The notes under the pieces are model-generated. The model worked only from the letters and a program-made list of their open reading frames with translations, ran no database searches and was not told where the DNA came from. A stretch of 64,000 nt of DNA from Candidatus Fimenecus excrementigallinarum (GTDB lineage Bacteria > Bacillota > Clostridia > Oscillospirales > Acutalibacteraceae): NCBI GenBank assembly GCA_018714805.1, contig DVMW01000036.1, positions 1 to 64,000 of the forward strand, given 5' to 3'. This document shows, piece after piece, positions 1 to 64,000 of the stretch (position 1 is its first letter; every line of letters starts with the position of its first letter). The position numbers were made by a program, and so were the translations under genes.

Positions 1-1
1 G

Positions 2-703
2 CTGACGCAAGTCAAAATTCCCAATGGCGTAACACAAATCCCGCATCAGGTGTTTGAGGGCTGCACTTCGCTTACGAGCGTATTCATCCCGGAAAGTGTT
101 ATGTATATCGAAGAAAGCGCATTTTTGGACTGCGAAAATGTTACGATATACGGTGCAGCCGGCAGCTATGCCGAAACGTATGCAGAGCGAAACGACATTC
201 GCTTTGTCGGCGTGTCGCCCACGCTCGCCAAGGACCGCTCGCAGGTGCGCTTCACGGCGGAAAACGGGGACATTGCGGACGCGTTTGACTACCGGCTGAT
301 TTCGTCCATCCCGGACACGGCCTGGGACCTGTATTTTGACAACGGCAGCGGCGGCACGACGATTACGGCGGTCGGCTTCGTCGCGGCCAACGAAAGCGAC
401 CGGGCGACGCTCGCCGATGCGCAGGCGGCCGTGGAAAACGGCACGGCGCTGCCCGCGGGCTGGAAGACGGCGGACACCGACTACATCCAAAAGACCGACG
501 ACGATGCGGACGCCTATTTCGGCTGCATTATTAAGGGCATCAGGCACAGCGAGCAGACCGAGGACATCGTTTGCAGCGCCTATATTGCCTACACGACCGC
601 CGCGGGACAGACGGCCTACGTTTGGTACGACGCGCCGATTGTCGCGCCGGTTGCGACGAATTACGACGCGGCCGCAAACGCGTGGCGCGAGATGAACGCC
701 TGA
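2..703 (+). CDS. BspA-like leucine-rich repeat protein, C-terminal part (5' end outside window)
   Basis: The reading frame is open from base 2, so the gene starts before the window. The first ~55 codons show BspA/LRR_5 repeats of the type LTSVFIPESVMYIEESAF, followed by the usual end-cap IYGAAGSYAETYAE. After that comes a ~150-residue domain rich in Asp, Ala and Thr, with no further repeats, that I do not recognise; it could be an immunoglobulin-like or wall-distal module. BspA-type proteins are normally exported surface proteins involved in adhesion. The signal peptide would lie outside the window, so export is inferred. A small peptide gene follows after a 17-base gap with its own ribosome site. 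Confidence 0.75.
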   Translation: MTQVKIPNGVTQIPHQVFEGCTSLTSVFIPESVMYIEESAFLDCENVTIYGAAGSYAETYAERNDIRFVGVSPTLAKDRSQVRFTAENGDIADAFDYRLISSIPDTAWDLYFDNGSGGTTITAVGFVAANESDRATLADAQAAVENGTALPAGWKTADTDYIQKTDDDADAYFGCIIKGIRHSEQTEDIVCSAYIAYTTAAGQTAYVWYDAPIVAPVATNYDAAANAWREMNA

Positions 704-720
704 TAGAAGGGGGAAACGAT

Positions 721-858
721 ATGCAAGCCAAAAGCTACACCGCGCCGGACTTCCAAACGACGCATTTTGACCTTGAGGAGGACATCGCGTCGGTATCTCC
801 CATTACGGTGGGCACCGACCTGATTGACGGCGGAAACGACGGTTGGATTGACATCTAA
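721..858 (+). CDS. Small acidic protein, 45 residues, unknown function
   Basis: ATG at 721 is preceded by a good Shine-Dalgarno (GAAGGGGGAAACGAT). The peptide is acidic and ends in a Gly/Asn/Asp/Trp-rich tail (LIDGGNDGWIDI). It has no signal peptide and no membrane segment. The tail-coding DNA is part of a degenerate 33-bp tandem duplication: 841-873 and 874-906 share about 24 of 33 positions, so an in-frame NGWMDI plus a second stop follows the real stop. I do not recognise a family. Its position directly behind the leucine-rich surface protein suggests cotranscription. The ribosome site makes translation likely; no function is claimed. Confidence 0.5.
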   Translation: MQAKSYTAPDFQTTHFDLEEDIASVSPITVGTDLIDGGNDGWIDI

Positions 859-906
859 GCAAACAACAGCAACGGCTGGATGGATATCTAAGCGAACGAA
901 ACAGAC
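841..906 (+). repeat. Degenerate tandem duplication, 2 x 33 bp
   Basis: Units 841-873 and 874-906 are in frame with each other and each contains a GGxTGGAT...ATCTAAGC core, so both encode GW(I/M)DI followed by a stop. The first unit ends the small peptide gene; the second lies just past its stop codon. Confidence 0.5.
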
Positions 907-990
907 AGGTTGAATCAATAAGTCGGATGCATAAGCAAAAGGCTGAATCCATTTGTCTGATGAACAAGCCAACAGCATAAACCCAATTCC

Positions 991-1020
991 CAGCGCCCCG
1001 GCAAAACCGCCGGGGCGCTG
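991..1020. terminator. Strong hairpin, probable terminator of the 721-858 transcript
   Basis: Perfect 12-bp inverted repeat CAGCGCCCCGGC / GCCGGGGCGCTG with a 6-base AAAACC loop. There is no U-run on the plus strand, so termination here is less certain than at the hairpin at 1031-1070. Confidence 0.45.
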
Positions 1021-1030
1021 CGCGTTGGGG

Positions 1031-1070
1031 AAAATAAAGCAACCGGACGGCAGAAGCCGTCCGGTTGCTT
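1031..1070 (-). terminator. Rho-independent terminator of the O-antigen ligase-like gene
   Basis: 15-bp perfect stem (arms 1037-1051 and 1056-1070, loop AGAA on plus). Read on the minus strand it is followed by TTTATTTT. It lies 33 bases beyond the minus-strand stop codon. Confidence 0.85.
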
Positions 1071-1102
1071 GTACGGTCGGTTTATGCGGACAAAGGTCCG
1101 TT

Positions 1103-2557
1103 TTATTTTGCGGCGGGTTCCGGTTCCGGCTGCTCGGCGGGGTGTTCCTCCGGGGCAATTTCGTGGTGCTCTTTCGAGCTCGTCGAAATCTTTTCCTGCG
1201 GCTCGCCCTCGTTGCAGCGCTCGACAATGGCAAAGAACATCGTGACAATCAGCAGGTAGGGGATGGGGCTGAAAATCCCGGGGTTCACAAGCGACATCAG
1301 CTCGAGGCTGATGTAGGAAAGAAAGACCGTCATGTTGAACATCGTCGGCCTTTTCCAAAGCAGCAGAAGCCGGCGGATGAACTGGTAGGAATACGCCAAA
1401 ATCCCGACGACGCCGAAGCTGCCGGCAATCTGGATGGGCGAGCAATGATACCACGCCACCGAAAAGTCCGCGCCCGCGTACACGTCGCGGTTACCCATGT
1501 AGCCGATGCCCGTGCCGAAAACCGGGTGGTGCAAAAAGTCCCCGATGCCGCGCATATACTGGTAATACCGCACCTCCTGCTGCTCGCCGATAAGAACGCC
1601 GTTTATGGCGGACAGCAGCCGGTCGATGGTCGAACCGAAAAAGCTGATGAATTCGCTCGAGAAAATGAGCAGGGCGAACACGATGCACACGCAAATGGTG
1701 ATGTAGGTCAGCCGCCGCCTGCGGTCGTACAGGATAAACAGCGCGCAGCACATGAGCATTTCCACCGCGCCGAAGACCATGCCGCCGCGCGAGCCGGTCA
1801 GCAAAATGCAGAAATAAAACACGAACCCAAGCACAATGGAGTAGGGCTGCTTGTTCCCGCGCAGGAACGCAAAGGGGATACAGAGCATCAAAAAGGTCGA
1901 GTAGTTGTTGCGCCATTGCATATACAGCAGGTCGCGCGTCTCTAAAACCTCGTTGATGTTTATCATGTAAAACGCGATGGTCACAAGGCTTGCAAAGCAC
2001 CCGGCAATGACCATGATAAGCGTTACCTTTTCAATCAGCGAATAGCTTCTGCGCGGCGTCAGGTGCGTGTAAAATATGCCGTACAAAAGAACCATGCCGA
2101 AGCCCAGCGCCAAAATGTTGAAGATGGAAACGCCGCTGAAATATTCCTCCTTGGAAATCACGCCCACGCCGCCGAGCGTTACCGCGACGGAAACGAACAG
2201 CATGGAGCGTGTCAGCGAGCCTTTAAAGGAGAGCTTTTTCCAATACAGAATGAAATGCAGCAGCAAACAGAGAATCAGCACTATCCCGAGCGGGACGTAC
2301 TGGATGAATATGCTGTAAGAGTTATAGCACTTGGCGGCGATGAGGCAGACGAGCATGAAGGGCATGAACGTCGCAAGCAGGTCGTCGCAGATAACAAGGG
2401 TCACACCCGTGATGCAGGCGAATACCAGCACCCCGGGGACGTTCCATTCCGTTATAGCAAAGACGGCGGCCACAATAAACAGCCCCATCATATAGCGACC
2501 CGTGACCATCAGCTCGCGCAGCTGCGTAAGCTTTGTCATAAATCGCGTCCGGTCCAT
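1103..2557 (-). CDS. O-antigen ligase/polymerase-like polytopic membrane protein
   Basis: About 484 residues with roughly 10-12 hydrophobic segments, followed by an acidic proline/glutamate-rich cytoplasmic tail (EEHPAEQPEPEPAAK). A segment reading LTGSRGG followed by a membrane helix matches the Wzy_C motif found in O-antigen ligases and polysaccharide polymerases. In Gram-positives such proteins usually act in capsule or exopolysaccharide assembly or wall glycosylation. The ATG at 2557 is chosen because GAGGATGAGG precedes it; a GTG ten codons upstream is possible but has no ribosome site. It is transcribed alone, away from the sialidase. The exact substrate cannot be told. Confidence 0.7.
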   Translation of the reverse strand: MDRTRFMTKLTQLRELMVTGRYMMGLFIVAAVFAITEWNVPGVLVFACITGVTLVICDDLLATFMPFMLVCLIAAKCYNSYSIFIQYVPLGIVLILCLLLHFILYWKKLSFKGSLTRSMLFVSVAVTLGGVGVISKEEYFSGVSIFNILALGFGMVLLYGIFYTHLTPRRSYSLIEKVTLIMVIAGCFASLVTIAFYMININEVLETRDLLYMQWRNNYSTFLMLCIPFAFLRGNKQPYSIVLGFVFYFCILLTGSRGGMVFGAVEMLMCCALFILYDRRRRLTYITICVCIVFALLIFSSEFISFFGSTIDRLLSAINGVLIGEQQEVRYYQYMRGIGDFLHHPVFGTGIGYMGNRDVYAGADFSVAWYHCSPIQIAGSFGVVGILAYSYQFIRRLLLLWKRPTMFNMTVFLSYISLELMSLVNPGIFSPIPYLLIVTMFFAIVERCNEGEPQEKISTSSKEHHEIAPEEHPAEQPEPEPAAK

Positions 2558-2617
2558 AACCTCATCCTCTACCGCAGGTTCGCGCACGTTTCCGGATTTT
2601 GTGCGCGGCTGTCTACT

Positions 2618-2645
2618 ATTATATAGAATATTTCAAAAAAAACAA
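2618..2645 (-). promoter_or_regulatory. Sigma-A-type promoter for the O-antigen ligase-like gene
   Basis: On the minus strand TTGTTT (2640-2645), a 16-base spacer and a consensus TATAAT (2618-2623). Confidence 0.6.
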
Positions 2646-2647
2646 GA

Positions 2648-2677
2648 TTTGTAACCAATTTATAATTTGGTTACAAA
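2648..2677. promoter_or_regulatory. Operator-like palindrome between divergent genes
   Basis: Perfect 11-bp arms TTTGTAACCAA / TTGGTTACAAA around an 8-base AT-rich centre. It sits next to the -35 of the minus-strand promoter and about 40 bases upstream of the sialidase -35, placing it to control one or both genes. Confidence 0.6.
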
Positions 2678-2716
2678 ACGGTTAAACGGAACACGTCCGC
2701 CGGCGCAAAAGACGCC

Positions 2717-2745
2717 TTGCAAGGAAACGGGAAATATGGTATAGT
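2717..2745 (+). promoter_or_regulatory. Sigma-A promoter for the sialidase gene
   Basis: TTGCAA (2717-2722), 17-base spacer, TATAGT (2740-2745); start codon 29 bases downstream. Confidence 0.75.
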
Positions 2746-2774
2746 AATAAGGCTATACAGAAAGGAGCGCGCGT

Positions 2775-4091
2775 ATGGAGCCGCAAGTTGTATTCGGTCC
2801 CGGCGAGGGGAGTCCTGCGCCGTATTACCGCATTCCCTCAATGGTCACGACGAAAACCGGCGTGGTCGTTGCGTGCGCGGACGCGCGCGTCTGCTCGGGA
2901 ATGGACAACCCCAACCGCATTGACAAGGTTGTGCGCCGCAGCCTCGACGGCGGCCGGACCTGGGGAAAGTATATTGTTGCCGTGCGCGAACACGGCGACC
3001 GGAAAATGCACGCCTCGGCGGCAATCGACCCGTGCCTTGCGTACGTGCCGAAGACCGGGCGCATTTTGATGCTGTATTCGCACACGCCCGCCGGCGTCGG
3101 CATCCGCAACAGCCGTGTGTGCGTCGGCGAAACGCCGGAGGGCGAACGGTGCGTCAAAGGCCGCGCGCGCCGTTATTTGTGGCGGAACGACCGCCTTGTT
3201 ACGAAAAACGGCGGCGAAACGCCCTATACCGTCACGCCGGGCGGCGACGTCCGCAAAAACGGCAAGCTTTGCGGCAATCTGTTCACCGGCGGCGCGTTCC
3301 GCGAGGAGCGCACGTCCTATTTGATGCTGTGTTACAGCGACGACGACGGGGAGACCTGGTCCACGCCCGTTTCGCTGAACCGGCAGGTGAAGCTGCCGTA
3401 TATGAGCTTTATCGGTCCCGGCCCCGGGCGCGGCATTGTGCTCGAGCACGGCGCGTTCGCCGGGCGCATTGTGTTCCCCATTTATTTCGGAACGCGCAAA
3501 TTTCCGCTTCGCCTTTCCTGCACGGTCATTTACAGCGACGACGGCGGCGAGACCTGGACCCTGGGCGAAAGCCCCAATAACACGCGCGAAATGCGCGGGA
3601 AGCGCCTGAATTGCCGGAAAATCGGGCAAAAGGATATGCTCACGGAGTCGCAGCTGATAGAGCAGGCCGACGGGACGCTCAAGCTGTTTATGCGCAACCA
3701 CGACCCGCGGCGCAGCACCGCCGTGGCGTACAGCAGGGACGGCGGCGCGCATTTTGCGGATTTCACCTGGGACGACAGCCTGCCGCAGCCGGTGTGCCAG
3801 ATGTCCGTTCTAAAACTTGCGGGCACCGAAAAGCCGACCGTCGTTTTCTTAAATCCCGCCGAGCGCAAGGCGCGCGAAAACGGTACGGTCCGCCTGTCGG
3901 AGGATGACGGCGAAACCTTCCCGTACAGCCGCCTTTTGAAGCCGGGCGGATTCGTGTACAGCTGCCTGACCGAGCTTCCCGACGGGAAAATAGGCGCGCT
4001 GTACGAGCCGGATACGAAATGCCGGGAGATTCATTTTGTATCCTTTTCGGTCGACTGGCTTAAACAGGGCGAGGACCCTGCTGAAATATAA
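2775..4091 (+). CDS. Exo-alpha-sialidase (GH33-type six-bladed propeller), cytoplasmic
   Basis: 438 residues. The N-terminal YRIP motif (residues 18-21, with the arginine that binds the sialic acid carboxylate) and ADAR (35-38, carrying the catalytic Asp) match bacterial sialidases. Asp boxes occur near residues 56-63 (SLDGGRTW), ~188 (SDDDGETW), ~254 (SDDGGETW), ~320 (SRDGGAHF) and ~375 (SEDDGETF). The late motif FVYSCLTELPDG probably carries the catalytic tyrosine. There is no signal peptide or membrane anchor, so the enzyme is predicted to act inside the cell, presumably on oligosaccharides brought in by the carrier encoded just downstream. The start ATG is preceded by GAAAGGAG. Family confidence is high; the substrate linkage is unknown. 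Confidence 0.88.
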   Translation: MEPQVVFGPGEGSPAPYYRIPSMVTTKTGVVVACADARVCSGMDNPNRIDKVVRRSLDGGRTWGKYIVAVREHGDRKMHASAAIDPCLAYVPKTGRILMLYSHTPAGVGIRNSRVCVGETPEGERCVKGRARRYLWRNDRLVTKNGGETPYTVTPGGDVRKNGKLCGNLFTGGAFREERTSYLMLCYSDDDGETWSTPVSLNRQVKLPYMSFIGPGPGRGIVLEHGAFAGRIVFPIYFGTRKFPLRLSCTVIYSDDGGETWTLGESPNNTREMRGKRLNCRKIGQKDMLTESQLIEQADGTLKLFMRNHDPRRSTAVAYSRDGGAHFADFTWDDSLPQPVCQMSVLKLAGTEKPTVVFLNPAERKARENGTVRLSEDDGETFPYSRLLKPGGFVYSCLTELPDGKIGALYEPDTKCREIHFVSFSVDWLKQGEDPAEI

Positions 4092-4130
4092 AGCACAGAA
4101 CCTTTAAAAAAGAGAAGAGGGCGAAAACAC

Positions 4131-6605
4131 TTGGAAAAGACCACCCAAAAGCGGTCGCTCGCCGCCACGGTTTCAAACCTGGCGCGCATGGTCCGCGCAC
4201 ACTGGAACGAACCGCCTGCGGGGCGGTATATGCCGTATAAGGAGATTGTCTCCTATTCGGCGGGCGGCATCGGCGTCAAGTTCCTCGCCGTTATGGCGAT
4301 GAACACGATTTTGTCGGCGTCCAACACGCTTATCGGCAACACGATAGGCATCAAGCCGCTGCACGTGTACATCCTGTATTTCATTTCGGTGCTTGTGAAC
4401 ATCCCGCTGTCGGGCATCCGCGCCAACATCATCGACAACACCCGCAGCAAGGAGGGCAAATACCGCCCGTATATTGTGAAGATGGGCATCCCCAGCGCCA
4501 TCGTCACCATTTTGTTCGTCTGGTTCCCGTATAACCGGTTCGGCGCGCTGTTCGGCGAGGGGACGATTTTCGGCGAGGAGAAGGCCTACGTCGTCACCTG
4601 CGCGCTTGTTTTGCTGTTCAATTTCTTCCAGAATTTCTTCTACTATTTCTTTACGGAAGCGTACGACAACCTGATTCACGTCCTTTCGCCCAATACGCAG
4701 GAGCGTGCGGACGTTTCGACCATCAAGGGCGTCGTCTATTCGCTTGCGCCCTCCATTTTGAATCTGGCCATGCCCATTTTCGCGGGGCTTCTGACCAACG
4801 ACAACCTGTATGATATCCGGCTGTTCCGCTACATATATCCGCCGGTTGCCATCGCTTCGGTCGTTTTGAGCATTGTGGTGTACGCCAACACCAAGGAAAA
4901 GATTGTCCAGGCGCGCACCCACGTCATCCAGATTCGCTTCATGGACTCCCTGCGCGAGGTTCTGCGCAACAAATATTTCTGGGTCATTGCCATGGCGACG
5001 TGGCTCGGGTTCTTGGAAACCTCCATGACCAACGTTCTGACCTGGCTTTATACCTACGGCGGCATCTGCGGCAGCTCGGCGTATACCATTATCACGCTGT
5101 TCTGCCAGAACGCCGGGCTTGTAGGTATGCTGCTTGCGCCCGTCTTTATCCGCCTGTGGGGCAAGCGGGTGGTCCTCATCGGCACCAATGTGATGAATAT
5201 CGTCTTTATCGGGCTTATGTTCCCGGTCGTGCGCATCATCGACATGAGCGGCGCGGACACAAGCGCGCTGACAACCTGGGTGCCGCTGCTGCTTTTGGTG
5301 GTCTGCTACTGGATGAACAACCTGATGAACGCGTTCATGCAGATTCTGACGCCCTCCATTAATGCCGACATCCGCGATTACCAGCAGTATGTCAGCGGCG
5401 AGCGCATTGACGGTATGTTCTCGACCATTACCGCCGTCGGCGGCCTTGTGACGGTTGCGAGCAGCGGCATTGTCAACTTCCTGTACGACCGCTTCGGCAT
5501 CAACGAGACGACCGCCGCCCAGGTGCTCAACGACCCGTCGGTTATGAACAAGGTCCTGCGCAACGGCAACCTGGTCAGCGATGTGATTGCCGATACGGAC
5601 ACGTCGAGTATCGCGTATTTCTCGCTGTATGACGGCGATATCCTGCAAACCGTCTGCGGCGTGCTGATTGTCGCCTCCATGGTGGGCGCGTTCATCAACG
5701 TCCTGCCGTATTTCTTCTATGATTTGACGGAAATCAAGCAGCAGGGCATGGTCCGCGTTTTAAAGATTCGCGCGTTTTTTGAGGATTTCGGCAACGGCAA
5801 TTTGACCGACGACGACCTGTGCGAGGTCGTCGAGATGGTGGACCGCGCCAAGAGTCTCTCGCAGGAAACACCCGTGAAGGTCACGAAAGACGCGCTGAAG
5901 GCGGCGAAAAAGACCAAGAACCTCGCCGCGGTTGCCGCCGCCAAAAAAGAAAGAAAAGAACAGCTGGCGCGCAACCAGGAAATCCGGCTCGCGCCCTTTG
6001 TGCTCAACGAGCTTAACCGCTTTGAAAGCGAGGCGGGCGCACGGGAACTGGCCGACGCTAAGGCAATCTATGCGGCGGGTCTTGCGGGGCTTCGCGACGC
6101 AAGCCTCAAGGAGCTGCGCGCCGACCTTCGCGAGGCCAAGGCGCTGCCGAAACGGAACGACGCGCAAAAGGAGCTGCGCAACTACCGCGTGCATTTCTGC
6201 CGCACGCGTTTGACGGCGCGCAAGTACATTGATAAGTATTACCCGAACGGGATGGCGGTGGAAACGCCGGACGAAGCGCCGCTGAACGCGCTGCTTGTCA
6301 CCGAAGAGGCCTATGACAAGGAAGAGGAGCAGCTGTACAAGCGCCTGTTTGAAGCGGGCGACCGCAAGGACAAGGCCGCGCAAAAGGAGCTCAAAGCGCA
6401 GCTGAAGGCGCTGAAGAATAAATTTAAGGCGCTTAATAAGCAGATTCGCACCGAGCAGGACAAGCGCGTCAATTATACGCGTTCCGCAAAGCCGTATCTC
6501 GACGCCTCCCGCGTGCTGACGCAGGCGGAAAACTACACGCACTTCGGCGAGCTGGAAGCGCGTTACCGTGCGCTCAAGGAAAAGGAAGCCGCAGCACAGG
6601 TGTAA
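4131..6605 (+). CDS. GPH-family (MFS) sugar symporter with a ~300-residue charged C-terminal extension
   Basis: 824 residues, starting at TTG with GAGGG nine bases upstream; the next in-frame Met is residue 20. Residues ~35-525 form a 12-helix carrier of the glycoside-pentoside-hexuronide type, with the loop motif RSKEGKYRPY. Known relatives take up oligosaccharides with sodium or protons. Residues ~530-824 are soluble, rich in Lys, Glu, Ala and Arg with heptad-like stretches, and have no motif I recognise. Typical GPH carriers are 450-510 residues, so the tail is unusual. The sialidase gene ends 39 bases upstream, so the two are probably one operon for sialylated oligosaccharides (inference). 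Confidence 0.8.
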   Translation: MEKTTQKRSLAATVSNLARMVRAHWNEPPAGRYMPYKEIVSYSAGGIGVKFLAVMAMNTILSASNTLIGNTIGIKPLHVYILYFISVLVNIPLSGIRANIIDNTRSKEGKYRPYIVKMGIPSAIVTILFVWFPYNRFGALFGEGTIFGEEKAYVVTCALVLLFNFFQNFFYYFFTEAYDNLIHVLSPNTQERADVSTIKGVVYSLAPSILNLAMPIFAGLLTNDNLYDIRLFRYIYPPVAIASVVLSIVVYANTKEKIVQARTHVIQIRFMDSLREVLRNKYFWVIAMATWLGFLETSMTNVLTWLYTYGGICGSSAYTIITLFCQNAGLVGMLLAPVFIRLWGKRVVLIGTNVMNIVFIGLMFPVVRIIDMSGADTSALTTWVPLLLLVVCYWMNNLMNAFMQILTPSINADIRDYQQYVSGERIDGMFSTITAVGGLVTVASSGIVNFLYDRFGINETTAAQVLNDPSVMNKVLRNGNLVSDVIADTDTSSIAYFSLYDGDILQTVCGVLIVASMVGAFINVLPYFFYDLTEIKQQGMVRVLKIRAFFEDFGNGNLTDDDLCEVVEMVDRAKSLSQETPVKVTKDALKAAKKTKNLAAVAAAKKERKEQLARNQEIRLAPFVLNELNRFESEAGARELADAKAIYAAGLAGLRDASLKELRADLREAKALPKRNDAQKELRNYRVHFCRTRLTARKYIDKYYPNGMAVETPDEAPLNALLVTEEAYDKEEEQLYKRLFEAGDRKDKAAQKELKAQLKALKNKFKALNKQIRTEQDKRVNYTRSAKPYLDASRVLTQAENYTHFGELEARYRALKEKEAAAQV

Positions 6606-6617
6606 AGCTTTTTCAAA

Positions 6618-6656
6618 AAAACGGACCGTCCGGCGGAGGGCGGTCCGTTTTCTTTT
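6618..6656 (+). terminator. Rho-independent terminator of the sialidase-transporter operon
   Basis: AAAACGGACCG / CGGTCCGTTTT stem (6618-6628 with 6641-6651) followed by TCTTTT. Confidence 0.85.
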
Positions 6657-6677
6657 GCCGCTGACAGATTTTCGCAC

Positions 6678-6706
6678 TTGATTTTTTTTCGTCTTTTTCG
6701 TATGAT
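6678..6706 (+). promoter_or_regulatory. Sigma-A promoter for nadA-mnmA
   Basis: TTGATT (6678-6683), 17-base spacer, TATGAT (6701-6706). Confidence 0.65.
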
Positions 6707-6738
6707 GATAGGGAACTTTCAGAAAAAGGGGCGTCAGC

Positions 6739-7653
6739 ATGATTCGGGACATCCAGGAGGAAATTCTCCGGTTAAAAAAGGAAAACGACGTGTGCATTTT
6801 GGCGCACAGCTATACGGCGCATGAAATTTTGGAGGTCGCCGATTTTTCCGGCGACAGCTATGCGCTGTCCGTCCGCGCAAAGTCCGCGCCGCAAAGGACC
6901 GTTTTAATGGTCGGCGTCCGCTTCATGGCGGAAACGGTCAAGATTTTGTCGCCCGAAAAGCGCGTGCTGCTGTCTCATGCGCAGGCGGGCTGTCCGATGG
7001 CCGAGCAGATGACGCCCGACCTTATCGAAAAGACCCGCGCGCAGCACCCCGGCTGCGCGGTCGTCGCCTATATCAACACGACGGCGGCGCTCAAGACCGT
7101 CTGCGACGTCTGCGTGACCTCGTCGTCCGCCGTGGACATTGTCCGCAAGCTGCCGCAGGAGGAAATTCTGTTTATCCCGGACTGCAACCTCGGCGCGTTC
7201 GTGCAAAGCAAAATTCCCGAAAAGCGCTTCCACTTTTTGCAGGGCGGCTGCCCGATTCATACGCTGGTGCGGGAAGACGAGGTGCTCGAGGCCAAGCGCC
7301 GGCACCCGGACGCGCTGCTGCTCGTCCACCCCGAATGCCTGCCGGAGGTCACGCGCCATGCCGATTACGTCGGCTCAACGGCGGGGATTATGCAGTTTGC
7401 GAAAAAAAGCGATTGCAAGGAATTTCTCATCGGAACGGAAATGAGCATCGCCGAGCATCTTTCCTACGACTGCCCGGACAAGCGCTTTTACCCGCTGTCG
7501 AAAAAGCTGCTTTGCCCGGATATGAAGCTGTCCACGCTGACGGACGTTTACAATGCGGTTGCGGGCCGGGGCGGCGAGGAGATTTTCCTCGACGCCGAGA
7601 CAATTTCCAAGGCGCGCGGCTGCATTGACGCGATGATTGCGCTGGGCGGCTGA
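6739..7653 (+). CDS. nadA: Quinolinate synthase A
   Basis: 304 residues, the usual length. The enzyme condenses iminoaspartate with dihydroxyacetone phosphate to quinolinate in NAD synthesis, using a [4Fe-4S] cluster. The three cluster cysteines are visible in AGCPMAEQM, VHPECLPEV and KLLCPDMK, and the substrate motifs ILAHSY, DFSGDSYALS and VGSTAGI are present. The start ATG has AAAAAGGGG upstream. nadB and nadC, usual partners, are not in the window. The mnmA start lies one base past its stop, so the two are almost certainly one transcript. Confidence 0.93.
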   Translation: MIRDIQEEILRLKKENDVCILAHSYTAHEILEVADFSGDSYALSVRAKSAPQRTVLMVGVRFMAETVKILSPEKRVLLSHAQAGCPMAEQMTPDLIEKTRAQHPGCAVVAYINTTAALKTVCDVCVTSSSAVDIVRKLPQEEILFIPDCNLGAFVQSKIPEKRFHFLQGGCPIHTLVREDEVLEAKRRHPDALLLVHPECLPEVTRHADYVGSTAGIMQFAKKSDCKEFLIGTEMSIAEHLSYDCPDKRFYPLSKKLLCPDMKLSTLTDVYNAVAGRGGEEIFLDAETISKARGCIDAMIALGG

Positions 7654-7654
7654 C

Positions 7655-8686
7655 ATGGAGAAGCAGAAGCTTGCCGTCGCCATGAGCGGCGGGGTGGATT
7701 CCTCTGCGGCGGCCGTTTTGGCAAAAGGGGCGGGCGACGCCTTCGGCGCGACGATGCGCCTTTGCGACGAGGCTTTTGCGGAGGCCGGCGCCGCCGCCGA
7801 AATTTGCGCGTCCCTGGGTATGCCCCATACCGTCTGGGATTTTCGCGACACCTTTCGCCGCGAGGTCATGGAGCGCTTTGCGGCCGCGTATGCGGCCGGT
7901 CAAACGCCGAACCCCTGCGTCGTCTGCAACCGCTTTATCAAATTCGGCGCCTTTTTGGAGCGCGCGCTGCAATCGGGCGCGGCGCGGATTGTGACGGGGC
8001 ATTACGCGCGCACCGTGCGGCAGGGCGGCCGCGTGCTGCTGCAAAAGGCGGCCGACAAAAGCAAGGACCAGAGCTATGTGCTGTATACACTGTCGAAAGA
8101 AGCGCTCGAGCGCGTCTGGTTCCCGCTCGGGGAGCTGACCAAGCCGCAGGTCCGCGAGCTTGCGCACGAACAGGGGCTTGCAAGCGCGAACCGCAAGGAG
8201 AGCCAGGATATCTGCTTCGTCCCCGACGGCGATTACGCCGCGTTTATCGAGCGCTTTTCGGGCAAAACCTTCCCCCCGGGGGACTTTACGGACCTTTCCG
8301 GCCGTGTGCTCGGGCAGCACAAAGGGATTATCCGGTACACCGTCGGCCAGCGCCGCGGGCTCGGGCTCGCGCTGCCCGCGCCGATGTATGTCGTGAAAAA
8401 GGATGTTTCGGAAAACTGCGTGCGCCTCGGCTTTTCGCAGGATTTGCTCTGCGATACGGTGGAGGTGGGCGAGCTCAATCTGACCGCCTGCGACGCATTC
8501 CCTTCGCCGGTCCGCCTTGCGGTGCGGATTCGGTACAACCAGGCGGAACAGCCCGCCACGGTCGAGCAAACCGGGGCAGACAGGCTTCGCATCCGCTTCG
8601 ACACGCCGCAGCGGGCGGTCACGCCCGGGCAGGCGGCGGTGCTGTATGACGGCGACACGGTCGTCGGCGGCGGCACAATTTTGTGA
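7655..8686 (+). CDS. mnmA: tRNA-specific 2-thiouridylase MnmA
   Basis: 343 residues. MnmA makes the 2-thio group of uridine 34 in tRNA Glu, Gln and Lys. Motifs seen: the PP-loop SGGVDSS at residues 11-17, TPNPCVVCN with the first catalytic cysteine, GHYAR, KDQSYVLYTL, ESQDICFVPDG with the second catalytic cysteine, and YTVGQRRGLG. The start is placed at the ATG one base after the nadA stop because the PP-loop is then at the normal distance from the N-terminus. No sulfur-donor desulfurase gene is adjacent. Confidence 0.93.
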   Translation: MEKQKLAVAMSGGVDSSAAAVLAKGAGDAFGATMRLCDEAFAEAGAAAEICASLGMPHTVWDFRDTFRREVMERFAAAYAAGQTPNPCVVCNRFIKFGAFLERALQSGAARIVTGHYARTVRQGGRVLLQKAADKSKDQSYVLYTLSKEALERVWFPLGELTKPQVRELAHEQGLASANRKESQDICFVPDGDYAAFIERFSGKTFPPGDFTDLSGRVLGQHKGIIRYTVGQRRGLGLALPAPMYVVKKDVSENCVRLGFSQDLLCDTVEVGELNLTACDAFPSPVRLAVRIRYNQAEQPATVEQTGADRLRIRFDTPQRAVTPGQAAVLYDGDTVVGGGTIL

Positions 8687-8716
8687 ATCACCGTTCACGT
8701 CCGATTTTTTACATGC

Positions 8717-8767
8717 AAACCGGTTGGCTGCTGGGTTTCCCCGGCATCGGCCAGCCGGTTTTTTTAC
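8717..8767 (+). terminator. Rho-independent terminator after mnmA
   Basis: Long stem AACCGGTTGGCTG pairing with CGGCCAGCCGGTT (two G-U pairs), followed by a run of T. Confidence 0.8.
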
Positions 8768-8890
8768 GCCGATTTCGCCGGATTCACCCACGTAGTTTAG
8801 TCATATTCAACAAAAACAACAGGCGTGAATTGGTCAAATCATATAATACGGGGAACTTGCCGAACACCGCCGAAAAGTCCCGTTATTTTG

Positions 8891-8919
8891 TTGACAAAGC
8901 GGAATTTGGATTGTATACT
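8891..8919 (+). promoter_or_regulatory. Near-consensus sigma-A promoter
   Basis: TTGACA (8891-8896), 17-base spacer, TATACT (8914-8919). It drives the YczE-like gene. Confidence 0.85.
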
Positions 8920-8976
8920 ATTGCCAAATTCAAAGACTTGCAGTTATGCAACAAGCACAAGAGGAAAGGCAATACC

Positions 8977-9720
8977 ATGGCAGAGATTCTCAGACAAATG
9001 CAACCGAAAACCATTTTACACAGCACGCACGGCAAACGCCGAATCGGCATGATGCTGTGCAGCATCCTGCTTATGGGCTTTGGCATTTCCGTTTTTTCGT
9101 TTTCCGGGATGGGCGTGGACCCGTTTACGGCCCTGAATATGTCCGTCAGCGCGAAACTCGGGCTGAGCTTCGGCTTCTGGCAGATGCTTGTCAACGCCGT
9201 GCTGCTGCTTTTTGTGGCGCGCTTTTCCAAAAAGCTTATCAATCTCGGCACCGTCATCAATATGGTCGGCGTCGGGTATGTCTGCGACTTTTTCACCGCG
9301 ATTTACGACCGCTTCCTGCCCGCGCCCACGGCGCTTCCCGTGCGGCTTGTCCTCATGCTTTGCGGCGTGGTGCTTTTAAGCCTTTCGGCGTCGCTGTTTT
9401 TTACGGCGTCGCTCGGCGTCGGCCCGTATGACGCGGTCGGCTTTGTCCTGCGCGACAAAAGCCCCATTCCCTACAAATGGTGCCGGGTGCTCACCGACGT
9501 CGTCTGCACGGGCGTCGCGTTCCTGCTTGCGGGTCCCGTGGGCGTCGGTACGGTCGTCACGGCGTTCTGCATGGGCCCCATCGTTGCCTTTTTCAACACG
9601 CACGTGTCCGAAAAGCTGCTGAACGCATCCGAAAACGCCTTCCGCCCGACCGTGCATTTTTACGATTTCACCCGCTTCGGCGGCGCGTTCATTTCCGTAA
9701 ACGGCCGCTTCGCCTCGTAA
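8977..9720 (+). CDS. YczE/YitT-family integral membrane protein
   Basis: 247 residues with about five or six hydrophobic helices. The internal repeat-like motifs GMGVDPFTALN and SLGVGPYDAVGFVL are typical of the YczE/YyaS group, whose biochemical role is not established. The start ATG follows GAGGAAAGG at 8961 and lies 57 bases past a near-consensus promoter; longer upstream openings in this frame run through the promoter and are rejected. It is a single-gene transcription unit with its own terminator. Confidence 0.8.
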   Translation: MAEILRQMQPKTILHSTHGKRRIGMMLCSILLMGFGISVFSFSGMGVDPFTALNMSVSAKLGLSFGFWQMLVNAVLLLFVARFSKKLINLGTVINMVGVGYVCDFFTAIYDRFLPAPTALPVRLVLMLCGVVLLSLSASLFFTASLGVGPYDAVGFVLRDKSPIPYKWCRVLTDVVCTGVAFLLAGPVGVGTVVTAFCMGPIVAFFNTHVSEKLLNASENAFRPTVHFYDFTRFGGAFISVNGRFAS

Positions 9721-9775
9721 ATTTCAACCTTCGCTTTTTCCTTTTTTCCTCTCTTTCCTTTCTATTTTTTGACGG

Positions 9776-9809
9776 AAAAACACCGGTGCAAAGGAGCGCC
9801 GGTGTTTTT
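9776..9809 (+). terminator. Rho-independent terminator
   Basis: AAAAACACCGG / CCGGTGTTTTT inverted repeat closing on a short loop and ending in T5. Confidence 0.8.
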
Positions 9810-9852
9810 CTGCGTTTGCGCGCCGTTTTCGTGCCGGCGTCGCTCGGAAATC

Positions 9853-9882
9853 TTGACAAAACGACTTTGGATTTGGTATGAT
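9853..9882 (+). promoter_or_regulatory. Sigma-A promoter for the PASTA kinase-like gene
   Basis: TTGACA (9853-9858), 18-base spacer, TATGAT (9877-9882). Confidence 0.75.
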
Positions 9883-9900
9883 TATATAGGTTATCTATAC

Positions 9901-9916
9901 GAAACGGTACCGTTTC
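9901..9916. promoter_or_regulatory. 16-bp perfect palindrome in the 5' leader
   Basis: GAAACGGTACCGTTTC begins 18 bases after the -10 hexamer and ends 20 bases before the start codon. Symmetry and position fit a repressor operator; the regulator is unknown. Confidence 0.45.
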
Positions 9917-9936
9917 CATTTGGGAGGTCAACGCTT

Positions 9937-11604
9937 ATGCTCGATACGCTGTGCATGGGCTGTATGCGGGAGATTGGCGACGCGAAGCAATGCCCGTATT
10001 GCGGCTTTTCGGCCGACACGCCGCAGTTTGCGCCCTATCTGCCGCTGCGCGCGCTGGTGGGCAGCCGGTATGTCGTCGGGAAAATGCTTTCGTCCGGCGG
10101 CGACGGCGCAACCTACATTGGCTGGGACCGCGAACGCAAATCGACGGTCATCATTCGGGAATTTCTGCCGGAGCAGCACGTTGTGCGCACGTCGGAGGAC
10201 CCGACCTTGCGCATTAAGGTCGGCAGCGAGCTTCTGTTCCATGACGGCCTGGCCGACTTTTTGGAGCTGTGGCGCAAGCTTGCGCGGCTGCGCGGGATGA
10301 CGGCGATGATTCCCGTGCTCGATATTGTGGAGGACAACGGCACGGCGTATGCGATTTCGGAATATGTCGAGACCATTTCCCTTCGGGAGTTTCTGCTGAA
10401 GAGCCGCACGGGGTATTTGAGCTTTGAGCAGACGCGCACGCTGCTGATGCCGGTGGTTTCCACGGTGTCGAAGCTGCACGCGCTGGGCGTGTACCATTGC
10501 GGCATTTCGCCCAACACGCTGCGCCTCGGCCGCGACGGGAAAATCCGCCTGACCGATTTTATGATTCCGGCCGCGCGGGTGCTGGAAACCGGCTTTGAAA
10601 GCGAGCTGTTTTCCGGGTACGCCGCCATTGAGCAGTACAGCCGCGAAGGGTCCGTCGGCGCGTGGACCGATGTGTACGCGTTCGGCGCGGTCACGTATCG
10701 GATGCTTATCGGCAGCATCCCGCAGGAGGCGACGGAGCGCGTCGCCAACGACAAGCTGATGATTCCGCCGAAATTTGCCGAAACGCTGCCGGCGTATGCC
10801 GTCAGCGCCATCCAAAACGCGATGGCCATTGCGCCCGACGACCGCACGGCGTCCGTGGACGATTACCGGGAGGAGCTTTCCGGCTCGCCGAAGGTTATGG
10901 TTGCGCGCAAGGAGCAGGTCAAAGAGGCCGTGGAGGCGGTGACGACCGACGCCGAGGAGGCGGAGCGCCGCCGCAAGGAGGAGCTGCGCCGGGAAATGCT
11001 GCGCAAGCAGGAGCAGACCCGCACACTGCTCATTTCCTTCGGCGTGTGCCTTGCGATTGGCCTTGTCGCGCTGGGCATTTATCTGTTTGTGACCCGCACG
11101 CCCGCTTCGGAAAAGCCGGCCGACACAACGGCGGCCTCATCGGAGCTTGTGGAGGTGCCCAATTTTGTCGGGCAGAGCTATTCGCGCATCCAGGCGGATA
11201 CCGTCTTAAACGAGCGCTTCAAATTCGTGGTGGAATATGATTACAGCGATACGGTCGAAAGCGATTTGATTATTTCCCAGAAAACGGCGGAGGGCCAGCA
11301 GGTGCCGAAGGGCTCGGAGCTGACCATTGTCGTCAGCCGCGGCGTGGAGTACGTCACGCTGCCGGATGTTTCCGGGATGCAGTATGACGCGGCGGTCCAG
11401 CTTCTTGTCAGCCGCGGCTTTAAGTGCACCCGCGTCGAACGGGAAAACGACGGCTCGCACACCGCCGGGATTGTAATTGCGACGACGCCGGAGGCCGGTA
11501 AGGACTACGAGCACGGCCGCGAGATTTACATCCAGGTCTGGGGCGAGGTCCCCACCACGCAAAACGACTCGCTGCTCGGCGGGCTTGTCGGCAATCTGTT
11601 CTGA
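9937..11604 (+). CDS. Membrane-anchored PASTA-domain Ser/Thr kinase-like protein, probable pseudokinase
   Basis: 555 residues. In order: a zinc ribbon with cysteines 6, 9, 19 and 22; a kinase-like domain (~40-310); a charged linker; one membrane helix (~363-385); and two PASTA domains (~403-467 and ~469-535), which in the family bind muropeptides outside the cell. Key catalytic positions are altered: the ATP-binding lysine position is Arg74 (VIIREFLPE, normally VAIKEFLPE), the catalytic loop reads HCGISPN (187-193), so the usual catalytic Asp is Gly189, and DFG reads DFM (207-209). GYAAIEQY and DVYAFG are kept, so the fold is probably intact. It may be a wall-sensing scaffold rather than an active kinase (inference). 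Confidence 0.85.
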   Translation: MLDTLCMGCMREIGDAKQCPYCGFSADTPQFAPYLPLRALVGSRYVVGKMLSSGGDGATYIGWDRERKSTVIIREFLPEQHVVRTSEDPTLRIKVGSELLFHDGLADFLELWRKLARLRGMTAMIPVLDIVEDNGTAYAISEYVETISLREFLLKSRTGYLSFEQTRTLLMPVVSTVSKLHALGVYHCGISPNTLRLGRDGKIRLTDFMIPAARVLETGFESELFSGYAAIEQYSREGSVGAWTDVYAFGAVTYRMLIGSIPQEATERVANDKLMIPPKFAETLPAYAVSAIQNAMAIAPDDRTASVDDYREELSGSPKVMVARKEQVKEAVEAVTTDAEEAERRRKEELRREMLRKQEQTRTLLISFGVCLAIGLVALGIYLFVTRTPASEKPADTTAASSELVEVPNFVGQSYSRIQADTVLNERFKFVVEYDYSDTVESDLIISQKTAEGQQVPKGSELTIVVSRGVEYVTLPDVSGMQYDAAVQLLVSRGFKCTRVERENDGSHTAGIVIATTPEAGKDYEHGREIYIQVWGEVPTTQNDSLLGGLVGNLF

Positions 11605-11605
11605 A

Positions 11606-11652
11606 CCGGTCGCGCACGGCGGGGCTTTTCCCGCTGTGCGCGGTTTTCTTTT
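11606..11652 (+). terminator. Rho-independent terminator after the PASTA gene
   Basis: Stem CGCGCACGGCGGG with CCCGCTGTGCGCG, followed by TTTTCTTTT. Confidence 0.85.
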
Positions 11653-11672
11653 CTGCAAAAAGGGGGACGGCC

Positions 11673-13049
11673 ATGCTGCGGTTTTACCAGATTACGGATA
11701 CCCATTTTTATGCGTCCGAGGTTCTGCGCCCGGAAGGGGAGGCCTGGGAACGGCGCGCCAAATACGACCAGAAATGCGTGGCGGAGAGCGGCGCGATTTT
11801 GGACGCGGCTACCGAGCTGCTGCTCGCCGACACCGAAACGGAGATTGTCCTTGTGACCGGCGACCTGGTCTGCGACGGCGAGCGCGAAGGGCATTACGCC
11901 ATGCGCGAGAAGCTGCGCCGCCTGCAGGCGGGCGGCAAGCGCGTTTTCGTCCTCACGGCGACGCACGACACCTGCCCGTACCCGAAAAAATACGCCGCCG
12001 AAAAAGGGGAGTACCGAGCCGAGGGGCTGCCCAAATCGGAATTGCTTCAGGTGTACTGGGAATTCGGCCCCGCGACGGCGCTTTCCGTCCACGAAAAAAG
12101 CTTTTCCTACGTCTCGCAGCTCGCGCCGGGCTACCGGCTGTTCGCCCTCAATGACGACGGGATTGGCTGGGAGCGCGGGTTCCACGGCTATGACGAGGAC
12201 CAGCGCCGCTGGCTTGCAGAGCAGCTGGAAATCGGTCGGAAAAGCGGCGACGTGCTGCTGGCGATGGGGCACCATCCGCTGCTGCCGCCAAGCCCCGTAT
12301 ATGCGTTTACAAGCCCCGACGACCTTATCGGCAACCATGAGCAGGTCGCTTCCGAGCTTGCCGACGCGGGCGTGCACTTCATGTTCACCGGCCACACGCA
12401 TATGCAGAGCATTGAATATTTTGACTCTGAGAAGGGCAACCGCATATTTGACATCAATACCGGCAGCCTTATCTGCTACCCGAGCCCCATCCGGCACATG
12501 ACGCTTACGGAGCAGACGCTGTCCGTGCGCACCGTGCATCTCGACCGGATTGACTGGGACCTCGGCGGCAAATCCTATATGCAGTACAGCCTTGACCACT
12601 TTGAATTCATGCTGCGCGACATTTTGGACGCCGCGGCAAACGACATCCGCCGGTTTTGCAAGATTGCCCCGGATTTCGGCCTGCAGACCGAGACCGCCTG
12701 GAAGCTGCGCGTGCCCATTCACCTGGCGGGGAAAATGATGGAGCGGCTGACCTTTCAAAAGGCGGGGCGTCTGCTTTTCTGCGCGACGAAAATTGCGCCC
12801 GAAATGCGCGGCGTGTACTTAAAGGACTTCATGCTCGCGCTTATCCGCAACCTCTACGGCGGCGACGAGCCCTACGCCCCCGGCACGCCGGAGTATGCGT
12901 CCTTTATGGCGCTGTACCGCCGGGTGCGCCCGGTTCTGCGGCGCTTCAAGGGGCTTTCGGGGCTCGACGAGGTGATAGAAGGCGCGCTGTACGACGACGG
13001 GTATCCGGACAGCGACGCGGACTTGCCCGTGCCGCCGACCATTGTATAA
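11673..13049 (+). CDS. Calcineurin-like metallophosphoesterase
   Basis: 458 residues, cytoplasmic by sequence. Metal-binding motifs are visible: ITDTHF (motif I, DxH), VTGDLVCDGE (motif II, GD), MGHHP and FTGHTHMQ (GHxH). Motif III, normally GNHD, reads ATHD here, so the metal-bridging Asn is replaced by Thr, which may alter or weaken catalysis. The ~200 residues after the GHTH motif have no feature I recognise. GGGGG lies eight bases before the ATG. The gene sits 19 bases before a GPH transporter gene with its own ribosome site, so they are probably cotranscribed. The substrate is unknown. Confidence 0.8.
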   Translation: MLRFYQITDTHFYASEVLRPEGEAWERRAKYDQKCVAESGAILDAATELLLADTETEIVLVTGDLVCDGEREGHYAMREKLRRLQAGGKRVFVLTATHDTCPYPKKYAAEKGEYRAEGLPKSELLQVYWEFGPATALSVHEKSFSYVSQLAPGYRLFALNDDGIGWERGFHGYDEDQRRWLAEQLEIGRKSGDVLLAMGHHPLLPPSPVYAFTSPDDLIGNHEQVASELADAGVHFMFTGHTHMQSIEYFDSEKGNRIFDINTGSLICYPSPIRHMTLTEQTLSVRTVHLDRIDWDLGGKSYMQYSLDHFEFMLRDILDAAANDIRRFCKIAPDFGLQTETAWKLRVPIHLAGKMMERLTFQKAGRLLFCATKIAPEMRGVYLKDFMLALIRNLYGGDEPYAPGTPEYASFMALYRRVRPVLRRFKGLSGLDEVIEGALYDDGYPDSDADLPVPPTIV

Positions 13050-13068
13050 ACGAAAAGGGAGGAAACCA

Positions 13069-14544
13069 ATGAAAACCTATTCGCCGAAAAAAGAGTGGTT
13101 CGCCTACTGTGTCGGTGCGTTCGGGCAGGGCATGGTCTACGCCATGATGAGTTCGTACATTTCGGACTTCTACATGAATGTCATGAAGCTCACGCCGCTG
13201 TTCGTCCTGTTCCTGATGCTGTTCGCGCGCATCTGGGACTCCTTTAACGACCCCATCATGGGCTATATTATGGACCGCGTGAACCCGAAGGGCGGGAAAA
13301 TGCGGCCGTACCTTTTGTATGCGCCCATTCCCGTGGCGATTCTCACCGTCCTCTTGTTCCAGTCGCCGAACATCTCCCCAACGGGGCTCATGGTTTACGC
13401 GGCTGTGACCTACGTGCTGTGGGATATGGCGTATACGGTTTGCGACGTGCCGTTCTGGGGGCTTCCGAACGCCCTGACCCCGAACCCGGACGAGCGCGGC
13501 GTCATCATCAGCCGCGGCCGGACGGCGAACGGCGTCGGCTCGGCCGTGCCGATTGCGCTGTTTATGGTTATGGGCCCGCTGCTTGCACGCTTAAGCCTGA
13601 GCGGTACGGAGCTCGAAAAGGCAAAGTATACCTCCATCGTCATATTCTGCTCGGTTATCGGCAACCTGCTGTTTGCGCGCGTCTACTTTAAAACCAAGGA
13701 GCGCGTCTCCATCCCGAATCCGCCCAAGCGTAAAAAGGGCGAGCAGACCGCCTTGGGCCGCCTGTTCCGCTGCAAGCCGCTGATGCTCACCGCGCTCATG
13801 GGCGTGCTTTCCGCCGCGCGGTATATGTACCAGGCCGGCGCGGTCCACGTCGCGCGCTACAGCATCTATATCGGCGGCGATTTAACCGGGCTCTCCTTAG
13901 CGGAGAAGGAGGCGGCGCTGCAAAGCAACATCAGCCTCGTCTCGACCATTTTCCAGGTCGCAAGCGCCGCGGGTATGTTCGGCACGATGCTTGTGATGCC
14001 GCTGCTCTTCAAGCGCTGGAACTACAAACAGATTATCATGGGCACCTGCGTGCTCGGCGCGGTTTCCAGCCTTGCCATCTGGTTCATCGGCTATGACAAT
14101 TTCCTGTGGTGCGTGCCGTTTTTCGTCATTTCCTGTATTCCGCTCGGCGCCATCAACATCTGCACCTACGCGATGCTCGGCGATTGCCTCGACTATATGG
14201 AGTGGAAAACCGGCGTGCGCGCGACGGGGCTTGGCGCGGCGGTGCAGGGCTTCATTGCGAAATTCGGCAACGCCATCAGCACCAGCTTTATCATCGTCAT
14301 GTACATGATTGTCCATCTGGACGTTGCGAGCATCAACGCCTCCGTCACGGCAAACCCGCTCGAAATGAGCGAGACCGTGCGCACGGGTATGTTCTCGCTT
14401 ATCTCCATCATCCCGGCCATTTCCCTGATTTTGTGCATTATCCCGCTGTTCTTCTATGACCTGGTCGGCGAAAAGAAAGAGCGCATTACAAAAGAGCTTG
14501 CCGAGCAGCGCGCCGCGCGCGGCATTGTGATTGAAGAGGGGTAA
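13069..14544 (+). CDS. GPH-family (MFS) sugar symporter
   Basis: 491 residues with 12 predicted membrane helices. The motif ARIWDSFNDPIMG in the first cytoplasmic loop and GGKMRPY nearby are typical of the glycoside-pentoside-hexuronide:cation symporter family. The ATG at 13069 follows GGGAGG; an earlier in-frame ATG overlaps the preceding gene and has no ribosome site. Unlike the carrier at 4131 it has the normal length with only a short charged tail. It probably forms an operon with the metallophosphoesterase, but that gives no clue to the substrate. Confidence 0.85.
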   Translation: MKTYSPKKEWFAYCVGAFGQGMVYAMMSSYISDFYMNVMKLTPLFVLFLMLFARIWDSFNDPIMGYIMDRVNPKGGKMRPYLLYAPIPVAILTVLLFQSPNISPTGLMVYAAVTYVLWDMAYTVCDVPFWGLPNALTPNPDERGVIISRGRTANGVGSAVPIALFMVMGPLLARLSLSGTELEKAKYTSIVIFCSVIGNLLFARVYFKTKERVSIPNPPKRKKGEQTALGRLFRCKPLMLTALMGVLSAARYMYQAGAVHVARYSIYIGGDLTGLSLAEKEAALQSNISLVSTIFQVASAAGMFGTMLVMPLLFKRWNYKQIIMGTCVLGAVSSLAIWFIGYDNFLWCVPFFVISCIPLGAINICTYAMLGDCLDYMEWKTGVRATGLGAAVQGFIAKFGNAISTSFIIVMYMIVHLDVASINASVTANPLEMSETVRTGMFSLISIIPAISLILCIIPLFFYDLVGEKKERITKELAEQRAARGIVIEEG

Positions 14545-14671
14545 GCCCGGCGCGCAACCGGCGGTTTCGCCCTGCTGTAAAGCAGAATCGATAGACAAAC
14601 GCTGCGGTTGCCGGTAGAGTAGAAAAAACGAACGCCAAATCTTTCGAGGGTTTTGCAAACGGGAGGTATAC

Positions 14672-15490
14672 ATGGAAAACAACTACATCGATTACATTGA
14701 GCACGCGCTGCAAAGCGCGCCGGACAAGAACGGCACGCTGTACCGCTATAAGCGGCGGGTGCTCGACCAAATGACCGCGCGCGCCGCCGAGGTCACGCAC
14801 GCGGGGCTTCGGGACGACAAGGTGCTCACCGACCTTTTAATCAGCGAATTCCCGGACCTTTCGGACGGCTATGCGCGCTTCTGCGCCGAGGACCGAAAGG
14901 AACGGCGCAAAAAGCTGGTCAACAAGGTCATGCTGTTCGGCACGCCGGCGCTCGCCGTACTCCTTCTTGTGCTGTTCCTGTCCGTAAGCTTCTTAACGGA
15001 CGCCTGGCGGCTGACCTGGCTTATTTTTGCCGACGGCTTCCTTTTGTGGGCGGTGTTCCTTTTGGGCGTGGGCGTCGCGCGCTTTACCGCGATGCGCCGC
15101 CTGATGCACCCCATTGCGCGCGTGCTGCTGGCGCTCGCCGTCATGTGCGCCGACACGGCCGTTTTCCTGGTTGTGCTGATGTTTACCGGCCTTTCGGCGG
15201 CCTGGGTCATTTTCCCCGCGGGCGTCGTCGGGATTTTGTTGGCCGACGCGGTCTACGCGCAGGTGACGCGGCAAAAGCTGCGCATCGTCAACTATCTGGT
15301 TTACATCCCCGTTGCGGCGACGATGCTTTTCGTGGTCCTCGGCGGCCTGCACCTCCTGCCGTGGAGCCCGGGCTGGCTGCTGGTGCCGCTTGCCGTGCTG
15401 GTCGACCTTATCCTCGCCGTCGCGGTGATTTCCAACAACGCGAAATACAAATATGACCCGGAGGTGGAACAGGCATGGGACGAAAACTGA
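14672..15490 (+). CDS. Membrane protein with cytoplasmic helical N-terminal domain, unknown function
   Basis: 272 residues. Residues 1-85 are soluble and alpha-helical in character (YRYKRRVLDQM...LISEFPDLSDGYARF), recalling the N-terminus of DUF1700-like proteins. They are followed by about six hydrophobic helices. GGGAGG precedes the ATG. The last 16 bases overlap the acyltransferase gene, whose ribosome site (GGAGGTGG) lies inside this gene, so translation is probably coupled. Coupling suggests it works with the acyltransferase on a membrane-linked or exported product; this is inference. Confidence 0.7.
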   Translation: MENNYIDYIEHALQSAPDKNGTLYRYKRRVLDQMTARAAEVTHAGLRDDKVLTDLLISEFPDLSDGYARFCAEDRKERRKKLVNKVMLFGTPALAVLLLVLFLSVSFLTDAWRLTWLIFADGFLLWAVFLLGVGVARFTAMRRLMHPIARVLLALAVMCADTAVFLVVLMFTGLSAAWVIFPAGVVGILLADAVYAQVTRQKLRIVNYLVYIPVAATMLFVVLGGLHLLPWSPGWLLVPLAVLVDLILAVAVISNNAKYKYDPEVEQAWDEN

Positions 15491-16761
15491 ACGCAGAGCT
15501 TTGGGACAAAATGCACTACCTGTTCCGCGATTTCAACGACCGGATGGTGCACGTCGAGCTGCATTATGATTTTGAAATTGACATAGAAGCGCTGAAAACC
15601 GTGCTCATCTGCTTTTTTGAAAAGGCGCCGGTGCTGCATTCGAGCTTCCACGACAACCACATCTCCCCGTACTGGGAGGTCAAGCCCTATACGATTGAGG
15701 ATGTGCTGACCGTCGCGTACCCGGAGGACCTCGAGACGGCCGTCAACGATTTCCTGACGCAGTACATCCCGCCGGACAGCGACTTGCAGATGAAGGTCGC
15801 CGTGTTCTATAAGGACGGCGGCTCGACGCTGTGCATCGTTGAGAACCATATGTGCATGGACGGCGGCGACTTCAAGTATTTCATGAAGGCGCTTTGCCAG
15901 AATTACTCGGCGTATGTCGGGCAGGGGATAAGCCCGATTGCGCTGCGCGAGGGCTCGCGGTCGTATGAGGCGGTCTACGCGGATTTTTCCAAGACCGAGC
16001 AGCGCATGGCGCGCAACCTTTATAAAAACGTCTGCGCGAAAGACGAGCACAAATTTCCCCTCACGCCCGACAGTATCCGGGACCGCGCTTTTATCGCGAA
16101 GCGCAAATGGAGCGCCGACACCTTTTCCCGCATTCATGCCGCAGGCAAAAAGCTCGGCGCGACGGTCAACGATATGCTGCTCGCCGCTTATTTTTACAGC
16201 TTATACGAGCTGGCGCACTACGACCCGGCGGACAGCGTCACCATCTCCTGCGCCATTGACCTGCGCCGCCACATCAAGGACGTCAGCGACGAGGGCTTGA
16301 CGAACCACACTGCGTTCATGCAATGCAACATTCCCGAGCGCGGCCGCGATATTTTTGAAACGCTGCGCTACGCGGTGCAAAGCTCGCAGAAGTTCAAGCA
16401 CGACAAGTTCATGGGCCTTTACGGGCTGCCGCTTCTCAAGCTCGGCTACAGCATCCTGCCGCACGCCGCCAGCGAGGAGATTATCAAGATTGGCTATTCG
16501 AACCCGCTGCTCGCCATGAGCAACATCGGCATCCTGGAGGCCGACAAGCTGGCGCTTGACGGGCACGAGCCGGCGGACGGCTTCATGACGGGTGCGGTCA
16601 AATATAAGCCCTACGTGCTGCTGTCCGTGACGTCGCTTCGCAAGGAACTGACGCTTTCCATGTGCGTGCGCGGCAACGAAGAGGACCGCGCCACGGTCGA
16701 GCGGTTTTTCGATTTGATGGAGGACAGCATCGCGCTTCTGACGGGTGAACCGGTGCAATGA
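15475..16761 (+). CDS. Condensation/acyltransferase-superfamily protein (HxxxDG)
   Basis: 428 residues. The motif VENHMCMDGGDF carries the HxxxDG catalytic signature of the CoA-dependent acyltransferase/NRPS condensation superfamily. The downstream helix-rich half and the segment TISCAIDLRRHI, similar to the RNLRP-type segment of the family, also fit. Stand-alone members are often annotated as alcohol acetyltransferase or PapA-like. No carrier protein or NRPS module is nearby, so the acceptor is unknown. It starts inside the preceding membrane protein gene and its TGA overlaps the next start (ATGA), making a tightly coupled trio. Confidence 0.75.
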   Translation: MGRKLNAELWDKMHYLFRDFNDRMVHVELHYDFEIDIEALKTVLICFFEKAPVLHSSFHDNHISPYWEVKPYTIEDVLTVAYPEDLETAVNDFLTQYIPPDSDLQMKVAVFYKDGGSTLCIVENHMCMDGGDFKYFMKALCQNYSAYVGQGISPIALREGSRSYEAVYADFSKTEQRMARNLYKNVCAKDEHKFPLTPDSIRDRAFIAKRKWSADTFSRIHAAGKKLGATVNDMLLAAYFYSLYELAHYDPADSVTISCAIDLRRHIKDVSDEGLTNHTAFMQCNIPERGRDIFETLRYAVQSSQKFKHDKFMGLYGLPLLKLGYSILPHAASEEIIKIGYSNPLLAMSNIGILEADKLALDGHEPADGFMTGAVKYKPYVLLSVTSLRKELTLSMCVRGNEEDRATVERFFDLMEDSIALLTGEPVQ

Positions 16762-17303
16762 TTGACAAATTCTGCATTTCAACCTACAACGGCCATATTT
16801 TTGACCCGACCGACCCGAAGCCGGAGGATTTGTGCTTGGAGGACGTCGCCCACGCGCTCTCGCGCATCTGCCGGGCAAACGGGCACCTGCGTGATTTCTA
16901 TTCCGTCGCGCGGCACAGCCTGCACGCATCCTATGAAGCCGAGCAGCGCGGCTGCGGCGTTCGCGTCCAGCTGCTCGCCCTGCTGCACGACGCGGCGGAA
17001 AGCTATATCGGCGATATGACCCGCCCGCTGCGCCGGCGCTTCCCCGACTTTGGCGAGGTCGAGCGCCGGCTGCAAACGCTGCTGTTTTCCAAGCTTGCCG
17101 TGCCGGATTTTACCGAAGCGGAACGCCGGGCGGTAAAGGCCATTGACGACGCGCTGCTGTACCACGAGTTCCTCGCGTTTCACGGCATCCGGCTTGTCGA
17201 CACGCCGCCAAAGCTGCTGCTGCCCGTCCGGCCGGACAAAAGCCCCGACGAAACGGAGGCGGAATTTTTGGCGCGGTACCGCGCGCTGCACGAAAAGCTT
17301 TGA
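16758..17303 (+). CDS. HD-domain phosphohydrolase (YfbR-like)
   Basis: 181 residues, cytoplasmic. HD-superfamily metal ligands are visible: VARHSLH (first His), LLHDAAESYIGDM (the HD pair) and AIDDALL (late Asp). The spacing matches 5'-deoxynucleotidase YfbR-type proteins of COG1896. ATGA overlap with the acyltransferase gene indicates coupled translation. Nucleotide hydrolysis is the likely reaction, but the exact substrate is not shown. The link to an acyltransferase and a membrane protein is not explained by known pathways. Confidence 0.75.
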   Translation: MIDKFCISTYNGHIFDPTDPKPEDLCLEDVAHALSRICRANGHLRDFYSVARHSLHASYEAEQRGCGVRVQLLALLHDAAESYIGDMTRPLRRRFPDFGEVERRLQTLLFSKLAVPDFTEAERRAVKAIDDALLYHEFLAFHGIRLVDTPPKLLLPVRPDKSPDETEAEFLARYRALHEKL

Positions 17304-17310
17304 CAAATGC

Positions 17311-17358
17311 AAAACCGCCCCGCAGCCGTGCGCTGCGGGGCGGTTGTATGTTTTTTTT
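17311..17358. terminator. Terminator between convergent genes
   Basis: Perfect 14-bp stem AACCGCCCCGCAGC / GCTGCGGGGCGGTT with a 5-base loop. A run of eight T follows on the plus strand, while the minus strand carries the TTTTGCATTTG side. Confidence 0.85.
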
Positions 17359-17366
17359 GAGAAGGC

Positions 17367-18932
17367 TTACCGCTTGATGTCGTCCCAGGCGACGCCGTTG
17401 ATGTGGAACAGCTCGTCAAAGTCGTAGCGGTTGTTTTCGTCCTTTTTGTGGTTCGGGTACCAGACCTGCGCAAAGAACGGGTTGGTCTTCGCGATAGCGT
17501 CATAGTCCCACGCCTTCTGCGGAATGTAGCACTCGGGGCACCAGTGGCCGCCCAACAGGATAAGCGCCGGGCTCGCCTCGAATTCCGCGCCGCAATGGCC
17601 GCATTTCCACTTCAGCTTCGTCGCCATGTCGCCCTTCGTCATGGAGTCGGACAGGCACTCGCCGCCGCGGAACTTCGCCGCCTGCTTCATGTCCTCAATA
17701 TCCAGCTCGCTCTCGGGCTTCGACTCGTCGTAGCCGTGGTCGAGCTTAAACTGCTCGGCGGCGCTGTTGTCCTTGTCGAACTTCGTGATTTCGAAATCCT
17801 CCCACTTCGAGGGAATCTGCTTCCACTCCTCCAGCGAACCGTAGTACGCGCTCAGGCGCACCGTGTTGTTCGTCTTGACCCAGTCGAGGGTGCCGAAATC
17901 CGGGGTGGAGGCAATCTTCTTCATGAAGGGCTTGGCGCACGCCGCAACCAGGTTTTTCGGCAGATAGCGCGGGATTTTGAAGTAGAATTCGACCTGGTCC
18001 GCCAGACGGGCGAAGTAATCCTTGACCGGCAGGTTCTCGCGGAAGTGCAGGAAATCCTCCAGACGGTCGCCGTCGGCGTAGAACTGGCCGTGGAAGTTCT
18101 TGGTGATGAACCAGTTGGGCTCAAACAGCTTTTCGGGGCCGGCAAGGCCGAGCGTCCCGAGCAGCAGGCATTCAAACTCATAGTTGGAAATGCGGTATTC
18201 CTTACCGGAACCGATGTTGTAGAAGTGGTTCCAGAAGTCGCCGCCGAGGTTGCCCTTCGCGTCCTCGTCCACCAGGTTGCAAAGCAGCCGGCCGGAGTCC
18301 TCCACCGTGCACCATTCCAAAACGCCGTTGATAGGCACATGGAACATGATGGGGTCCATGTTCTTGAGGATGTTCGGGTACAGAATGCCGGACTGGCGCA
18401 TGACGACCCAGTTTTTAAGCCCGCTTTCCACGAACACGCGCTCCGCCACGCACTTGGAAACGGCGTAGTGGTCATAGATGGAGACCTTCAGCGGGTCGCC
18501 GCAGCGGCCCCAGTGAATCGGGTAGTTGCGGTCGCCGGTTTCCGCGACCGTGCCGATGTAGCACACCTTGACCGCGTCGGGGTCGGGCTGCGCCTTCACG
18601 GCGTTGCAGATGTTCTCGGCCGCGCCGATGTTGGTTTTCTGCGTGCGGTAGGGCTTCCAGTCCGCAGCAGGGGAGACCATGCCGCCGACGTGGAGAATGT
18701 AGTCCGAGCCCGTAACGGCGCGCAGAACGTCGTCATAGTTCGCAAGGTCGCCCCAGACGATTTTGACCGACGGGTCGGACGCATACGGCGCGAACAGCTT
18801 TTCGTTCTTTTCGCTCCTGCGCAGCAAAAGGACCGTGTTATACAAATCCTTTTTCTTGAACAGCTCTTTGAAGCCGGCAAAGCCCATGTGGCCCGAAGCG
18901 CCGGTGAGCATGACGGTTTTCTTTTCTGCCAT
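17367..18932 (-). CDS. NAD(P)-dependent epimerase/dehydratase with C-terminal zinc ribbon
   Basis: 521 residues. The N-terminus has the Rossmann signature TGASGHMGFAGF, then the extended-SDR catalytic tyrosine motif YAVSK (YxxxK). The first ~340 residues look like a sugar-nucleotide or steroid-type extended SDR. The rest is unusual: a ~110-residue linker and then CGHCGAEFEASPALILLGG with WCPEC, a four-cysteine zinc ribbon near the C-terminus. The ATG at 18932 follows AGAGGTGG; the ORF could extend seven codons but without a ribosome site. A consensus promoter containing a palindrome lies upstream. Reaction and substrate are unknown. Confidence 0.75.
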   Translation of the reverse strand: MAEKKTVMLTGASGHMGFAGFKELFKKKDLYNTVLLLRRSEKNEKLFAPYASDPSVKIVWGDLANYDDVLRAVTGSDYILHVGGMVSPAADWKPYRTQKTNIGAAENICNAVKAQPDPDAVKVCYIGTVAETGDRNYPIHWGRCGDPLKVSIYDHYAVSKCVAERVFVESGLKNWVVMRQSGILYPNILKNMDPIMFHVPINGVLEWCTVEDSGRLLCNLVDEDAKGNLGGDFWNHFYNIGSGKEYRISNYEFECLLLGTLGLAGPEKLFEPNWFITKNFHGQFYADGDRLEDFLHFRENLPVKDYFARLADQVEFYFKIPRYLPKNLVAACAKPFMKKIASTPDFGTLDWVKTNNTVRLSAYYGSLEEWKQIPSKWEDFEITKFDKDNSAAEQFKLDHGYDESKPESELDIEDMKQAAKFRGGECLSDSMTKGDMATKLKWKCGHCGAEFEASPALILLGGHWCPECYIPQKAWDYDAIAKTNPFFAQVWYPNHKKDENNRYDFDELFHINGVAWDDIKR

Positions 18933-18961
18933 TTCTACCACCTCTGTTAGCATTTGGCTTC

Positions 18962-18990
18962 AGTATACAATTTTTCCCGGGAAAAGTCAA
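18962..18990 (-). promoter_or_regulatory. Sigma-A promoter for the epimerase gene
   Basis: On the minus strand TTGACT (18985-18990), 17-base spacer, TATACT (18962-18967). Confidence 0.8.
18972..18985. promoter_or_regulatory. Palindromic operator TTTTCCCGGGAAAA inside the promoter spacer
   Basis: Perfect 14-bp palindrome lying between -35 and -10 of the epimerase promoter. A near-identical site (one extra central C) lies upstream of the TetR gene at 20152-20166. Confidence 0.65.
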
Positions 18991-19042
18991 GATTCCGAGT
19001 GCGATTCCGACAAAAAAACAAAACTCTGCTTTGACAAACCAC

Positions 19043-19072
19043 AAAAAAGCAGCCCTGCCGCGGCAGGGCTGC
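19043..19072 (-). terminator. Terminator of the membrane-anchored protein gene
   Basis: GCAGCCCTGCC / GGCAGGGCTGC hairpin, followed on the minus strand by TTTTTTG. Confidence 0.85.
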
Positions 19073-19088
19073 AAGCGTATGGGTTCGC

Positions 19089-20024
19089 TTAGTTCCAGGC
19101 AATCGAGAACTCTTTGTCCAGACCGAAGGGGATGGAGACCTCGACAATGCTGGCCGCCGTCAGGGACAGCGTCCAGACGAAGTGGTAATTCGCGGTCAGC
19201 ACGTTGCCCGTAGCGGCGTCGACGGTCACCACAATCTTGCCGTCCTTGTGGCCGGTCTTGACATCGCTGATAAAGGATTCCGCGCCTTTCGCGTTTTCGG
19301 TAACAATGGAGGGCATGACAACCGAGAACGCCTTGCCCATATGGCCCACGCCGTGCGCGGTGTCCTCGCTCGGCTCGTCCTCCAGGACGTTGATGGTGAT
19401 GGTGTAAATGCCGTCCGCAACCGCAACGGTCGCACCCGAAATGTCGGCGGCGGTCAGCTTGCTCGACCAGCTTTCGTTTTCAACGGGGAACAGCGCGTTC
19501 TTCGCGTCCGCCGTAGAAGCGGGTGCAATGGCGGAAACATCCTTGTCGCCCATATTGTTGGCAATCAGGGTGTCCGCAAGGCCCGTCAGGAAGGAAGGCA
19601 GGTTGCCGGAAATGCCGCCGGCCTCGCTGTTGGTCTCTTTCGTCAGCGTAACCGTGCAGTTGCCGGCCTTGACCTTATTGATGGCGTCGTTGAAGTAGGA
19701 AAGAATCTCCTCCTGCGAGCTGCTGGCCGTCAGCTCCGTGACGGTGGGCAGCTGGCTGGCCGCGCCGTCGGAAGACGCGTCGCCGCCGGCAACCTGGTTG
19801 CCGACCGAGACGGCGTTGTTGCCGCCGGTGCTTTCACCGACCTGCAGCTCCAGCTGCGACGGATTGATGAACGCGATATATACGATGGAGCAGACAAGCA
19901 GCGCCGACAGGCACACGGCAAGCGCCTTGAAGAAGGTACTTGTAAAGGCCTTGCGCAGCATCTGCTTGTTCGCGAGCTTTTCGGCTCTGGCTTCCGGGGT
20001 GGAAGGCGTTTTTTTCGAAGACAT
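19089..20024 (-). CDS. Membrane-anchored extracytoplasmic protein, unknown function
   Basis: 311 residues. A short charged N-terminus is followed by one hydrophobic segment (~26-48, FFKALAVCLSALLVCSIVYI) and a ~260-residue domain predicted outside the membrane, with a Gly/Ser/Ala-rich linker (GGDASSDGAASQ). There is no lipobox and no LPXTG. No family is recognised. AAAGGGG precedes the ATG at 20024. It is divergent from the TetR gene and shares the intergenic region with the TTTTCCCCGGGAAAA palindrome, so it is a candidate target of that regulator. Confidence 0.7.
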   Translation of the reverse strand: MSSKKTPSTPEARAEKLANKQMLRKAFTSTFFKALAVCLSALLVCSIVYIAFINPSQLELQVGESTGGNNAVSVGNQVAGGDASSDGAASQLPTVTELTASSSQEEILSYFNDAINKVKAGNCTVTLTKETNSEAGGISGNLPSFLTGLADTLIANNMGDKDVSAIAPASTADAKNALFPVENESWSSKLTAADISGATVAVADGIYTITINVLEDEPSEDTAHGVGHMGKAFSVVMPSIVTENAKGAESFISDVKTGHKDGKIVVTVDAATGNVLTANYHFVWTLSLTAASIVEVSIPFGLDKEFSIAWN

Positions 20025-20082
20025 GATAGGTTCCCCTTTCATACACTGGGCGCGCGTGCCGCGCGCAAAATGTTACTTCTAT

Positions 20083-20111
20083 AATTTACAATAAAAATTC
20101 CGAAATGTCAA
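20083..20111 (-). promoter_or_regulatory. Promoter for the membrane-anchored protein gene
   Basis: On the minus strand TTGACA (20106-20111), 17-base spacer, TAAATT (20083-20088). Confidence 0.7.
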
Positions 20112-20151
20112 TCTATTTTGTGTGGGTTTCCGAGGAAAAACGCGAAAAAAT

Positions 20152-20166
20152 TTTTCCCCGGGAAAA
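20152..20166. promoter_or_regulatory. Palindromic operator TTTTCCCCGGGAAAA
   Basis: 7-bp arms TTTTCCC/GGGAAAA around one C, between the two divergent promoters. A looser TTTCC-GA-GGAAA element is at 20127-20138. It matches the palindrome in the epimerase promoter. Confidence 0.6.
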
Positions 20167-20181
20167 GAGGCTGAAAAAGTG

Positions 20182-20210
20182 TTGAATAATAGACGAAAAT
20201 GTATTATAAT
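20182..20210 (+). promoter_or_regulatory. Sigma-A promoter for the TetR-CDF operon
   Basis: TTGAAT (20182-20187), 17-base spacer, consensus TATAAT (20205-20210). Confidence 0.8.
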
Positions 20211-20264
20211 ACACTTATTCTCATGCACGATGAACAATTTCTGATTTTGACAGGGGGAATTTTT

Positions 20265-20879
20265 ATGCCGCCCAGAGCGGAAGACAGCCGTGTCCGCCGT
20301 ACCAAGCGCCTGCTTCGGCAGGGCTTGACGGAGCTTTTGCAGGAAAAGAGCATCAAGAAAATTACGGTGCGCGAGCTTTCCGAGCGCGTGGACATCAACC
20401 GCGGGACGTTTTATCTGCATTATAAGGACATCTACGATTTGGTCGACTGCCTCGAAAACGAATTGTTCGACGAGTTCGAGCGCATCGTTTCCAAATTCAC
20501 CATTGCCGACCTGCAGACGCGCCCGCACCAGGTCTTTTCCGACGTGTGCAGCTTTCTCTATGCCAACCGCGACCTCTGCGCCGCGCTGCTCGGCGACAAC
20601 GGCGACATCAACTTCGTGCTGCGCCTGCGCGCCTTTTTGCAGGAAAAATGTATGCGCGACGCGGCGGCAAGCTTCAAGACCGCCAACGCGATAGAATACA
20701 AATATGTATACGCGTATTTTGAATCCGGCGCGGTCGGCATGATGCGCTACTGGCTGGAAAACCCGCAGGACGGCAAAACGCCCGAGCAGGTGGCAAGCCT
20801 TATCGAGCTGCTGTTCACCAACGGCCTGAACTGCTTTTCCGACGTAATGCGCGCGCAGTCGGGGGCGGCGCATCTATGA
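20265..20879 (+). CDS. TetR/AcrR-family transcriptional regulator
   Basis: 204 residues. The N-terminal DNA-binding domain has KITVRELSERVDINRGTFYLHY, a clear TetR helix-turn-helix with the usual TFYxHYxD continuation. The C-terminal part resembles the TetR_C_7/DhaS-like ligand domain. The ATG follows CAGGGGG. It overlaps the CDF transporter gene by four bases, so both are coexpressed. Palindromes upstream suggest autoregulation and control of the divergent gene and the epimerase (inference). Confidence 0.88.
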   Translation: MPPRAEDSRVRRTKRLLRQGLTELLQEKSIKKITVRELSERVDINRGTFYLHYKDIYDLVDCLENELFDEFERIVSKFTIADLQTRPHQVFSDVCSFLYANRDLCAALLGDNGDINFVLRLRAFLQEKCMRDAAASFKTANAIEYKYVYAYFESGAVGMMRYWLENPQDGKTPEQVASLIELLFTNGLNCFSDVMRAQSGAAHL

Positions 20880-22036
20880 TTGACCGCCTCGCACAGCGAA
20901 TTGCGCGCGCCGACAAAAGCCCCGGCGCGCTGCACACGGCGTACGGGCAGATTGGCGGCGCGGTCGGCATTCTCGTCAACGCGCTGCTCGCCGCCGGCAA
21001 GCTGTTTGCGGGTACGGCCAGCGGCAGCGTTTCGATTGCGGCGGACGCGGTCAACAACCTGTCCGACGCCGCCTCGTCCCTGGTCACGCTTATCGGCTTC
21101 CGCATCGCCAAAAAGCCCGCCGACAAGGACCACCCCTACGGCCACGGGCGCAGCGAATATATCGCGGCGCTGACCGTTTCCTTTTTGATTCTTTTGATGG
21201 GCTTCGAGCTTTTGAAGTCGTCCGCCGCGCGCATCCGCGAGCCCGCCGCGGTTACATACAGCGCCGCGGCGCTTGCCGTTTTGCTCGTTTCCATCGCCGC
21301 CAAGCTTTGGCTCGCGTGGTTCAATCACAAGCTCGGCAAAAAGACCGGCTCGGCCGCCTCCCGCGCCGTCGTGGCCGACAGCCTTTCCGACACGGCGGCG
21401 ACCGCCGTCGCGCTGCTGTCGCTTGTGCTGTCGCGCTATACGGACGTCCCGGTGGACGGCTGGTTCGGCGTGGTGGTTGCGCTGTTCATTTTCCGCGCCG
21501 GCATCGGCGCGTTTAAGGACACGGTCAACCTGCTTTTGGGCAAGCCACCGGAGCCGGAATTTGTGGCGGCGCTCGAACGCGAGATTTGCTCGTACGACGG
21601 CATTTTGGGCGTGCACGACCTCATTGTCCACGACTACGGCCCCGGGCGCATTTTCGCGTCCGCCCACGCCGAGGTCCCCGCCAACGTCGACGTTATGCAG
21701 AGCCACGACACCGTGGACCTCATCGAGCGCGATTTGCGCGAAAAATTCGGGATTCTCATTTCCATCCACATGGACCCTATTGTGACCGACGACGCGTACG
21801 TCGACGCTTTGCGCGCGCTGTGCGGCGAGGTTCTCAAGCACATCGATTCGGCGCTCAGATTCCACGACTTTCGCGTTGTGCGCGGACCCACGCACACGAA
21901 CCTTATCTTCGACGTCGTGGTGCCCGTCGGCTTCAAAACGCCCGACGCGGAGCTTATCCGCCGTATTTCCGCGGATTTTAGCAAAATAGACGAAAGATAT
22001 TTCTGCGTCGTGACAGTTGACCGCGGATTTAACTAA
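20876..22036 (+). CDS. Cation diffusion facilitator (CDF) metal exporter
   Basis: 386 residues. Six-helix membrane domain with metal-site motifs SIAADAVNNLSDAAS, the HPYGHGRSEYIAAL signature and VVADSLSDTAATA, followed by a cytoplasmic C-terminal ferredoxin-like domain. The C-terminal tail (~300-386) is longer than in FieF-type proteins. Such carriers export Zn, Fe, Mn or Co in exchange for protons. The second intramembrane site reads D-x3-D (ADSLSD), as in many zinc or iron members; metal choice is not certain. It is coupled to the TetR gene by ATGA. Confidence 0.88.
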   Translation: MIDRLAQRIARADKSPGALHTAYGQIGGAVGILVNALLAAGKLFAGTASGSVSIAADAVNNLSDAASSLVTLIGFRIAKKPADKDHPYGHGRSEYIAALTVSFLILLMGFELLKSSAARIREPAAVTYSAAALAVLLVSIAAKLWLAWFNHKLGKKTGSAASRAVVADSLSDTAATAVALLSLVLSRYTDVPVDGWFGVVVALFIFRAGIGAFKDTVNLLLGKPPEPEFVAALEREICSYDGILGVHDLIVHDYGPGRIFASAHAEVPANVDVMQSHDTVDLIERDLREKFGILISIHMDPIVTDDAYVDALRALCGEVLKHIDSALRFHDFRVVRGPTHTNLIFDVVVPVGFKTPDAELIRRISADFSKIDERYFCVVTVDRGFN

Positions 22037-22072
22037 ACTTTTACAAAAGTCCCTTTTTCCCACGTTTTTTCC

Positions 22073-22100
22073 TTGCAAAATATGCAAAATCGAGTAGAAT
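22073..22100 (+). promoter_or_regulatory. Promoter for the PRPP synthetase gene
   Basis: TTGCAA (22073-22078), 16-base spacer, TAGAAT (22095-22100). Confidence 0.65.
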
Positions 22101-22147
22101 GGAATTGGAAAACGTCCGCTTGAATTTTTGCTGCACGGAGGAAAAGT

Positions 22148-23326
22148 ATGCCGGATTATACCCAGGATTTTACCAACATCCCGTACGGCCCGCTCGGCAT
22201 CGTGGCTTTGCCCGGCTGCGAGGAGCTCGCCGAAAAGATTGACCGTTACATTGTGCGCTGGCGCGCCCAGAAGCAAAGCGAGCACAAAAACAGCATCGCC
22301 TTTGCGGGCTACGAGCGCGACACCTACATCATCAACGCCGGGTTCCCGCGCTTCGGCACGGGCGAGGGGAAGGGGACGCTTTCCGAATCCGTGCGCGGCT
22401 ACGACATCTTCATCGTCGCCGATATGTTCAACTACGGCCTGACCTATTCCATGTACGGCCACGACGTCCCCATGAGCCCGGACGAGCACTACGCGAACCT
22501 CAAGCGCGCCATTTCCGCGATAGGCGGCAAGGCGCGGCGCATCACCGTCATTATGCCGATGCTGTATGAGGGCCGGCAGCACAAGCGCTCGAGCCGCGAA
22601 TCGCTTGACTGCGCCATTGCGCTGCAGGAGCTTTGCAACAACATGGGCGTCGACAACATCATCACCTTCGACGCGCACGACCCCCGCGTGCAAAACGCCA
22701 TCCCCTTAAAGGGCTTCGAAAACGTGTCCCCGGTCTATCAGATGATTAAGGCGTTCGTCAACCATGTGGACGACCTGCACATCGACAAGGAGCACCTGAT
22801 GATTATCTCGCCCGACGAGGGCGGCATGGGGCGCTGCATCTACTACTCCACGGTGCTCGGGGTGGACCTCGGGATGTTCTTTAAGCGGCGCGACTATTCC
22901 CGCGTCGTCAACGGCCGCAACCCCATTTTGCAGCACGTGTTCCTCGGCTCGAGCGTCAAGGACATGGACGTCATGATTGTCGACGACATGATTTCCTCGG
23001 GCGAATCGATGCTGGAGGTCGCCTCCAAGCTCAAGGAGCTCGGCGCAAGGCGCATCTTCATCTTCGCCGCGTTCGGCCTGTTCTGCGAGGGGCTTAAGAG
23101 CTTTGACCAGCAGTACAAGGACGGCATCATCGACCGCGTGTTCACCACGAACCTGGTCTACCGCCCGCCGGAGCTCAAGGAGCGCGAGTGGTACTGCGAG
23201 GTGGATTTGGCGAAATACGTGTCCTACATCATCGACACCCTCAACCACGATATGTCCGTCAGCCACCTGCTCAATCCCGCGGACCGCATCGAAGCGCTGC
23301 TGCGCAAAAAAGGCTATAAGAAATAA
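22148..23326 (+). CDS. prs: Ribose-phosphate pyrophosphokinase, divergent long form
   Basis: 392 residues, longer than the ~315 of the standard enzyme, as in a divergent clade found in Clostridia. It should make PRPP from ribose 5-phosphate and ATP. The PRPP-binding loop VMIVDDMISSGESM is clear, and the first-domain motifs MPMLYEGRQHKR and ITFDAHDPRVQNA (normally DLHxxQ) are recognisable though altered. GGAGGAAAAGT precedes the ATG. It is a single-gene unit with promoter and terminator. If a standard-length prs exists elsewhere, this copy may serve a special pathway. Confidence 0.85.
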   Translation: MPDYTQDFTNIPYGPLGIVALPGCEELAEKIDRYIVRWRAQKQSEHKNSIAFAGYERDTYIINAGFPRFGTGEGKGTLSESVRGYDIFIVADMFNYGLTYSMYGHDVPMSPDEHYANLKRAISAIGGKARRITVIMPMLYEGRQHKRSSRESLDCAIALQELCNNMGVDNIITFDAHDPRVQNAIPLKGFENVSPVYQMIKAFVNHVDDLHIDKEHLMIISPDEGGMGRCIYYSTVLGVDLGMFFKRRDYSRVVNGRNPILQHVFLGSSVKDMDVMIVDDMISSGESMLEVASKLKELGARRIFIFAAFGLFCEGLKSFDQQYKDGIIDRVFTTNLVYRPPELKEREWYCEVDLAKYVSYIIDTLNHDMSVSHLLNPADRIEALLRKKGYKK

Positions 23327-23364
23327 AAATATGCGCCCCGCAGAACGCGGGGCGCATCTTGTTT
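23326..23364. terminator. Bidirectional terminator between prs and hsp20
   Basis: ATGCGCCCCGC / GCGGGGCGCAT stem (23331-23357). On the minus strand it is followed by ATTTTTATTT and on the plus strand by CTTGTTT. Confidence 0.8.
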
Positions 23365-23370
23365 GCCGGC

Positions 23371-23826
23371 TTATTCGATTTCGAGCTTGCGCGAATCGAC
23401 CTTGCGCGGCTCCTTTTTCGGCAGCGTCAGGCGCAGCACGCCGTCCGCATATTTTGCCGTGATGCGGTCGGCGTCGACCTCGGAAATGTCAAACGACCGC
23501 GTGTAACTGCCGTAGGAACGCTCGCAGCGGACGTATTTGTCCTTCTTTTCCTTCTGCTCGTGCTCGGAATGGCGCTCGGCCTTGATGGTCAGCACGTCGC
23601 CCGTGATGTCCAGGTGGATGTCGCCCTTCTGGAAGCCGGGCAGGTCGGTTTCGAGCGTGTAGCTGTCGCCGTTGTCGATGATGTCGGTCTTGAATTCGGC
23701 AAGCGAATGCCCGTCAAAGAAATCGAACGGGTCGTCAAAGAACCGGCGCTCCATTTCCTCCAGCTCACGGAACGGGTTGTACGTCGTCATACGGTTTTTG
23801 CGGGAATACGGTCTTAAATCAAACAT
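23371..23826 (-). CDS. Small heat-shock protein Hsp20
   Basis: 151 residues. Alpha-crystallin domain from about residue 40, with the strands DSYTLETDLPGF and ITGDVLTIKAER and the terminal signature DGVLRLTLPKKE, then a short tail. Hsp20 proteins are ATP-independent holdases. The ATG at 23826 follows TTGGAGG; the ORF is open further upstream but overlaps the short leader ORF. Upstream lies a CIRCE element, so heat induction through HrcA is expected, although the element is 184 bases from this start. Confidence 0.92.
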   Translation of the reverse strand: MFDLRPYSRKNRMTTYNPFRELEEMERRFFDDPFDFFDGHSLAEFKTDIIDNGDSYTLETDLPGFQKGDIHLDITGDVLTIKAERHSEHEQKEKKDKYVRCERSYGSYTRSFDISEVDADRITAKYADGVLRLTLPKKEPRKVDSRKLEIE

Positions 23827-23845
23827 AAAGCAAGCCTCCAAAATT

Positions 23846-23920
23846 TTACTGCTGCCGCCCACGCGTTTCTGCCGGCCGGGCGGCCTCGGCGGCGATGGGA
23901 TTGGTTTTGCATCGACCCAT
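23846..23920 (-). CDS. Possible 24-residue leader peptide upstream of hsp20
   Basis: ATG at 23920 is preceded by AGAAGAGGTGAG, a better ribosome site than many genes here. It encodes MGRCKTNPIAAEAARPAETR plus four residues and stops 19 bases before the hsp20 start. It is small and basic, with no known family. It could be a translated leader or a chance ORF. Confidence 0.35.
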   Translation of the reverse strand: MGRCKTNPIAAEAARPAETRGRQQ

Positions 23921-24009
23921 CGGACTCACCTCTTCTTTCTGTTTACAAGTCTTATTATAGCCGGATTTGTTGCGGATTCTGCGATGTAAAATGAACAAAT
24001 TGTAAACAA

Positions 24010-24036
24010 TTAGCACTCTTAACGCAAGAGTGCTAA
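24010..24036. promoter_or_regulatory. CIRCE element (HrcA operator)
   Basis: Exact TTAGCACTC-N9-GAGTGCTAA. It begins 184 bases upstream of hsp20 and ends 31 bases before the sirtuin start codon, i.e. in or next to the sirtuin 5' leader. HrcA represses genes carrying this element until heat stress. Confidence 0.93.
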
Positions 24037-24067
24037 AACGTGCAAATATTGAAAAGGGGCCGCGCGT

Positions 24068-24826
24068 ATGGACAGAGACGACATTCGTAAATTTGCCGGG
24101 ATTCTCCGGGAAAGCCGGCGGCTGTGCGTGTTTTCGGGGGCGGGCATCAGCGTGCCGTCGGGCATACCGGATTTCCGCTCGGCCGACGGGCTCTACAACC
24201 GCGAAAGCGGCCTGTCCGTTCCGCCGGAGACCATCATCAGCCGCTCCTTTTTCGACCGGCACCCGAAGCAGTTCTTTTCCTATTATAAGCAGAATATGCT
24301 GTTCCCCGACTGCGAGCCGAACGCGGCGCACCGGTTCTTTGCCCGGCTCGAATCGCCGTCGCGCGAGGTGTCGGTTGTGACGCAGAACATCGACGGTCTG
24401 CACTCGGCGGCGGGCAGCACGCGGGTTTTCGAGCTGCACGGCAGCGTCTGGCGCAACACCTGTATGCGCTGCGGAAAGGCGTACGGCCTGGAAGCGGTCA
24501 TAGAGGCGGAGGGCGTGCCGCGCTGCGCCTGCGGCGGCATCATAAAGCCGGACGTGGTGCTGTATGAGGAGCCGCTGTCCGAAGCCGTCGTGCGCGGGGC
24601 GGTGGACGCCATCGCCATGGCGGACACGCTCGTGGTCGTCGGGACCTCCCTGGTCGTCTATCCCGCGGCGTCGTTCCTGCGCTATTTCACCGGGGCGCAC
24701 CTGGTCCTTATCAACCGCGGCGAAACCGCCGTCGACACGCGCGCCGAGCTCGTTTTCCGCGAAGACGTCGTCGAGGTCGTGCGCGCCCTCGCGGCCGATT
24801 TTCCGGCGCTTTTGGAAGATTCATAA
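24068..24826 (+). CDS. cobB: Sir2-family NAD-dependent protein deacylase
   Basis: 252 residues, cytoplasmic. Sirtuin motifs in order: FSGAGISVPSGIPDFRS (NAD binding), TQNIDGLH, FELHGS with the catalytic His, a zinc site of CMRC and CAC, GGIIKPDVVLYEE, and VVGTSLVVYPA. The enzyme removes acyl groups from lysines using NAD. GAAAAGGGG lies before the ATG. The gene starts just past a perfect CIRCE, which suggests heat or protein-stress control, an unusual arrangement for a sirtuin. The gene name follows the bacterial homologue; acyl preference is unknown. Confidence 0.9.
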   Translation: MDRDDIRKFAGILRESRRLCVFSGAGISVPSGIPDFRSADGLYNRESGLSVPPETIISRSFFDRHPKQFFSYYKQNMLFPDCEPNAAHRFFARLESPSREVSVVTQNIDGLHSAAGSTRVFELHGSVWRNTCMRCGKAYGLEAVIEAEGVPRCACGGIIKPDVVLYEEPLSEAVVRGAVDAIAMADTLVVVGTSLVVYPAASFLRYFTGAHLVLINRGETAVDTRAELVFREDVVEVVRALAADFPALLEDS

Positions 24827-24876
24827 ATTGTTCATCTTTTCCGGGCGGAATGTTCACAGTCCGGGCGGTATACTAT

Positions 24877-24909
24877 GTAGCGTGCTACGTTAAATGCGTA
24901 GCGCGCTAC
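24877..24909. promoter_or_regulatory. Two tandem palindromes, probable MarR operators
   Basis: GTAGCGTGCTAC (24877-24888) and GTAGCGCGCTAC (24898-24909), centres 21 bp apart (two helix turns). They lie directly after a TATACT -10-like hexamer (24869-24874) and before the MarR gene, fitting autorepression by two dimers. Confidence 0.7.
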
Positions 24910-24933
24910 ATTTTTTTGACGGGAGGGCACAAT

Positions 24934-25386
24934 ATGGATGAAGTGCATATCGGATTTCTGCTGAAAGGCATCCACGACAAGCTTCGCGCGCGTGCGGACG
25001 CCGATTTGAAGGATAAGGGCCTGACGCTCACACAGTGCCGCGTCCTCGGCTTTTTGGAAACGAACGGCGGCGCGGCCGCGCAAAAAGAAATTGAACGGCA
25101 CCTCGGCGTTTCGCACCCGACGGTGCGGGGCATTATCGCGCGTATGGAGCAGGGCGGATTCGTGGAAAGCCGCCCGGACGCGCAGGACAAACGCGGCCGG
25201 CAGATTGTGCTGACCGAAAAAGCCTATGCAGTCGGGCGGCAGCTGGCGTCCTTTATCCCGGAAAACGAGGCGCGCCTTGTGCGGACGCTCTCGGACCGCG
25301 AGGCGCAGACGCTTCGGACGCTTTTGCAGCGCGTTTACGACGATTTGGAAGCGCCTGCAAAAACAGAGAAGGGGGCGGACGCATGA
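24934..25386 (+). CDS. MarR-family transcriptional regulator
   Basis: 150 residues. The winged helix-turn-helix is clear: QKEIERHLGVSHPTVRGIIARMEQGGFV followed by the wing DAQDKRGRQIVLT. GGGAGGG precedes the ATG. Two identical-arm palindromes lie in the promoter. It overlaps the first ABC exporter gene by four bases; MarR regulators in this arrangement usually repress the downstream exporter until a toxic ligand binds. Confidence 0.9.
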   Translation: MDEVHIGFLLKGIHDKLRARADADLKDKGLTLTQCRVLGFLETNGGAAAQKEIERHLGVSHPTVRGIIARMEQGGFVESRPDAQDKRGRQIVLTEKAYAVGRQLASFIPENEARLVRTLSDREAQTLRTLLQRVYDDLEAPAKTEKGADA

Positions 25387-27134
25387 TTCGAACCCTTTCC
25401 AAAAGCCTGCGGGAAAATAAAAAGACGGCGATTTTAACCGTCCTCTGCTCCACGCTCGAGGTCGTGTTTGAGATTGTCATCCCGCTGACGATGTCGGGGC
25501 TTATCGACAACGGCATAGAGCCCGGCGACCGGCAGGCGGTTCTGCGCTACGGCGCGGTGCTGCTCGCGTTTGCGCTTTTGCAGCTCACGGCCGGCGTTCT
25601 GTCGGCGCGGTGGGGCGCGTTCGCGTCCGTCGGGTTCGGCGCGAACCTGCGGCAGGATATGTACGACAACGTCCAGACCTTTGCGTTCTCCAACATAGAC
25701 AAATTCTCGCCCGCCTCCATTGTGACGCGCCTGACGACCGACGTGACCAACGTGCAAAACGCCTTCCAGATGCTGACGCGCATGGCGATTCGCGGCCCCG
25801 TGATGCTGGTGTTCGCCATGGCGGTCTCCTTCGGCATCAGCGCGGGCATTTCCACGATTTTCCTGGCAATCCTGCCGGTGCTCGGCGTGCTGCTGTTTTT
25901 AATTGTGCGTAAGGTGCAGCCGATTTTCCGCCGCGTGTTCCATACCTACGACGAGCTCAACGGCGTGGTCGAGGAAAACATCCGCGGCATCCGCGTCGTC
26001 AAATCGTTTGTGCAGGAGGACGGCGAGATTCGCAAGTTCGGCAAAATTTCGGAGCGCATTTACCGCGAATTTTCCAAAGGCGAGCGCACCATCACGCTCA
26101 ATTCCCCGCTGATGCAGTTTTGTATGTACACCTGCATGATTCTGATTTCCTGGTTCGGCGCCAAGGCCATTGTGGCAAGCGGCAACAACGCGGCGCTGGG
26201 GCTGACGACCGGGGAGCTGACGGCGCTGATGACCTACGCCATGCAGATTTTAATGAGCCTCATGATGCTGTCCATGGTCTTTTCCATGCTGACGATTGCG
26301 GCCTCCTCCGCCGGGCGGATTGCCGAGGTGCTTGAAGAAAAAGCGGACATCCAAAACCCGCCGCAGCCGGTTAAAGCGGTGCAAAACGGCGAAATCGAGT
26401 TTCGGCACGTGGACTTTTCCTACGCTAAGACCGCGGAAAAGAAGGCGCTCGACGACATCTGCCTGCACATTCGCTCGGGCGAAACCGTCGGCATTGTCGG
26501 CGGCACGGGCTCGTCGAAATCGACGCTGGTGCAGCTTATCCCGCGGCTGTATGACGTGACGGGCGGGGCGCTGCTTGTCGGCGGCGTAGACGTGCGGCAG
26601 TATGACCTTGAGACGCTGCGCAGCGCGGTGTCGGTCGTTTTACAGAAAAACGAGCTGTTTTCCGGCACGATTCGGGAAAATTTGCGCTGGGGCAACGAAA
26701 GCGCGACCGACGAGGAGCTGCGCGAGGCCTGCAAAATGGCGTGCGCCGATGAATTCATCGAAGCCATGCCGGACGGCTACGACACCTACATCGAGCAGGG
26801 CGGCGCCAACGTTTCCGGCGGACAGAAGCAGCGTCTCTGCATTGCGCGGGCGCTTTTGAAAAAGCCGAAGGTGCTGATACTGGACGACTCGACCTCCGCT
26901 GTCGACACGGCGACCGACGCGCGCATCCGCAAGGCGCTTGCGGACTACATCCCGGAAACGACCAAGCTCATCATTGCCCAGCGCATAAGCTCGGTCGAGC
27001 ACGCCGACCGCATCCTTGTCATGGACGGCGGCCGCATTCTTGCCTCCGGGACGCACGAAGCGCTTTTGGAGACCTGCCCGGTGTATCGGGAAATTTACCG
27101 GTCCCAGCAGAAGGGAGGCGAGCAGAATGCCTGA
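25383..27134 (+). CDS. ABC exporter half-transporter 1 (degenerate ATP site)
   Basis: 583 residues: six-helix type IV exporter domain (~1-310) then a nucleotide-binding domain. Walker A reads GGTGSSKST, with Ser in place of the usual Gly before Lys; the signature NVSGGQKQR is intact. After Walker B the sequence is LDDSTSAVD, with Asp where the catalytic Glu normally stands. This is typical of the degenerate-site subunit of heterodimeric exporters such as BmrC, LmrC and TM287. The partner gene overlaps by eight bases. Multidrug or lipid export is likely, with the substrate unknown. Confidence 0.9.
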   Translation: MIRTLSKSLRENKKTAILTVLCSTLEVVFEIVIPLTMSGLIDNGIEPGDRQAVLRYGAVLLAFALLQLTAGVLSARWGAFASVGFGANLRQDMYDNVQTFAFSNIDKFSPASIVTRLTTDVTNVQNAFQMLTRMAIRGPVMLVFAMAVSFGISAGISTIFLAILPVLGVLLFLIVRKVQPIFRRVFHTYDELNGVVEENIRGIRVVKSFVQEDGEIRKFGKISERIYREFSKGERTITLNSPLMQFCMYTCMILISWFGAKAIVASGNNAALGLTTGELTALMTYAMQILMSLMMLSMVFSMLTIAASSAGRIAEVLEEKADIQNPPQPVKAVQNGEIEFRHVDFSYAKTAEKKALDDICLHIRSGETVGIVGGTGSSKSTLVQLIPRLYDVTGGALLVGGVDVRQYDLETLRSAVSVVLQKNELFSGTIRENLRWGNESATDEELREACKMACADEFIEAMPDGYDTYIEQGGANVSGGQKQRLCIARALLKKPKVLILDDSTSAVDTATDARIRKALADYIPETTKLIIAQRISSVEHADRILVMDGGRILASGTHEALLETCPVYREIYRSQQKGGEQNA

Positions 27135-29046
27135 ACAGACGAAAGAAAAGACCCGCGCCGCCGCTCGCCCGAAGGCGGATATGCAAACCCTCAGACGGCT
27201 GCTGCGGTACATGGGTCACTACAAAAAGACGCTTTTGCTGGTCGTGGTCTGCATTTTCATAAGCGCCGCGGCGAGCGCCGCCTCCTCGATGTTCCTGCAA
27301 ACGCTTATCGACGACTACATCGGGCCGCTTTTGCTGACGGATGCGCCCGTCTTTACGGGACTTTTGCAGATTTTGGCGGTCATGGCGGCCGTGTACTTAG
27401 CCGGCACGCTTGCCACCTGGTGCTACAACCGGCTGATGGTCACCGTCGCGCAGGGGACGCTCAAGCAGATTCGGGACGAGATGTTCGAAAAAATGCAGAA
27501 GCTGCCGGTGCGCTACTTTGACTCGCACACCTTCGGCGACACCATGAGCCTGTATACGAACGACACCGACACGCTGCGGCAGATGATTGCGCAGGCGTTC
27601 CCGCAGCTTTTCACCTCGGTGTTCACCATCGTCGCCGTGTTCTTCTGTATGCTGTATATCAGCGTCCCCCTAACGCTTGTGGTCTGCGTCGTGATGAGCG
27701 GGATTTTGTGGATTGTCAAAAAGCTTGTGGGCAAAAGCGGCCGCTATTTCGTGCTGCAGCAAAAAACGCTGGCGGACTTAAACGGTTACGTGGAAGAGAT
27801 GGTCAACGGACAGAAGGTCGTGCAGGTGTTCTGCCACGAGCCGCAGTCGAAGGCGGGCCTGCGGCAGTGCAACGCCGATTGGAAGGCCTGCACCTCCAAG
27901 GCGCACGCCTATGCCAATACCATGATGCCGATGATGAACGCGCTCGGCTATATCCAGTACGTCCTGCTCGCCGTCGTCGGCGCCTATATGGCAATCTTGG
28001 GCGCGCCGAACCTGGGGCTTGCGGGCAGGGGCGCGCTCACGCTCGGGATGATTGCGTCGTTTTTAACGCTGTCGCGCAATTTTACGAACCCGATTTCCCA
28101 AATCTCCAACCAGTTTAACGCGGTCGTTACGGCGCTCGCCGGCGCAAAGCGGATATTTGCGTTTTTGGACGAAGCGCCCGAGGCCGACGACGGCTATGTG
28201 ACGCTGGTTAACGCCCGGGAGGAAAACGGCGTGCTTACGGAGTGTGCGGCGCGCACCGGGGTGTGGGCGTGGAAGCACCCGCATGCCGACGGAACGCTCA
28301 CCTACACGAAGCTCGAGGGCCGCGTGGTGCTCGACCACGTCGATTTCGGCTATTCGCCGGAAAAGGAGATTTTGCACGACATCACGCTTTACGCCGAACC
28401 CGGGCAGAAAATAGCCTTTGTCGGCGCGACGGGCGCGGGCAAAACGACCATTACGAACCTTATCAACCGGTTTTACGATATAGAAGACGGCAAGATTCGG
28501 TACGACGGCATCAACGTCAACAAAATCAAAAAGGCGGATTTGCGCCGCTCGCTCGGCATGGTGCTGCAGGACGTGAACCTGTTTACGGGCACGGTCATGG
28601 ACAACATCCGCTACGGCAAGCCCGACGCGACGGACGAGGAATGCATCGCCGCCGCAAAGCTTGCCAACGCCGACACCTTTATCCGGATGCTCCCGCAAGG
28701 GTACAATACGGTTTTAAAAGGCGACGGCAGCGGCCTTTCCCAGGGGCAGCGCCAGCTTTTGTCCATTGCGCGCGCGGCGGTCTCCGACCCGCCGGTCATG
28801 ATTTTGGATGAAGCGACCTCCTCCATTGATACGCGCACGGAGGCGCTTGTGCAGGACGGGATGGATAAGCTCATGCGCGGGCGCACGGTGTTCGTGATTG
28901 CGCACCGGCTTTCCACCGTGCAGAATTCCGACGTTATCCTGGTGCTTGACCACGGCCGCATCATCGAGCGCGGCTCGCACGAGCAGCTTATCGCGCAGAA
29001 GGGGCAGTATTATAAGCTGTATACCGGCGCGTTCGAGCTGGAATAA
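27127..29046 (+). CDS. ABC exporter half-transporter 2 (canonical ATP site)
   Basis: 639 residues: six-helix domain and nucleotide-binding domain with Walker A GATGAGKTT, Walker B plus catalytic Glu LDEATSSID, and switch His in VIAHRLSTV. The signature reads LSQGQRQ. An insertion of ~35 residues just before the nucleotide-binding domain (TECAARTGVWAWKHPHADG) is typical of the larger subunit in this heterodimer type. The ATG lies within the end of the first half-transporter gene with GGGAGG upstream. Together they form one exporter under the MarR regulator. Confidence 0.92.
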   Translation: MPEQTKEKTRAAARPKADMQTLRRLLRYMGHYKKTLLLVVVCIFISAAASAASSMFLQTLIDDYIGPLLLTDAPVFTGLLQILAVMAAVYLAGTLATWCYNRLMVTVAQGTLKQIRDEMFEKMQKLPVRYFDSHTFGDTMSLYTNDTDTLRQMIAQAFPQLFTSVFTIVAVFFCMLYISVPLTLVVCVVMSGILWIVKKLVGKSGRYFVLQQKTLADLNGYVEEMVNGQKVVQVFCHEPQSKAGLRQCNADWKACTSKAHAYANTMMPMMNALGYIQYVLLAVVGAYMAILGAPNLGLAGRGALTLGMIASFLTLSRNFTNPISQISNQFNAVVTALAGAKRIFAFLDEAPEADDGYVTLVNAREENGVLTECAARTGVWAWKHPHADGTLTYTKLEGRVVLDHVDFGYSPEKEILHDITLYAEPGQKIAFVGATGAGKTTITNLINRFYDIEDGKIRYDGINVNKIKKADLRRSLGMVLQDVNLFTGTVMDNIRYGKPDATDEECIAAAKLANADTFIRMLPQGYNTVLKGDGSGLSQGQRQLLSIARAAVSDPPVMILDEATSSIDTRTEALVQDGMDKLMRGRTVFVIAHRLSTVQNSDVILVLDHGRIIERGSHEQLIAQKGQYYKLYTGAFELE

Positions 29047-29054
29047 CCCGCATT

Positions 29055-29088
29055 AAAGCGTCTGTGCCAAGGCACGGGCGCTTTTTTT
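29055..29088 (+). terminator. Terminator of the MarR-ABC operon
   Basis: AAAGCG...GTGCC / GGCAC...CGCTTT stem with internal mismatches, ending in T7. Confidence 0.8.
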
Positions 29089-29089
29089 A

Positions 29090-29118
29090 TAGACAAATCC
29101 CGCGGGATATGCTAAGAT
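29090..29118 (+). promoter_or_regulatory. Promoter with embedded palindrome, GH95 gene
   Basis: TAGACA (29090-29095), 17-base spacer, TAAGAT (29113-29118). The spacer holds the perfect 12-bp palindrome ATCCCGCGGGAT (29097-29108), a likely operator. Confidence 0.6.
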
Positions 29119-29156
29119 GAAAAAAACGGCGTCCAACGCCGTGGGGGAGGCATTCG

Positions 29157-31772
29157 ATGAAAAAGCATCTTCGCAGCATTCTTTGCGTCGCGCTTGCAGT
29201 CTTGCTGCTTGTGCCGCTGTCCGCCTGCTTCGGCAGGGATACGGACTTAACGGCGCTGCTGGACGCGACGGACACCTATAAGGTCTACGCCGAGGACTTT
29301 TCCGAGGTTGTGGCAAAGGGACAGGACGGCGGCCGGCAGATGCGCGCCTGGCGCGAGGGCTTTGTGACCGGCAACGGCGTCAACGGCAGCATCAACGCGG
29401 GCTCGCCGTATTCCGATACGCTGATTTACCAGAACAACTACTTCATCATGCCCTGTGACACCATCCGCATGAACCCGGACATTTCCGGCGACCTGGATTC
29501 GGTCCGGCAGATGATTGTGCGCGGCGAGGCGTACCAGACCTTCGAGCCCTGGTACTCGGTCTACTGCTTCCATCCCGGCGGGCAGCTTCGCCTGACGCAG
29601 GAAAAACAGCGGTATTCCGACTATGTGCGCTGGTGCGATTACGAGACGGGCGAGGCGGTCGTGAAATACACGGACGACCGCGGCACCTGGGAGCGCCGCA
29701 CCTTTACCTCCCGCACCGACGACGCGACCATTACGTCCATTACGCAGTCCTCGACCGGCGAAAAGGTCAATTTGACGCTGTCGTTTGACGACCTTTCCCA
29801 AATGTACAACTTCGGCAACAACGCCGAGGCGGGCCTGCAATACAAAAAGCTGGCGGGCGAAAACGGCGAATATTTGGCTGTCGTCGCCCATTACCCGACC
29901 TTTGAGGGCAGCGAGCTTATCAACGGCGGCTTTTCGACGCTGACTTACATCGTCAACATCGGCGGTACGCGTAAGACCGTTTACGCGGAAGACAGCGGGG
30001 ACGAGCGCAACGTCGGCGCCGAGAAAAACCCGACCGTGCAGATTCAGAACGCGGACGCGGTCTACCTTATCACGCTGTCCGACCGCGATTTTGAAATGGG
30101 GACGTTCGACGCTTTCGCCGGGCAGACGCGCTTTGCGCTCGCCGACGACCTGCTTGCGCGCTGCAAGGCGGTTGCCGACAAATTCGGCGGCGACGCGTTC
30201 GACTACGCGGCGGCGCTCGAGCCGAGCGCGGCCGAACAGAGCGAGCAGTTCAACCGCGTCTCCTTCTCGCTTTCCGGCGGCGTGTCCGAAGCACTTTCCA
30301 ACGAGGACGTTTTGGCGCTGCAGCGCGGGGAGGATACCCTGGACCCGACCATGCTTGCGCGCGCGTATAACGCCGGCCGGTACGCGATGATTGCGTGCAG
30401 CGGCGGCAGCCTCATCGGCCGTCTTTACGGTATGTGGACCGGCGAGTGGGGCCCGCGCTGGAACGGCGCGTTTACCATGGACGCAAACGTCAACCTGCAG
30501 TGCTCCGGCATGAACTCCGCCAACGTCACCGAATACGGCGAGAGCTATATCCGCTTCGTCTTGGACCAGATAGACGACTGGAAGGTCAACGCGCTGCACA
30601 ATTACGGCTTTACGGACGCCATTCAGGTGCCCTGCAACACGGACGGCACGAGCGCCATTTCCGTCGAGTACAGCACGGAATATTCCTTTGAATACTGGAA
30701 CTTCGGCGCGTCGTGGATGCTCCAGCCCATTTATGAATTTTACCAGACGTTCGGCAACCGCGTCATTTCGACCGACGACGGCGACAAGCGGCTGCTCGAG
30801 GATATTCTGCTGCCGCTTCTGACGCTGCAGGCGAATTTCTGGGACCAGATGCTCACGCCCGAGTATTATACCGATTCAAACGGGTACATCCACTATGAAG
30901 CGGGCAAGACCGAGCTGCAAAGCGATGAGTATTACTGCATCATCCCGAGCTATACGCCCGAAAATATGCCCGTGAACCTCGAATCCGGCCGGACGGCGAA
31001 CACCGCCGCCGACATCGCCGCCGCGCGCAAGGGCTTTGAGATGCTTATCGACGTCCTGCGCACGCTCGACGCGGAAGGGTACGCCGACGAGATTGCCAAG
31101 TGGGAGACGCTTGAAAGCAAGCTGCCGCCGTATCTTCTGGACGATACCGGCGCGTTGAAGGAATGGGCGGTCACGAATTTTGAGGAGAATAACGAGCACC
31201 GCCACATCAGCCACCTCTACTGCGCGTGGCCGTCGAATGAGACGCAGGACGACGAAGCCCTGCGCGAAGCCTGCATCCGGGCGCTCGACAACCGCAACAA
31301 CGCGGGCAAGGAGAGCGAGGAGACCCAGACCCACGGCTGGCTGCACAAGGGGCTTGTCGCCGCGCGCCTTAAGGACACCGAGGCGGTCGAAAAGAGTCTT
31401 TTGAAGCTGGTTTCCGAAAAGGTCTATTACAATTCGTTCATGACCGACCACAACACGCACCGCGGCTCGGACTGCTACTGCACCGACACGTCGCTGGGCA
31501 TTGTGGGCGTGATAAACGAAATGCTTCTTTACTCCGATACCGGCGTCATCGAGGCGTTCCCCGCCATGACCGATATGCTCCCCGCGGGCGAGGTGCACGG
31601 CCTTATGGCGAAAACCCAGGCCGAGGTCGGTCTGTCCTGGAAGGACGGCTCGCTGACGGTCACGGTGCTGTCCAACGTCGACCAGACCATCACGATTTCC
31701 TGCGCCGGCGCAAACGCGCAGTCCGTCGACTTTAAGGCGGGCGAGGAAAAGAGCTTCACGTTCGCGTATTAA
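29157..31772 (+). CDS. GH95-type glycosidase lipoprotein (alpha-L-fucosidase/galactosidase family)
   Basis: 871 residues. A signal peptide ends in a lipobox, VPLSAC, with Cys24 as the lipid site, so the enzyme is anchored outside the membrane. GH95-like features: the ~200-residue N-terminal beta domain with GNGVNGSINAG; the (alpha/alpha)6 barrel with GRYAMIACSGG...WNGAFTMDANVN, HRHISHLYCAWP, and THGWLHKGLVAARL. The C-terminal beta domain begins around MAKTQAEVGLSWKDG. Known members cleave terminal alpha-L-fucose or alpha-L-galactose from host or plant glycans. GGGGGAGG precedes the ATG. The next gene begins the arabinose operon, which has its own promoter. Confidence 0.78.
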   Translation: MKKHLRSILCVALAVLLLVPLSACFGRDTDLTALLDATDTYKVYAEDFSEVVAKGQDGGRQMRAWREGFVTGNGVNGSINAGSPYSDTLIYQNNYFIMPCDTIRMNPDISGDLDSVRQMIVRGEAYQTFEPWYSVYCFHPGGQLRLTQEKQRYSDYVRWCDYETGEAVVKYTDDRGTWERRTFTSRTDDATITSITQSSTGEKVNLTLSFDDLSQMYNFGNNAEAGLQYKKLAGENGEYLAVVAHYPTFEGSELINGGFSTLTYIVNIGGTRKTVYAEDSGDERNVGAEKNPTVQIQNADAVYLITLSDRDFEMGTFDAFAGQTRFALADDLLARCKAVADKFGGDAFDYAAALEPSAAEQSEQFNRVSFSLSGGVSEALSNEDVLALQRGEDTLDPTMLARAYNAGRYAMIACSGGSLIGRLYGMWTGEWGPRWNGAFTMDANVNLQCSGMNSANVTEYGESYIRFVLDQIDDWKVNALHNYGFTDAIQVPCNTDGTSAISVEYSTEYSFEYWNFGASWMLQPIYEFYQTFGNRVISTDDGDKRLLEDILLPLLTLQANFWDQMLTPEYYTDSNGYIHYEAGKTELQSDEYYCIIPSYTPENMPVNLESGRTANTAADIAAARKGFEMLIDVLRTLDAEGYADEIAKWETLESKLPPYLLDDTGALKEWAVTNFEENNEHRHISHLYCAWPSNETQDDEALREACIRALDNRNNAGKESEETQTHGWLHKGLVAARLKDTEAVEKSLLKLVSEKVYYNSFMTDHNTHRGSDCYCTDTSLGIVGVINEMLLYSDTGVIEAFPAMTDMLPAGEVHGLMAKTQAEVGLSWKDGSLTVTVLSNVDQTITISCAGANAQSVDFKAGEEKSFTFAY

Positions 31773-31776
31773 CATA

Positions 31777-31813
31777 ATTCCGTTCAAAATCACCGCATTC
31801 CGTGCAAATTCCG
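31777..31813 (+). promoter_or_regulatory. Direct repeats upstream of the ara promoter
   Basis: ATTCCGTTCAAAAT (31777-31790) and ATTCCGTGCAAATT (31797-31810) are 20 bp apart; a third ATTCCG is at 31808. They end at the -35, the usual place for an activator's half-sites. Confidence 0.45.
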
Positions 31814-31814
31814 C

Positions 31815-31843
31815 TTGTGTTTTTGCGCGGGATGCGGTATAAG
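31815..31843 (+). promoter_or_regulatory. Promoter of the ribulokinase-araA-araD operon
   Basis: TTGTGT (31815-31820), 17-base spacer, TATAAG (31838-31843). The non-ideal -35 fits an activator-dependent promoter. Confidence 0.55.
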
Positions 31844-31861
31844 CTGCCGGGAGGTATCAGT

Positions 31862-33460
31862 ATGGATTTAGCAGGGGCAAGGGCCGCCATAGCGGCCGGG
31901 CAGACCGCGCTCGGCGTGGAATTCGGCTCCACGCGCATCAAAGCGACGCTCATAGGGCCGGATTTTGCACCGCTGGCCGGCGGCGCGCACGACTGGGAGA
32001 ACCGGCTTGTCGACGGGGTGTGGTCCTACGCGCTCGAGGACGTTGAAAGCGGCGTGCAGGCGGCGTTCGCGGCGCTCATGCGCGAGGTAAAGGCGGCCTA
32101 CGGCGTGCCGCTCACACGGCTCGGCGCGGTCGGTGTTTCCGCGATGATGCACGGGTATCTTGCGTTTGATAAGGCCGGACGGCTGCTTGTGCCGTTTCGC
32201 ACCTGGCGCAACACCATGACCGAGCGCGAGGCGGCGGAATTAAGCGCTCTGTTCGGCTTCAACATCCCGCAGCGCTGGAGCGTCGCGCACCTGTACCGCG
32301 CGCTGCTCGAGCGCGAGCCGCATGTCGCCGACCTCGACCATATCCAAACCCTTGCGGGCTACGTCCACGAAACGCTGACCGGCGTGCGCGCCGTCGGCGT
32401 GGGCGAGGCTTCGGGTATGTTCCCCATTGACAGCGCGGCGTGCGACTATGACCGCGAAATGCTGGAAAAATTCGACAAGAAGGCGGCGGGGCTTGGCCTT
32501 TCAAAGCCCCTGCGCGAACTGCTGCCCGGGGTCCTGACGGCCGGAGAGGCGGCGGGGCGGCTTACCGAAAGCGGCGCGCGCTATCTCGACCCGACCGGCG
32601 TCCTGCAGCCCGGCGCGCTGTGCTGCCCGCCGGAGGGCGACGCGGGAACGGGCATGGTCGCGACGAACAGCGTCTCGACCGGGACGGGGAACGTCTCGGC
32701 GGGCACGTCCATTTTCGCGATGGCGGTGCTGCCGCACCCGCTTTCAAAGCCCTACCCGGAGATTGACATGGTCACAACGCCCGCGGGCAGTCCCGTCGCG
32801 ATGGTGCATTGCAACACCTGCACGTCGGACCTGGACGCCTGGGCGCGGCTGTTCGGCGATTTGCTCGAAACGGCGGGCGCAGCGCTTTCCAAGGCGCAGC
32901 TTTACGACCTTTTGTACCAAAGCGCGCTGGCGGGCGACGCGGACTGCGGCGGGCTTTTGAACTTCAATTATTTCGCCGGCGAGCCCGTCACCGGCTTGGA
33001 TTCGGGCTGTCCGCTGTTCCTGCGCCCGGCGGAAAGCCGCCTGACGCTCCCGAACTTCATGCGCGCGCAGATTTTCTCCGCGCTCGCGACGCTGCGCATT
33101 GGCATGGACATCCTCTTTGAGCAGGAAAATCTGACGCTCACGCGCCTTTGCGGCCACGGCGGTCTTTTCAAAACGCCCGTAGTCGGGCAAAAGCTGCTGG
33201 CGGGCGCGCTGCATACGCCCGTAACGGTCCTTTCCACCGCCGGGGAGGGCGGCGCCTGGGGCGCGGCGCTGCTTGCGGCGTTCGCGCTTTGGAAAGCGCC
33301 GGGCGAGCCGCTTGAGACGTTTTTGCAAACGCGGGTGTTCGGCGAGAACGCCGGGGAAACCGTCGCGCCCGAGGCGCATGAGACTGCGGGCTTCAACGCC
33401 TTTTTGCAGCGGTACCGGGCGGCGCTGCCGGTCGAAAAGCAGGCGGCGGCTCTCTTTTGA
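31862..33460 (+). CDS. araB: FGGY-family carbohydrate kinase, probable L-ribulokinase
   Basis: 532 residues. FGGY fold: the N-terminal phosphate loop reads GVEFGSTRIKATLI, then a substrate region SAMMHGYLAFDKAG, and a C-terminal ATP region with LCGHGGLFKTPVVGQ and GEGGAWGAALLAA. This is not the classical araB sequence type; it belongs to a divergent clade often found beside araA. Its place immediately before araA and araD argues for phosphorylation of L-ribulose. GGGAGGTATCAGT precedes the ATG; the longer opening upstream crosses the promoter. The symbol rests partly on context. Confidence 0.82.
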   Translation: MDLAGARAAIAAGQTALGVEFGSTRIKATLIGPDFAPLAGGAHDWENRLVDGVWSYALEDVESGVQAAFAALMREVKAAYGVPLTRLGAVGVSAMMHGYLAFDKAGRLLVPFRTWRNTMTEREAAELSALFGFNIPQRWSVAHLYRALLEREPHVADLDHIQTLAGYVHETLTGVRAVGVGEASGMFPIDSAACDYDREMLEKFDKKAAGLGLSKPLRELLPGVLTAGEAAGRLTESGARYLDPTGVLQPGALCCPPEGDAGTGMVATNSVSTGTGNVSAGTSIFAMAVLPHPLSKPYPEIDMVTTPAGSPVAMVHCNTCTSDLDAWARLFGDLLETAGAALSKAQLYDLLYQSALAGDADCGGLLNFNYFAGEPVTGLDSGCPLFLRPAESRLTLPNFMRAQIFSALATLRIGMDILFEQENLTLTRLCGHGGLFKTPVVGQKLLAGALHTPVTVLSTAGEGGAWGAALLAAFALWKAPGEPLETFLQTRVFGENAGETVAPEAHETAGFNAFLQRYRAALPVEKQAAALF

Positions 33461-33482
33461 GATTAAATTTGAGGTGATACAA

Positions 33483-34961
33483 ATGAAAATGCAGGACTAT
33501 GAATTTTGGTTCGTCGTGGGCAGCCAGTTCCTTTACGGGGAAGAGGTGCTCGAAATTGTCGACCGCCGCGCGCGGGAAATGACGGACGAGCTCAACGCAT
33601 CGGGACTTCTGCCGTGCAGGCTGGTCTACAAGGTGACCGCCAAAACGAACGCGGAAATCCGCGATGTTGTGCGCGAGGCGAACTACGACCCGCGCTGCGC
33701 GGGACTTGTCACCTGGTGCCATACGTTCAGCCCCTCGAAAATGTGGATAAACGGCTTTGTCGAGCTGCAAAAGCCGTACTGCCATTTTGCGACGCAGTAT
33801 AACCGCGCGATTCCGAACGACGAGATTGACATGGACTTCATGAACCTCAACCAGGCGGCGCACGGCGACCGCGAGCACGGGTTCATTGCCGCGCGGCTGC
33901 GTATGCCGCGCAAGGTGATTGCCGGGCATTGGCAGGAGTCCGCGGTGCGCGAGCGCCTGGGCAGCTGGATGCGCGCCGCCGTGGGCGTGGCGGTCAGCAA
34001 GAGCCTCAAGGTCATGCGCTTCGGCGACAATATGCGCGAGGTCGCCGTGACCGAGGGCGACAAGGTCGAGGTACAGGCGAAGCTCGGCTGGCAGGTCAAC
34101 ACCTGGGCGGTTGGCGACCTGGTCACGGAAATGGGCAGGGTCACAGAAGCCGAAATCGACGCGCTTGTGGCCGAATATACCGAAAGCTACGACGTGGCGA
34201 CGGAAAACACCGACGCCATCCGCTATCAGGCGAAAGAGGAAATCGCCATGCGCCGGATGCTCGACCGCGAGGGCTGCAAGGCGTTTTCCAACACGTTCCA
34301 GGACCTGTACGGCATGGAGCAGCTGCCCGGCCTTGCCAGCCAGCACCTCATGGCGCTCGGCTACGGCTACGGCGGCGAGGGCGACTGGAAGGTTGCCGCC
34401 ATGACCGCTATCCTTAAAGCCATGAGCGAGGGGCAAACCGGCGGCACGGGCTTTATGGAGGACTATACCTACCACCTTGTCGAAGGGCAGAAATACAGCC
34501 TCGGCGCGCATATGCTCGAGGTCTGCCCGACGCTCGCCGAAGGGCGGCCGCGCATTGAGACGCACCACCTCGGCATCGGCATGAACGAAAAGGACCCCGC
34601 GCGCCTTGTTTTTGAGGGCAAGGCGGGCAAGGCGATTGTCGTAAGCCTTGTGGATATGGGCGGCAGGCTGCGGCTCATTTGCCAGGACATTGAGTGCGTC
34701 AAGCCGATTATGGAAATGCCGAACCTCCCCGTCGCGCGCGTTATGTGGAAGGCGTACCCGGACCTGGAAACGGGCCTGGAATGCTGGATTACCGCGGGCG
34801 GCGCGCACCATACGGTATTAAGCCACGACGTGACCGCCGAGCAGATGCGCGACTGGGCGCGGATGATGGAGATTGAGTTTGTGCATATCGGCAAAGACAC
34901 GACGGTCGAGCAGCTCGAAAAGGATTTGTTCTTAGCCGACCTTGCGTGGAAGCTGAAATGA
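33483..34961 (+). CDS. araA: L-arabinose isomerase
   Basis: 492 residues, standard length. It converts L-arabinose to L-ribulose. Family features: [12 protein letters not shown] at the N-terminus, the [12 protein letters not shown] motif, [17 protein letters not shown]-like segment ([17 protein letters not shown]) and manganese ligands in regions [14 protein letters not shown] and HHLGIG, plus the late GGAHHTV motif. GAGGTGATACAA precedes the ATG, and the gap after the kinase gene is 22 bases. Confidence 0.95.
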
Positions 34962-34971
34962 GGGGACACGG

Positions 34972-35670
34972 ATGCTGGAAGAATTGAAGCAGGCGGTTTG
35001 GGAAGCGAATCTTCGGCTTCCCAAGCACGGCCTTGTGACCTTTACCTGGGGCAATGTCTCAGGAATAGACCGGGAAAAGGGGCTGATGGTCATCAAGCCC
35101 TCCGGCGTGGAATACGACGCGCTTACTGCTTCGGACATGGTCGTGGTCGACGTTGAAACGGGAAAGGTCGCGCAAGGGGATTTGAACCCCTCGTCCGACA
35201 CGGACACGCACCTTGCTTTGTACCGCGCGTTCCGAAATATCGGCGGCGTGGTGCACACGCACTCGCGCTGGGCCACGATTTTTGCGCAGGCGGGGCGCGG
35301 CATCCCGGCGCTGGGCACGACGCACGGCGACTATTTCTACGGCGAGATTCCCTGCACGCGCCGCATGACGGCGGAAGAGATTGGCGGCCGGTATGAGCTG
35401 GAAACCGGCAACGTGATTATCGAGCGGTTTCGGCACCTCGACCCCGACAGCATCCCCGCCGTTTTGGTGCACAGCCACGGCCCGTTTTGCTGGGGCAGGG
35501 ACGCAAAAGAGGCGGTGCACAACGCCGTCGTGCTCGAGGAGGTCGCGTTCATGGCGTGGCACAACCTCGCGTGGGATGCGGCTTTGCCGCCGATGCAGCA
35601 AGAACTTTTAGACAAGCACTTCCTGCGCAAGCACGGCAAAAACGCCTACTACGGGCAGAAAAAGAAGTGA
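34972..35670 (+). CDS. araD: L-ribulose-5-phosphate 4-epimerase
   Basis: 232 residues. Class II aldolase/epimerase fold: TWGNVSGID and PSGVEY (phosphate binding), [16 protein letters not shown] with two zinc histidines, and a third His in [11 protein letters not shown]. It converts L-ribulose 5-phosphate to D-xylulose 5-phosphate, completing entry to the pentose phosphate pathway. GAGGGGACACGG lies before the ATG, 10 bases after araA. Confidence 0.95.
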
Positions 35671-36386
35671 AAAGCATAGAAATTCGTGCGGACAGGGATG
35701 CCTATATGCGTTCGCTTCGCGCGTGGCTTGCCGAGACTGCCGAGGTGCCGCTTGAGGAGATGTCCGCCTTTTTTGCGAACCGCTTGGAAAGCTATGAAGC
35801 GCATATGGCTGCGTGGAATGAAGCCTATCAAAAATTTGCTTCTTTCCTGCCGGATGATTGCAACGAAATATTAGATTTAGGCTGCGGCACGGGGCTGGAG
35901 CTGCAAAGCGTCTTTGCCCGCTTCCCGAACGCACGGGTCACGGGGATAGATATGTCCGCCGATATGCTTGCCGCGCTTTCTGCAAAATACGGAGATAAAG
36001 CCCTGCAAACGACCTGCGGGGATTATTTCACCGTCGAATTCGGCAAAGGCTCGTTCGACGCCGTAATTTCGTTCCAATCCCTGCACCATTTTACGCCGCA
36101 AAAGAAAACGGCTTTATTCAAGAAAATTTTGGATACCTTAAAGCCCGGCGGCGTATTTCTGAATTGCGATTATTTTGCCTGCTGTGATGAGGAGGAAGCC
36201 CTGCTTTTTGCGGAATGTGTGCGCCGGCGTGCTGCTGCCAATATCCCCGATACGGATTTTGTACATTTCGACACGCCCTTGACCTTAGCACACGAAACAC
36301 AGCTTCTGAAAAACGCGGGCTTCGCAAAAGCAGAGCCGCTGGAAAGCTGCGACGGCGCCGTGTTCCTGCTTGCAGAAAAGAAGTAA
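35667..36386 (+). CDS. Class I SAM-dependent methyltransferase
   Basis: 239 residues from GTG at 35667, overlapping araD by four bases; an ATG at 35706 giving 226 residues is the alternative. SAM-binding motif I reads [12 protein letters not shown], then [11 protein letters not shown] (motif II acidic residue) and [13 protein letters not shown] (motif IV). Local base composition is visibly less GC-rich than in araD, and codons such as TTA and AAT are used more, hinting at separate origin. Substrate is unknown; location at the end of the ara operon need not mean function in arabinose use. Confidence 0.8.
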
Positions 36387-36403
36387 GAAAAGAATAAAAT
36401 GAA

Positions 36404-36440
36404 AACAGCCGCTTTCCCGGTGCAAGGGAAAGCGGCTGTT
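36404..36440. terminator. Bidirectional terminator
   Basis: Perfect 15-bp stem AACAGCCGCTTTCCC / GGGAAAGCGGCTGTT. The minus-strand side is followed by TTCATTTTATTC, so it serves the permease gene as well. Confidence 0.8.
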
Positions 36441-36456
36441 ACTATGTTTGGATGTT

Positions 36457-37776
36457 TTACGGCCCCCACACAAGCCAAATGTAAATATATCCCGCAAGCA
36501 CGGCGGAGAGCGTAAAGGGCACGCCGATGCGCAGGAAATCGCGCGTGCGCACGGTTTCGCCGTTTTTGCGCAGAATGCCAATCGCCGCAATGTTTGCCGA
36601 CGCGCCGATGGGCGTTAAGTTGCCGCCGAGCGTCGCGCCCGTGAGCAGGCCGAAGTAAAAGACGTACGGCGCCATGCCCTCGCCGCCGTTCATGAGCGCG
36701 GCAATGCCCTGTACGACAGGCAGCATCGTCGCAACGTACGGAATGTTGTCGATGAAGGCCGACAGCACCACCGAGGCGAATACGATAAGCGTGTACAGCA
36801 AGAACGGGTCGTCGCCCGAAACCTTGTAGAAGAGGCCGGCCGCCGCGTCGATAACGCCGGCCGAGCGGATGCCCTCAATGACCATAAACAGGCCGAAGAG
36901 CAAAAGCAGGGTGTCGGTGTCCAGCTCCTTGAGCACGAGCTTAATGGGCGCCGCGCCCTTTTTGCGGATGCACGCGCGCACAACGCCAATCACGCACAGC
37001 GCAAAGCAGATAAGGCCGCTGCGCATATCATAGAGCGTCAAAAGCGCGCCGCCGTCGGGCTCGGGCAGGAACGAGGCGAGGATAAGCAGTAGCACCGTCC
37101 CCAAAAGCAGCGCCGTGGGGAAATAGTCCGTGACCTTGGTTTCGACCTTGGCGTCGATTTTCTGCTTTTCCTTGCGGAACAGGAACAGAAGCACAAACAG
37201 CGAGGCAATCGCGCCCAGCTCCACGCCGAAGAAGATGCCGGGCTTGCCCTGCATCCAGAAGAAGTCGAGGAAGGTCATGTCGGCGTAGCCGCCCAAAAGG
37301 ATGCTCGTCGTGTCGCCGACAAGCGTCGCCGCGCCCTGTAAATTGGAGGAGACGGCGATGGCAATGAGCACCGGCACGGGCGAAATCTTCAGCTTGCGCG
37401 AAATGGCAAGGCCTATGGGCGCGACCATCAGCACCGTTGCGACGTTGTCGACAAACGCGCTGATAACGCCCGCAAACAGCGCGAGCGCCGTGACCGCCCA
37501 TTTGACGTCCGGGACTCGGGAGATAAGCACCTCCGCAAGCCGCGCGGGCATTTTGCTTTCTACAAACAGGCTCACAATCCCCATCGTGCCGCCAATCATC
37601 AAAAGCACGTTGTAGTCCACCGCGCCGAGCGCCGACAGGAGGTTCAGCTCGAAAAGCCCGGCGTAGCCCATGATGATGAACAGCACGGCGGAGGTCAGCG
37701 CGATGTACGGCCGGTACTTCTGCAGCGCGAGCATCAGCGCGTATGTAATGAGGAAAAGGATAAGCGCAGGAATCAA
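36457..37776 (-). CDS. ArsB/NhaD ion-transporter superfamily permease (SLC13-like)
   Basis: 439 residues with about eleven helices. Two inverted-repeat halves each contain a characteristic loop: ISAFVDNVATVLMVAPIG and LSAFIDNIPYVATMLPV, plus GATLVGDTTSILLGG and GATLGGNLTPIGASANI, typical of Na+/H+ antiporters and arsenite or dicarboxylate permeases. The start is set at TTG (37776) because AAGGGGGAG lies seven bases upstream and a strong promoter at 37817-37845 rules out the longer reading. The substrate is not determinable. Confidence 0.82.
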   Translation of the reverse strand: MIPALILFLITYALMLALQKYRPYIALTSAVLFIIMGYAGLFELNLLSALGAVDYNVLLMIGGTMGIVSLFVESKMPARLAEVLISRVPDVKWAVTALALFAGVISAFVDNVATVLMVAPIGLAISRKLKISPVPVLIAIAVSSNLQGAATLVGDTTSILLGGYADMTFLDFFWMQGKPGIFFGVELGAIASLFVLLFLFRKEKQKIDAKVETKVTDYFPTALLLGTVLLLILASFLPEPDGGALLTLYDMRSGLICFALCVIGVVRACIRKKGAAPIKLVLKELDTDTLLLLFGLFMVIEGIRSAGVIDAAAGLFYKVSGDDPFLLYTLIVFASVVLSAFIDNIPYVATMLPVVQGIAALMNGGEGMAPYVFYFGLLTGATLGGNLTPIGASANIAAIGILRKNGETVRTRDFLRIGVPFTLSAVLAGYIYIWLVWGP

Positions 37777-37816
37777 AGCATATCTCCCCCTTGGGCGAAG
37801 CGCCCGTTTTTTCTTC

Positions 37817-37845
37817 AGTATACCAGACCCCGCCGCAACTTGCAA
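37817..37845 (-). promoter_or_regulatory. Sigma-A promoter for the permease gene
   Basis: On the minus strand TTGCAA (37840-37845), 17-base spacer, TATACT (37817-37822). Confidence 0.8.
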
Positions 37846-37934
37846 CTATGATTTGTAGGCGCAAAGCCTTTACGCATATTGCGGACAGGATTTGAATATG
37901 TATGGGGTGAACAAAGCTGCAAGGAGAGGTAGAA

Positions 37935-39467
37935 ATGGAGTTTACGACCGGAAAGACCGACTTGAATGCACGCAGCTGCGTGTATTCGACAGCGCTTGAA
38001 CAGCCGGTGGACTGCGACGTGACGCTGCCCGAGTATTTCCCGGACCTTGTGCGGGTGCTCAAGTGCGCGCTCATGCCCTCTGTGACCGCCGTGCAATGCG
38101 GCGGCGAGAGCGTCCGCGCGGAAGGGGCGGCGGTTTTAAGCGTGCTGTATGTCAGCGAGGGCGGCGCGCTGCGCTGCTACGAGCAGCGCGTGCCGTTTTC
38201 CGTCCGCGCCGACTGCCCGGGCGTTGCGGAAGGCCATGTGCGCGCCGACGCAAAATGCGCCTATGTCAACTGCCGCGTTGTTTCGCCCCGGCGCATGGAT
38301 GTCCACGGCAGTCTGAACCTTTCCGTCTCGGTTTACGAAAAAACAGTCCGGCCGCTGTTGTGCGGCTGCACGGGCGGCGGCGTGCAGATGCAGAAAAAGC
38401 ATATCTGCGCGTCCGGCCTTGCGGGGCTTGCGGAAAAGCTGTTTTCCCTCGGCGAAACGCTCGAGCTCGGCGCCTCAAAGCCCTCTATCGCGCAGCTTGT
38501 GCGCAGCGAGGCGGTCGCGCTGTTGGAGGACGTCAAGCTCGTTTCCGGCAAGGCGCTTTTAAAAGGCGAGCTTATTTTGCGCACGCTGTACCTGCCGGAG
38601 GGCGAAGCGGCGCGGCCCGAGCGCATGGAGCATTCCATGCCAATCAACCAGATTATCGAGCTTGCGGGCGCCGAGCCCGGCTGTACGGTTACGGCGGCTC
38701 TGGACGTCTGCGGCGTCGAGCTTGCCGCCAAGACCGACGCGAGTGGCGCGCTGCGGCTTTTGGATGCGCGTGTGAGCGTGTCGGCGCACGTGGCGCTGTA
38801 CGCCCCCTTGGAAACGGACGTTGTGCTCGACGCATATTCCACGGGCTTTGAAACGAAGCTGCGCTATACCGATACGGCGTTTCGGACCGTCTGCGACGGG
38901 GTGCGCGACACCGCCCTTTGCCGCGGCGCGCCGGACCTTTCCGGGATAAGCGTTTCCGAGGTGCTGGACCTTTCGTGTACAGATTTTTCCTATGCGGCGA
39001 AGGTGGAAAACGGCGAGCTCGTGCTCACGGGGCGCGCGCAGCTCGGGATTTTGTATGCGGATGCGGAAGGCGCGCCGGGTTACGTGGAACGGGGCGTCGA
39101 CGTCGCCTACCGGCGCGCGGTTACGACCGGCGCGGGGGAGATGAGCTGTGAAGCGCACGCGGCGGTGTCGGGCACGGGCTTCGTGCTGACCGGCGACAGC
39201 CAGCTCGACGCGCGCGTGGAGCTGGATATTTCGGCAACCGTCTTTTCCGGCGAAACGCTGCGGCTTGTCGAGGAGGTCGCGCTGGATACGCAAAAGCCGC
39301 TCTCGCGCACGGCGGCCGCGCTGACCATCTATTTCGCCGATGCGGGCGAAAGCGTTTGGGAAATTGCCCGCCGCTACTCGACCACCGTGGAAGCGGTGAA
39401 GGCGGAAAACGGACTGAAGTCCGACGTGCTCGACGGCGACTGCAAGCTGCTGATTCCGAGCGTGTAA
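37935..39467 (+). CDS. sipL: SipL-like spore morphogenesis protein (DUF3794 repeats + LysM)
   Basis: 510 residues. Most of the chain consists of two or three SPOCS/DUF3794 domains (each ~120 residues, hallmark VLSVLYVSEGG and ILYADAEG strands). The C-terminal ~50 residues form a LysM domain (YFADAGESVWEIARRYSTTV...NGL...LLIPSV). This architecture is that of C. difficile SipL, which anchors the coat by binding SpoIVA on the forespore surface. spoIVA starts 12 bases downstream, which strongly supports the call. AAGGAGAGG precedes the ATG. A weak mother-cell sigma-E-like element may lie near 37872, but I cannot support it firmly. Confidence 0.88.
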   Translation: MEFTTGKTDLNARSCVYSTALEQPVDCDVTLPEYFPDLVRVLKCALMPSVTAVQCGGESVRAEGAAVLSVLYVSEGGALRCYEQRVPFSVRADCPGVAEGHVRADAKCAYVNCRVVSPRRMDVHGSLNLSVSVYEKTVRPLLCGCTGGGVQMQKKHICASGLAGLAEKLFSLGETLELGASKPSIAQLVRSEAVALLEDVKLVSGKALLKGELILRTLYLPEGEAARPERMEHSMPINQIIELAGAEPGCTVTAALDVCGVELAAKTDASGALRLLDARVSVSAHVALYAPLETDVVLDAYSTGFETKLRYTDTAFRTVCDGVRDTALCRGAPDLSGISVSEVLDLSCTDFSYAAKVENGELVLTGRAQLGILYADAEGAPGYVERGVDVAYRRAVTTGAGEMSCEAHAAVSGTGFVLTGDSQLDARVELDISATVFSGETLRLVEEVALDTQKPLSRTAAALTIYFADAGESVWEIARRYSTTVEAVKAENGLKSDVLDGDCKLLIPSV

Positions 39468-39479
39468 AGGAGGGTGAGT

Positions 39480-40958
39480 ATGGAAAGACAAAGCATTTAC
39501 AGGGATATTGCCGCGCGTACGCAGGGCGACATCTACATCGGCGTTGTCGGCCCTGTGCGCACCGGTAAATCCACCTTTATCAAGCGCTTTATGGATACGC
39601 TCGTGCTGCCGCATATGGAGGACGCCGCCGTCCAGGCACGCGCGGTCGACGAGCTGCCGCAGTCCTCGGCGGGGCGGACCATTATGACGACCGAGCCGAA
39701 ATTCATCCCGGAAAACGCCGTGCGCGTGCGCCTGCCGGACAACGCCGAATTTTCGGTGCGGATGATTGACTGCGTCGGCTATATCGTCCCGAGCGCTTTG
39801 GGCTATGTGGAGGGGGAGGCGCCGCGCATGGTGCGCACGCCGTGGTCCGAAGCGGAAATGCCCTTTACCGAAGCGGCGGAGCTCGGTACGCGCAAGGTCA
39901 TTACCGAGCACTCGACCATCGGCCTTGTCGTGACGACGGACGGCAGCATTTCCGACATCCCGCGCGCGGAGTATGCCGAAGCCGAAGCGCGCGTGATTGC
40001 GGAGCTGCAGGCGCTGCAAAAGCCCTTTATTGTCCTGCTCAACTGCACCTATCCGCAGTCCGAAAGCGCGCAGACGCTCGCGTCGGAGCTTTGCGACCGC
40101 TATGGCGTGCCGGTGCTGCCCGTCAACTGCATGGAGCTTACAGAGACCGATATCCAGGAAATTCTAACGCAGGTGCTTTTCGAGTTCCCCATCCGGGAAA
40201 TTTCCGTGGACCTGCCCGCCTGGCTTGTGTCCCTGCCGTCCGAGCACGACCTGCGCAATACGGTGTACCAGGCGGTTCGCGCCGCCGCGCAGAAAATGAC
40301 GCTGGTCCGCGACGTCGCGGTGCTGACCGAAGAGCTCAAAACGTGCGAATATGTGACCGACGCGCGCGTGCAGTCCATGCAGCTCGGCAAGGGCAGCGCC
40401 TGGGTCGGCGTGACGATGCAGGGCGATTTGTTTTACCGGGTGCTGTCCGAGCGCACGGGGCTGTCCATACAAAATGAGCAGGAGCTTGTCGAGCAGATGT
40501 GCGCGCTGTCCGAAACAAAGCGCGCCTACGACCGCCTGCGCGCCGCGCTCGACGAGGTTGAGGCGACCGGCTACGGCATTGTCATGCCCACGATTGACGA
40601 GCTGACGCTCGAGGAGCCGGAGATTGTCAAGCAGGGCGGCCGGTACGGGGTAAAGCTGTCCGCGTCCGCGCCGTCCATCCATATGCTCAAGGCGAATATC
40701 CAAACCGAGGTCGCGCCCGTCGTCGGCAGCGAGAGCCAGTCCGAGGAGCTTGTGAAATATCTTTTGCAGGAATTTGAAGAGGACCCGAAGAAGATTTGGG
40801 AGTCCGATATTTTCGGAAAATCCCTGCACGAGCTTGTCAACGAGGGTCTGCGCAGCAAGCTGTACCATATGCCCGCCGACGCGCGCATGAAGCTGCAGGA
40901 GACCCTCGAGCGCGTCATCAACGAGGGCTGCAACGGCCTTATCTGCATCATTTTGTAA
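39480..40958 (+). CDS. spoIVA: Stage IV sporulation protein A (spore coat ATPase)
   Basis: 492 residues, standard length. The N-terminal ATPase domain has Walker A GPVRTGKST (24-32) and conserved neighbourhood FIKRFMDTLVLP, plus the TTEPKFIPENAV segment and DCVGY (Walker B region). The C-terminus ends in a conserved hydrophobic tail (CNGLICIIL) needed for placement on the forespore membrane. SpoIVA polymerises with ATP hydrolysis to form the basement layer of the coat. AAAGGAGGGTGAGT precedes the ATG. It is cotranscribed with sipL. Confidence 0.96.
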   Translation: MERQSIYRDIAARTQGDIYIGVVGPVRTGKSTFIKRFMDTLVLPHMEDAAVQARAVDELPQSSAGRTIMTTEPKFIPENAVRVRLPDNAEFSVRMIDCVGYIVPSALGYVEGEAPRMVRTPWSEAEMPFTEAAELGTRKVITEHSTIGLVVTTDGSISDIPRAEYAEAEARVIAELQALQKPFIVLLNCTYPQSESAQTLASELCDRYGVPVLPVNCMELTETDIQEILTQVLFEFPIREISVDLPAWLVSLPSEHDLRNTVYQAVRAAAQKMTLVRDVAVLTEELKTCEYVTDARVQSMQLGKGSAWVGVTMQGDLFYRVLSERTGLSIQNEQELVEQMCALSETKRAYDRLRAALDEVEATGYGIVMPTIDELTLEEPEIVKQGGRYGVKLSASAPSIHMLKANIQTEVAPVVGSESQSEELVKYLLQEFEEDPKKIWESDIFGKSLHELVNEGLRSKLYHMPADARMKLQETLERVINEGCNGLICIIL

Positions 40959-40966
40959 GAAAGCGC

Positions 40967-41007
40967 AAAAAGAAATCCCGTACACAAGCGTGTACGGGAT
41001 TTTTGGT
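40967..41007 (+). repeat. 41-bp repeat copy 1, containing the spoIVA terminator hairpin
   Basis: Identical over 41 bases to 44125-44165. It contains ATCCCGTACAC-AAGC-GTGTACGGGAT followed by T4, a rho-independent terminator for sipL-spoIVA. Confidence 0.9.
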
Positions 41008-41035
41008 ATTCGGTCCGCCGGAAATGCCGGGCGGA

Positions 41036-41064
41036 TTGCTTTAGCCCCGAAGATGGTGTACAAT
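41036..41064 (+). promoter_or_regulatory. Promoter for the AraC-family gene
   Basis: TTGCTT (41036-41041), 17-base spacer, TACAAT (41059-41064). Confidence 0.6.
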
Positions 41065-41109
41065 GGCTTCGGAGAGCATCCAAAATTAACGCTTGGACGT
41101 GGTGGGGCA

Positions 41110-42075
41110 ATGGATACGGTGTTTCAAGACATTCTGCACGCGCAGGAGCAGGAGGATTCCCGGCTGTTTTGTTCGGATGCGGACAGGCTGACCGCCTTTT
41201 GCGGGGAGTTTTCGAATGCCCAGCGTCTGCTTGCGCAGGCGCGGGAAAAAGGCTTTTCTCTTTCGGACTTCTTTTCGGGCGCGCCGCTTCCCGCCGGGTT
41301 GGAGCTGCCCGTGCGGCAGTCGCAGACTTTTTACGTAAAAAAGCATACGGCGGTACAGCGTCCGTATATGCACGCGCACGAATTCTGCGAGCTTCTCTAT
41401 GTGCAGGCGGGCAATTGCCTGCAAACCCTGCAAAACGGGGACAGCGTAACGCTGGAAAAGGGGCAGTGCTGCCTGCTTCGTCCCGGCAGGGCGCACCGCA
41501 TAGAGCGCGTCGGCCGCAACGACGTGATTTTAAAGGCCGTGGTTCCGTGCGAGCTGTTTGCGCGTGCCGCGCAGGGCATCGAGCTTCCACAGGAGGATTT
41601 CGTTGTGTTCGCGCCAATCTCCCTTTTTGCCGAATACGTGTTTATACGGCTTCTCAGGGAGGATTACCTGCATGGTATGTACAGCGAAACCGCCGTTTGC
41701 GCGCTATTGACGCTTTTGCTTTGCGAGCTTGCCCGCGGCAGGGCGCAAAAGGAGCCGGAAGCCGGAAAACTTTACGCCGCGTATTTCCAAACCGAGCTGG
41801 ACAAGGCTTCTCTTACGCACTTTGCCAAAACCTTCGGCTATACCCCGGCGTATGCGAGCAGATGGCTCAAACGCCAAACGGGCAGAACGTTTTCCGAGCT
41901 TTTGCGGGAATACCGCCTGCAGCGAGCCGCGGCGCTTTTGGCCTCTACCGACCGGAGCGTCGAGGACATTGCGCTTGCGGTTGGGTATAAGGTTCCGTCC
42001 GCGCTGTATAAGCATTTCGGAAAGCATTTCGGCATGACGCCGACGGAATACCGCAGCGCCCTGCGCAGGCGGTAA
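41110..42075 (+). CDS. AraC-family regulator with N-terminal cupin domain
   Basis: 321 residues. A cupin-like sensor domain (~65-160; HAHEFCELLYVQAG, LLRPGRAHRIE) precedes two helix-turn-helix motifs at the C-terminus: LTHFAKTFGYTPAYASRWLKRQ and VEDIALAVGYKVPSALYKHFGKHFGMTPTEYR (signature of the second). Such proteins usually sense sugars or carbon sources. It precedes the phosphotransferase and esterase genes within the segment flanked by the 41-bp repeats. It could also act on the ara promoter direct repeats at 31777, 9 kb away; that is speculation. Confidence 0.9.
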   Translation: MDTVFQDILHAQEQEDSRLFCSDADRLTAFCGEFSNAQRLLAQAREKGFSLSDFFSGAPLPAGLELPVRQSQTFYVKKHTAVQRPYMHAHEFCELLYVQAGNCLQTLQNGDSVTLEKGQCCLLRPGRAHRIERVGRNDVILKAVVPCELFARAAQGIELPQEDFVVFAPISLFAEYVFIRLLREDYLHGMYSETAVCALLTLLLCELARGRAQKEPEAGKLYAAYFQTELDKASLTHFAKTFGYTPAYASRWLKRQTGRTFSELLREYRLQRAAALLASTDRSVEDIALAVGYKVPSALYKHFGKHFGMTPTEYRSALRRR

Positions 42076-42165
42076 AGAACGGAAACACAAAAGCCAAATT
42101 CGGAAATGGATTTGCGCGTGGGACGATGGTAAAATGTTTGACAGAATCAGCAAGGAGGCGAGCGT

Positions 42166-43119
42166 GTGCAAGCAGAAACCGTAGAAGTCCTGCCGCTTAC
42201 GAAAGAACAGGCGTTGGCATATGCCAAGCTGGCAGTCCGAGAACAGCTCGGCCGGCCCGCCGAAAAGGTCAGCTATATGGGCGGCGGCTCGTTCGGCCGC
42301 GCCGTTGCCGTTACATTTCGCGGCGGGCAAAGCCTGGTGGTCAAATTTTTGCGGGCAAGGGGTATGATGGAAAAGGAGGCCCACGACCTTAAGCTGCTGG
42401 CAGGGTACAGCACGGTTAAGGTGCCGGAGGTGCTTTTTACACGCCCTCGCGACGATAAAATCCCCGTGGATTGCTACGGCATGGAGAAAATTGCGGGGAA
42501 AAGCGCGCTTTTTGCGCTTGGGATGCTGTTTCTCAGCAAAAAACGCAGAAGGGAATTTGCCGATGAAGTCACCACGGCTCTGCACGCCGTCCATGCCTGC
42601 AAAAACGACAAATTCGGCGACACCCTGCACGCCGACTGCGACAGCTGGCTTGCTTACTACCGTCCCTTTGCCGCGGACGTACTGCAAAAGGCGGAGGCAT
42701 ATTTTGCGGCGGGCAAGCTGGACGAAAAGGTCATGCTTGCCATGCGCGCCGCGTGGGAAAAGTTCGACGTCATATTTTCCGAGGAGGTGGGGGAGGCCTG
42801 CCTTATCCACGGGGACCTCAACGTCGGCAATATCATGGTCGGGAAGGGCTATCAAATCACCGGGTTCATCGACCCGCTCAACTCCGCGTACGCCGACAGA
42901 GAGTACGACCTATTTCAGTTCGACAACCTGACGGGCAAACGCTTTTTCCTGCGCGAAACCTATATCCGAAAATACGGCGCAAGCCGGTATTGTATGCAGA
43001 AGCTTGCCTTCTACGGGCTGTGGAATGAGGTTTACTGCTATATGCAGTCGGGCGTTTTGGTCGGCTTTATTATGCGTCCGCTCGTAAAAAACATGAACGA
43101 AAGGCTTAAGGAGATATGA
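42166..43119 (+). CDS. Aminoglycoside phosphotransferase (APH)-fold kinase
   Basis: 317 residues from GTG, with AAGGAGG seven bases upstream. Kinase-like fold: nucleotide loop YMGGGSFGRAVAV, the ATP-binding lysine in LVVKFLRA, the catalytic loop LIHGDLNVGNIMV (Brenner motif, HGDLxxxN) and the metal-binding Asp in GFIDPLNS. Members phosphorylate aminoglycosides, macrolides, choline, fructosamines or other small molecules; the substrate here cannot be assigned. It overlaps the esterase gene by four bases, so the pair may modify the same molecule. Confidence 0.8.
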   Translation: MQAETVEVLPLTKEQALAYAKLAVREQLGRPAEKVSYMGGGSFGRAVAVTFRGGQSLVVKFLRARGMMEKEAHDLKLLAGYSTVKVPEVLFTRPRDDKIPVDCYGMEKIAGKSALFALGMLFLSKKRRREFADEVTTALHAVHACKNDKFGDTLHADCDSWLAYYRPFAADVLQKAEAYFAAGKLDEKVMLAMRAAWEKFDVIFSEEVGEACLIHGDLNVGNIMVGKGYQITGFIDPLNSAYADREYDLFQFDNLTGKRFFLRETYIRKYGASRYCMQKLAFYGLWNEVYCYMQSGVLVGFIMRPLVKNMNERLKEI

Positions 43120-44102
43120 TTTCTTTGGGCGCGGCGGCTGTGCGCGCGGCGCTTAGGGCCTATACCTATCCGTACAGAAAGCGATTTGCCTCCTTGTCCC
43201 GGTCCGTGGCGCTCAAAAACCGGCCTTATTTGCCGCCGAAGGGTTTTGCTTTTGTTCGGGAACGGTACGGCGGCGTTCCGGTGGAAAAGGTAACGCCGCC
43301 GAATGCGAAGGCAGGCGCTGTTTTGCAGTTTCACGGCGGCGGCCATACGGCGCCGATGAACGATATGTACCGCAAGGCAGCAAAACGGCTTGCCGCAAAT
43401 TGCGGCTGCACGGTTTACAGCATCGATTACCGCACCGGCGCAAGCCTTGTGTATCCGGCCGTGCATGACGAATGCTGCCGCGGCTATGCGGCGCTTTGCG
43501 AAACCGCATTGGCGGACGGCAATTTTGTCGCCGTAGGCGACAGCTTCGGCGCGAACCTCCTCCTTTCCTCCTGCCTGCGGGCAAGGGAGGACGGCCTGTC
43601 GCTGCCGTCCGCGCTCGTCTGCATTTGTTCTTTTCTGGACATGGCGGCCGGCGGAGATTCCTACCGGGAGAATGCGTACAAGGACCCGCTTTATGCCATG
43701 CCGAAGCGCTTTGCCTTCGAAAAGTACGAAAAAAATATCCGCCGCATATCGCCGTATTGCGGCGACACGCCTTTGACAAATCCGTTTCTGTCGCCTGCAT
43801 ACGCCGATTTTCACAAGTTCCCGAAAACGCTTATTCAAGCGGGAAGCTTAGAGACCTCTCTTAGCGACAGCCGGATGCTTTACGACGGATTTCTGCGCGC
43901 GGGCGTTTGCGCCGAGCTTCATGTCTTTCCGGGGATGTGGCACGATTTCATGTATATGTTTCCCGCGCTGAAGGAAAGCAAGTCCGCCTGGCAGGAGGTA
44001 TTCCGATTTATCACGGCAAATTTGCGCTCGGGCCGCAAGCCGGACGAACAAAGCGGGGAGGGTTGTACGTGCGCACCGATGGAAAGCGGCGCGGATGAAT
44101 AA
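43116..44102 (+). CDS. HSL-type alpha/beta-hydrolase (esterase)
   Basis: 328 residues. The oxyanion motif FHGGGH, nucleophile elbow GDSFGAN and late catalytic-His region FPGMWHDFMYMFP place it in the hormone-sensitive lipase/acetyl-hydrolase group. The catalytic acid is probably in the QAGSLETSLSDS stretch. No signal peptide, so cytoplasmic. ATGA overlap with the kinase gene. A detoxifying or deacetylating role with the adjacent kinase is possible but unproven. Confidence 0.85.
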   Translation: MISLGAAAVRAALRAYTYPYRKRFASLSRSVALKNRPYLPPKGFAFVRERYGGVPVEKVTPPNAKAGAVLQFHGGGHTAPMNDMYRKAAKRLAANCGCTVYSIDYRTGASLVYPAVHDECCRGYAALCETALADGNFVAVGDSFGANLLLSSCLRAREDGLSLPSALVCICSFLDMAAGGDSYRENAYKDPLYAMPKRFAFEKYEKNIRRISPYCGDTPLTNPFLSPAYADFHKFPKTLIQAGSLETSLSDSRMLYDGFLRAGVCAELHVFPGMWHDFMYMFPALKESKSAWQEVFRFITANLRSGRKPDEQSGEGCTCAPMESGADE

Positions 44103-44124
44103 AATAAGAATTCGTGTTTAACAG

Positions 44125-44165
44125 AAAAAGAAATCCCGTACACAAGCGTGTACGGGATTTTTGGT
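44125..44165 (-). repeat. 41-bp repeat copy 2, terminator hairpin at the tRNA-Val 3' end
   Basis: Identical to 40967-41007. Its end overlaps the CCA and discriminator base of tRNA-Val. Read on the minus strand, the hairpin is followed by TTTCTTTTT and so ends the tRNA transcript; on the plus strand it can end the esterase operon. Confidence 0.9.
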
Positions 44166-44237
44166 GGACGTTAACGGACTCGAACCGCTGACCCTTCGCA
44201 CGTCAAGCGAATGCTCTACCAACTGAGCTAAACGTCC
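44162..44237 (-). tRNA. tRNA-Val (anticodon GAC)
   Basis: 76 bases with encoded CCA. Acceptor GGACGTT pairs with AACGTCC, discriminator A. D-stem GCTC/GAGC, anticodon stem TTCGC/GCGAA with loop TTGACGT (anticodon GAC, reading GUC/GUU), T-arm with TTCGAGT loop. All stems pair; one G-U in the T-stem. Confidence 0.96.
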
Positions 44238-44256
44238 AAGCGCAAGTTGCTGTTGT

Positions 44257-44285
44257 ATTATAGCGAAGTTCTCAAAAAAAATCAA
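44257..44285 (-). promoter_or_regulatory. Sigma-A promoter for tRNA-Val
   Basis: On the minus strand TTGATT (44280-44285), 17-base spacer, consensus TATAAT (44257-44262). Confidence 0.8.
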
Positions 44286-44389
44286 GCCCTATTTTTAAAT
44301 TTTAAAAATTTTTTGTCACGGATGTTTTTTCGCGCAGCCGCATAGTCCGCTGCCGCCGCGCATAGCTTGCTGTAAGGGAGGTGCGCGTT

Positions 44390-45172
44390 ATGTATGAAGA
44401 AACGCAGGCGCACGCATATGAGCCGGACGTGCCGCGCCGCCGCGCAAGGGACCCCAAGCCGGAAAAGCCAAGGCGCGACCGGTTCCTATTGGTGGTGCTT
44501 GTGCAGACGGTCGTCTGTCTGCTGCTTATCCTCGGCGCATTCCTGGTGTCGCGCGGGTCCATGGAGACCTGGAACGCCTTTCGGGAAAGCTGCACCGCGC
44601 TTTTCGGGCGGGAGGATGCGCTCGCCGCCGTTTCCGACGCGGTTGAACGCTTCGGAGACCGCGTGTTCGGGACGCAGTCGGGCACGGCGACAACAACGCA
44701 GGCGGCGGCCGGCGCGGGCGGCGAAGATTTGGCCGCCCCCGCCCAAAACGCATCGTTTGCGCCCTATATGGTGACCGGCGCGTTTTGCGTGCCGGTCGAC
44801 TATACGCGCGTCAGCTCGCCGTTCGGGCGCCGCACAAATCCCGTCACAAACGAAGCGGGCTTCCATGCCGGCACGGACCTCGCCGCACCGGCCGGCACGC
44901 CCATTCGCGCCGCATTTGCCGGCGTGGTGCGCACGGCCGGGTATTCGGATGTGCGCGGCAATTACCTGGTGCTGTCCCACGGTGAGGCCGAAACGCTGTA
45001 CGGGCATTGCAGCGAGCTGCTCGTAGCCGAGGGCACGGTTGTGCGGGCGGGGGAGACCGTCGCGCTTGTCGGCAGCACCGGGCAGTCCACGGGGCCACAT
45101 CTGCACTTTGAGGTGCATATCGGCGGCGTCCGCTGCGACCCGGCCTGGCTTTTGTTCCCCGATGCAGTTTAA
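44390..45172 (+). CDS. Membrane-anchored M23 (LytM) protein, SpoIVFA-like
   Basis: 260 residues. A basic cytoplasmic N-terminus, one membrane helix (~32-54), a variable linker, and a C-terminal M23 domain (~135-260). Zinc-binding residues are present: H159 and D163 in HAGTD, and H237/H239 in GPHLHFEV. So unlike a degenerate LytM scaffold, it may be catalytic. The M50 protease gene starts inside its last codons, the same order as spoIVFA-spoIVFB, where FA holds the pro-sigma-K protease inactive in the forespore outer membrane. GGGAGG precedes the ATG. A wall peptidase such as SpoIIQ-type is the alternative. Confidence 0.78.
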   Translation: MYEETQAHAYEPDVPRRRARDPKPEKPRRDRFLLVVLVQTVVCLLLILGAFLVSRGSMETWNAFRESCTALFGREDALAAVSDAVERFGDRVFGTQSGTATTTQAAAGAGGEDLAAPAQNASFAPYMVTGAFCVPVDYTRVSSPFGRRTNPVTNEAGFHAGTDLAAPAGTPIRAAFAGVVRTAGYSDVRGNYLVLSHGEAETLYGHCSELLVAEGTVVRAGETVALVGSTGQSTGPHLHFEVHIGGVRCDPAWLLFPDAV

Positions 45173-45770
45173 GCTCTGCGGCGTGCAGGTGCGCGTCGGC
45201 TTTTTGTTTGCCTTTCTGCTGTGCTGCCTTTTAACGGTTGTGGAGGACCGCTTTGTGCGCATGACGGTCTTGTTTTCCCTTTTGCACGAGTGCGGACATC
45301 TCGCCTGCGATTTTGCGTTCGGCTGCAAGCCGCGCGCCGTGCGGTTCGGGCTTTTCGGCATGACGATTGTGCGAAAAGAAGACACGCGCCTTTCCTACCG
45401 GCAGGAAATCTGCAGCGCGCTGGCGGGGCCGGCGGTCAACCTGCTTTTGTTTTGGCTGCTTTTGGCCGGCTGTATTGTGCTGCGGCGCGACGGACTTTTG
45501 ACGGCGGCCGCGGTCAATTTCTGCATCTTTGCCTTTAACGCGATGCCGGTGTTCTCGCTCGACGGCGGCAGGGCGCTGGAGGCTTTTTTGTGCGCGCGTG
45601 TTGAGGAGGCGCCGAAACGCATTGCGATAGAAAAGGCCGTTTCGCTGTGCTGTATTATCCTCCTTATGGGCTTCGGCTTTTTCGTTTTGCTGCAAAGCGG
45701 CGGCAATTTTACGCTGCTGCTTTTGTGCGGCTATCTGATTGTCGCGCTGTTTTGCAAATGCGGGGAATGA
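45162..45770 (+). CDS. Site-2-type M50 metalloprotease, SpoIVFB-like
   Basis: 202 residues with about five or six membrane segments. Zinc motif HECGH (H42, E43, H46) and the third-ligand motif NAMPVFSLDGG (N126, D134) are intact, as in intramembrane proteases. B. subtilis SpoIVFB is ~290 residues with a CBS domain; this form lacks it. Position directly behind the M23 gene, with an 11-base overlap, supports a role in cleaving pro-sigma-K during sporulation. Confidence in the protease family is high, in the sporulation role moderate. Confidence 0.83.
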   Translation: MQFKLCGVQVRVGFLFAFLLCCLLTVVEDRFVRMTVLFSLLHECGHLACDFAFGCKPRAVRFGLFGMTIVRKEDTRLSYRQEICSALAGPAVNLLLFWLLLAGCIVLRRDGLLTAAAVNFCIFAFNAMPVFSLDGGRALEAFLCARVEEAPKRIAIEKAVSLCCIILLMGFGFFVLLQSGGNFTLLLLCGYLIVALFCKCGE

Positions 45771-45771
45771 T

Positions 45772-45800
45772 TTGCTTTTTTACGGGATTTCGTGTACAAT
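45772..45800 (+). promoter_or_regulatory. Promoter for the radical SAM-DUF2344 pair
   Basis: TTGCTT (45772-45777), 17-base spacer, TACAAT (45795-45800), starting right after the protease stop codon. Confidence 0.65.
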
Positions 45801-45830
45801 GGAGCCATCCTTCCAAGCGAGGTAATGGCT

Positions 45831-47669
45831 TTGAGAAAAGAATGGGAATATCTGCTCGACGGCGTGCAGAAGCCCGCGCGCTATACGGGCGGGGAACTGA
45901 ACAGCGTAATAAAGGACAAGTCGGACGTTGGGCTTCGGTATGCGTTCTGCTTCCCGGACAATTATGAGATTGGGATGTCGCATCTCGGCATGAAAATCCT
46001 GTACGGCCTTGTCAACGCGCGGCCGGACGCATGGTGCGAGCGCGTGTTCGCCCCCTGGCCGGACATGGAGGCGCGTATGCGCGCAAACGGCGTGCCGCTG
46101 TTCGCGCTGGAAAGCGGCGACCCGGTTGCGGAGTTTGACCTTATCGGGTTTACGCTGCAATATGAGCTCTCCTATACGAACGTGCTCAATATGCTTGACC
46201 TCGCGGGGCTTCCCGTGCGCGCGGCCGAACGCACAGGCTTGACGCCGATTGTCGTCGGCGGGGGGCCGTGCGTCTGCAACCCCGAGCCCGTCGCCGATTT
46301 TTTTGATTTGTTTTTGCCGGGCGAGGGCGAGGAGGTCACAGACGAGCTTGTGGACTTGCTGATTGCGCACAAGCAGAAGGGCTCTACGAAGCTCGAATTC
46401 CTGCGCGACGCCGCGAAAATCGAGGGCGTGTATGTGCCCGCGTTTTACGACGTCTCCTATAACCCGGACGGCACGCTCTTTGCCGTAACCCCGAAAGAGA
46501 CCGCGCCCGCAAAGGTTAAAAAACGCGTGATAGCCGACCTCGACAGCGTCTATTACCCGGACAATTTCGTTGTGCCGTTTATCGACGTCGTCCACGACCG
46601 CGCCGTCGCCGAGGTGTTCCGCGGGTGCATCCGCGGCTGCCGGTTCTGTCAGGCGGGCTTCATTTACCGTCCCATCCGCGAAAAGCGCAGCGATACCATT
46701 GACCGGCAGGCGCGCACGCTTTGTGAAAGCACGGGCTATGACGAGGTTTCGCTCTGTTCGTTGAGCACCAGCGATTATTCCGAAATCGAGTCGCTTGTTC
46801 CGAAGCTTCTCTCCTGGGCGCCGCAGGAAAACATCAACGTCGCGCTGCCCTCTCTGCGCGTCGACAATTTTTCCGAAACACTGATGGAGGAGCTGAAAAA
46901 GGTCCGCAAAAGCGGGCTTACCTTTGCGCCGGAGGCGGGCACGCAAAGGCTGCGCGACGCCATCAACAAAAACGTGACCGAGGAAGAGGTCTTAAAGACC
47001 TGCAGGCAGGCGTTTGCGGGCGGCTGGAGCGCGGTGAAGCTCTATTTCATGATGGGGCTGCCGACCGAAACGCTCGAAGACGTCGCCGGCATTGCCGAGC
47101 TTGCGCAAAAGGTCGTCAACGCCTTTTACGAGAACCCGGACAAGCCCAAGGGCAAGGGCGTCACCGTCAGCGTGAGCGTCGCGTCGTTTGTTCCCAAGCC
47201 CTTTACGCCGTTCCAATGGGAACCGCAGGACACCATGGCGCAGCTGGAGGAAAAGCAGAAGCACCTTTTGGAGTCCGTGCATACCAAAAAAATCAAGGTC
47301 AGCTACCACCAGCCGCACACCAGCCTTTTGGAGGGCGTTTTGGCGCGCGGGGACCGCAAGCTCTGCGCCGTTTTGGAGGAAGCGTGGCGGCGCGGCTGCA
47401 AATTTGACAGCTGGGACGAATTTTTCCGCTTTGACGCCTGGACCGCGGCGTTTGACGCCTGCGGCATTGACCCGGCGTTTTACGCGAACCGCCGCCGGGA
47501 TTTTTCCGAGCTTTTGCCGTGGGAGCATTTGGATTACGGGATTCGCAGAGCCTTTTTGGAGTCCGAGAACCAAAAGGCGCACCAAAGCCTTCCGTCTCCA
47601 AACTGCCGGGAAAAATGCGCGGCCTGCGGTGCGGCGCGCCTGAATGGGGGGCATTGCGATGCAATTTGA
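45831..47669 (+). CDS. B12-binding-type radical SAM protein (TIGR03960 family)
   Basis: 612 residues. N-terminal B12-binding-like region (~40-180; GFTLQYELSYTNVLNML, GGGPCVCNPEP) followed by a radical SAM domain with the cluster motif RGCIRGCRFCQAGF (CxxxCxxC). Late cysteines (CREKCAACGA) may bind metal. The reaction is unknown; in many Clostridia it pairs with DUF2344 near ribosomal protein L21 and the spoIVF genes. TTG at 45831 has GCGAGG eight bases upstream; the ATG six bases earlier would be only two bases from it. Confidence 0.85.
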   Translation: MRKEWEYLLDGVQKPARYTGGELNSVIKDKSDVGLRYAFCFPDNYEIGMSHLGMKILYGLVNARPDAWCERVFAPWPDMEARMRANGVPLFALESGDPVAEFDLIGFTLQYELSYTNVLNMLDLAGLPVRAAERTGLTPIVVGGGPCVCNPEPVADFFDLFLPGEGEEVTDELVDLLIAHKQKGSTKLEFLRDAAKIEGVYVPAFYDVSYNPDGTLFAVTPKETAPAKVKKRVIADLDSVYYPDNFVVPFIDVVHDRAVAEVFRGCIRGCRFCQAGFIYRPIREKRSDTIDRQARTLCESTGYDEVSLCSLSTSDYSEIESLVPKLLSWAPQENINVALPSLRVDNFSETLMEELKKVRKSGLTFAPEAGTQRLRDAINKNVTEEEVLKTCRQAFAGGWSAVKLYFMMGLPTETLEDVAGIAELAQKVVNAFYENPDKPKGKGVTVSVSVASFVPKPFTPFQWEPQDTMAQLEEKQKHLLESVHTKKIKVSYHQPHTSLLEGVLARGDRKLCAVLEEAWRRGCKFDSWDEFFRFDAWTAAFDACGIDPAFYANRRRDFSELLPWEHLDYGIRRAFLESENQKAHQSLPSPNCREKCAACGAARLNGGHCDAI

Positions 47670-48327
47670 CGAAATCCGCGTCTTTTTCACCAAGACCGGC
47701 ATGGCAAAGTACATCTCGCACCTGGACCTCATGCGCTGCATGACGCGCGCGCTGCGGCGCGCGCGCGTGCCGCTTTGGTATACGGAAGGGTACAACCCGC
47801 ATCTGTTCATGACCTTTGCGCGCCCGCTGCCCTTAGGGGTAGAAAGCCTTTGCGAGGTTATGGACGTTCGTCTGACCGGCGAAATGACGTTCCGCGAAAT
47901 CAAGGAACGCCTGCAGGCGGCGCTCCCGCGCGATATTACGGTCGTGTCCGTCGCAAAGCCCGTCCACAAGCCGACCGAAATCGCCTTTGCCGACTATGAG
48001 CTTGTGCTGTATACAACCCGTCCCGACGCGCTCGCCGCGGCGATTCGGGAAAGATTTTGTCGGGAAACGCTCCCCGTCCTCAAAAAAGCGAAGCAGGGCA
48101 GGCGGCGGGTCGAAAAGGAAACGGACATCAAGCCCAATATCCTGTCGCTGGAGGTCTGTGAGGCGGAAGACGGCGTGCGTCTTTCGGCGCGCGTTACGGC
48201 CGGGGACCAAAACAACGTCAGCCCCGCGCTTCTTTTGGAGGCGCTCCTGCCGGACGGCGGGCTGTACCGCCATGCCGACATACTCAAGCGCCGCGTGCTG
48301 CTGCAAAGCGGCGAACCGTTTTGCTGA
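47659..48327 (+). CDS. DUF2344 protein (TIGR03936 family), radical SAM partner
   Basis: 222 residues. The N-terminus IRVFFTKTGMAKYISHLDLMRCMTRALRRARVP is characteristic of the family, usually found fused or next to the TIGR03960 radical SAM protein. The ATG at 47659 follows GGGGGGC and overlaps the preceding gene by 11 bases. Suggested roles in RNA modification remain unproven. Confidence 0.85.
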   Translation: MQFDEIRVFFTKTGMAKYISHLDLMRCMTRALRRARVPLWYTEGYNPHLFMTFARPLPLGVESLCEVMDVRLTGEMTFREIKERLQAALPRDITVVSVAKPVHKPTEIAFADYELVLYTTRPDALAAAIRERFCRETLPVLKKAKQGRRRVEKETDIKPNILSLEVCEAEDGVRLSARVTAGDQNNVSPALLLEALLPDGGLYRHADILKRRVLLQSGEPFC

Positions 48328-48363
48328 ACCGAAACGCGAGACGGCACAACGGCAATATACCTT

Positions 48364-48402
48364 GACCGCTGAAAAAAATCGGCGGTCTTTTTTTATTTTT
48401 AT
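48364..48402 (+). terminator. Rho-independent terminator
   Basis: GACCGC / GCGGTC stem with an A-rich loop, followed by T8 and further T-rich sequence. Confidence 0.8.
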
Positions 48403-48403
48403 C

Positions 48404-48432
48404 TTGACAAAACTGTTATAACTGTATATACT
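48404..48432 (+). promoter_or_regulatory. Promoter of the GntR-ABC operon
   Basis: TTGACA (48404-48409), 17-base spacer, TATACT (48427-48432). Confidence 0.85.
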
Positions 48433-48444
48433 GTTTATATACAG
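48422..48444. promoter_or_regulatory. GntR (YtrA-type) operator
   Basis: Perfect 9-bp arms CTGTATATA / TATATACAG with a 5-base spacer, overlapping the -10 and start point. Further ACTGT half-sites lie at 48411-48426. The layout fits autorepression. Confidence 0.75.
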
Positions 48445-48455
48445 AAGGCGTGGTG

Positions 48456-48839
48456 ATGCAATTGCAGATTTTTATAGACAACAAAAGCGGCGTACCCATT
48501 TACGAGCAAATCTATTCGCAAATCAAAACGCAGATTATCAGCGGCGCGCTGCCGGAAAACGAGGCGCTGCCGTCCATCCGCAATTTGGCCAAGGACCTGC
48601 GGATTAGCGTCATAACGACCAAGCGCGCCTACGACGAGCTTGAAAAGGAGGGCTTTTTGTATACGGTTGCGGGCAAGGGCAGCTTTGTCGCGCCGAAGAA
48701 CACGGAGCTTTTGCGGGAGGAAAATCTCAAGGCAATAGAAGCGCACTTAAGCGAGGCGGTCCGCCTTGCGGCCTCGTGCAACCTGCGCCGTGCGGATATT
48801 CTCGAAATGCTGGACCTTTTGACGGAGGAAAACGGATGA
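48456..48839 (+). CDS. GntR-family regulator, YtrA subfamily
   Basis: 127 residues. The winged helix-turn-helix reads VPIYEQIYSQIKTQIISGAL...LPSIRNLAKDLRISVITTKRAYDELEKEGFLYTVAGKG at its core, typical of the short YtrA type with a small dimerising tail. It overlaps the ABC ATPase gene by four bases, and such regulators control the adjacent ABC genes, often in response to cell-wall stress or antibiotics. Confidence 0.9.
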   Translation: MQLQIFIDNKSGVPIYEQIYSQIKTQIISGALPENEALPSIRNLAKDLRISVITTKRAYDELEKEGFLYTVAGKGSFVAPKNTELLREENLKAIEAHLSEAVRLAASCNLRRADILEMLDLLTEENG

Positions 48840-49684
48840 ACGCTTTGGAAATTGCGGGACTTTGCAAACGCTATCCCGATTTTACGCTGGACAATTTGAA
48901 TTTGACCCTGCCGAGCGGCTGCGTGATGGGACTGGTCGGCGAAAACGGTGCGGGGAAAAGCACCACGATAAAGCTAATCCTCAACATGCTGCGGCGCGAC
49001 GCGGGACGCGTGTCCGTTTTCGGCATGGACAATCTCACCGACGAACGCCGCATCAAAGAGGAGGTCGGCGTGGTGCTCGACGACGTCGGCTTTCCCGCGT
49101 GCTTAACGCCCCGGCAGATTGGAAACGTCCTGCGGCGTACCTATCGCAGCTGGAACGACGGCGCGTACGCGCGGCTGCTCGAACGGTTTCGCCTGCCGAC
49201 GCAACAGGCGTTTGGAACCTTTTCGCGCGGGATGAAAATGAAGCTCGGCATTGCCGCCGCATTGGCGCACGAACCAAGGCTTTTGCTGCTCGACGAGGCG
49301 ACCAGCGGGCTTGACCCGGTTGTGCGTGACGAGATTGTGACGCTGTTCGGGGAGTTTACGCGCGACGAAAACCACGCGGTGCTTATCTCCTCACACATTG
49401 TCAGCGACCTGGAAAAGATATGCGACTATGTCGCGTTTTTGCATAAGGGTAAGCTTTTGCTGTGCGAAGAAAAGGACGCGCTGTTGGAAAGATTCGGCGT
49501 GGTGCGCGGTACGGAAGACCGGCTGCGCGCCCTCCCGCCGGAAGCGGTGCACGGCGTGAAGCGTTCCCCGTACGGCGTCGAGGCGGTCGTGGAGCGTGCA
49601 AAACTGCCGTTAGGCGTTTCGGCCGGACCAATGGACTTAGAGCAAATCTTCTTGTTTTTAATTGGGGAGGCGCAGGAAAAATGA
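48836..49684 (+). CDS. ABC transporter ATP-binding protein
   Basis: 282 residues. Walker A GENGAGKST, a signature of the altered form GTFSRGMKMKLGIA, Walker B LLLLDEATSGLDP and switch His in SSHIVSDLEK. It is the YtrB-like ATPase of a GntR-linked ABC-2 system. ATGA coupling to both neighbours. Confidence 0.92.
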   Translation: MNALEIAGLCKRYPDFTLDNLNLTLPSGCVMGLVGENGAGKSTTIKLILNMLRRDAGRVSVFGMDNLTDERRIKEEVGVVLDDVGFPACLTPRQIGNVLRRTYRSWNDGAYARLLERFRLPTQQAFGTFSRGMKMKLGIAAALAHEPRLLLLDEATSGLDPVVRDEIVTLFGEFTRDENHAVLISSHIVSDLEKICDYVAFLHKGKLLLCEEKDALLERFGVVRGTEDRLRALPPEAVHGVKRSPYGVEAVVERAKLPLGVSAGPMDLEQIFLFLIGEAQEK

Positions 49685-50331
49685 AGGGCTTGCTTTTGAA
49701 GGATATTTACATGGCCGTGAAATACTGCCGGCTGTACGTTTTGATGGCGCTGATTTTCGCCCTGGTGTCGGTTTGGAGCGACAACCTGCTGTTCGCGGCG
49801 TACCCTGTGCTTCTGGCAAGCGCCGTGCCGGTCAATTTGCTGGCCTATGACGAAAAAGACAAATGGGCCTTGTGCGCGGGCGCGCTTCCCGTTACCCGCG
49901 CGCAGCTTGTGTCCGTGAAATACCTGATGACGCTTATCGCGCTCGGCATAAGCCTTTTGTTTGCCGGGCTGGGCCTTTCGGTCAACGCGCTGGCTACCGG
50001 CGGCGCGCACGTCTCGGCGCTGCTTTCCTATCTTTGTCTGTTTTTCGGCGCCGGGCTTTTGTGCCCCGCGCTGATGCTCCCGATAGTGTTCCGGCTCGGC
50101 GTGGAAAAGGGGAGGTTCGTTTACATCTGCGTGCTGCTTTTGTTTTTCGGCCTTTTGAGCGCGGCCGGCGTGCTGGGCGCTGCCATGGGCGCCTCCTTTG
50201 AAGCTTTGGCGCTGTCGGCGGGGCAAATCGCGGGGCTGCTCGCCCTTATGCTGCTGCTTTGCGCCGCCCTGTTTGCGGGCTCGTGGCTTTTGTCCGTCCG
50301 CGTTTATGCAAAGCGGGATTTGCCCTTCTGA
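49681..50331 (+). CDS. ABC-2 type membrane permease
   Basis: 216 residues with six hydrophobic segments and the N-terminal motif MKGLLLKDIYMAVKYC typical of small ABC-2 permeases. Coupled by ATGA to the ATPase gene. A cytoplasmic motif AYDEKDKW lies between helices 2 and 3. Substrate unknown; wall-antibiotic defence is a common role of related systems. Confidence 0.82.
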   Translation: MKGLLLKDIYMAVKYCRLYVLMALIFALVSVWSDNLLFAAYPVLLASAVPVNLLAYDEKDKWALCAGALPVTRAQLVSVKYLMTLIALGISLLFAGLGLSVNALATGGAHVSALLSYLCLFFGAGLLCPALMLPIVFRLGVEKGRFVYICVLLLFFGLLSAAGVLGAAMGASFEALALSAGQIAGLLALMLLLCAALFAGSWLLSVRVYAKRDLPF

Positions 50332-50349
50332 AATATTTTAGAAAAACAC

Positions 50350-50378
50350 TTGCATTTTTTTTCGCCTTGTGCTAATAT
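50350..50378 (+). promoter_or_regulatory. Promoter for rplS
   Basis: TTGCAT (50350-50355), 17-base spacer, TAATAT (50373-50378). Confidence 0.65.
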
Positions 50379-50384
50379 ATCTAA

Positions 50385-50495
50385 GCGATTTTGCGTTGGC
50401 ACCGTTCCAACGGCAGTTAATGGCAGCATTAAAGCTGGCGGTCCTCTGTATTTCGAGAAATGCACGAACGCCTGAAAAAAACAGGAGGACTTAGA
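50385..50495 (+). promoter_or_regulatory. Structured rplS leader, possible L19 leader
   Basis: A ~110-base untranslated stretch with short inverted repeats (for example GTTGG...CCAAC at 50394-50410) ends in AACAGGAGG. Several Firmicutes carry an L19 autoregulatory leader here; I cannot confirm the fold by eye. Confidence 0.35.
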
Positions 50496-50837
50496 ATGGA
50501 CGCATTGAAAATCATGACCGAAGGCATGGTCAAGGAAGACCGCCCGCACATCAAGGTCGGCGACGTCGTCAAGGTACACGTAAAGATTCGCGAGGGCGAC
50601 CGCGAGCGCATCCAGGTGTTTGAGGGGACCATCATTGCCGTCAAGGGCAGCGGCGTTTCCGAAACCTTCACCGTCCGCCGCGTTTCCTACGGCGTCGGCG
50701 TGGAGCGCGTGTTCCCGGTCAATTCCCCGAACGTCGCGAAGGTCGAGCTTGTCCGTTCCGGTAAGGTGCGCAGAAGCAAGCTTTACTACCTGCGTGACCG
50801 CGTCGGTAAGGCCGCGAAGGTCAAAGAGCAGATTTAA
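50496..50837 (+). CDS. rplS: 50S ribosomal protein L19
   Basis: 113 residues, standard length. Conserved features: [33 protein letters not shown], the [20 protein letters not shown] core and [17 protein letters not shown]. It sits at the 30S-50S interface. The ATG at 50496 follows AGGAGG. The usual trmD and rimM partners are not next to it; it is a single-gene unit. Confidence 0.97.
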
Positions 50838-50848
50838 CCACAAAAAAG

Positions 50849-50886
50849 AAAGGGCGCTTTCCGCAGGGAAGGCGCCCTTTTGCTTT
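50849..50886. terminator. Terminator between rplS and the NUDIX gene
   Basis: AAAGGGCGC / GCGCCCTTT stem with a bulged extension (TTTCC/GGGAA), then TTGCTTTTG on plus; it ends at the minus-strand gene's stop codon. Confidence 0.8.
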
Positions 50887-50889
50887 TGT

Positions 50890-51510
50890 TTAATCGAATC
50901 GGGTTCTCCAGTTTTCGTCGGCAAACGCGTCAAAGCACATTTGGATTTGCTCCTCTGTTGTCTTTTCCGCCGCAAGATTGTCCGGGAGCTTTTCCCGCTC
51001 AAAATATTCGATTCCCGTCGTTTCAATATTTTCGGCGAATGCGCCGCCGATTTTCCGGCATAAAACGAAGATTTTAACTACGCCGTAAGCGTAATTTCGC
51101 ACATTGTGCCGCCGCCAGTCTAAAACGGCAATCAGCTTATCGGCTGTCACATCCAAGCCGGCTTCTTCCTTGACTTCCTTTATCACATTGGAAGCCACCG
51201 ACTGGTCCACGTCGCACCATCCGCCGGGGAGCGACCATGTGCCGTTGTTTTCATGCACGAGCAGAATTTTTCCGTCCTGAAAAACCGCCGCCCTTGTATC
51301 GATTTTCGGCGTTTGATACCCGCTTTCATTGCAAAACAGGCCTTTCACCGTTTCTATGGGCGTATCGGACAGGCGGCTCATCATTTCTGCGGAAATTTCC
51401 CGGATGCGGGTGTAGCGTTCCAGGTCGAATTTGTCCTTGCCGTATGCCAGCCCCGCCTGGGCCAGGCTTTGCAATTCGATTGTCCATTGCAGCCACTTGC
51501 TGTTTTCCAT
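50890..51510 (-). CDS. NUDIX hydrolase with N-terminal helical domain
   Basis: 206 residues. A ~65-residue N-terminal helical domain (Nudt_N type) precedes the NUDIX fold. The NUDIX box is GGWCDVDQ...KEVKEEAGL: Gln replaces the first Glu and Lys the Arg, as is common in this COG1051 subgroup, but the metal-binding EE pair is kept. ADP-ribose or related pyrophosphates are likely substrates. Its DNA is visibly less GC-rich than its neighbours. Confidence 0.85.
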   Translation of the reverse strand: MENSKWLQWTIELQSLAQAGLAYGKDKFDLERYTRIREISAEMMSRLSDTPIETVKGLFCNESGYQTPKIDTRAAVFQDGKILLVHENNGTWSLPGGWCDVDQSVASNVIKEVKEEAGLDVTADKLIAVLDWRRHNVRNYAYGVVKIFVLCRKIGGAFAENIETTGIEYFEREKLPDNLAAEKTTEEQIQMCFDAFADENWRTRFD

Positions 51511-51602
51511 AAGAGATACCTCGCCTGCTGCGTTCTTTTATAAAAGCAAAGGGAGACAAATTTTTTTGAAGCGTCTCCCTTTACACGGCCGTTACATTTG
51601 CC

Positions 51603-53732
51603 TTATTTCCCGATGCGCCATTTTTCCGCAAGGCGTTTCGCCTCGTCGACGACGTCCCGGTTTTCCGGCTCGTCGTATTCGGAATAGGTTTCGCACCAGC
51701 TTTTTTCAAATTGGAACAGCCGCCGGCCGAAATCCGTCGCGTCAAACCGGGGACGCCCGCAAATCGGCACGCCCGCTTCGGTCTGGAACGCTTTGCCGTC
51801 GTGCAGGGCCTGCAGCGCCTCGTCGTAAAAGCGTTTCCAGCGCACGGCGTAATATTCGGAGATAAGGCCGTTCCACTCGCGCCAAGCGTAATCGTACAGC
51901 ATCGAGCTGTCGCCGTAGAGGTCGCCCCAGACCGTCACCAGCGTGCGCGCGTTTTTGTCGAAATACCGGCGCTCCTCGTCGTCTGCGGCGAGCTTGTGGC
52001 TGTCGTTTATCCACCGCGCGAGCGTAAAGTTTTTCCGCAGCCCCAAAAACGCGTCCAGGTCGTAAAGCAGCGCCGTCTGCTCTTTCGCAAGGCTATTTGC
52101 GCGCGCCGCGTCTTTTCTGCGGTAGGCGTCGGCAAACTTCGCCTGGTTCGTGTGGAAGCGGTTGCTTAAAATCTGCCGCGTCAAGTCGCAGACGTCGTAC
52201 TGGTAGCCGTCACTGGAGCGGAAGCGTTCGCTTTCCGCCAAAAACAGCGGCAGCGCCTTTTCAAGCTCGGCCGGGTCATAGAAAAGCTTGGTCACGTCGC
52301 ACGGCCCGCACTTTTTCGGCTCCATAAGCGGCCGCGCGCACAGCGTCGAGCCGACGCCGTTTTCCTGGTAGCCCTTGTCGCGGTAGCAGGTCGCAAGCAA
52401 AATGTCCCAGGCCTGCCGCAGCGTGCGGGAAGCGCCGCCGTACCGCCGCTCGACATAATCGTCCAGAAATTCGGACACGTCTATAGGGTCGCTTTCCGTC
52501 AGCAGCCGGAACTGCAAATCGTACACAACGGGATTTTGCTCAATCCCTTCCATAAAGAGTCCCGCGCCCACCGCGTTTGCGCCGCGGCGCCGGCGCTGGT
52601 AGTACGGGTTTTTGCAATGCTCGCGCAATTTGCCCTGCATGGGATTTTTGCCGCCGAAATCGTGCAGCATCCCGGCGACGGCCGGGTACCCCCAGAGGTT
52701 GCGCGTCGACTTCATGCGCTCGGAGTTGAGGTCCAAAATCAAAAGCCGGTTCTTCGGCACGGCCTTGACAATGGGCTTGCGCAGCGTCCACGCCTGCATG
52801 ACCCAGGTCGAATCCGCGTCGAACGCGCGGTAAAGCCCGTCAATCGCCTTCCCGACGCGCCGCAGGTAAAACCGGCTTTTTTTCGGCGGCGTCCCTTCGT
52901 GGAACGGGTCGCACGCCAAAAAGTGGTGGTTCCCGAGCAGGGCGTCGAGCCGCTTGAGGTACGCCGTGCCGAATTCCGAAAACAGCGGGTCCAGCGGGTC
53001 GAGCTGCGCGGTTTTCGGGAACAGGCACCAGCCGTTTTTGGGCACAATGTTCGCTTCCGGACGCTTTTCACGCAGCAGCATCGGTACATGGCCGGAAAAG
53101 CCCTGCTGAATGGGGGTCATCCCGAACTCAAGCACGCGCGCCAAAATCCGGCGGCCAAGCTCCAGGCGCTCGTAGACATAGCGCTTGTTTTCGGGGTGCA
53201 TATACCCTTCAATGTTCGTCATCAGCTGCCACGCGTAAAACGCCGGGCCGGAAATGGTGGAAAGCGCTTCACTTTCCGTAAAGCCGAATTCCAAAAGGGT
53301 TTCGAACCAGACCGCCTCCGTGCCGATAACGCAAAGCGGCATATTGACGCCGTTCATCGCCATGAAGTCAATCTCGCGTTCCCAGCGCGCAAAGTCCCAC
53401 CAGCACATCGAATAGTCGAGCGTGCAGTAGTTCATATAAACGCGGTACTGCTGGTCGATGACCTTTTCGAGCTTGCCGTCAAAGGGGACAAGCGCTTTTA
53501 TGTCCAGCGTTTCGTTCCCGCACCAGCCGTAATTGACGCGGCAGATTTTCTGCAAATAGGTAAAAATCCCGTTGGCCGCCGCCACGCGGGAGTTGGCCTC
53601 CACGTGCAGCCGGCCGTCGGCAAACGAAACGCAGAACCGCTCCTTGCCGGCGCGCTCAGTTAGCGTGATTTGAATGTTGTCCTTGACAAGCGGCAGGTTC
53701 CGCTCTAAAAATCCCTGCAATACGGCGTCCAT
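51603..53732 (-). CDS. Alpha-N-acetylglucosaminidase (GH89), cytoplasmic
   Basis: 709 residues with the NAGLU architecture: small N-terminal domain, TIM-barrel (~100-430; YRVYMNYCTLDYSMCWWDF, FLACDPFHEGTPP with one probable catalytic Glu, GLFMEGIEQNPVVY with the second) and a C-terminal helical domain. The family removes terminal alpha-1,4-linked GlcNAc, as on gastric-type mucin or heparan. No signal peptide, so it is intracellular, unlike well-studied secreted forms. The start codon adjoins the stop of the DUF4091 gene upstream, so the two are translationally coupled. Confidence 0.88.
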   Translation of the reverse strand: MDAVLQGFLERNLPLVKDNIQITLTERAGKERFCVSFADGRLHVEANSRVAAANGIFTYLQKICRVNYGWCGNETLDIKALVPFDGKLEKVIDQQYRVYMNYCTLDYSMCWWDFARWEREIDFMAMNGVNMPLCVIGTEAVWFETLLEFGFTESEALSTISGPAFYAWQLMTNIEGYMHPENKRYVYERLELGRRILARVLEFGMTPIQQGFSGHVPMLLREKRPEANIVPKNGWCLFPKTAQLDPLDPLFSEFGTAYLKRLDALLGNHHFLACDPFHEGTPPKKSRFYLRRVGKAIDGLYRAFDADSTWVMQAWTLRKPIVKAVPKNRLLILDLNSERMKSTRNLWGYPAVAGMLHDFGGKNPMQGKLREHCKNPYYQRRRRGANAVGAGLFMEGIEQNPVVYDLQFRLLTESDPIDVSEFLDDYVERRYGGASRTLRQAWDILLATCYRDKGYQENGVGSTLCARPLMEPKKCGPCDVTKLFYDPAELEKALPLFLAESERFRSSDGYQYDVCDLTRQILSNRFHTNQAKFADAYRRKDAARANSLAKEQTALLYDLDAFLGLRKNFTLARWINDSHKLAADDEERRYFDKNARTLVTVWGDLYGDSSMLYDYAWREWNGLISEYYAVRWKRFYDEALQALHDGKAFQTEAGVPICGRPRFDATDFGRRLFQFEKSWCETYSEYDEPENRDVVDEAKRLAEKWRIGK

Positions 53733-55391
53733 TCAGCCTTCCTCCTTAGCTGCCTTGCCGGCATATTCCGAAATTGCCCGGTTGACGCGCTCGCGCACGT
53801 CCAAAAGCCATTCGTCCTCGTGCGGATAGTCGCGGAAGGTGAGGGGCTTTGTAAGACCCTCCTCCAAAACCGCCAGCGCCTTTTCCCTGCCCGCAAGCGA
53901 CTCAAGCAGCTGCAGCGCGCGCATATCCTGAAGCCCGTCCATAAAGACCGGGAGGCGCAAGGACAGCAGCGGCGTCCCGTCTTTGCCGGGATACACAACG
54001 AAGCTGTCGCCCGACGAAAACGCGCCGCCCGCGTCCGTTACCGCAAACGGGTCTATCTCGCGGATGGAATATTGCGAAAAATAGAAGTTATAGCCCCAGT
54101 GCAAAAAGCCCTTGACGCCGAATTTGTAAAGCTGCAGCCCCAAAACGCGGTTGCGCATGGAGGGCATCGCAAAAAAGCGGTTGGAGACGTTGTGCGCCGC
54201 CTGCGAGCAGCAGTAGTACGTCCAAAGCTCGGGGACCCTGCCGATGAATTTCTGCACATGGTCGTTGGCGGGAATCGGCGTTTCGATAAGCCCCTTGGCG
54301 TACAGCTTGTATTCGGAAAGCGCGTCGACAATCTTGAAGTCCCCGAATAATTCGTGCACGGGCTTTGCCGCCTTTTTGTAGGAGCGTGTCATGGAGCGGT
54401 TCGGCTCGTCCGACACGTGGAAAAGGCACCGGTCCCGAATGCCGAGCCGGTCGATTTCCTCGATAAGCGCCGGGGCAAGGGCCCGCAGAAAGCGCATATA
54501 TTCCTTGCCGGAGGCTTTTGTTTCCCAGCCGAACAGCTTGACGGTTTCGCCGTCCTTTTCAGCCATGATTTTCGGCGCGTGCTTCGCGCCCCACTGGGTG
54601 AAAAAGTGGCTCATTTCAAAATACCGGACGCCGCAGCGCTTTGCCATTTCGACCCATTTTTCGAGCTTTTCGAAGCCGAAGGCATAGCTGTCCTTCCCCG
54701 TGACCGTAACATCCACAAGCTGAACGGTCGGACGCTCGCCGCCGACCTTGGTGTCCAGCGGCGGGGTAAACAGCGGCGTGAGCACGCAGTTCATGCCGTA
54801 GTCGCACGCCGTCTTGAGAAACGCCTCGGTGATGCGCCAGTAGTCTTCGGAAAAGGCCTCTGTGTTGTAGTAACGCATCAGGCAGTCCGTGTGGAACCAG
54901 TTCGTATAGATAAGCGTCTGCTGCGGCAGCTTTACGGGCAGCACCTCAATATTTGCTTGCAAATCGGTTTCCGCACCGTTTGCGCGCACCGTCACCGTAA
55001 GGGTGTGCCTGCCCGCGGGCAGCTCGCCCGAAAGCTCGAACCAGACCGCGTTCCAGCCGTCAAATTCGGCGGCAAAGGCATCGCCGTCCAGCGGCAGCAA
55101 AAGGTCCGGGTACGCTTTTCGCTTTTTGTCCAGGTAAAAGCTGTCCGCCCATTTCGGCGCCGTTAAGCCGGCGGGAACCAGCCGCACGCAGCTTGCGCGG
55201 ACAAAGCCCGCAAGCGGCCCGGACAAGGCGAGCTCGACCGCGTCGCCCTTTTTCGCTTGTACGGCAAGCTGAAAGGACTTGCGTTCGTTTTGCAGCATCG
55301 AAAAGCACAGCGGCTCAAAAAACGCGGGCGCCGTATCCGGAAAGATTTTTTGCAAGGATGTGCAAAGGCCTGCGCAAAGGGGAGTGGACAT
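53733..55391 (-). CDS. DUF4091 glycoside-hydrolase-like protein
   Basis: 552 residues. A beta-rich N-terminal half (~1-180), then a barrel-like domain with WFHTDCL, YGMNCVLTPLFTPPL and HVSDEP, and a C-terminal segment GFLHWGYNFY...FVVYPGKDG typical of DUF4091, related to GH123-type N-acetyl-galactosaminidases. The Asp-Glu pair in VSDEP is where a GH123 catalytic pair would lie. No signal peptide. The ATG at 55391 follows ACGAGGTG. It is the first gene of a two-gene operon with GH89, suggesting joint action on an imported amino-sugar glycan. Confidence 0.75.
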   Translation of the reverse strand: MSTPLCAGLCTSLQKIFPDTAPAFFEPLCFSMLQNERKSFQLAVQAKKGDAVELALSGPLAGFVRASCVRLVPAGLTAPKWADSFYLDKKRKAYPDLLLPLDGDAFAAEFDGWNAVWFELSGELPAGRHTLTVTVRANGAETDLQANIEVLPVKLPQQTLIYTNWFHTDCLMRYYNTEAFSEDYWRITEAFLKTACDYGMNCVLTPLFTPPLDTKVGGERPTVQLVDVTVTGKDSYAFGFEKLEKWVEMAKRCGVRYFEMSHFFTQWGAKHAPKIMAEKDGETVKLFGWETKASGKEYMRFLRALAPALIEEIDRLGIRDRCLFHVSDEPNRSMTRSYKKAAKPVHELFGDFKIVDALSEYKLYAKGLIETPIPANDHVQKFIGRVPELWTYYCCSQAAHNVSNRFFAMPSMRNRVLGLQLYKFGVKGFLHWGYNFYFSQYSIREIDPFAVTDAGGAFSSGDSFVVYPGKDGTPLLSLRLPVFMDGLQDMRALQLLESLAGREKALAVLEEGLTKPLTFRDYPHEDEWLLDVRERVNRAISEYAGKAAKEEG

Positions 55392-55517
55392 AGGGGACAC
55401 CTCGTAAATTTGCTGTGGCGCAAAGCGGTCGTCGGCATCGCGGCCGCGTTTGCCTGCCTTGGTATATTCTACCTAAAAAGACAAAAGAAGTAAAGCCAAA
55501 TATTTCGTTTTCTTTGC

Positions 55518-55546
55518 TTGTAAAGCGGCGCGCTTCATGGTAAAAT
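55518..55546 (+). promoter_or_regulatory. Promoter for typA
   Basis: TTGTAA (55518-55523), 17-base spacer, TAAAAT (55541-55546). Confidence 0.65.
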
Positions 55547-55583
55547 ATCAGGCTGTACGATTAGAATCGCGCAGGATTTGAAG

Positions 55584-57419
55584 GTGAATGTTTTGAAGTG
55601 CAGAGAGAATTTACGCAACGTCGCCATCATCGCCCACGTTGACCACGGCAAGACGACGCTTGTCGACGAGCTTTTAAAGCAGAGCGGCATTTTCCGGCAG
55701 AACGAGGTTGTTCAGGAGCGTGTGATGGATTCCAACGCGCTGGAGCGCGAGCGCGGCATTACCATTTTGTCGAAAAACACGTCCGTGCATTACAACGGCG
55801 TCAAGATAAACATCGTCGACACGCCCGGCCACGCGGACTTCGGCGGCGAGGTCGAGCGCATCCTTACGATGGTCGACGGCGTGCTGCTGCTGGTCGACGC
55901 GTTTGAGGGCTGTATGCCCCAGACGCGCTTTGTCCTGCGCAAGGCGCTGGCGCTCAACAAAAAGGTGCTTGTGGTCGTCAATAAGATTGACCGCCCCGGC
56001 GCGCGTCCGGCGGAGGTTGTCGACGAGGTGCTCGATTTGTTTATCGAGCTCGGCGCGAACGACGACCAGATTGACTTCCCCGTCGTGTACGCTTCCGCAA
56101 AGGACGGGTACGCGTCTGCGGACCCGACGGTGCGGGAGGGGGATATGCGCCCGCTGTTCGACGCTATCCTGAAAAACATCGCGCCGCCCGAGGGCGACGC
56201 GGACGCCCCGCTGCAGGTGCTGTTTTCGAGTCTCGACTACGACGACTACATCGGCCGCATCGGCGTCGGCCGCGTCCAGCGCGGGCGCATTGTGCGCAAC
56301 GAGCCGATTGTGCTTTGCAAGACCGACGGCAGCCGGGAAAACTTCAAAATTTCCAGACTGTACCAGTTTGAGGGGCTTAAGCGCGTCGAGGTCGAGGAGG
56401 CGGCCGCCGGCGACATCATCTGCGTGTCGGGCATTGCCGACCTCAACATCGGCGAGACCATCTGCGCGCCGGACTGCGTCGAGCCGCTGCCCTTTGTCAA
56501 GATTGACGAACCGACCATTTCAATGAATTTCATGGTCAACGACAGCCCCTTCGCCGGGCAGGACGGCAAATATGTGACCTCCCGAAATTTGCGCGACCGC
56601 CTGTTTAAAGAGGTCGAAACCAACGTCAGTATGCGCGTGGAGGAGACGGATTCCACCGACTGCTTCAAGGTTTCCGGCCGCGGGGAGCTGCATTTGTCCA
56701 TCCTCATTGAGACCATGCGCCGTGAAAATTACGAATTTCAGGTTTCGCGCCCGCAGGTTATCACCAAAACCGACGAGAACGGCAAGCTGCTCGAGCCCAT
56801 CGAGCTGCTGATTGTCGAGGTGCCGGAGGAGTATGTCGGCGCGGTCATGCAGAAGATTGGCGCGCGCCGCGGCGAGCTTGAGAACATGGGCACGCGCGAG
56901 GGCGGCGCGACGCACCTGGAATTCCGCATCCCGGCGCGCGGGCTTATCGGGTATCGTTCGGAGTTTATGACGGATACCAACGGCAACGGCATTATGAACA
57001 ACGTCTTTGCCGATTACGAGCCGTACAAGGGCGACATCCAGACGCGCGAGCGCGGGTCGATTGTCGTCCACGAGGCGGGCGAGACGACCGCCTACGGCCT
57101 TTTCAACACGCAGGACCGCGGCAGGCTGTTCGTCGGGCCGGGCGTGCCGGTATATGAGGGTATGATTGTCGGCGAATGTGCAAAGAATGAAGACATCGTC
57201 TGCAACGTCTGTAAGCAGAAGCATTTGACCAATACCCGCGCGGCGGGCTCGGACGATGCGCTGCGGCTGGTGCCGCACTCCGTGTTGAGCCTCGAGCAGT
57301 CCATGGAATTCATTAAGGACGACGAGCTGGTCGAGGTTACGCCGCACGCGATTCGGCTGCGCAAGCGCATTTTGTCGAAGGAGCAGCGCATGAAGGCGCA
57401 GGCAAGACAAAAGGGCTAA
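55584..57419 (+). CDS. typA: Translational GTPase TypA/BipA
   Basis: 611 residues. GTPase motifs: G1 [10 protein letters not shown]2 RGITI, G3 DTPGHADF, G4 NKID, G5 SAKDG. Domain II and III follow, then the TypA-specific C-terminal domain ([21 protein letters not shown]). It binds ribosomes and acts in 50S assembly and stress tolerance. The start is uncertain: GTG at 55584 (AGGA upstream) or TTG at 55593 (AAGGTG upstream); both give normal N-termini. Confidence 0.95.
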
Positions 57420-57433
57420 AAGAAGGAAAAACC

Positions 57434-58225
57434 ATGCTTGATTTCCATGTACACACCTTTGTGGACGCCGTCGCAAAAAAAGCAATTCCGCAGCTGATTC
57501 GCAATGCGGGCGGCGTGCGTCCCGTTTACAGCGGCGCGGTTTCGGATTTGAAGCCGGCGCTGCGAAATTTCGGGATGGAAAAGGCGGTCGTGCTCAATAT
57601 CGCGACCAACCCGCACCAGCAGAAAAAGGTTAACGATTTTGCCATCTCTTTAGTCGGCGACGATATGCTTGTGCCCTTCGGCAGCGTCCACCCCGACAGC
57701 CCCGACGCGCTCGAGGAGCTTGACCGCCTGAAAGAGGCCGGTATAAAGGGCGTGAAGCTGCACCCGGATTACCAAAACTTTTTCGTCGACGAGCCGCGGA
57801 TGTTCCCCATTTACGAGCACATTGCCGCCCTGGGGCTTATCACCGTGTTCCACGCCGGCGTGGACATCGGCTTCCCGCGGCCGGTGCACTGCGAGCCGCA
57901 GCGGCTTTTGTCGGTGCTGGACTGCTTCGGCGACGCGCCCGTGGTTGCGGCGCATTTCGGCGGCTGGCTTTTGTGGGACGACGTCCTGCGCGAGCTTTGC
58001 GGGACGAAGGTCTATCTGGACACGGCGTTTTCCTCGGGACGCATGCCGCCCGACTACGCGCGTGAAATCATCCGTGCGCACGGCGCGGACCGCGTGCTTT
58101 TGGGCAGCGATATGCCGTGGAGCTCTTCCGCGGACGAGGCGAACTTTATCCGGAGCTTGGGTCTTGCAGAAGCGGATACGGAAAAAATTCTGTCGAATAA
58201 CGCCAAAAAACTGCTGCGCATTTAG
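57434..58225 (+). CDS. Amidohydrolase-2 family metal-dependent hydrolase
   Basis: 263 residues. TIM-barrel fold with metal ligands in the N-terminal DFHVHT, KLHPDYQ, VFHAG and AAHFGG segments and the final catalytic Asp in LLGSDMPWS. Family members include decarboxylases and lactonases; the substrate is unknown. AGAAGG precedes the ATG 14 bases after typA, so it is probably cotranscribed with it, though no functional link is evident. Confidence 0.82.
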   Translation: MLDFHVHTFVDAVAKKAIPQLIRNAGGVRPVYSGAVSDLKPALRNFGMEKAVVLNIATNPHQQKKVNDFAISLVGDDMLVPFGSVHPDSPDALEELDRLKEAGIKGVKLHPDYQNFFVDEPRMFPIYEHIAALGLITVFHAGVDIGFPRPVHCEPQRLLSVLDCFGDAPVVAAHFGGWLLWDDVLRELCGTKVYLDTAFSSGRMPPDYAREIIRAHGADRVLLGSDMPWSSSADEANFIRSLGLAEADTEKILSNNAKKLLRI

Positions 58226-58234
58226 TGCCTTTTG

Positions 58235-58262
58235 CCCTCTTGACCGCAGCCGGACAAGAGGG
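58235..58262. promoter_or_regulatory. Inverted repeat over the symporter promoter
   Basis: 8-bp arms CCCTCTTG (58235-58242) and CAAGAGGG (58255-58262), covering the -35 and spacer. It may be an operator; no U-run follows, so a terminator is less likely. Confidence 0.45.
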
Positions 58263-58268
58263 TATACT
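58240..58268 (+). promoter_or_regulatory. Sigma-A promoter for the sodium:solute symporter
   Basis: TTGACC (58240-58245), 17-base spacer, TATACT (58263-58268). Confidence 0.75.
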
Positions 58269-58332
58269 ATTACGCATAACGCTTTAGCACAGGAAAGCTT
58301 TAAAGCAGCAAAACACCAACTGGGGGAAACGG

Positions 58333-59847
58333 ATGGAACAAATCGTAATTTGGGCGACGGTCGCCGTGTACATTCTGGCGCTTGTGCTCATCGGCGTCTC
58401 TGCCGGCCGGCGCTCCAAAAGCATTTCCGACTTCACCGTCGGCGGGCGCAATGCGGGTGCGTGGCTGTCGGCGCTGTCTTACGGCACGGCGTACTTTTCC
58501 GCCGTCATGTTTATCGGCTACGCGGGCAAAACGGGCTTAAGCTTCGGCCTTTGGGGCGTGCTGGCGGGGCTTGGCAACGCGGTGTTCGGCTCGCTGCTCG
58601 CCTGGGTGGTGCTTGCGCGGCGCACGCGTGACGCGGCCGGGCGGCTCAAGCTCAAAACCATGCCGGAGTTTTTTGAGAAACGGTACGGCTCGCGCAATAT
58701 GCGCCTGTTTTCCGCCGCCGTCATCTTCATTTTTCTGGTGCCGTATTCCGCCTCCGTTTACAGCGGTCTGGCGAGCGTCGCCGACGTACTTCTGGGCATT
58801 GACGAAACCGTTTTCCTAATCATCATCGCCGTTTTGGCGATTCTGCTGGTGACGTTCGGCGGCTATCTTGTGCAGGCGCGCGCCGACTTTGCGCAGGGGA
58901 TTGTCATGATGGTCGGCGTCGTGCTGCTTTTGGTGTTTGTCGTGCGCAGCGACCGTGTCGGCGGGCTTGCGGGCCTTGCGGAGTATGCGCGCACACAGGC
59001 GGGACTTCCCGACATGGACGCGTCGCGCTGGGTTTCGCTGCTTGCGACCGTGATTATGACGAGCTTCGGCACCTGGGGCCTGCCGCAGATGGTCCAGAAA
59101 TATTTCGGCATCCGCGACGACAAGCAGGCCAAGCGCGGCATTGTCATTTCCACCGCCTTTGCGCTGCTTATCGCCGGCGGCGGGTACTTTATCGGCTCGC
59201 TGTGCCACCGGTACTACACCGTCGGGGTCGATATGCCCGAGGCGGACTACATCGTCCCCAATATGCTCAAGGACTCGAATCTGCCGGACGTGCTGCTGGG
59301 CGTTATCATCGTGCTGCTCCTGTCCGCGTCCGTCTCTACGCTCTGCTCGGTGACGCTTGCGGCCGGCGGCGCGCTGTCGATTGACCTTATCGCGGTAAAA
59401 AAGCGGGATTTGCCCGCCAAAACGACGGGCAGGCTTACCAAGCTCTTCTGCGTGCTGTTTGTGCTGCTGTCTTACGTCGTCGCCAATACGAAAACGCCTA
59501 TTTTGGACATGATGAGCTACTCCTGGGGCATCATTTCCGGCTCCTTCCTTGCGCCGTACGTGCTTGCGCTCTACTGCAAAAAGCTTACGAAGCGCGCGGC
59601 GTGGGCGGGGATTTTCACGGGCTTCTGCATCGCCATTGTCCCCGCCGCCTGCAAGCTTCTTTCGCTTTGCGGGGTGCAGAACGAGACGGTCGAAGTCCTG
59701 CTCGGCCAGGGGCCGCTGTTCGCCTGTATTGCGATGCTTGCGTCCGTTGCGGTGTGCCTGCTGCTGAGCGCCGTCAAGCGCACGAAGGCCGACGAGGCGG
59801 CTGCGGATTTCTTTTACAACGGTGTTGTCGAACGCGAAGAAATGTGA
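58333..59847 (+). CDS. Sodium:solute symporter (SSS family)
   Basis: 504 residues with about 13 helices. SSS hallmarks: SISDFTVGGRNAGAW near the N-terminus, GGYLVQARADFAQGIVM and TSFGTWGLPQMVQKYFGIRD in the middle, and LLLSASVSTLCSVTLAAGGALSIDL with the sodium-site serines. It resembles the pantothenate/proline/solute branch. CTGGGGG precedes the ATG. It is followed by the aryl-acid operon, so uptake of an aromatic or organic acid is conceivable. Confidence 0.85.
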   Translation: MEQIVIWATVAVYILALVLIGVSAGRRSKSISDFTVGGRNAGAWLSALSYGTAYFSAVMFIGYAGKTGLSFGLWGVLAGLGNAVFGSLLAWVVLARRTRDAAGRLKLKTMPEFFEKRYGSRNMRLFSAAVIFIFLVPYSASVYSGLASVADVLLGIDETVFLIIIAVLAILLVTFGGYLVQARADFAQGIVMMVGVVLLLVFVVRSDRVGGLAGLAEYARTQAGLPDMDASRWVSLLATVIMTSFGTWGLPQMVQKYFGIRDDKQAKRGIVISTAFALLIAGGGYFIGSLCHRYYTVGVDMPEADYIVPNMLKDSNLPDVLLGVIIVLLLSASVSTLCSVTLAAGGALSIDLIAVKKRDLPAKTTGRLTKLFCVLFVLLSYVVANTKTPILDMMSYSWGIISGSFLAPYVLALYCKKLTKRAAWAGIFTGFCIAIVPAACKLLSLCGVQNETVEVLLGQGPLFACIAMLASVAVCLLLSAVKRTKADEAAADFFYNGVVEREEM

Positions 59848-59853
59848 TACAAT
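59825..59853 (+). promoter_or_regulatory. Promoter for the paaK-ior operon
   Basis: TTGTCG (59825-59830), 17-base spacer, TACAAT (59848-59853), overlapping the end of the symporter gene. Confidence 0.6.
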
Positions 59854-59875
59854 GTAAAAAGGATTTTTCGGCGCG

Positions 59876-59901
59876 GCCGCGGAATTTCCGCGGCTGTTTT
59901 T
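59876..59901 (+). terminator. Hairpin with U-run in the paaK leader
   Basis: GCCGCGGAA / TTCCGCGGC inverted repeat followed by TGTTTTT. A second small hairpin (GCGC-CGAAA-GCGC then T5) is at 59909-59927. They may end the symporter transcript or attenuate the operon. Confidence 0.55.
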
Positions 59902-59955
59902 CTGGGAAGCGCCGAAAGCGCCTTTTTGCGGATACATAGAGAGGTGGAAAGGGAG

Positions 59956-61260
59956 ATGTTTTTCCAAAAAGATGCGGAGACCATGCCGCGCGCGAAAATT
60001 CGCGAGCTGCAGCTCGAGCGGCTGCGCTACACGGTGCGGTACTGCTACGAACGTGTCCCGTTTTACAAACGGAAGCTGGACGCGGCGGGCGTGCGCCCCG
60101 ACGACATTCGGAGCTTAGACGACCTTCGCCGCATCCCGCCGACGGTCAAAACGGATTTGCGCGACAACTACCCGTTCGGGCTGTTCGCCGTCCCCATGCA
60201 GCAGATTGTGCGCATCCATGCGTCCTCGGGCACGACGGGCAAGCCCACGGTCGTCGGCTATACGAAGCACGATTTGGAGATATGGTCCGACTGCATGGCG
60301 CGTCTGTGCGCCGCGGCCGGCGCGACGTCGGACGATATTGTGCAGATTTCGTTCGGCTACGGCATGTTCACCGGCGCTTTGGGGCTGCACTACGGGCTTG
60401 AAAAGTTGGGCTGCACCGTTGTCCCCAATTCGAGCGGCAACACCGAAAAAGCGCTGATGTTCATGCGCGACTTTAAGACCTCGGCGCTTGTGGCGACGCC
60501 CTCCTATGCGCTTTATATGGCGGAGACCGCCAAAAAGCTCGAATATCCGATGTCGGATTACCATCTGCGCCTCGGCCTGTTCGGCTCGGAGGGCTGTACG
60601 CCGGAAATGCGCACGCAGATTGAGACCGCCTGGGGCCTCTTTGCGACCGACAATTACGGCATGAGCGAGCTGATGGGACCCGGCGTCTCGGGCGAATGCA
60701 CCGAACGCGACGGTCTGCACATCAATGAGGACTACTTTTTGTGCGAGGTTGTCGACCCCGACACGCTCGAGCCCCTCGGCGAAGGGGAGACCGGCGAGCT
60801 GCTTGTCACGACCCTGACGAAAGAGGGCATCCCGCTTCTGCGTTACCGCACGCGCGACATCACGCGGATTGTCTATGCGCCGTGCAAATGCGGCCGGACG
60901 CTTGCGCGGATGGATAAGATTAAGGGCAGAAGCGACGATATGCTGAAAATCCGCGGCGTCAACGTGTTCCCGTCGCAGATTGAGAGCGTGCTGGTCGGGA
61001 TGCAGGGAGTCAGCCCCCATTACCAGCTGATTGTCCGGCGCGAGGGCTTTGCCGATACGCTGGAAATTCGCGTGGAGCTTGCGGACACGTCGCTTTTGGA
61101 CAGCTACAGCCGCATTGAGGAGCTGCAAAACCGGATTTTACACAATATGCACACGGTGCTGGGCCTGCAGTGCAAGGTCAGCATTGTGGAGCCGAATACC
61201 ATTGAACGGTTCGTCGGCAAGGCGAAGCGCGTCGTGGATTTGCGGAAGGAGAACGTATGA
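59956..61260 (+). CDS. paaK: Phenylacetate-CoA ligase (aryl-acid CoA ligase)
   Basis: 434 residues. ANL-superfamily motifs: the P-loop SSGTTGKPTVVGYT, aromatic-binding ISFGYGMFTGALGLHYG, DNYGMSE and the hinge RSDDMLKIRGVNVFP, then a C-terminal domain with KAKRV. It joins an aryl acetate to CoA; with indolepyruvate:ferredoxin oxidoreductase it can run in reverse to yield ATP. GAGAGGTGG precedes the ATG. ATGA overlap with iorA. Confidence 0.92.
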   Translation: MFFQKDAETMPRAKIRELQLERLRYTVRYCYERVPFYKRKLDAAGVRPDDIRSLDDLRRIPPTVKTDLRDNYPFGLFAVPMQQIVRIHASSGTTGKPTVVGYTKHDLEIWSDCMARLCAAAGATSDDIVQISFGYGMFTGALGLHYGLEKLGCTVVPNSSGNTEKALMFMRDFKTSALVATPSYALYMAETAKKLEYPMSDYHLRLGLFGSEGCTPEMRTQIETAWGLFATDNYGMSELMGPGVSGECTERDGLHINEDYFLCEVVDPDTLEPLGEGETGELLVTTLTKEGIPLLRYRTRDITRIVYAPCKCGRTLARMDKIKGRSDDMLKIRGVNVFPSQIESVLVGMQGVSPHYQLIVRREGFADTLEIRVELADTSLLDSYSRIEELQNRILHNMHTVLGLQCKVSIVEPNTIERFVGKAKRVVDLRKENV

Positions 61261-62996
61261 GCAAACAACTGTTGATTGGCAACGAGGCCGTTGCCAGAGG
61301 GCTGTACGAGGCGGGGCTGCGTGTCGCTTCCAGCTATCCGGGCACGCCCAGTACGGAAATTACGGAGTGCATCGCAAAATATGACGACGTCTACAGCGAG
61401 TGGGCGCCCAATGAAAAGGTTGCGATGGAGGTTGCGGCGGGCGCGGCCATTGCCGGCGCGCGGTCGTTCTGCGGCATGAAGCACGTCGGACTCAACGTTG
61501 CGGCGGACCCGCTGTTTACCGCATCCTATACCGGCATCAACGCCGGCATGGTGATTGCCGTGGCGGACGACCCCGGGATGCATTCGTCCCAAAACGAGCA
61601 GGATTCCCGCCACTATGCGAAGGCGTCGAAGCTCATGATGCTCGAGCCCTCCGATTCCGAGGAATGCCTGCAATTTGCCAAGCGCGCGCTGGCGCTTTCC
61701 GAGCAGTTCGACGCGCCCGTCATTTTGCGCCTGACTACGCGCGTTGCGCATTCGCGCAGCCTTGCCGAGGTCGGCGAGCGGGAAGAAATCGACCTGAAGC
61801 CGTACACAAAAGACCCGATGAAATATGTCATGATGCCCGGCATGGCCATCAAAAAGCACGTCGTCGTCGAGCAGCGTATCCTGGACCAGGTCGCGTGGGC
61901 AGAGACGACCGACCTCAACCGCGAGGAGATGTACAACACCGATATCGGCGTTATCACCTCCGGCATTACGTATACATACGCTAAGGAAGCGCTCGGGGAA
62001 GGGGCCTCTTACCTGAAGCTCGGCTGCGTCTATCCGCTGCCGGTCGAGCGCATCCGCGCGTTTGCCGCCAAATGCAAAAAGGTCTATGTGCTCGAGGAGC
62101 TGGACCCGTTTTTGGAGGAGCATTGCCGGCAGAACGGCATTGCGGTCATCGGCAAAGAGGCGTTTACGCTGCAGGGCGAGTATTCCCAGAGCCTTATCAA
62201 AAAGGTCATTTTAGGGCAGGAGGATGCAAGCGTTGCGACCGACCTCGAGATTCCCGCGCGCCCGCCGGTGCTTTGCGCGGGCTGCCCGCACCGCGGCCTT
62301 TTCTATGCGCTCAAAAAGCTGAACGTCTTTGTCAGCGGCGACATCGGCTGCTACACGCTCGGCGCGCTGGCGCCGCTCGCGATGATAGATACGTGCATCT
62401 GCATGGGCGCCTCCGTCTCGGCGCTGCACGGCCGCAACAAGGCGGACGAAGCGAATGCGAAAAAGTCCGTTGCGGTTATCGGCGATTCGACCTTCATGCA
62501 CTCGGGCGTGACGGGACTTATCGACATCGCCTATAACCAGAGCAATTCCACGGTTATCATCCTCGACAACAGCATCACCGGCATGACCGGTCACCAGGAT
62601 AACCCCACGACCGGCAAGACCATCAAGGGCGACCCGACCACGGCGGTCAGCCTGGAGCTGCTTGCAAAGGCGGTCGGGATTGACCGCGTGCGCGTCGTCG
62701 ACCCCTACAATTTGGAGGAATGCGAGCGCGTTATCCGCGAGGAGGTCGAGGCGGACGAACCCTCGGTCGTCATTTCCCGCCGGCCCTGCGCGCTGCTTAA
62801 GTACGTCAAGCACAAGCCGCCCATGCACGTGGACGCGGACAAATGCGTCGGCTGCAAAATGTGCATGAAGATTGGCTGCCCCGCCATCAGCATGAAGGAT
62901 AAGAAATCGGTCATCGACTTTACCCAGTGCGTCGGCTGCGCGGTGTGCAGCCAGCTGTGCAAATTCGGTGCCATAAAGGAGGGCGATGCGAAATGA
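61257..62996 (+). CDS. iorA: Indolepyruvate:ferredoxin oxidoreductase, alpha subunit
   Basis: 579 residues. Pyrimidine domain at the N-terminus (SYPGTPSTEITE), thiamine-diphosphate binding domain with GDSTFMHSGVTGLIDIAYN, and a C-terminal ferredoxin domain with two [4Fe-4S] motifs (CVGCKMCMKIGCP and CVGCAVCSQLC). It decarboxylates aromatic 2-oxo acids to aryl-acetyl-CoA, passing electrons to ferredoxin. Coupled by ATGA to both paaK and iorB. Confidence 0.95.
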   Translation: MSKQLLIGNEAVARGLYEAGLRVASSYPGTPSTEITECIAKYDDVYSEWAPNEKVAMEVAAGAAIAGARSFCGMKHVGLNVAADPLFTASYTGINAGMVIAVADDPGMHSSQNEQDSRHYAKASKLMMLEPSDSEECLQFAKRALALSEQFDAPVILRLTTRVAHSRSLAEVGEREEIDLKPYTKDPMKYVMMPGMAIKKHVVVEQRILDQVAWAETTDLNREEMYNTDIGVITSGITYTYAKEALGEGASYLKLGCVYPLPVERIRAFAAKCKKVYVLEELDPFLEEHCRQNGIAVIGKEAFTLQGEYSQSLIKKVILGQEDASVATDLEIPARPPVLCAGCPHRGLFYALKKLNVFVSGDIGCYTLGALAPLAMIDTCICMGASVSALHGRNKADEANAKKSVAVIGDSTFMHSGVTGLIDIAYNQSNSTVIILDNSITGMTGHQDNPTTGKTIKGDPTTAVSLELLAKAVGIDRVRVVDPYNLEECERVIREEVEADEPSVVISRRPCALLKYVKHKPPMHVDADKCVGCKMCMKIGCPAISMKDKKSVIDFTQCVGCAVCSQLCKFGAIKEGDAK

Positions 62997-63571
62997 GTAC
63001 GAAAAGCATTATGATTGTCGGCGTCGGCGGCCAGGGTACGCTGCTTGCCAGCCGTCTGCTCGGCGCGGCGCTGCTTTCCGCCGGATACGACGTCAAGGTT
63101 TCCGAGGTCCACGGCATGAGCCAGCGCGGCGGCTCGGTCGTCACCTACGTCAAATACGGCGACCGGGTGTATTCGCCCATCGTCCAGAAAGGGCAGGCGG
63201 ACCTGATTCTCGCCTTTGAGCAGCTGGAGGCCGCACGGTGGCTGCCGTTCCTCAAGACGGACGGCACCATCATCGCCAACACGCAGAAAATGGACCCCAT
63301 GCCCGTCGTGACCGGCGCCGCCGTGTATCCCGAGGGCGTTCTGGACGCGATTCGGTGCACCGGCGTCCAACTGCGCGCGGTCGACGCGCTGTCTCTGGCG
63401 GTCGAGGCGGGCTCCACCAAAGCGGTCAACGTCGTCCTGATTGGCGTCATGGCGGCGCACATGGACATCGACCGCGCCGTTTGGGAGCAGGCGATTCGCG
63501 ATACCGTCCCGCAGAAATTTCTGGACATGAACCTGAAGGCGTTTGCGCTCGGTTACGAAAACGCCGGGTGA
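62993..63571 (+). CDS. iorB: Indolepyruvate:ferredoxin oxidoreductase, beta subunit
   Basis: 192 residues, the gamma-type domain: IMIVGVGGQGTLLASRLLG and VSEVHGMSQRGGSVVTYVK are the family signature. AAGGAGGGCGATGCGAA precedes the ATG, which overlaps the iorA stop. It forms the enzyme with IorA. Confidence 0.95.
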   Translation: MSTKSIMIVGVGGQGTLLASRLLGAALLSAGYDVKVSEVHGMSQRGGSVVTYVKYGDRVYSPIVQKGQADLILAFEQLEAARWLPFLKTDGTIIANTQKMDPMPVVTGAAVYPEGVLDAIRCTGVQLRAVDALSLAVEAGSTKAVNVVLIGVMAAHMDIDRAVWEQAIRDTVPQKFLDMNLKAFALGYENAG

Positions 63572-63605
63572 CAAACGGCTTTGCAAAGCAAAAGGAGGCG
63601 TTTGC

Positions 63606-64000
63606 ATGGCGATTCAACAGCTTTCTGTTTTTGTAGAGAATAAGCCCGGCCGGCTGGCGGAGATTACGGGCTGTCTTGCGAAATGCGGGGTGAGCATCCG
63701 TGCGTTCACCATTGCGGATACGATTGATTTCGGGATTTTGCGTCTGATTGTGTCCGACACCCCGCGCGCCGCGCAGGCGCTTCGCGAGGCCGGCGTCGCC
63801 GCTTCGATTACGGAGGTCCTCGGCGTCTCCATTCCCGACGTGCCCGGCGCGTTTGCCGAGGTTGTCAAAAAGCTTGCCGACGCGGGCGCAAACGTGGAAT
63901 ACGGCTACGCCTTTTTAACGCCGGAGGCCGGGCACGCCTACGTGATTCTGCGCGTCAACGACATTCCCGCCGCGGCGCGGACGCTGCGCGCGCAAAACGT
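63606..64000 (+). CDS. Tandem ACT-domain protein (3' end outside window)
   Basis: At least 131 residues, still open at the window end. Two ACT domains are visible: SVFVENKPGRLAEITGCLA and SIPDVPGAFAEVVKKLADAG. ACT domains bind amino acids or related ligands; this form is the usual last gene of paaK-iorAB operons and probably senses aromatic compounds or adjusts enzyme activity. CAAAAGGAGG precedes the ATG. Confidence 0.9.
   Translation, partial: MAIQQLSVFVENKPGRLAEITGCLAKCGVSIRAFTIADTIDFGILRLIVSDTPRAAQALREAGVAASITEVLGVSIPDVPGAFAEVVKKLADAGANVEYGYAFLTPEAGHAYVILRVNDIPAAARTLRAQN

Follow-up and report, generated by a model that had tools for sequence, protein, structure and literature searches.

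A family of predicted PASTA pseudokinases nested within the zinc-ribbon receptor kinases of Clostridia

Results

The locus and the encoded protein

The window, by which we mean the whole 64,000-nucleotide stretch of DNA analyzed here, carries on its forward strand a gene for a PASTA pseudokinase at positions 9937 to 11604, which the open reading frame list and the translation give as 555 amino acids plus stop. The frame, its start, its length, and its motifs agree with the preliminary description, including IIREF with Arg74, HCGISPN with Gly189, and DFM at residues 207 to 209. On the same strand follow, from the N terminus, a zinc ribbon read from the sequence (Cys6, Cys9, Cys19, and Cys22; codons 6 to 23, positions 9952 to 10005), a pseudokinase domain of about 280 residues delimited by alignment and structure model (approximately residues 38 to 317, positions 10048 to 10887), a long juxtamembrane helix that runs into a transmembrane segment (residues 318 to 382, positions 10888 to 11082; present in the model and as a hydrophobic run in the translation), and two PASTA domains recognized by Pfam and the model (approximately residues 403 to 535, positions 11143 to 11541). 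Pfam assigns two PASTA stretches (82.3 bits) and a Pkinase match (45.9 bits against a cutoff of 31.7), and the PASTA domains lie beyond the modeled transmembrane helix. The architecture first proposed, that of a pseudokinase anchored in the membrane and carrying a zinc ribbon and PASTA domains, is thus borne out by Pfam, the alignment, and the transmembrane helix of the model.

When the protein is aligned with PrkC and active zinc-ribbon kinases, Arg74 falls in the column of the VAIK Lys, Leu111 in that of the alphaC Glu, Gly189 in that of the HRD Asp, Thr194 in that of the catalytic-loop Asn, and Met209 in that of the DFG Gly, and Asp56 occupies the glycine-loop tip; the alignment reveals neither a displaced Lys nor a displaced Asp. 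The DFG Asp is the only one of the six catalytic residues retained, and His187, Glu232 (APE), Asp245, and Arg303 are kept as well. Pseudokinases are generally recognized by the loss of at least one of the Lys, the HRD Asp, and the DFG Asp, and here both the Lys and the HRD Asp are gone; from these residues, we predict no kinase activity.

An AlphaFold2 model built with 36 aligned orthologues has a mean pLDDT of 83.2 (mostly above 90 in the kinase domain), a pTM of 0.58, and a low-confidence linker ahead of the PASTA domains. Its best fold matches in the PDB are PpkA (5x1r and 5hnv; TM score by target length, 0.78) and then PknB. A sequence-profile search also ranks PpkA (5hnv) highest, over the kinase part; the PASTA structures 3py9 and 3m9g come next, over the rest.

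Upstream of the gene, a forward-strand promoter of the form TTGACA-18-TATGAT (positions 9853 to 9882) matches the consensus at 11 of 12 positions, with 0.6 such sites expected in shuffles of the region, and TTGACA...TATNAT-like elements were also found by eye 5' of the orthologues L005 to L012 and L025. A ribosome binding site, GGGAGG (positions 9922 to 9927, forward strand, by eye), recurs in the leaders of L005 to L007, L012, and L025. Downstream, a terminator-like stem-loop of 17 pairs with a T-rich tail spans positions 11608 to 11645 on the same strand, although such sites are not enriched in the region (2 found against 2.9 expected in shuffles). Because the gene has its own promoter and this terminator-like stem, it looks monocistronic in the window's genome. 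Its upstream neighbors are a NadA gene, an MnmA-type gene (Pfam tRNA_Me_trans), and a weak DUF6198/YitT-like membrane protein whose assignment lies below the Pfam cutoffs; downstream lie a calcineurin-like phosphoesterase and an MFS_2 transporter. The window's assembly comprises 1.87 Mb and is 97% complete, and the nearest relative found, L005, comes from an uncultured Eubacteriales assembly and is 92% identical.

The leader also contains a perfect 16-bp palindrome, GAAACGGTACCGTTTC (positions 9901 to 9916, without strand), that had been described as operator-like. The palindrome is indeed there, but a role as operator is unsupported, and we dropped it: the 64-kb window holds three perfect 16-bp palindromes against 1.3 expected from base composition, its 5-bp arms are kept only in L005 when the leaders of relatives are compared by eye, and the leader folds as RNA no better than its shuffles (z of 0.89). 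No second copy with up to two mismatches was found elsewhere in the genome, and the palindrome is probably incidental. The other two of the window lie at positions 19053 and 57849.

Loss of catalytic residues across the family

The family was sampled through 104 pseudokinases, namely, 49 from GTDB species genomes, 54 from the window's taxonomic family, and the window protein itself. The 56 loci from GTDB species genomes comprised, besides those 49, seven active kinases (L050 to L055 and L058) of a lineage that we call, in a description coined here, zinc-ribbon receptor Ser/Thr kinases; all seven carry all six catalytic residues. Two loci at contig starts, L131 and L132, were left out of all analyses. 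The orthologues share the losses that had been noted in the window protein: the HRD Asp is present in none of the 104 and is replaced by Gly (71), Ala (32), or Ser (1), and the VAIK Lys position holds Arg (70), Cys (26), His (3), Lys (2), Gln (2), or a gap (1). The alphaC Glu is likewise retained in none, the VAIK Ala is missing in 79 of 79 pseudokinases, the DFG Gly remains in 4 of 104, and the DFG Asp is gone in 85 and retained in 19, the window protein among these. Counted together, none of the six catalytic residues is kept in 40 proteins, one in 63, and two in 1.

Residues of structural importance are kept throughout (HRD His in 104/104, APE Glu and alphaI Arg each in 103/104), as is the CxxC...CxxC pattern in 102 proteins, including that of the window; the two without it, L068 and L107, are both short at the N terminus. 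A Pfam scan of 73 family proteins found PASTA in all 73 and Pkinase in 72. Among the 26 sequences filed as PrkC, 25 hold all six catalytic residues, the exception being a GDSL-FHA-kinase protein encoded on contig C5, for which the wrong segment had been extracted. A further 31 pseudokinases (20 weak-hit loci, 4 more, and 7 others, of which 3 lie within and 4 outside the window's taxonomic family) also lack the HRD Asp without exception, and one of them has the alphaC Glu.

The nucleotide site has changed in a consistent manner. All 21 active zinc-ribbon kinases examined have Phe at the tip of the glycine loop, whereas 101 of the 104 pseudokinases have Glu or Asp there (Ala, Gln, and one gap in the other three), as do 27 of the further 31; the pseudokinase family has therefore gained a conserved acidic residue at this position. 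The first Gly of the loop is changed in 102 of 104. An Arg is present at position 74 (beta3) or 59 (beta2) in 96 of the 101 acid-bearing proteins, and this combination can be read as an internal lock in the pocket; the five acid-bearing proteins that lack both arginines, two having Lys74 and one (L100) Cys74, count against this reading. Both arginines occur in L103, L106, L138, L141, and L159, and Arg59 is accompanied by His or Gln at position 74 in L096 and L099, as if Arg59 had been gained first and Arg74 lost afterwards. The 25 Ruminococcus-type loci with Cys74 and Arg59 are close relatives and hence provide no independent evidence. In the account of the pseudokinase VRK3, which cannot bind ATP, a glycine-loop acid sits at the place of the phosphate (PMC2639636). 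We infer from the substitutions that the pocket of the present family no longer takes ATP.

Phylogenetic origin and distribution

In a tree of 102 kinase-domain sequences, all 79 pseudokinases group together in a single clade (UFBoot, 99) that lies inside the zinc-ribbon kinases; the outgroup consisted of the two PrkC sequences that passed the filter, and deep nodes among the active kinases are weak. The first branch of the clade is L126_12266, which has no Pfam PASTA, and the other 78 pseudokinases group at a UFBoot of 96. The kinase domain thus does not group with PrkC but falls inside the zinc-ribbon receptor kinase lineage, and on this tree, with only two PrkC sequences in it, we reject descent from PrkC by loss. 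The loss of catalytic residues put forward in the preliminary description stands, but the protein is to be read as an inactivated zinc-ribbon receptor kinase rather than an inactivated PrkC. The PASTA pseudokinases L117, L119, and L120 (the last barely above the PASTA cutoff) belong to other families of the order, and the loss therefore predates the window's taxonomic family. The phosphotransfer residues were lost before the pseudokinase family radiated, probably in a single event.

The window's PASTA region aligns end to end with the first two PASTA domains of a PrkC (L135; E value of 4.5e-12), and that of an active zinc-ribbon kinase, L118b, scores as well as that of PrkC (54.3 versus 53.1 bits). 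The locus L118, from the same genome (G376) as the pseudokinase L117, encodes two tandem active zinc-ribbon kinases (positions 5963 to 9673 and 9738 to 13829) that carry six and three PASTA stretches. List_Bact repeats occur in one, and RCC1 and carboxypeptidase-regulatory domains in the other; these are large active PASTA receptors outside PrkC. At L126 (positions 3964 to 14155), four active zinc-ribbon kinases in tandem are followed by a fifth that lacks the HRD Asp (HGN) and PASTA, has a DUF285 match, and is the sister branch to the PASTA pseudokinases.

We estimate that the pseudokinase is present in about 179 of the 200 genomes sampled from the window's taxonomic family. The raw tally of 190 genomes with a match at 1e-20 is an overcount because weak matches can be PrkC. 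Of the 40 matching genomes beyond the 150 with listed matches, 33 were reexamined; 28 have a pseudokinase-like match (one, in G096, being an ambiguous contig-edge fragment), and five have PrkC-type matches only. The estimate sums the 150 listed matches (window included), the 28 reexamined, and the separately confirmed G066, leaves out G011, G144, G156, G165, G174, and G188, and rests on DNA read for about half of the genomes and on match strength and span for the remainder. Among 149 genomes of the phylum and 59 of the order (both samples include the window's genome, and the order sample two more genomes of its taxonomic family), no match starting in the zinc ribbon ran past query residue 393; three such partial matches outside the window's taxonomic family, L117, L119, and L120, are the PASTA pseudokinases recognized on inspection.

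Selection

Across seven pairs of close relatives, dN/dS for the whole protein is 0.046 to 0.140, with some dS values above 1 and hence saturated. The juxtamembrane part is looser in six of the seven pairs; in the remaining one, it differs little from the kinase part. In five pairs, constraint on the cytoplasmic part (zinc ribbon and kinase) equals or exceeds that on PASTA (e.g., 0.067 versus 0.082), and PASTA is tighter than the kinase part in the other two, the window with L005 (0.010 versus 0.098) and L010 with L011 (0.025 versus 0.041). Both the fold and the PASTA sensor are therefore kept under strong purifying selection.

PrkC and genomic context

The second canonical kinase for which a search had been proposed was found in the window's own genome, at the end of contig C48 in the order rlmN-stp-prkC; the contig encodes RlmN, a PP2C phosphatase, and the canonical kinase, whose PASTA part would lie beyond the contig end. 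The PrkC of the relative L133 is 96% identical to it over the part seen and has 713 amino acids and four PASTA stretches; that of L137 has three. All 17 genomes of relatives that were checked contain an active PrkC, as do 22 of 26 genomes of the window's taxonomic family; ten of these 26 were picked for lacking a pseudokinase match. It is present in all 19 of those that are at least 90% complete, and the four genomes without it are 69 to 74% complete. PrkC also occurs without the pseudokinase, e.g., in G056, G086, and G193 (all at least 96% complete), and any dependence therefore runs one way at most. Two other kinase-like proteins are encoded in the window's genome: one on contig C5 (L002, positions 214 to 2295) combines GDSL lipase/acylhydrolase, FHA, and kinase domains, and a small one on contig C33 (L003, positions 1381 to 2124) keeps HRDIKPSN, has DLS in place of DFG, and covers just the latter portion of the kinase profile.

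In Ruminococcus-type loci, the gene order is rlmN-stp-prkC-rsgA-thiN-pseudokinase (RlmN, PP2C, PASTA kinase, RsgA, and TPK were each Pfam checked in one representative). The third gene upstream is prkC in 24 of 25 loci, and the remaining one, L048, is cut by the contig start. The same cluster occurs in two genomes of one genus of the window's taxonomic family, G185 and G074 (the latter without thiN). Within the stretch scanned, up to about 8 kb on each side and shorter at contig ends, prkC was found near the pseudokinase in 0 of 54 and 0 of 20 other loci and at neither L160 nor L161 of the window's taxonomic family. The linkage is thus a feature of one genus-level clade and, as the sole positional hint, is weighed modestly.

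Gene contexts otherwise vary among loci, and no universal genomic partner and no type VII gene were found among the neighbors scanned. In 10 of 54 loci, a YebC gene is among the nearest three on the upstream side, adjoining in six (by crude ORF picks), metallophosphoesterases occur in some clades, and glgBCD (named by eye) occurs in another; we read these as chance or clade-level neighbors rather than partners. In L099, L100, L101, L103, L106, and L109, the downstream genes encode an HTH regulator (on the opposite strand) and a histidine-phosphatase-family protein, a pair that matches the Ruminococcus-type loci, yet prkC is unlinked in those six.

Discussion

In Gram-positive bacteria, PASTA kinases are among the chief known connections of growth control to the state of the wall. 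The window protein belongs, to judge from its sequence, to an ancient family of zinc-ribbon receptor kinases that have become catalytically dead. Because the catalytic residues are gone both in this protein and in its relatives in most genomes sampled from the window's taxonomic family, its signaling probably relies on contacts with partners and not on their phosphorylation. We regard it as an even call that the protein is a noncatalytic wall receptor in which PASTA binding is coupled to cytoplasmic contacts, perhaps tuning PrkC or Stp. Under such a mechanism, the PASTA domains would bind peptidoglycan pieces or lipid II outside the cell, and the cytoplasmic pseudokinase and zinc ribbon would then bind a partner, with the kinase fold serving as a fixed or ligand-switched docking surface. 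As partner, we would first consider PrkC (the active PASTA kinase), the phosphatase Stp that goes with it, or substrates of these two, and the pseudokinase may raise or lower PrkC output as a co-receptor or scaffold while itself phosphorylating nothing. If this is true, wall sensing in the window's taxonomic family would have a second, noncatalytic arm that is invisible to kinase-centered studies. The PASTA region of PrkC has been described as binding peptidoglycan fragments (PMC5786024).

The coexistence of PrkC and the clustering with prkC in the Ruminococcus-type loci, G185, and G074 argue modestly for PrkC as the partner; the link is weakened because its positional support comes from one genus-level clade and from none of the 54 and 20 other loci. 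HER3 is the co-receptor of HER2, and a more specific proposal along such lines would make the PASTA pseudokinase a standing co-receptor of PrkC, in which the glycine-loop acid, facing a basic residue on beta3 or beta2, replaces ATP and locks the signaling fold. We consider this rather unlikely. Were it correct, the family would constitute a widespread, ancient receptor class of Clostridia that passes on wall-fragment sensing without catalysis.

The main rival to a receptor that tunes PrkC is a wall-anchored scaffold unrelated to PrkC, which we hold to be possible but somewhat unlikely. The absence of prkC near the gene at all 54 and all 20 loci would fit such a protein, as would its own promoter and terminator-like site in the window and the conservation of the fold and the zinc ribbon, whereas the prkC linkage in one genus-level clade speaks against it, as does the alignment of the PASTA region with the first two domains of PrkC, though the L118b kinase scores alike. 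In detail, and with the same reserve, PASTA might position the protein, for example at the septum, so that pseudokinase and zinc ribbon recruit others, by analogy with EssB/YukC in type VII secretion. SelO (AMPylation) and SidJ (glutamylation) are kinase folds that use ATP in another way, and an unconventional enzyme of that kind might account for the 96 of 104 proteins, window included, that hold the acid at position 56 with Arg at 59 or 74, and for the DFG Asp of 19. We nevertheless find it very improbable, given the altered first Gly and acidic tip of the glycine loop, the missing VAIK Ala, the DFG Asp gone from most members, and the precedent of VRK3, whose pocket contains a glycine-loop acid and is described as unable to bind ATP (PMC2639636).

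The preliminary description had suggested a decoy or a scaffold; the latter stays among the readings, and the former has become less likely. In a pure decoy, only PASTA would matter, soaking up wall fragments and so keeping them from activating PrkC, and the retention of PASTA in all 73 proteins scanned and its tighter constraint in two of seven pairs would suit such a role. Overexpression of the PknB PASTA region without the kinase domain is also reported to disturb mycobacterial growth, ligand competition being one proposed reason (PMC4632501). However, a pure decoy is improbable: in five of seven pairs, selection on the cytoplasmic part is at least as tight as that on PASTA, and the kinase part carries distinctive traits, among them the glycine-loop acid, for which a decoy would have no use. 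We attach practically no weight to the notion of a gene decaying on its way to loss. The missing catalytic residues, the genomes of the window's taxonomic family without a match, one copy (L107, in G058) broken by an in-frame stop, and a segment of G003 flagged with one stop could be cited for it, but 148 of the 150 listed matches are free of internal stops, a stop flagged in G074 is the normal end of a 542-amino-acid frame, and a single ancient loss is common to the 79 pseudokinases in the tree. Recent decay is ruled out for the pseudokinase family by dN/dS, even though the G058 copy is interrupted; that stop is either an assembly error or the mark of a truly broken copy.

With respect to known systems, the Stk1/PrkC/PknB kinases (NCBIfam NF033483) share with the window protein a cytoplasmic kinase fold, one transmembrane segment, and extracellular PASTA domains, of which the window protein has two; it differs by its added zinc ribbon, lost catalytic residues, and branching with the zinc-ribbon kinases, and scores 166.4 bits against the equivalog cutoff of 450. 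The zinc-ribbon receptor kinases of Clostridia (VAIKEYLP...HRDISPDNIF) have in common with it the four-Cys zinc ribbon and the structural residues Tyr60, Glu75, Arg84, and Arg268, and the two active ones of L118 carry PASTA, but the seven kinases of this type examined keep six of six catalytic residues, compared with zero to two in the pseudokinase family.

MviN (ActPs3) of Mycobacterium tuberculosis reportedly acts downstream of PknB. Like the window protein, it is a membrane protein with a pseudokinase domain, is involved in wall synthesis, and is described as deficient in ATP and Mg binding; its motifs VALT and Y-- differ, and the printed review, through which alone we compare the two, mentions no PASTA in it (PMC12599244). 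CD2148 of Clostridioides difficile resembles the window protein in being a second membrane kinase-like protein beside PrkC. According to the report on it, CD2148 lacks the catalytic D and N, showed no autophosphorylation, may in its authors' view be a pseudokinase, and is said to modulate PrkC-dependent phosphorylation of CwlA; unlike the window protein, it is without PASTA, and the likeness drawn here is one of description (PMC9674922). The DYD pseudokinases, as reviewed, are also Firmicutes membrane proteins with the Lys replaced by Arg (here Arg74) and the alphaC Glu lost (here Leu111), but the window protein has DFM in place of their DYD motif and retains neither the catalytic-loop Asn (Thr194) nor HRD (PMC12599244). 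EssB/YukC is likewise a transmembrane pseudokinase of Firmicutes, with a noncatalytic scaffold role (PMC12599244). The Pfam YukC profile gives an E value of 0.25 and 10.6 bits on the window protein, below the cutoff of 27.4, and we assign it to neither group. The same 2025 review of bacterial pseudokinases covers ActPs1 to ActPs3, GLW, CP1, DYD, and DLHK, and the word PASTA appears in its text once, in the reference list (PMC12599244). Among the best-ranked matches in the open-access literature, we found no description of a PASTA pseudokinase family, and we accordingly propose this one, with its acidic glycine-loop tip, as a new variety of bacterial pseudokinase.

The single inferred loss, the derived substitution in the nucleotide site, and the active sister kinases together make the evolution of these pseudokinases testable. 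One further active zinc-ribbon kinase (L121, positions 2944 to 5133) is fused to a beta-lactamase-like domain (Pfam Beta-lactamase2) and is possibly a wall or beta-lactam sensing kinase.
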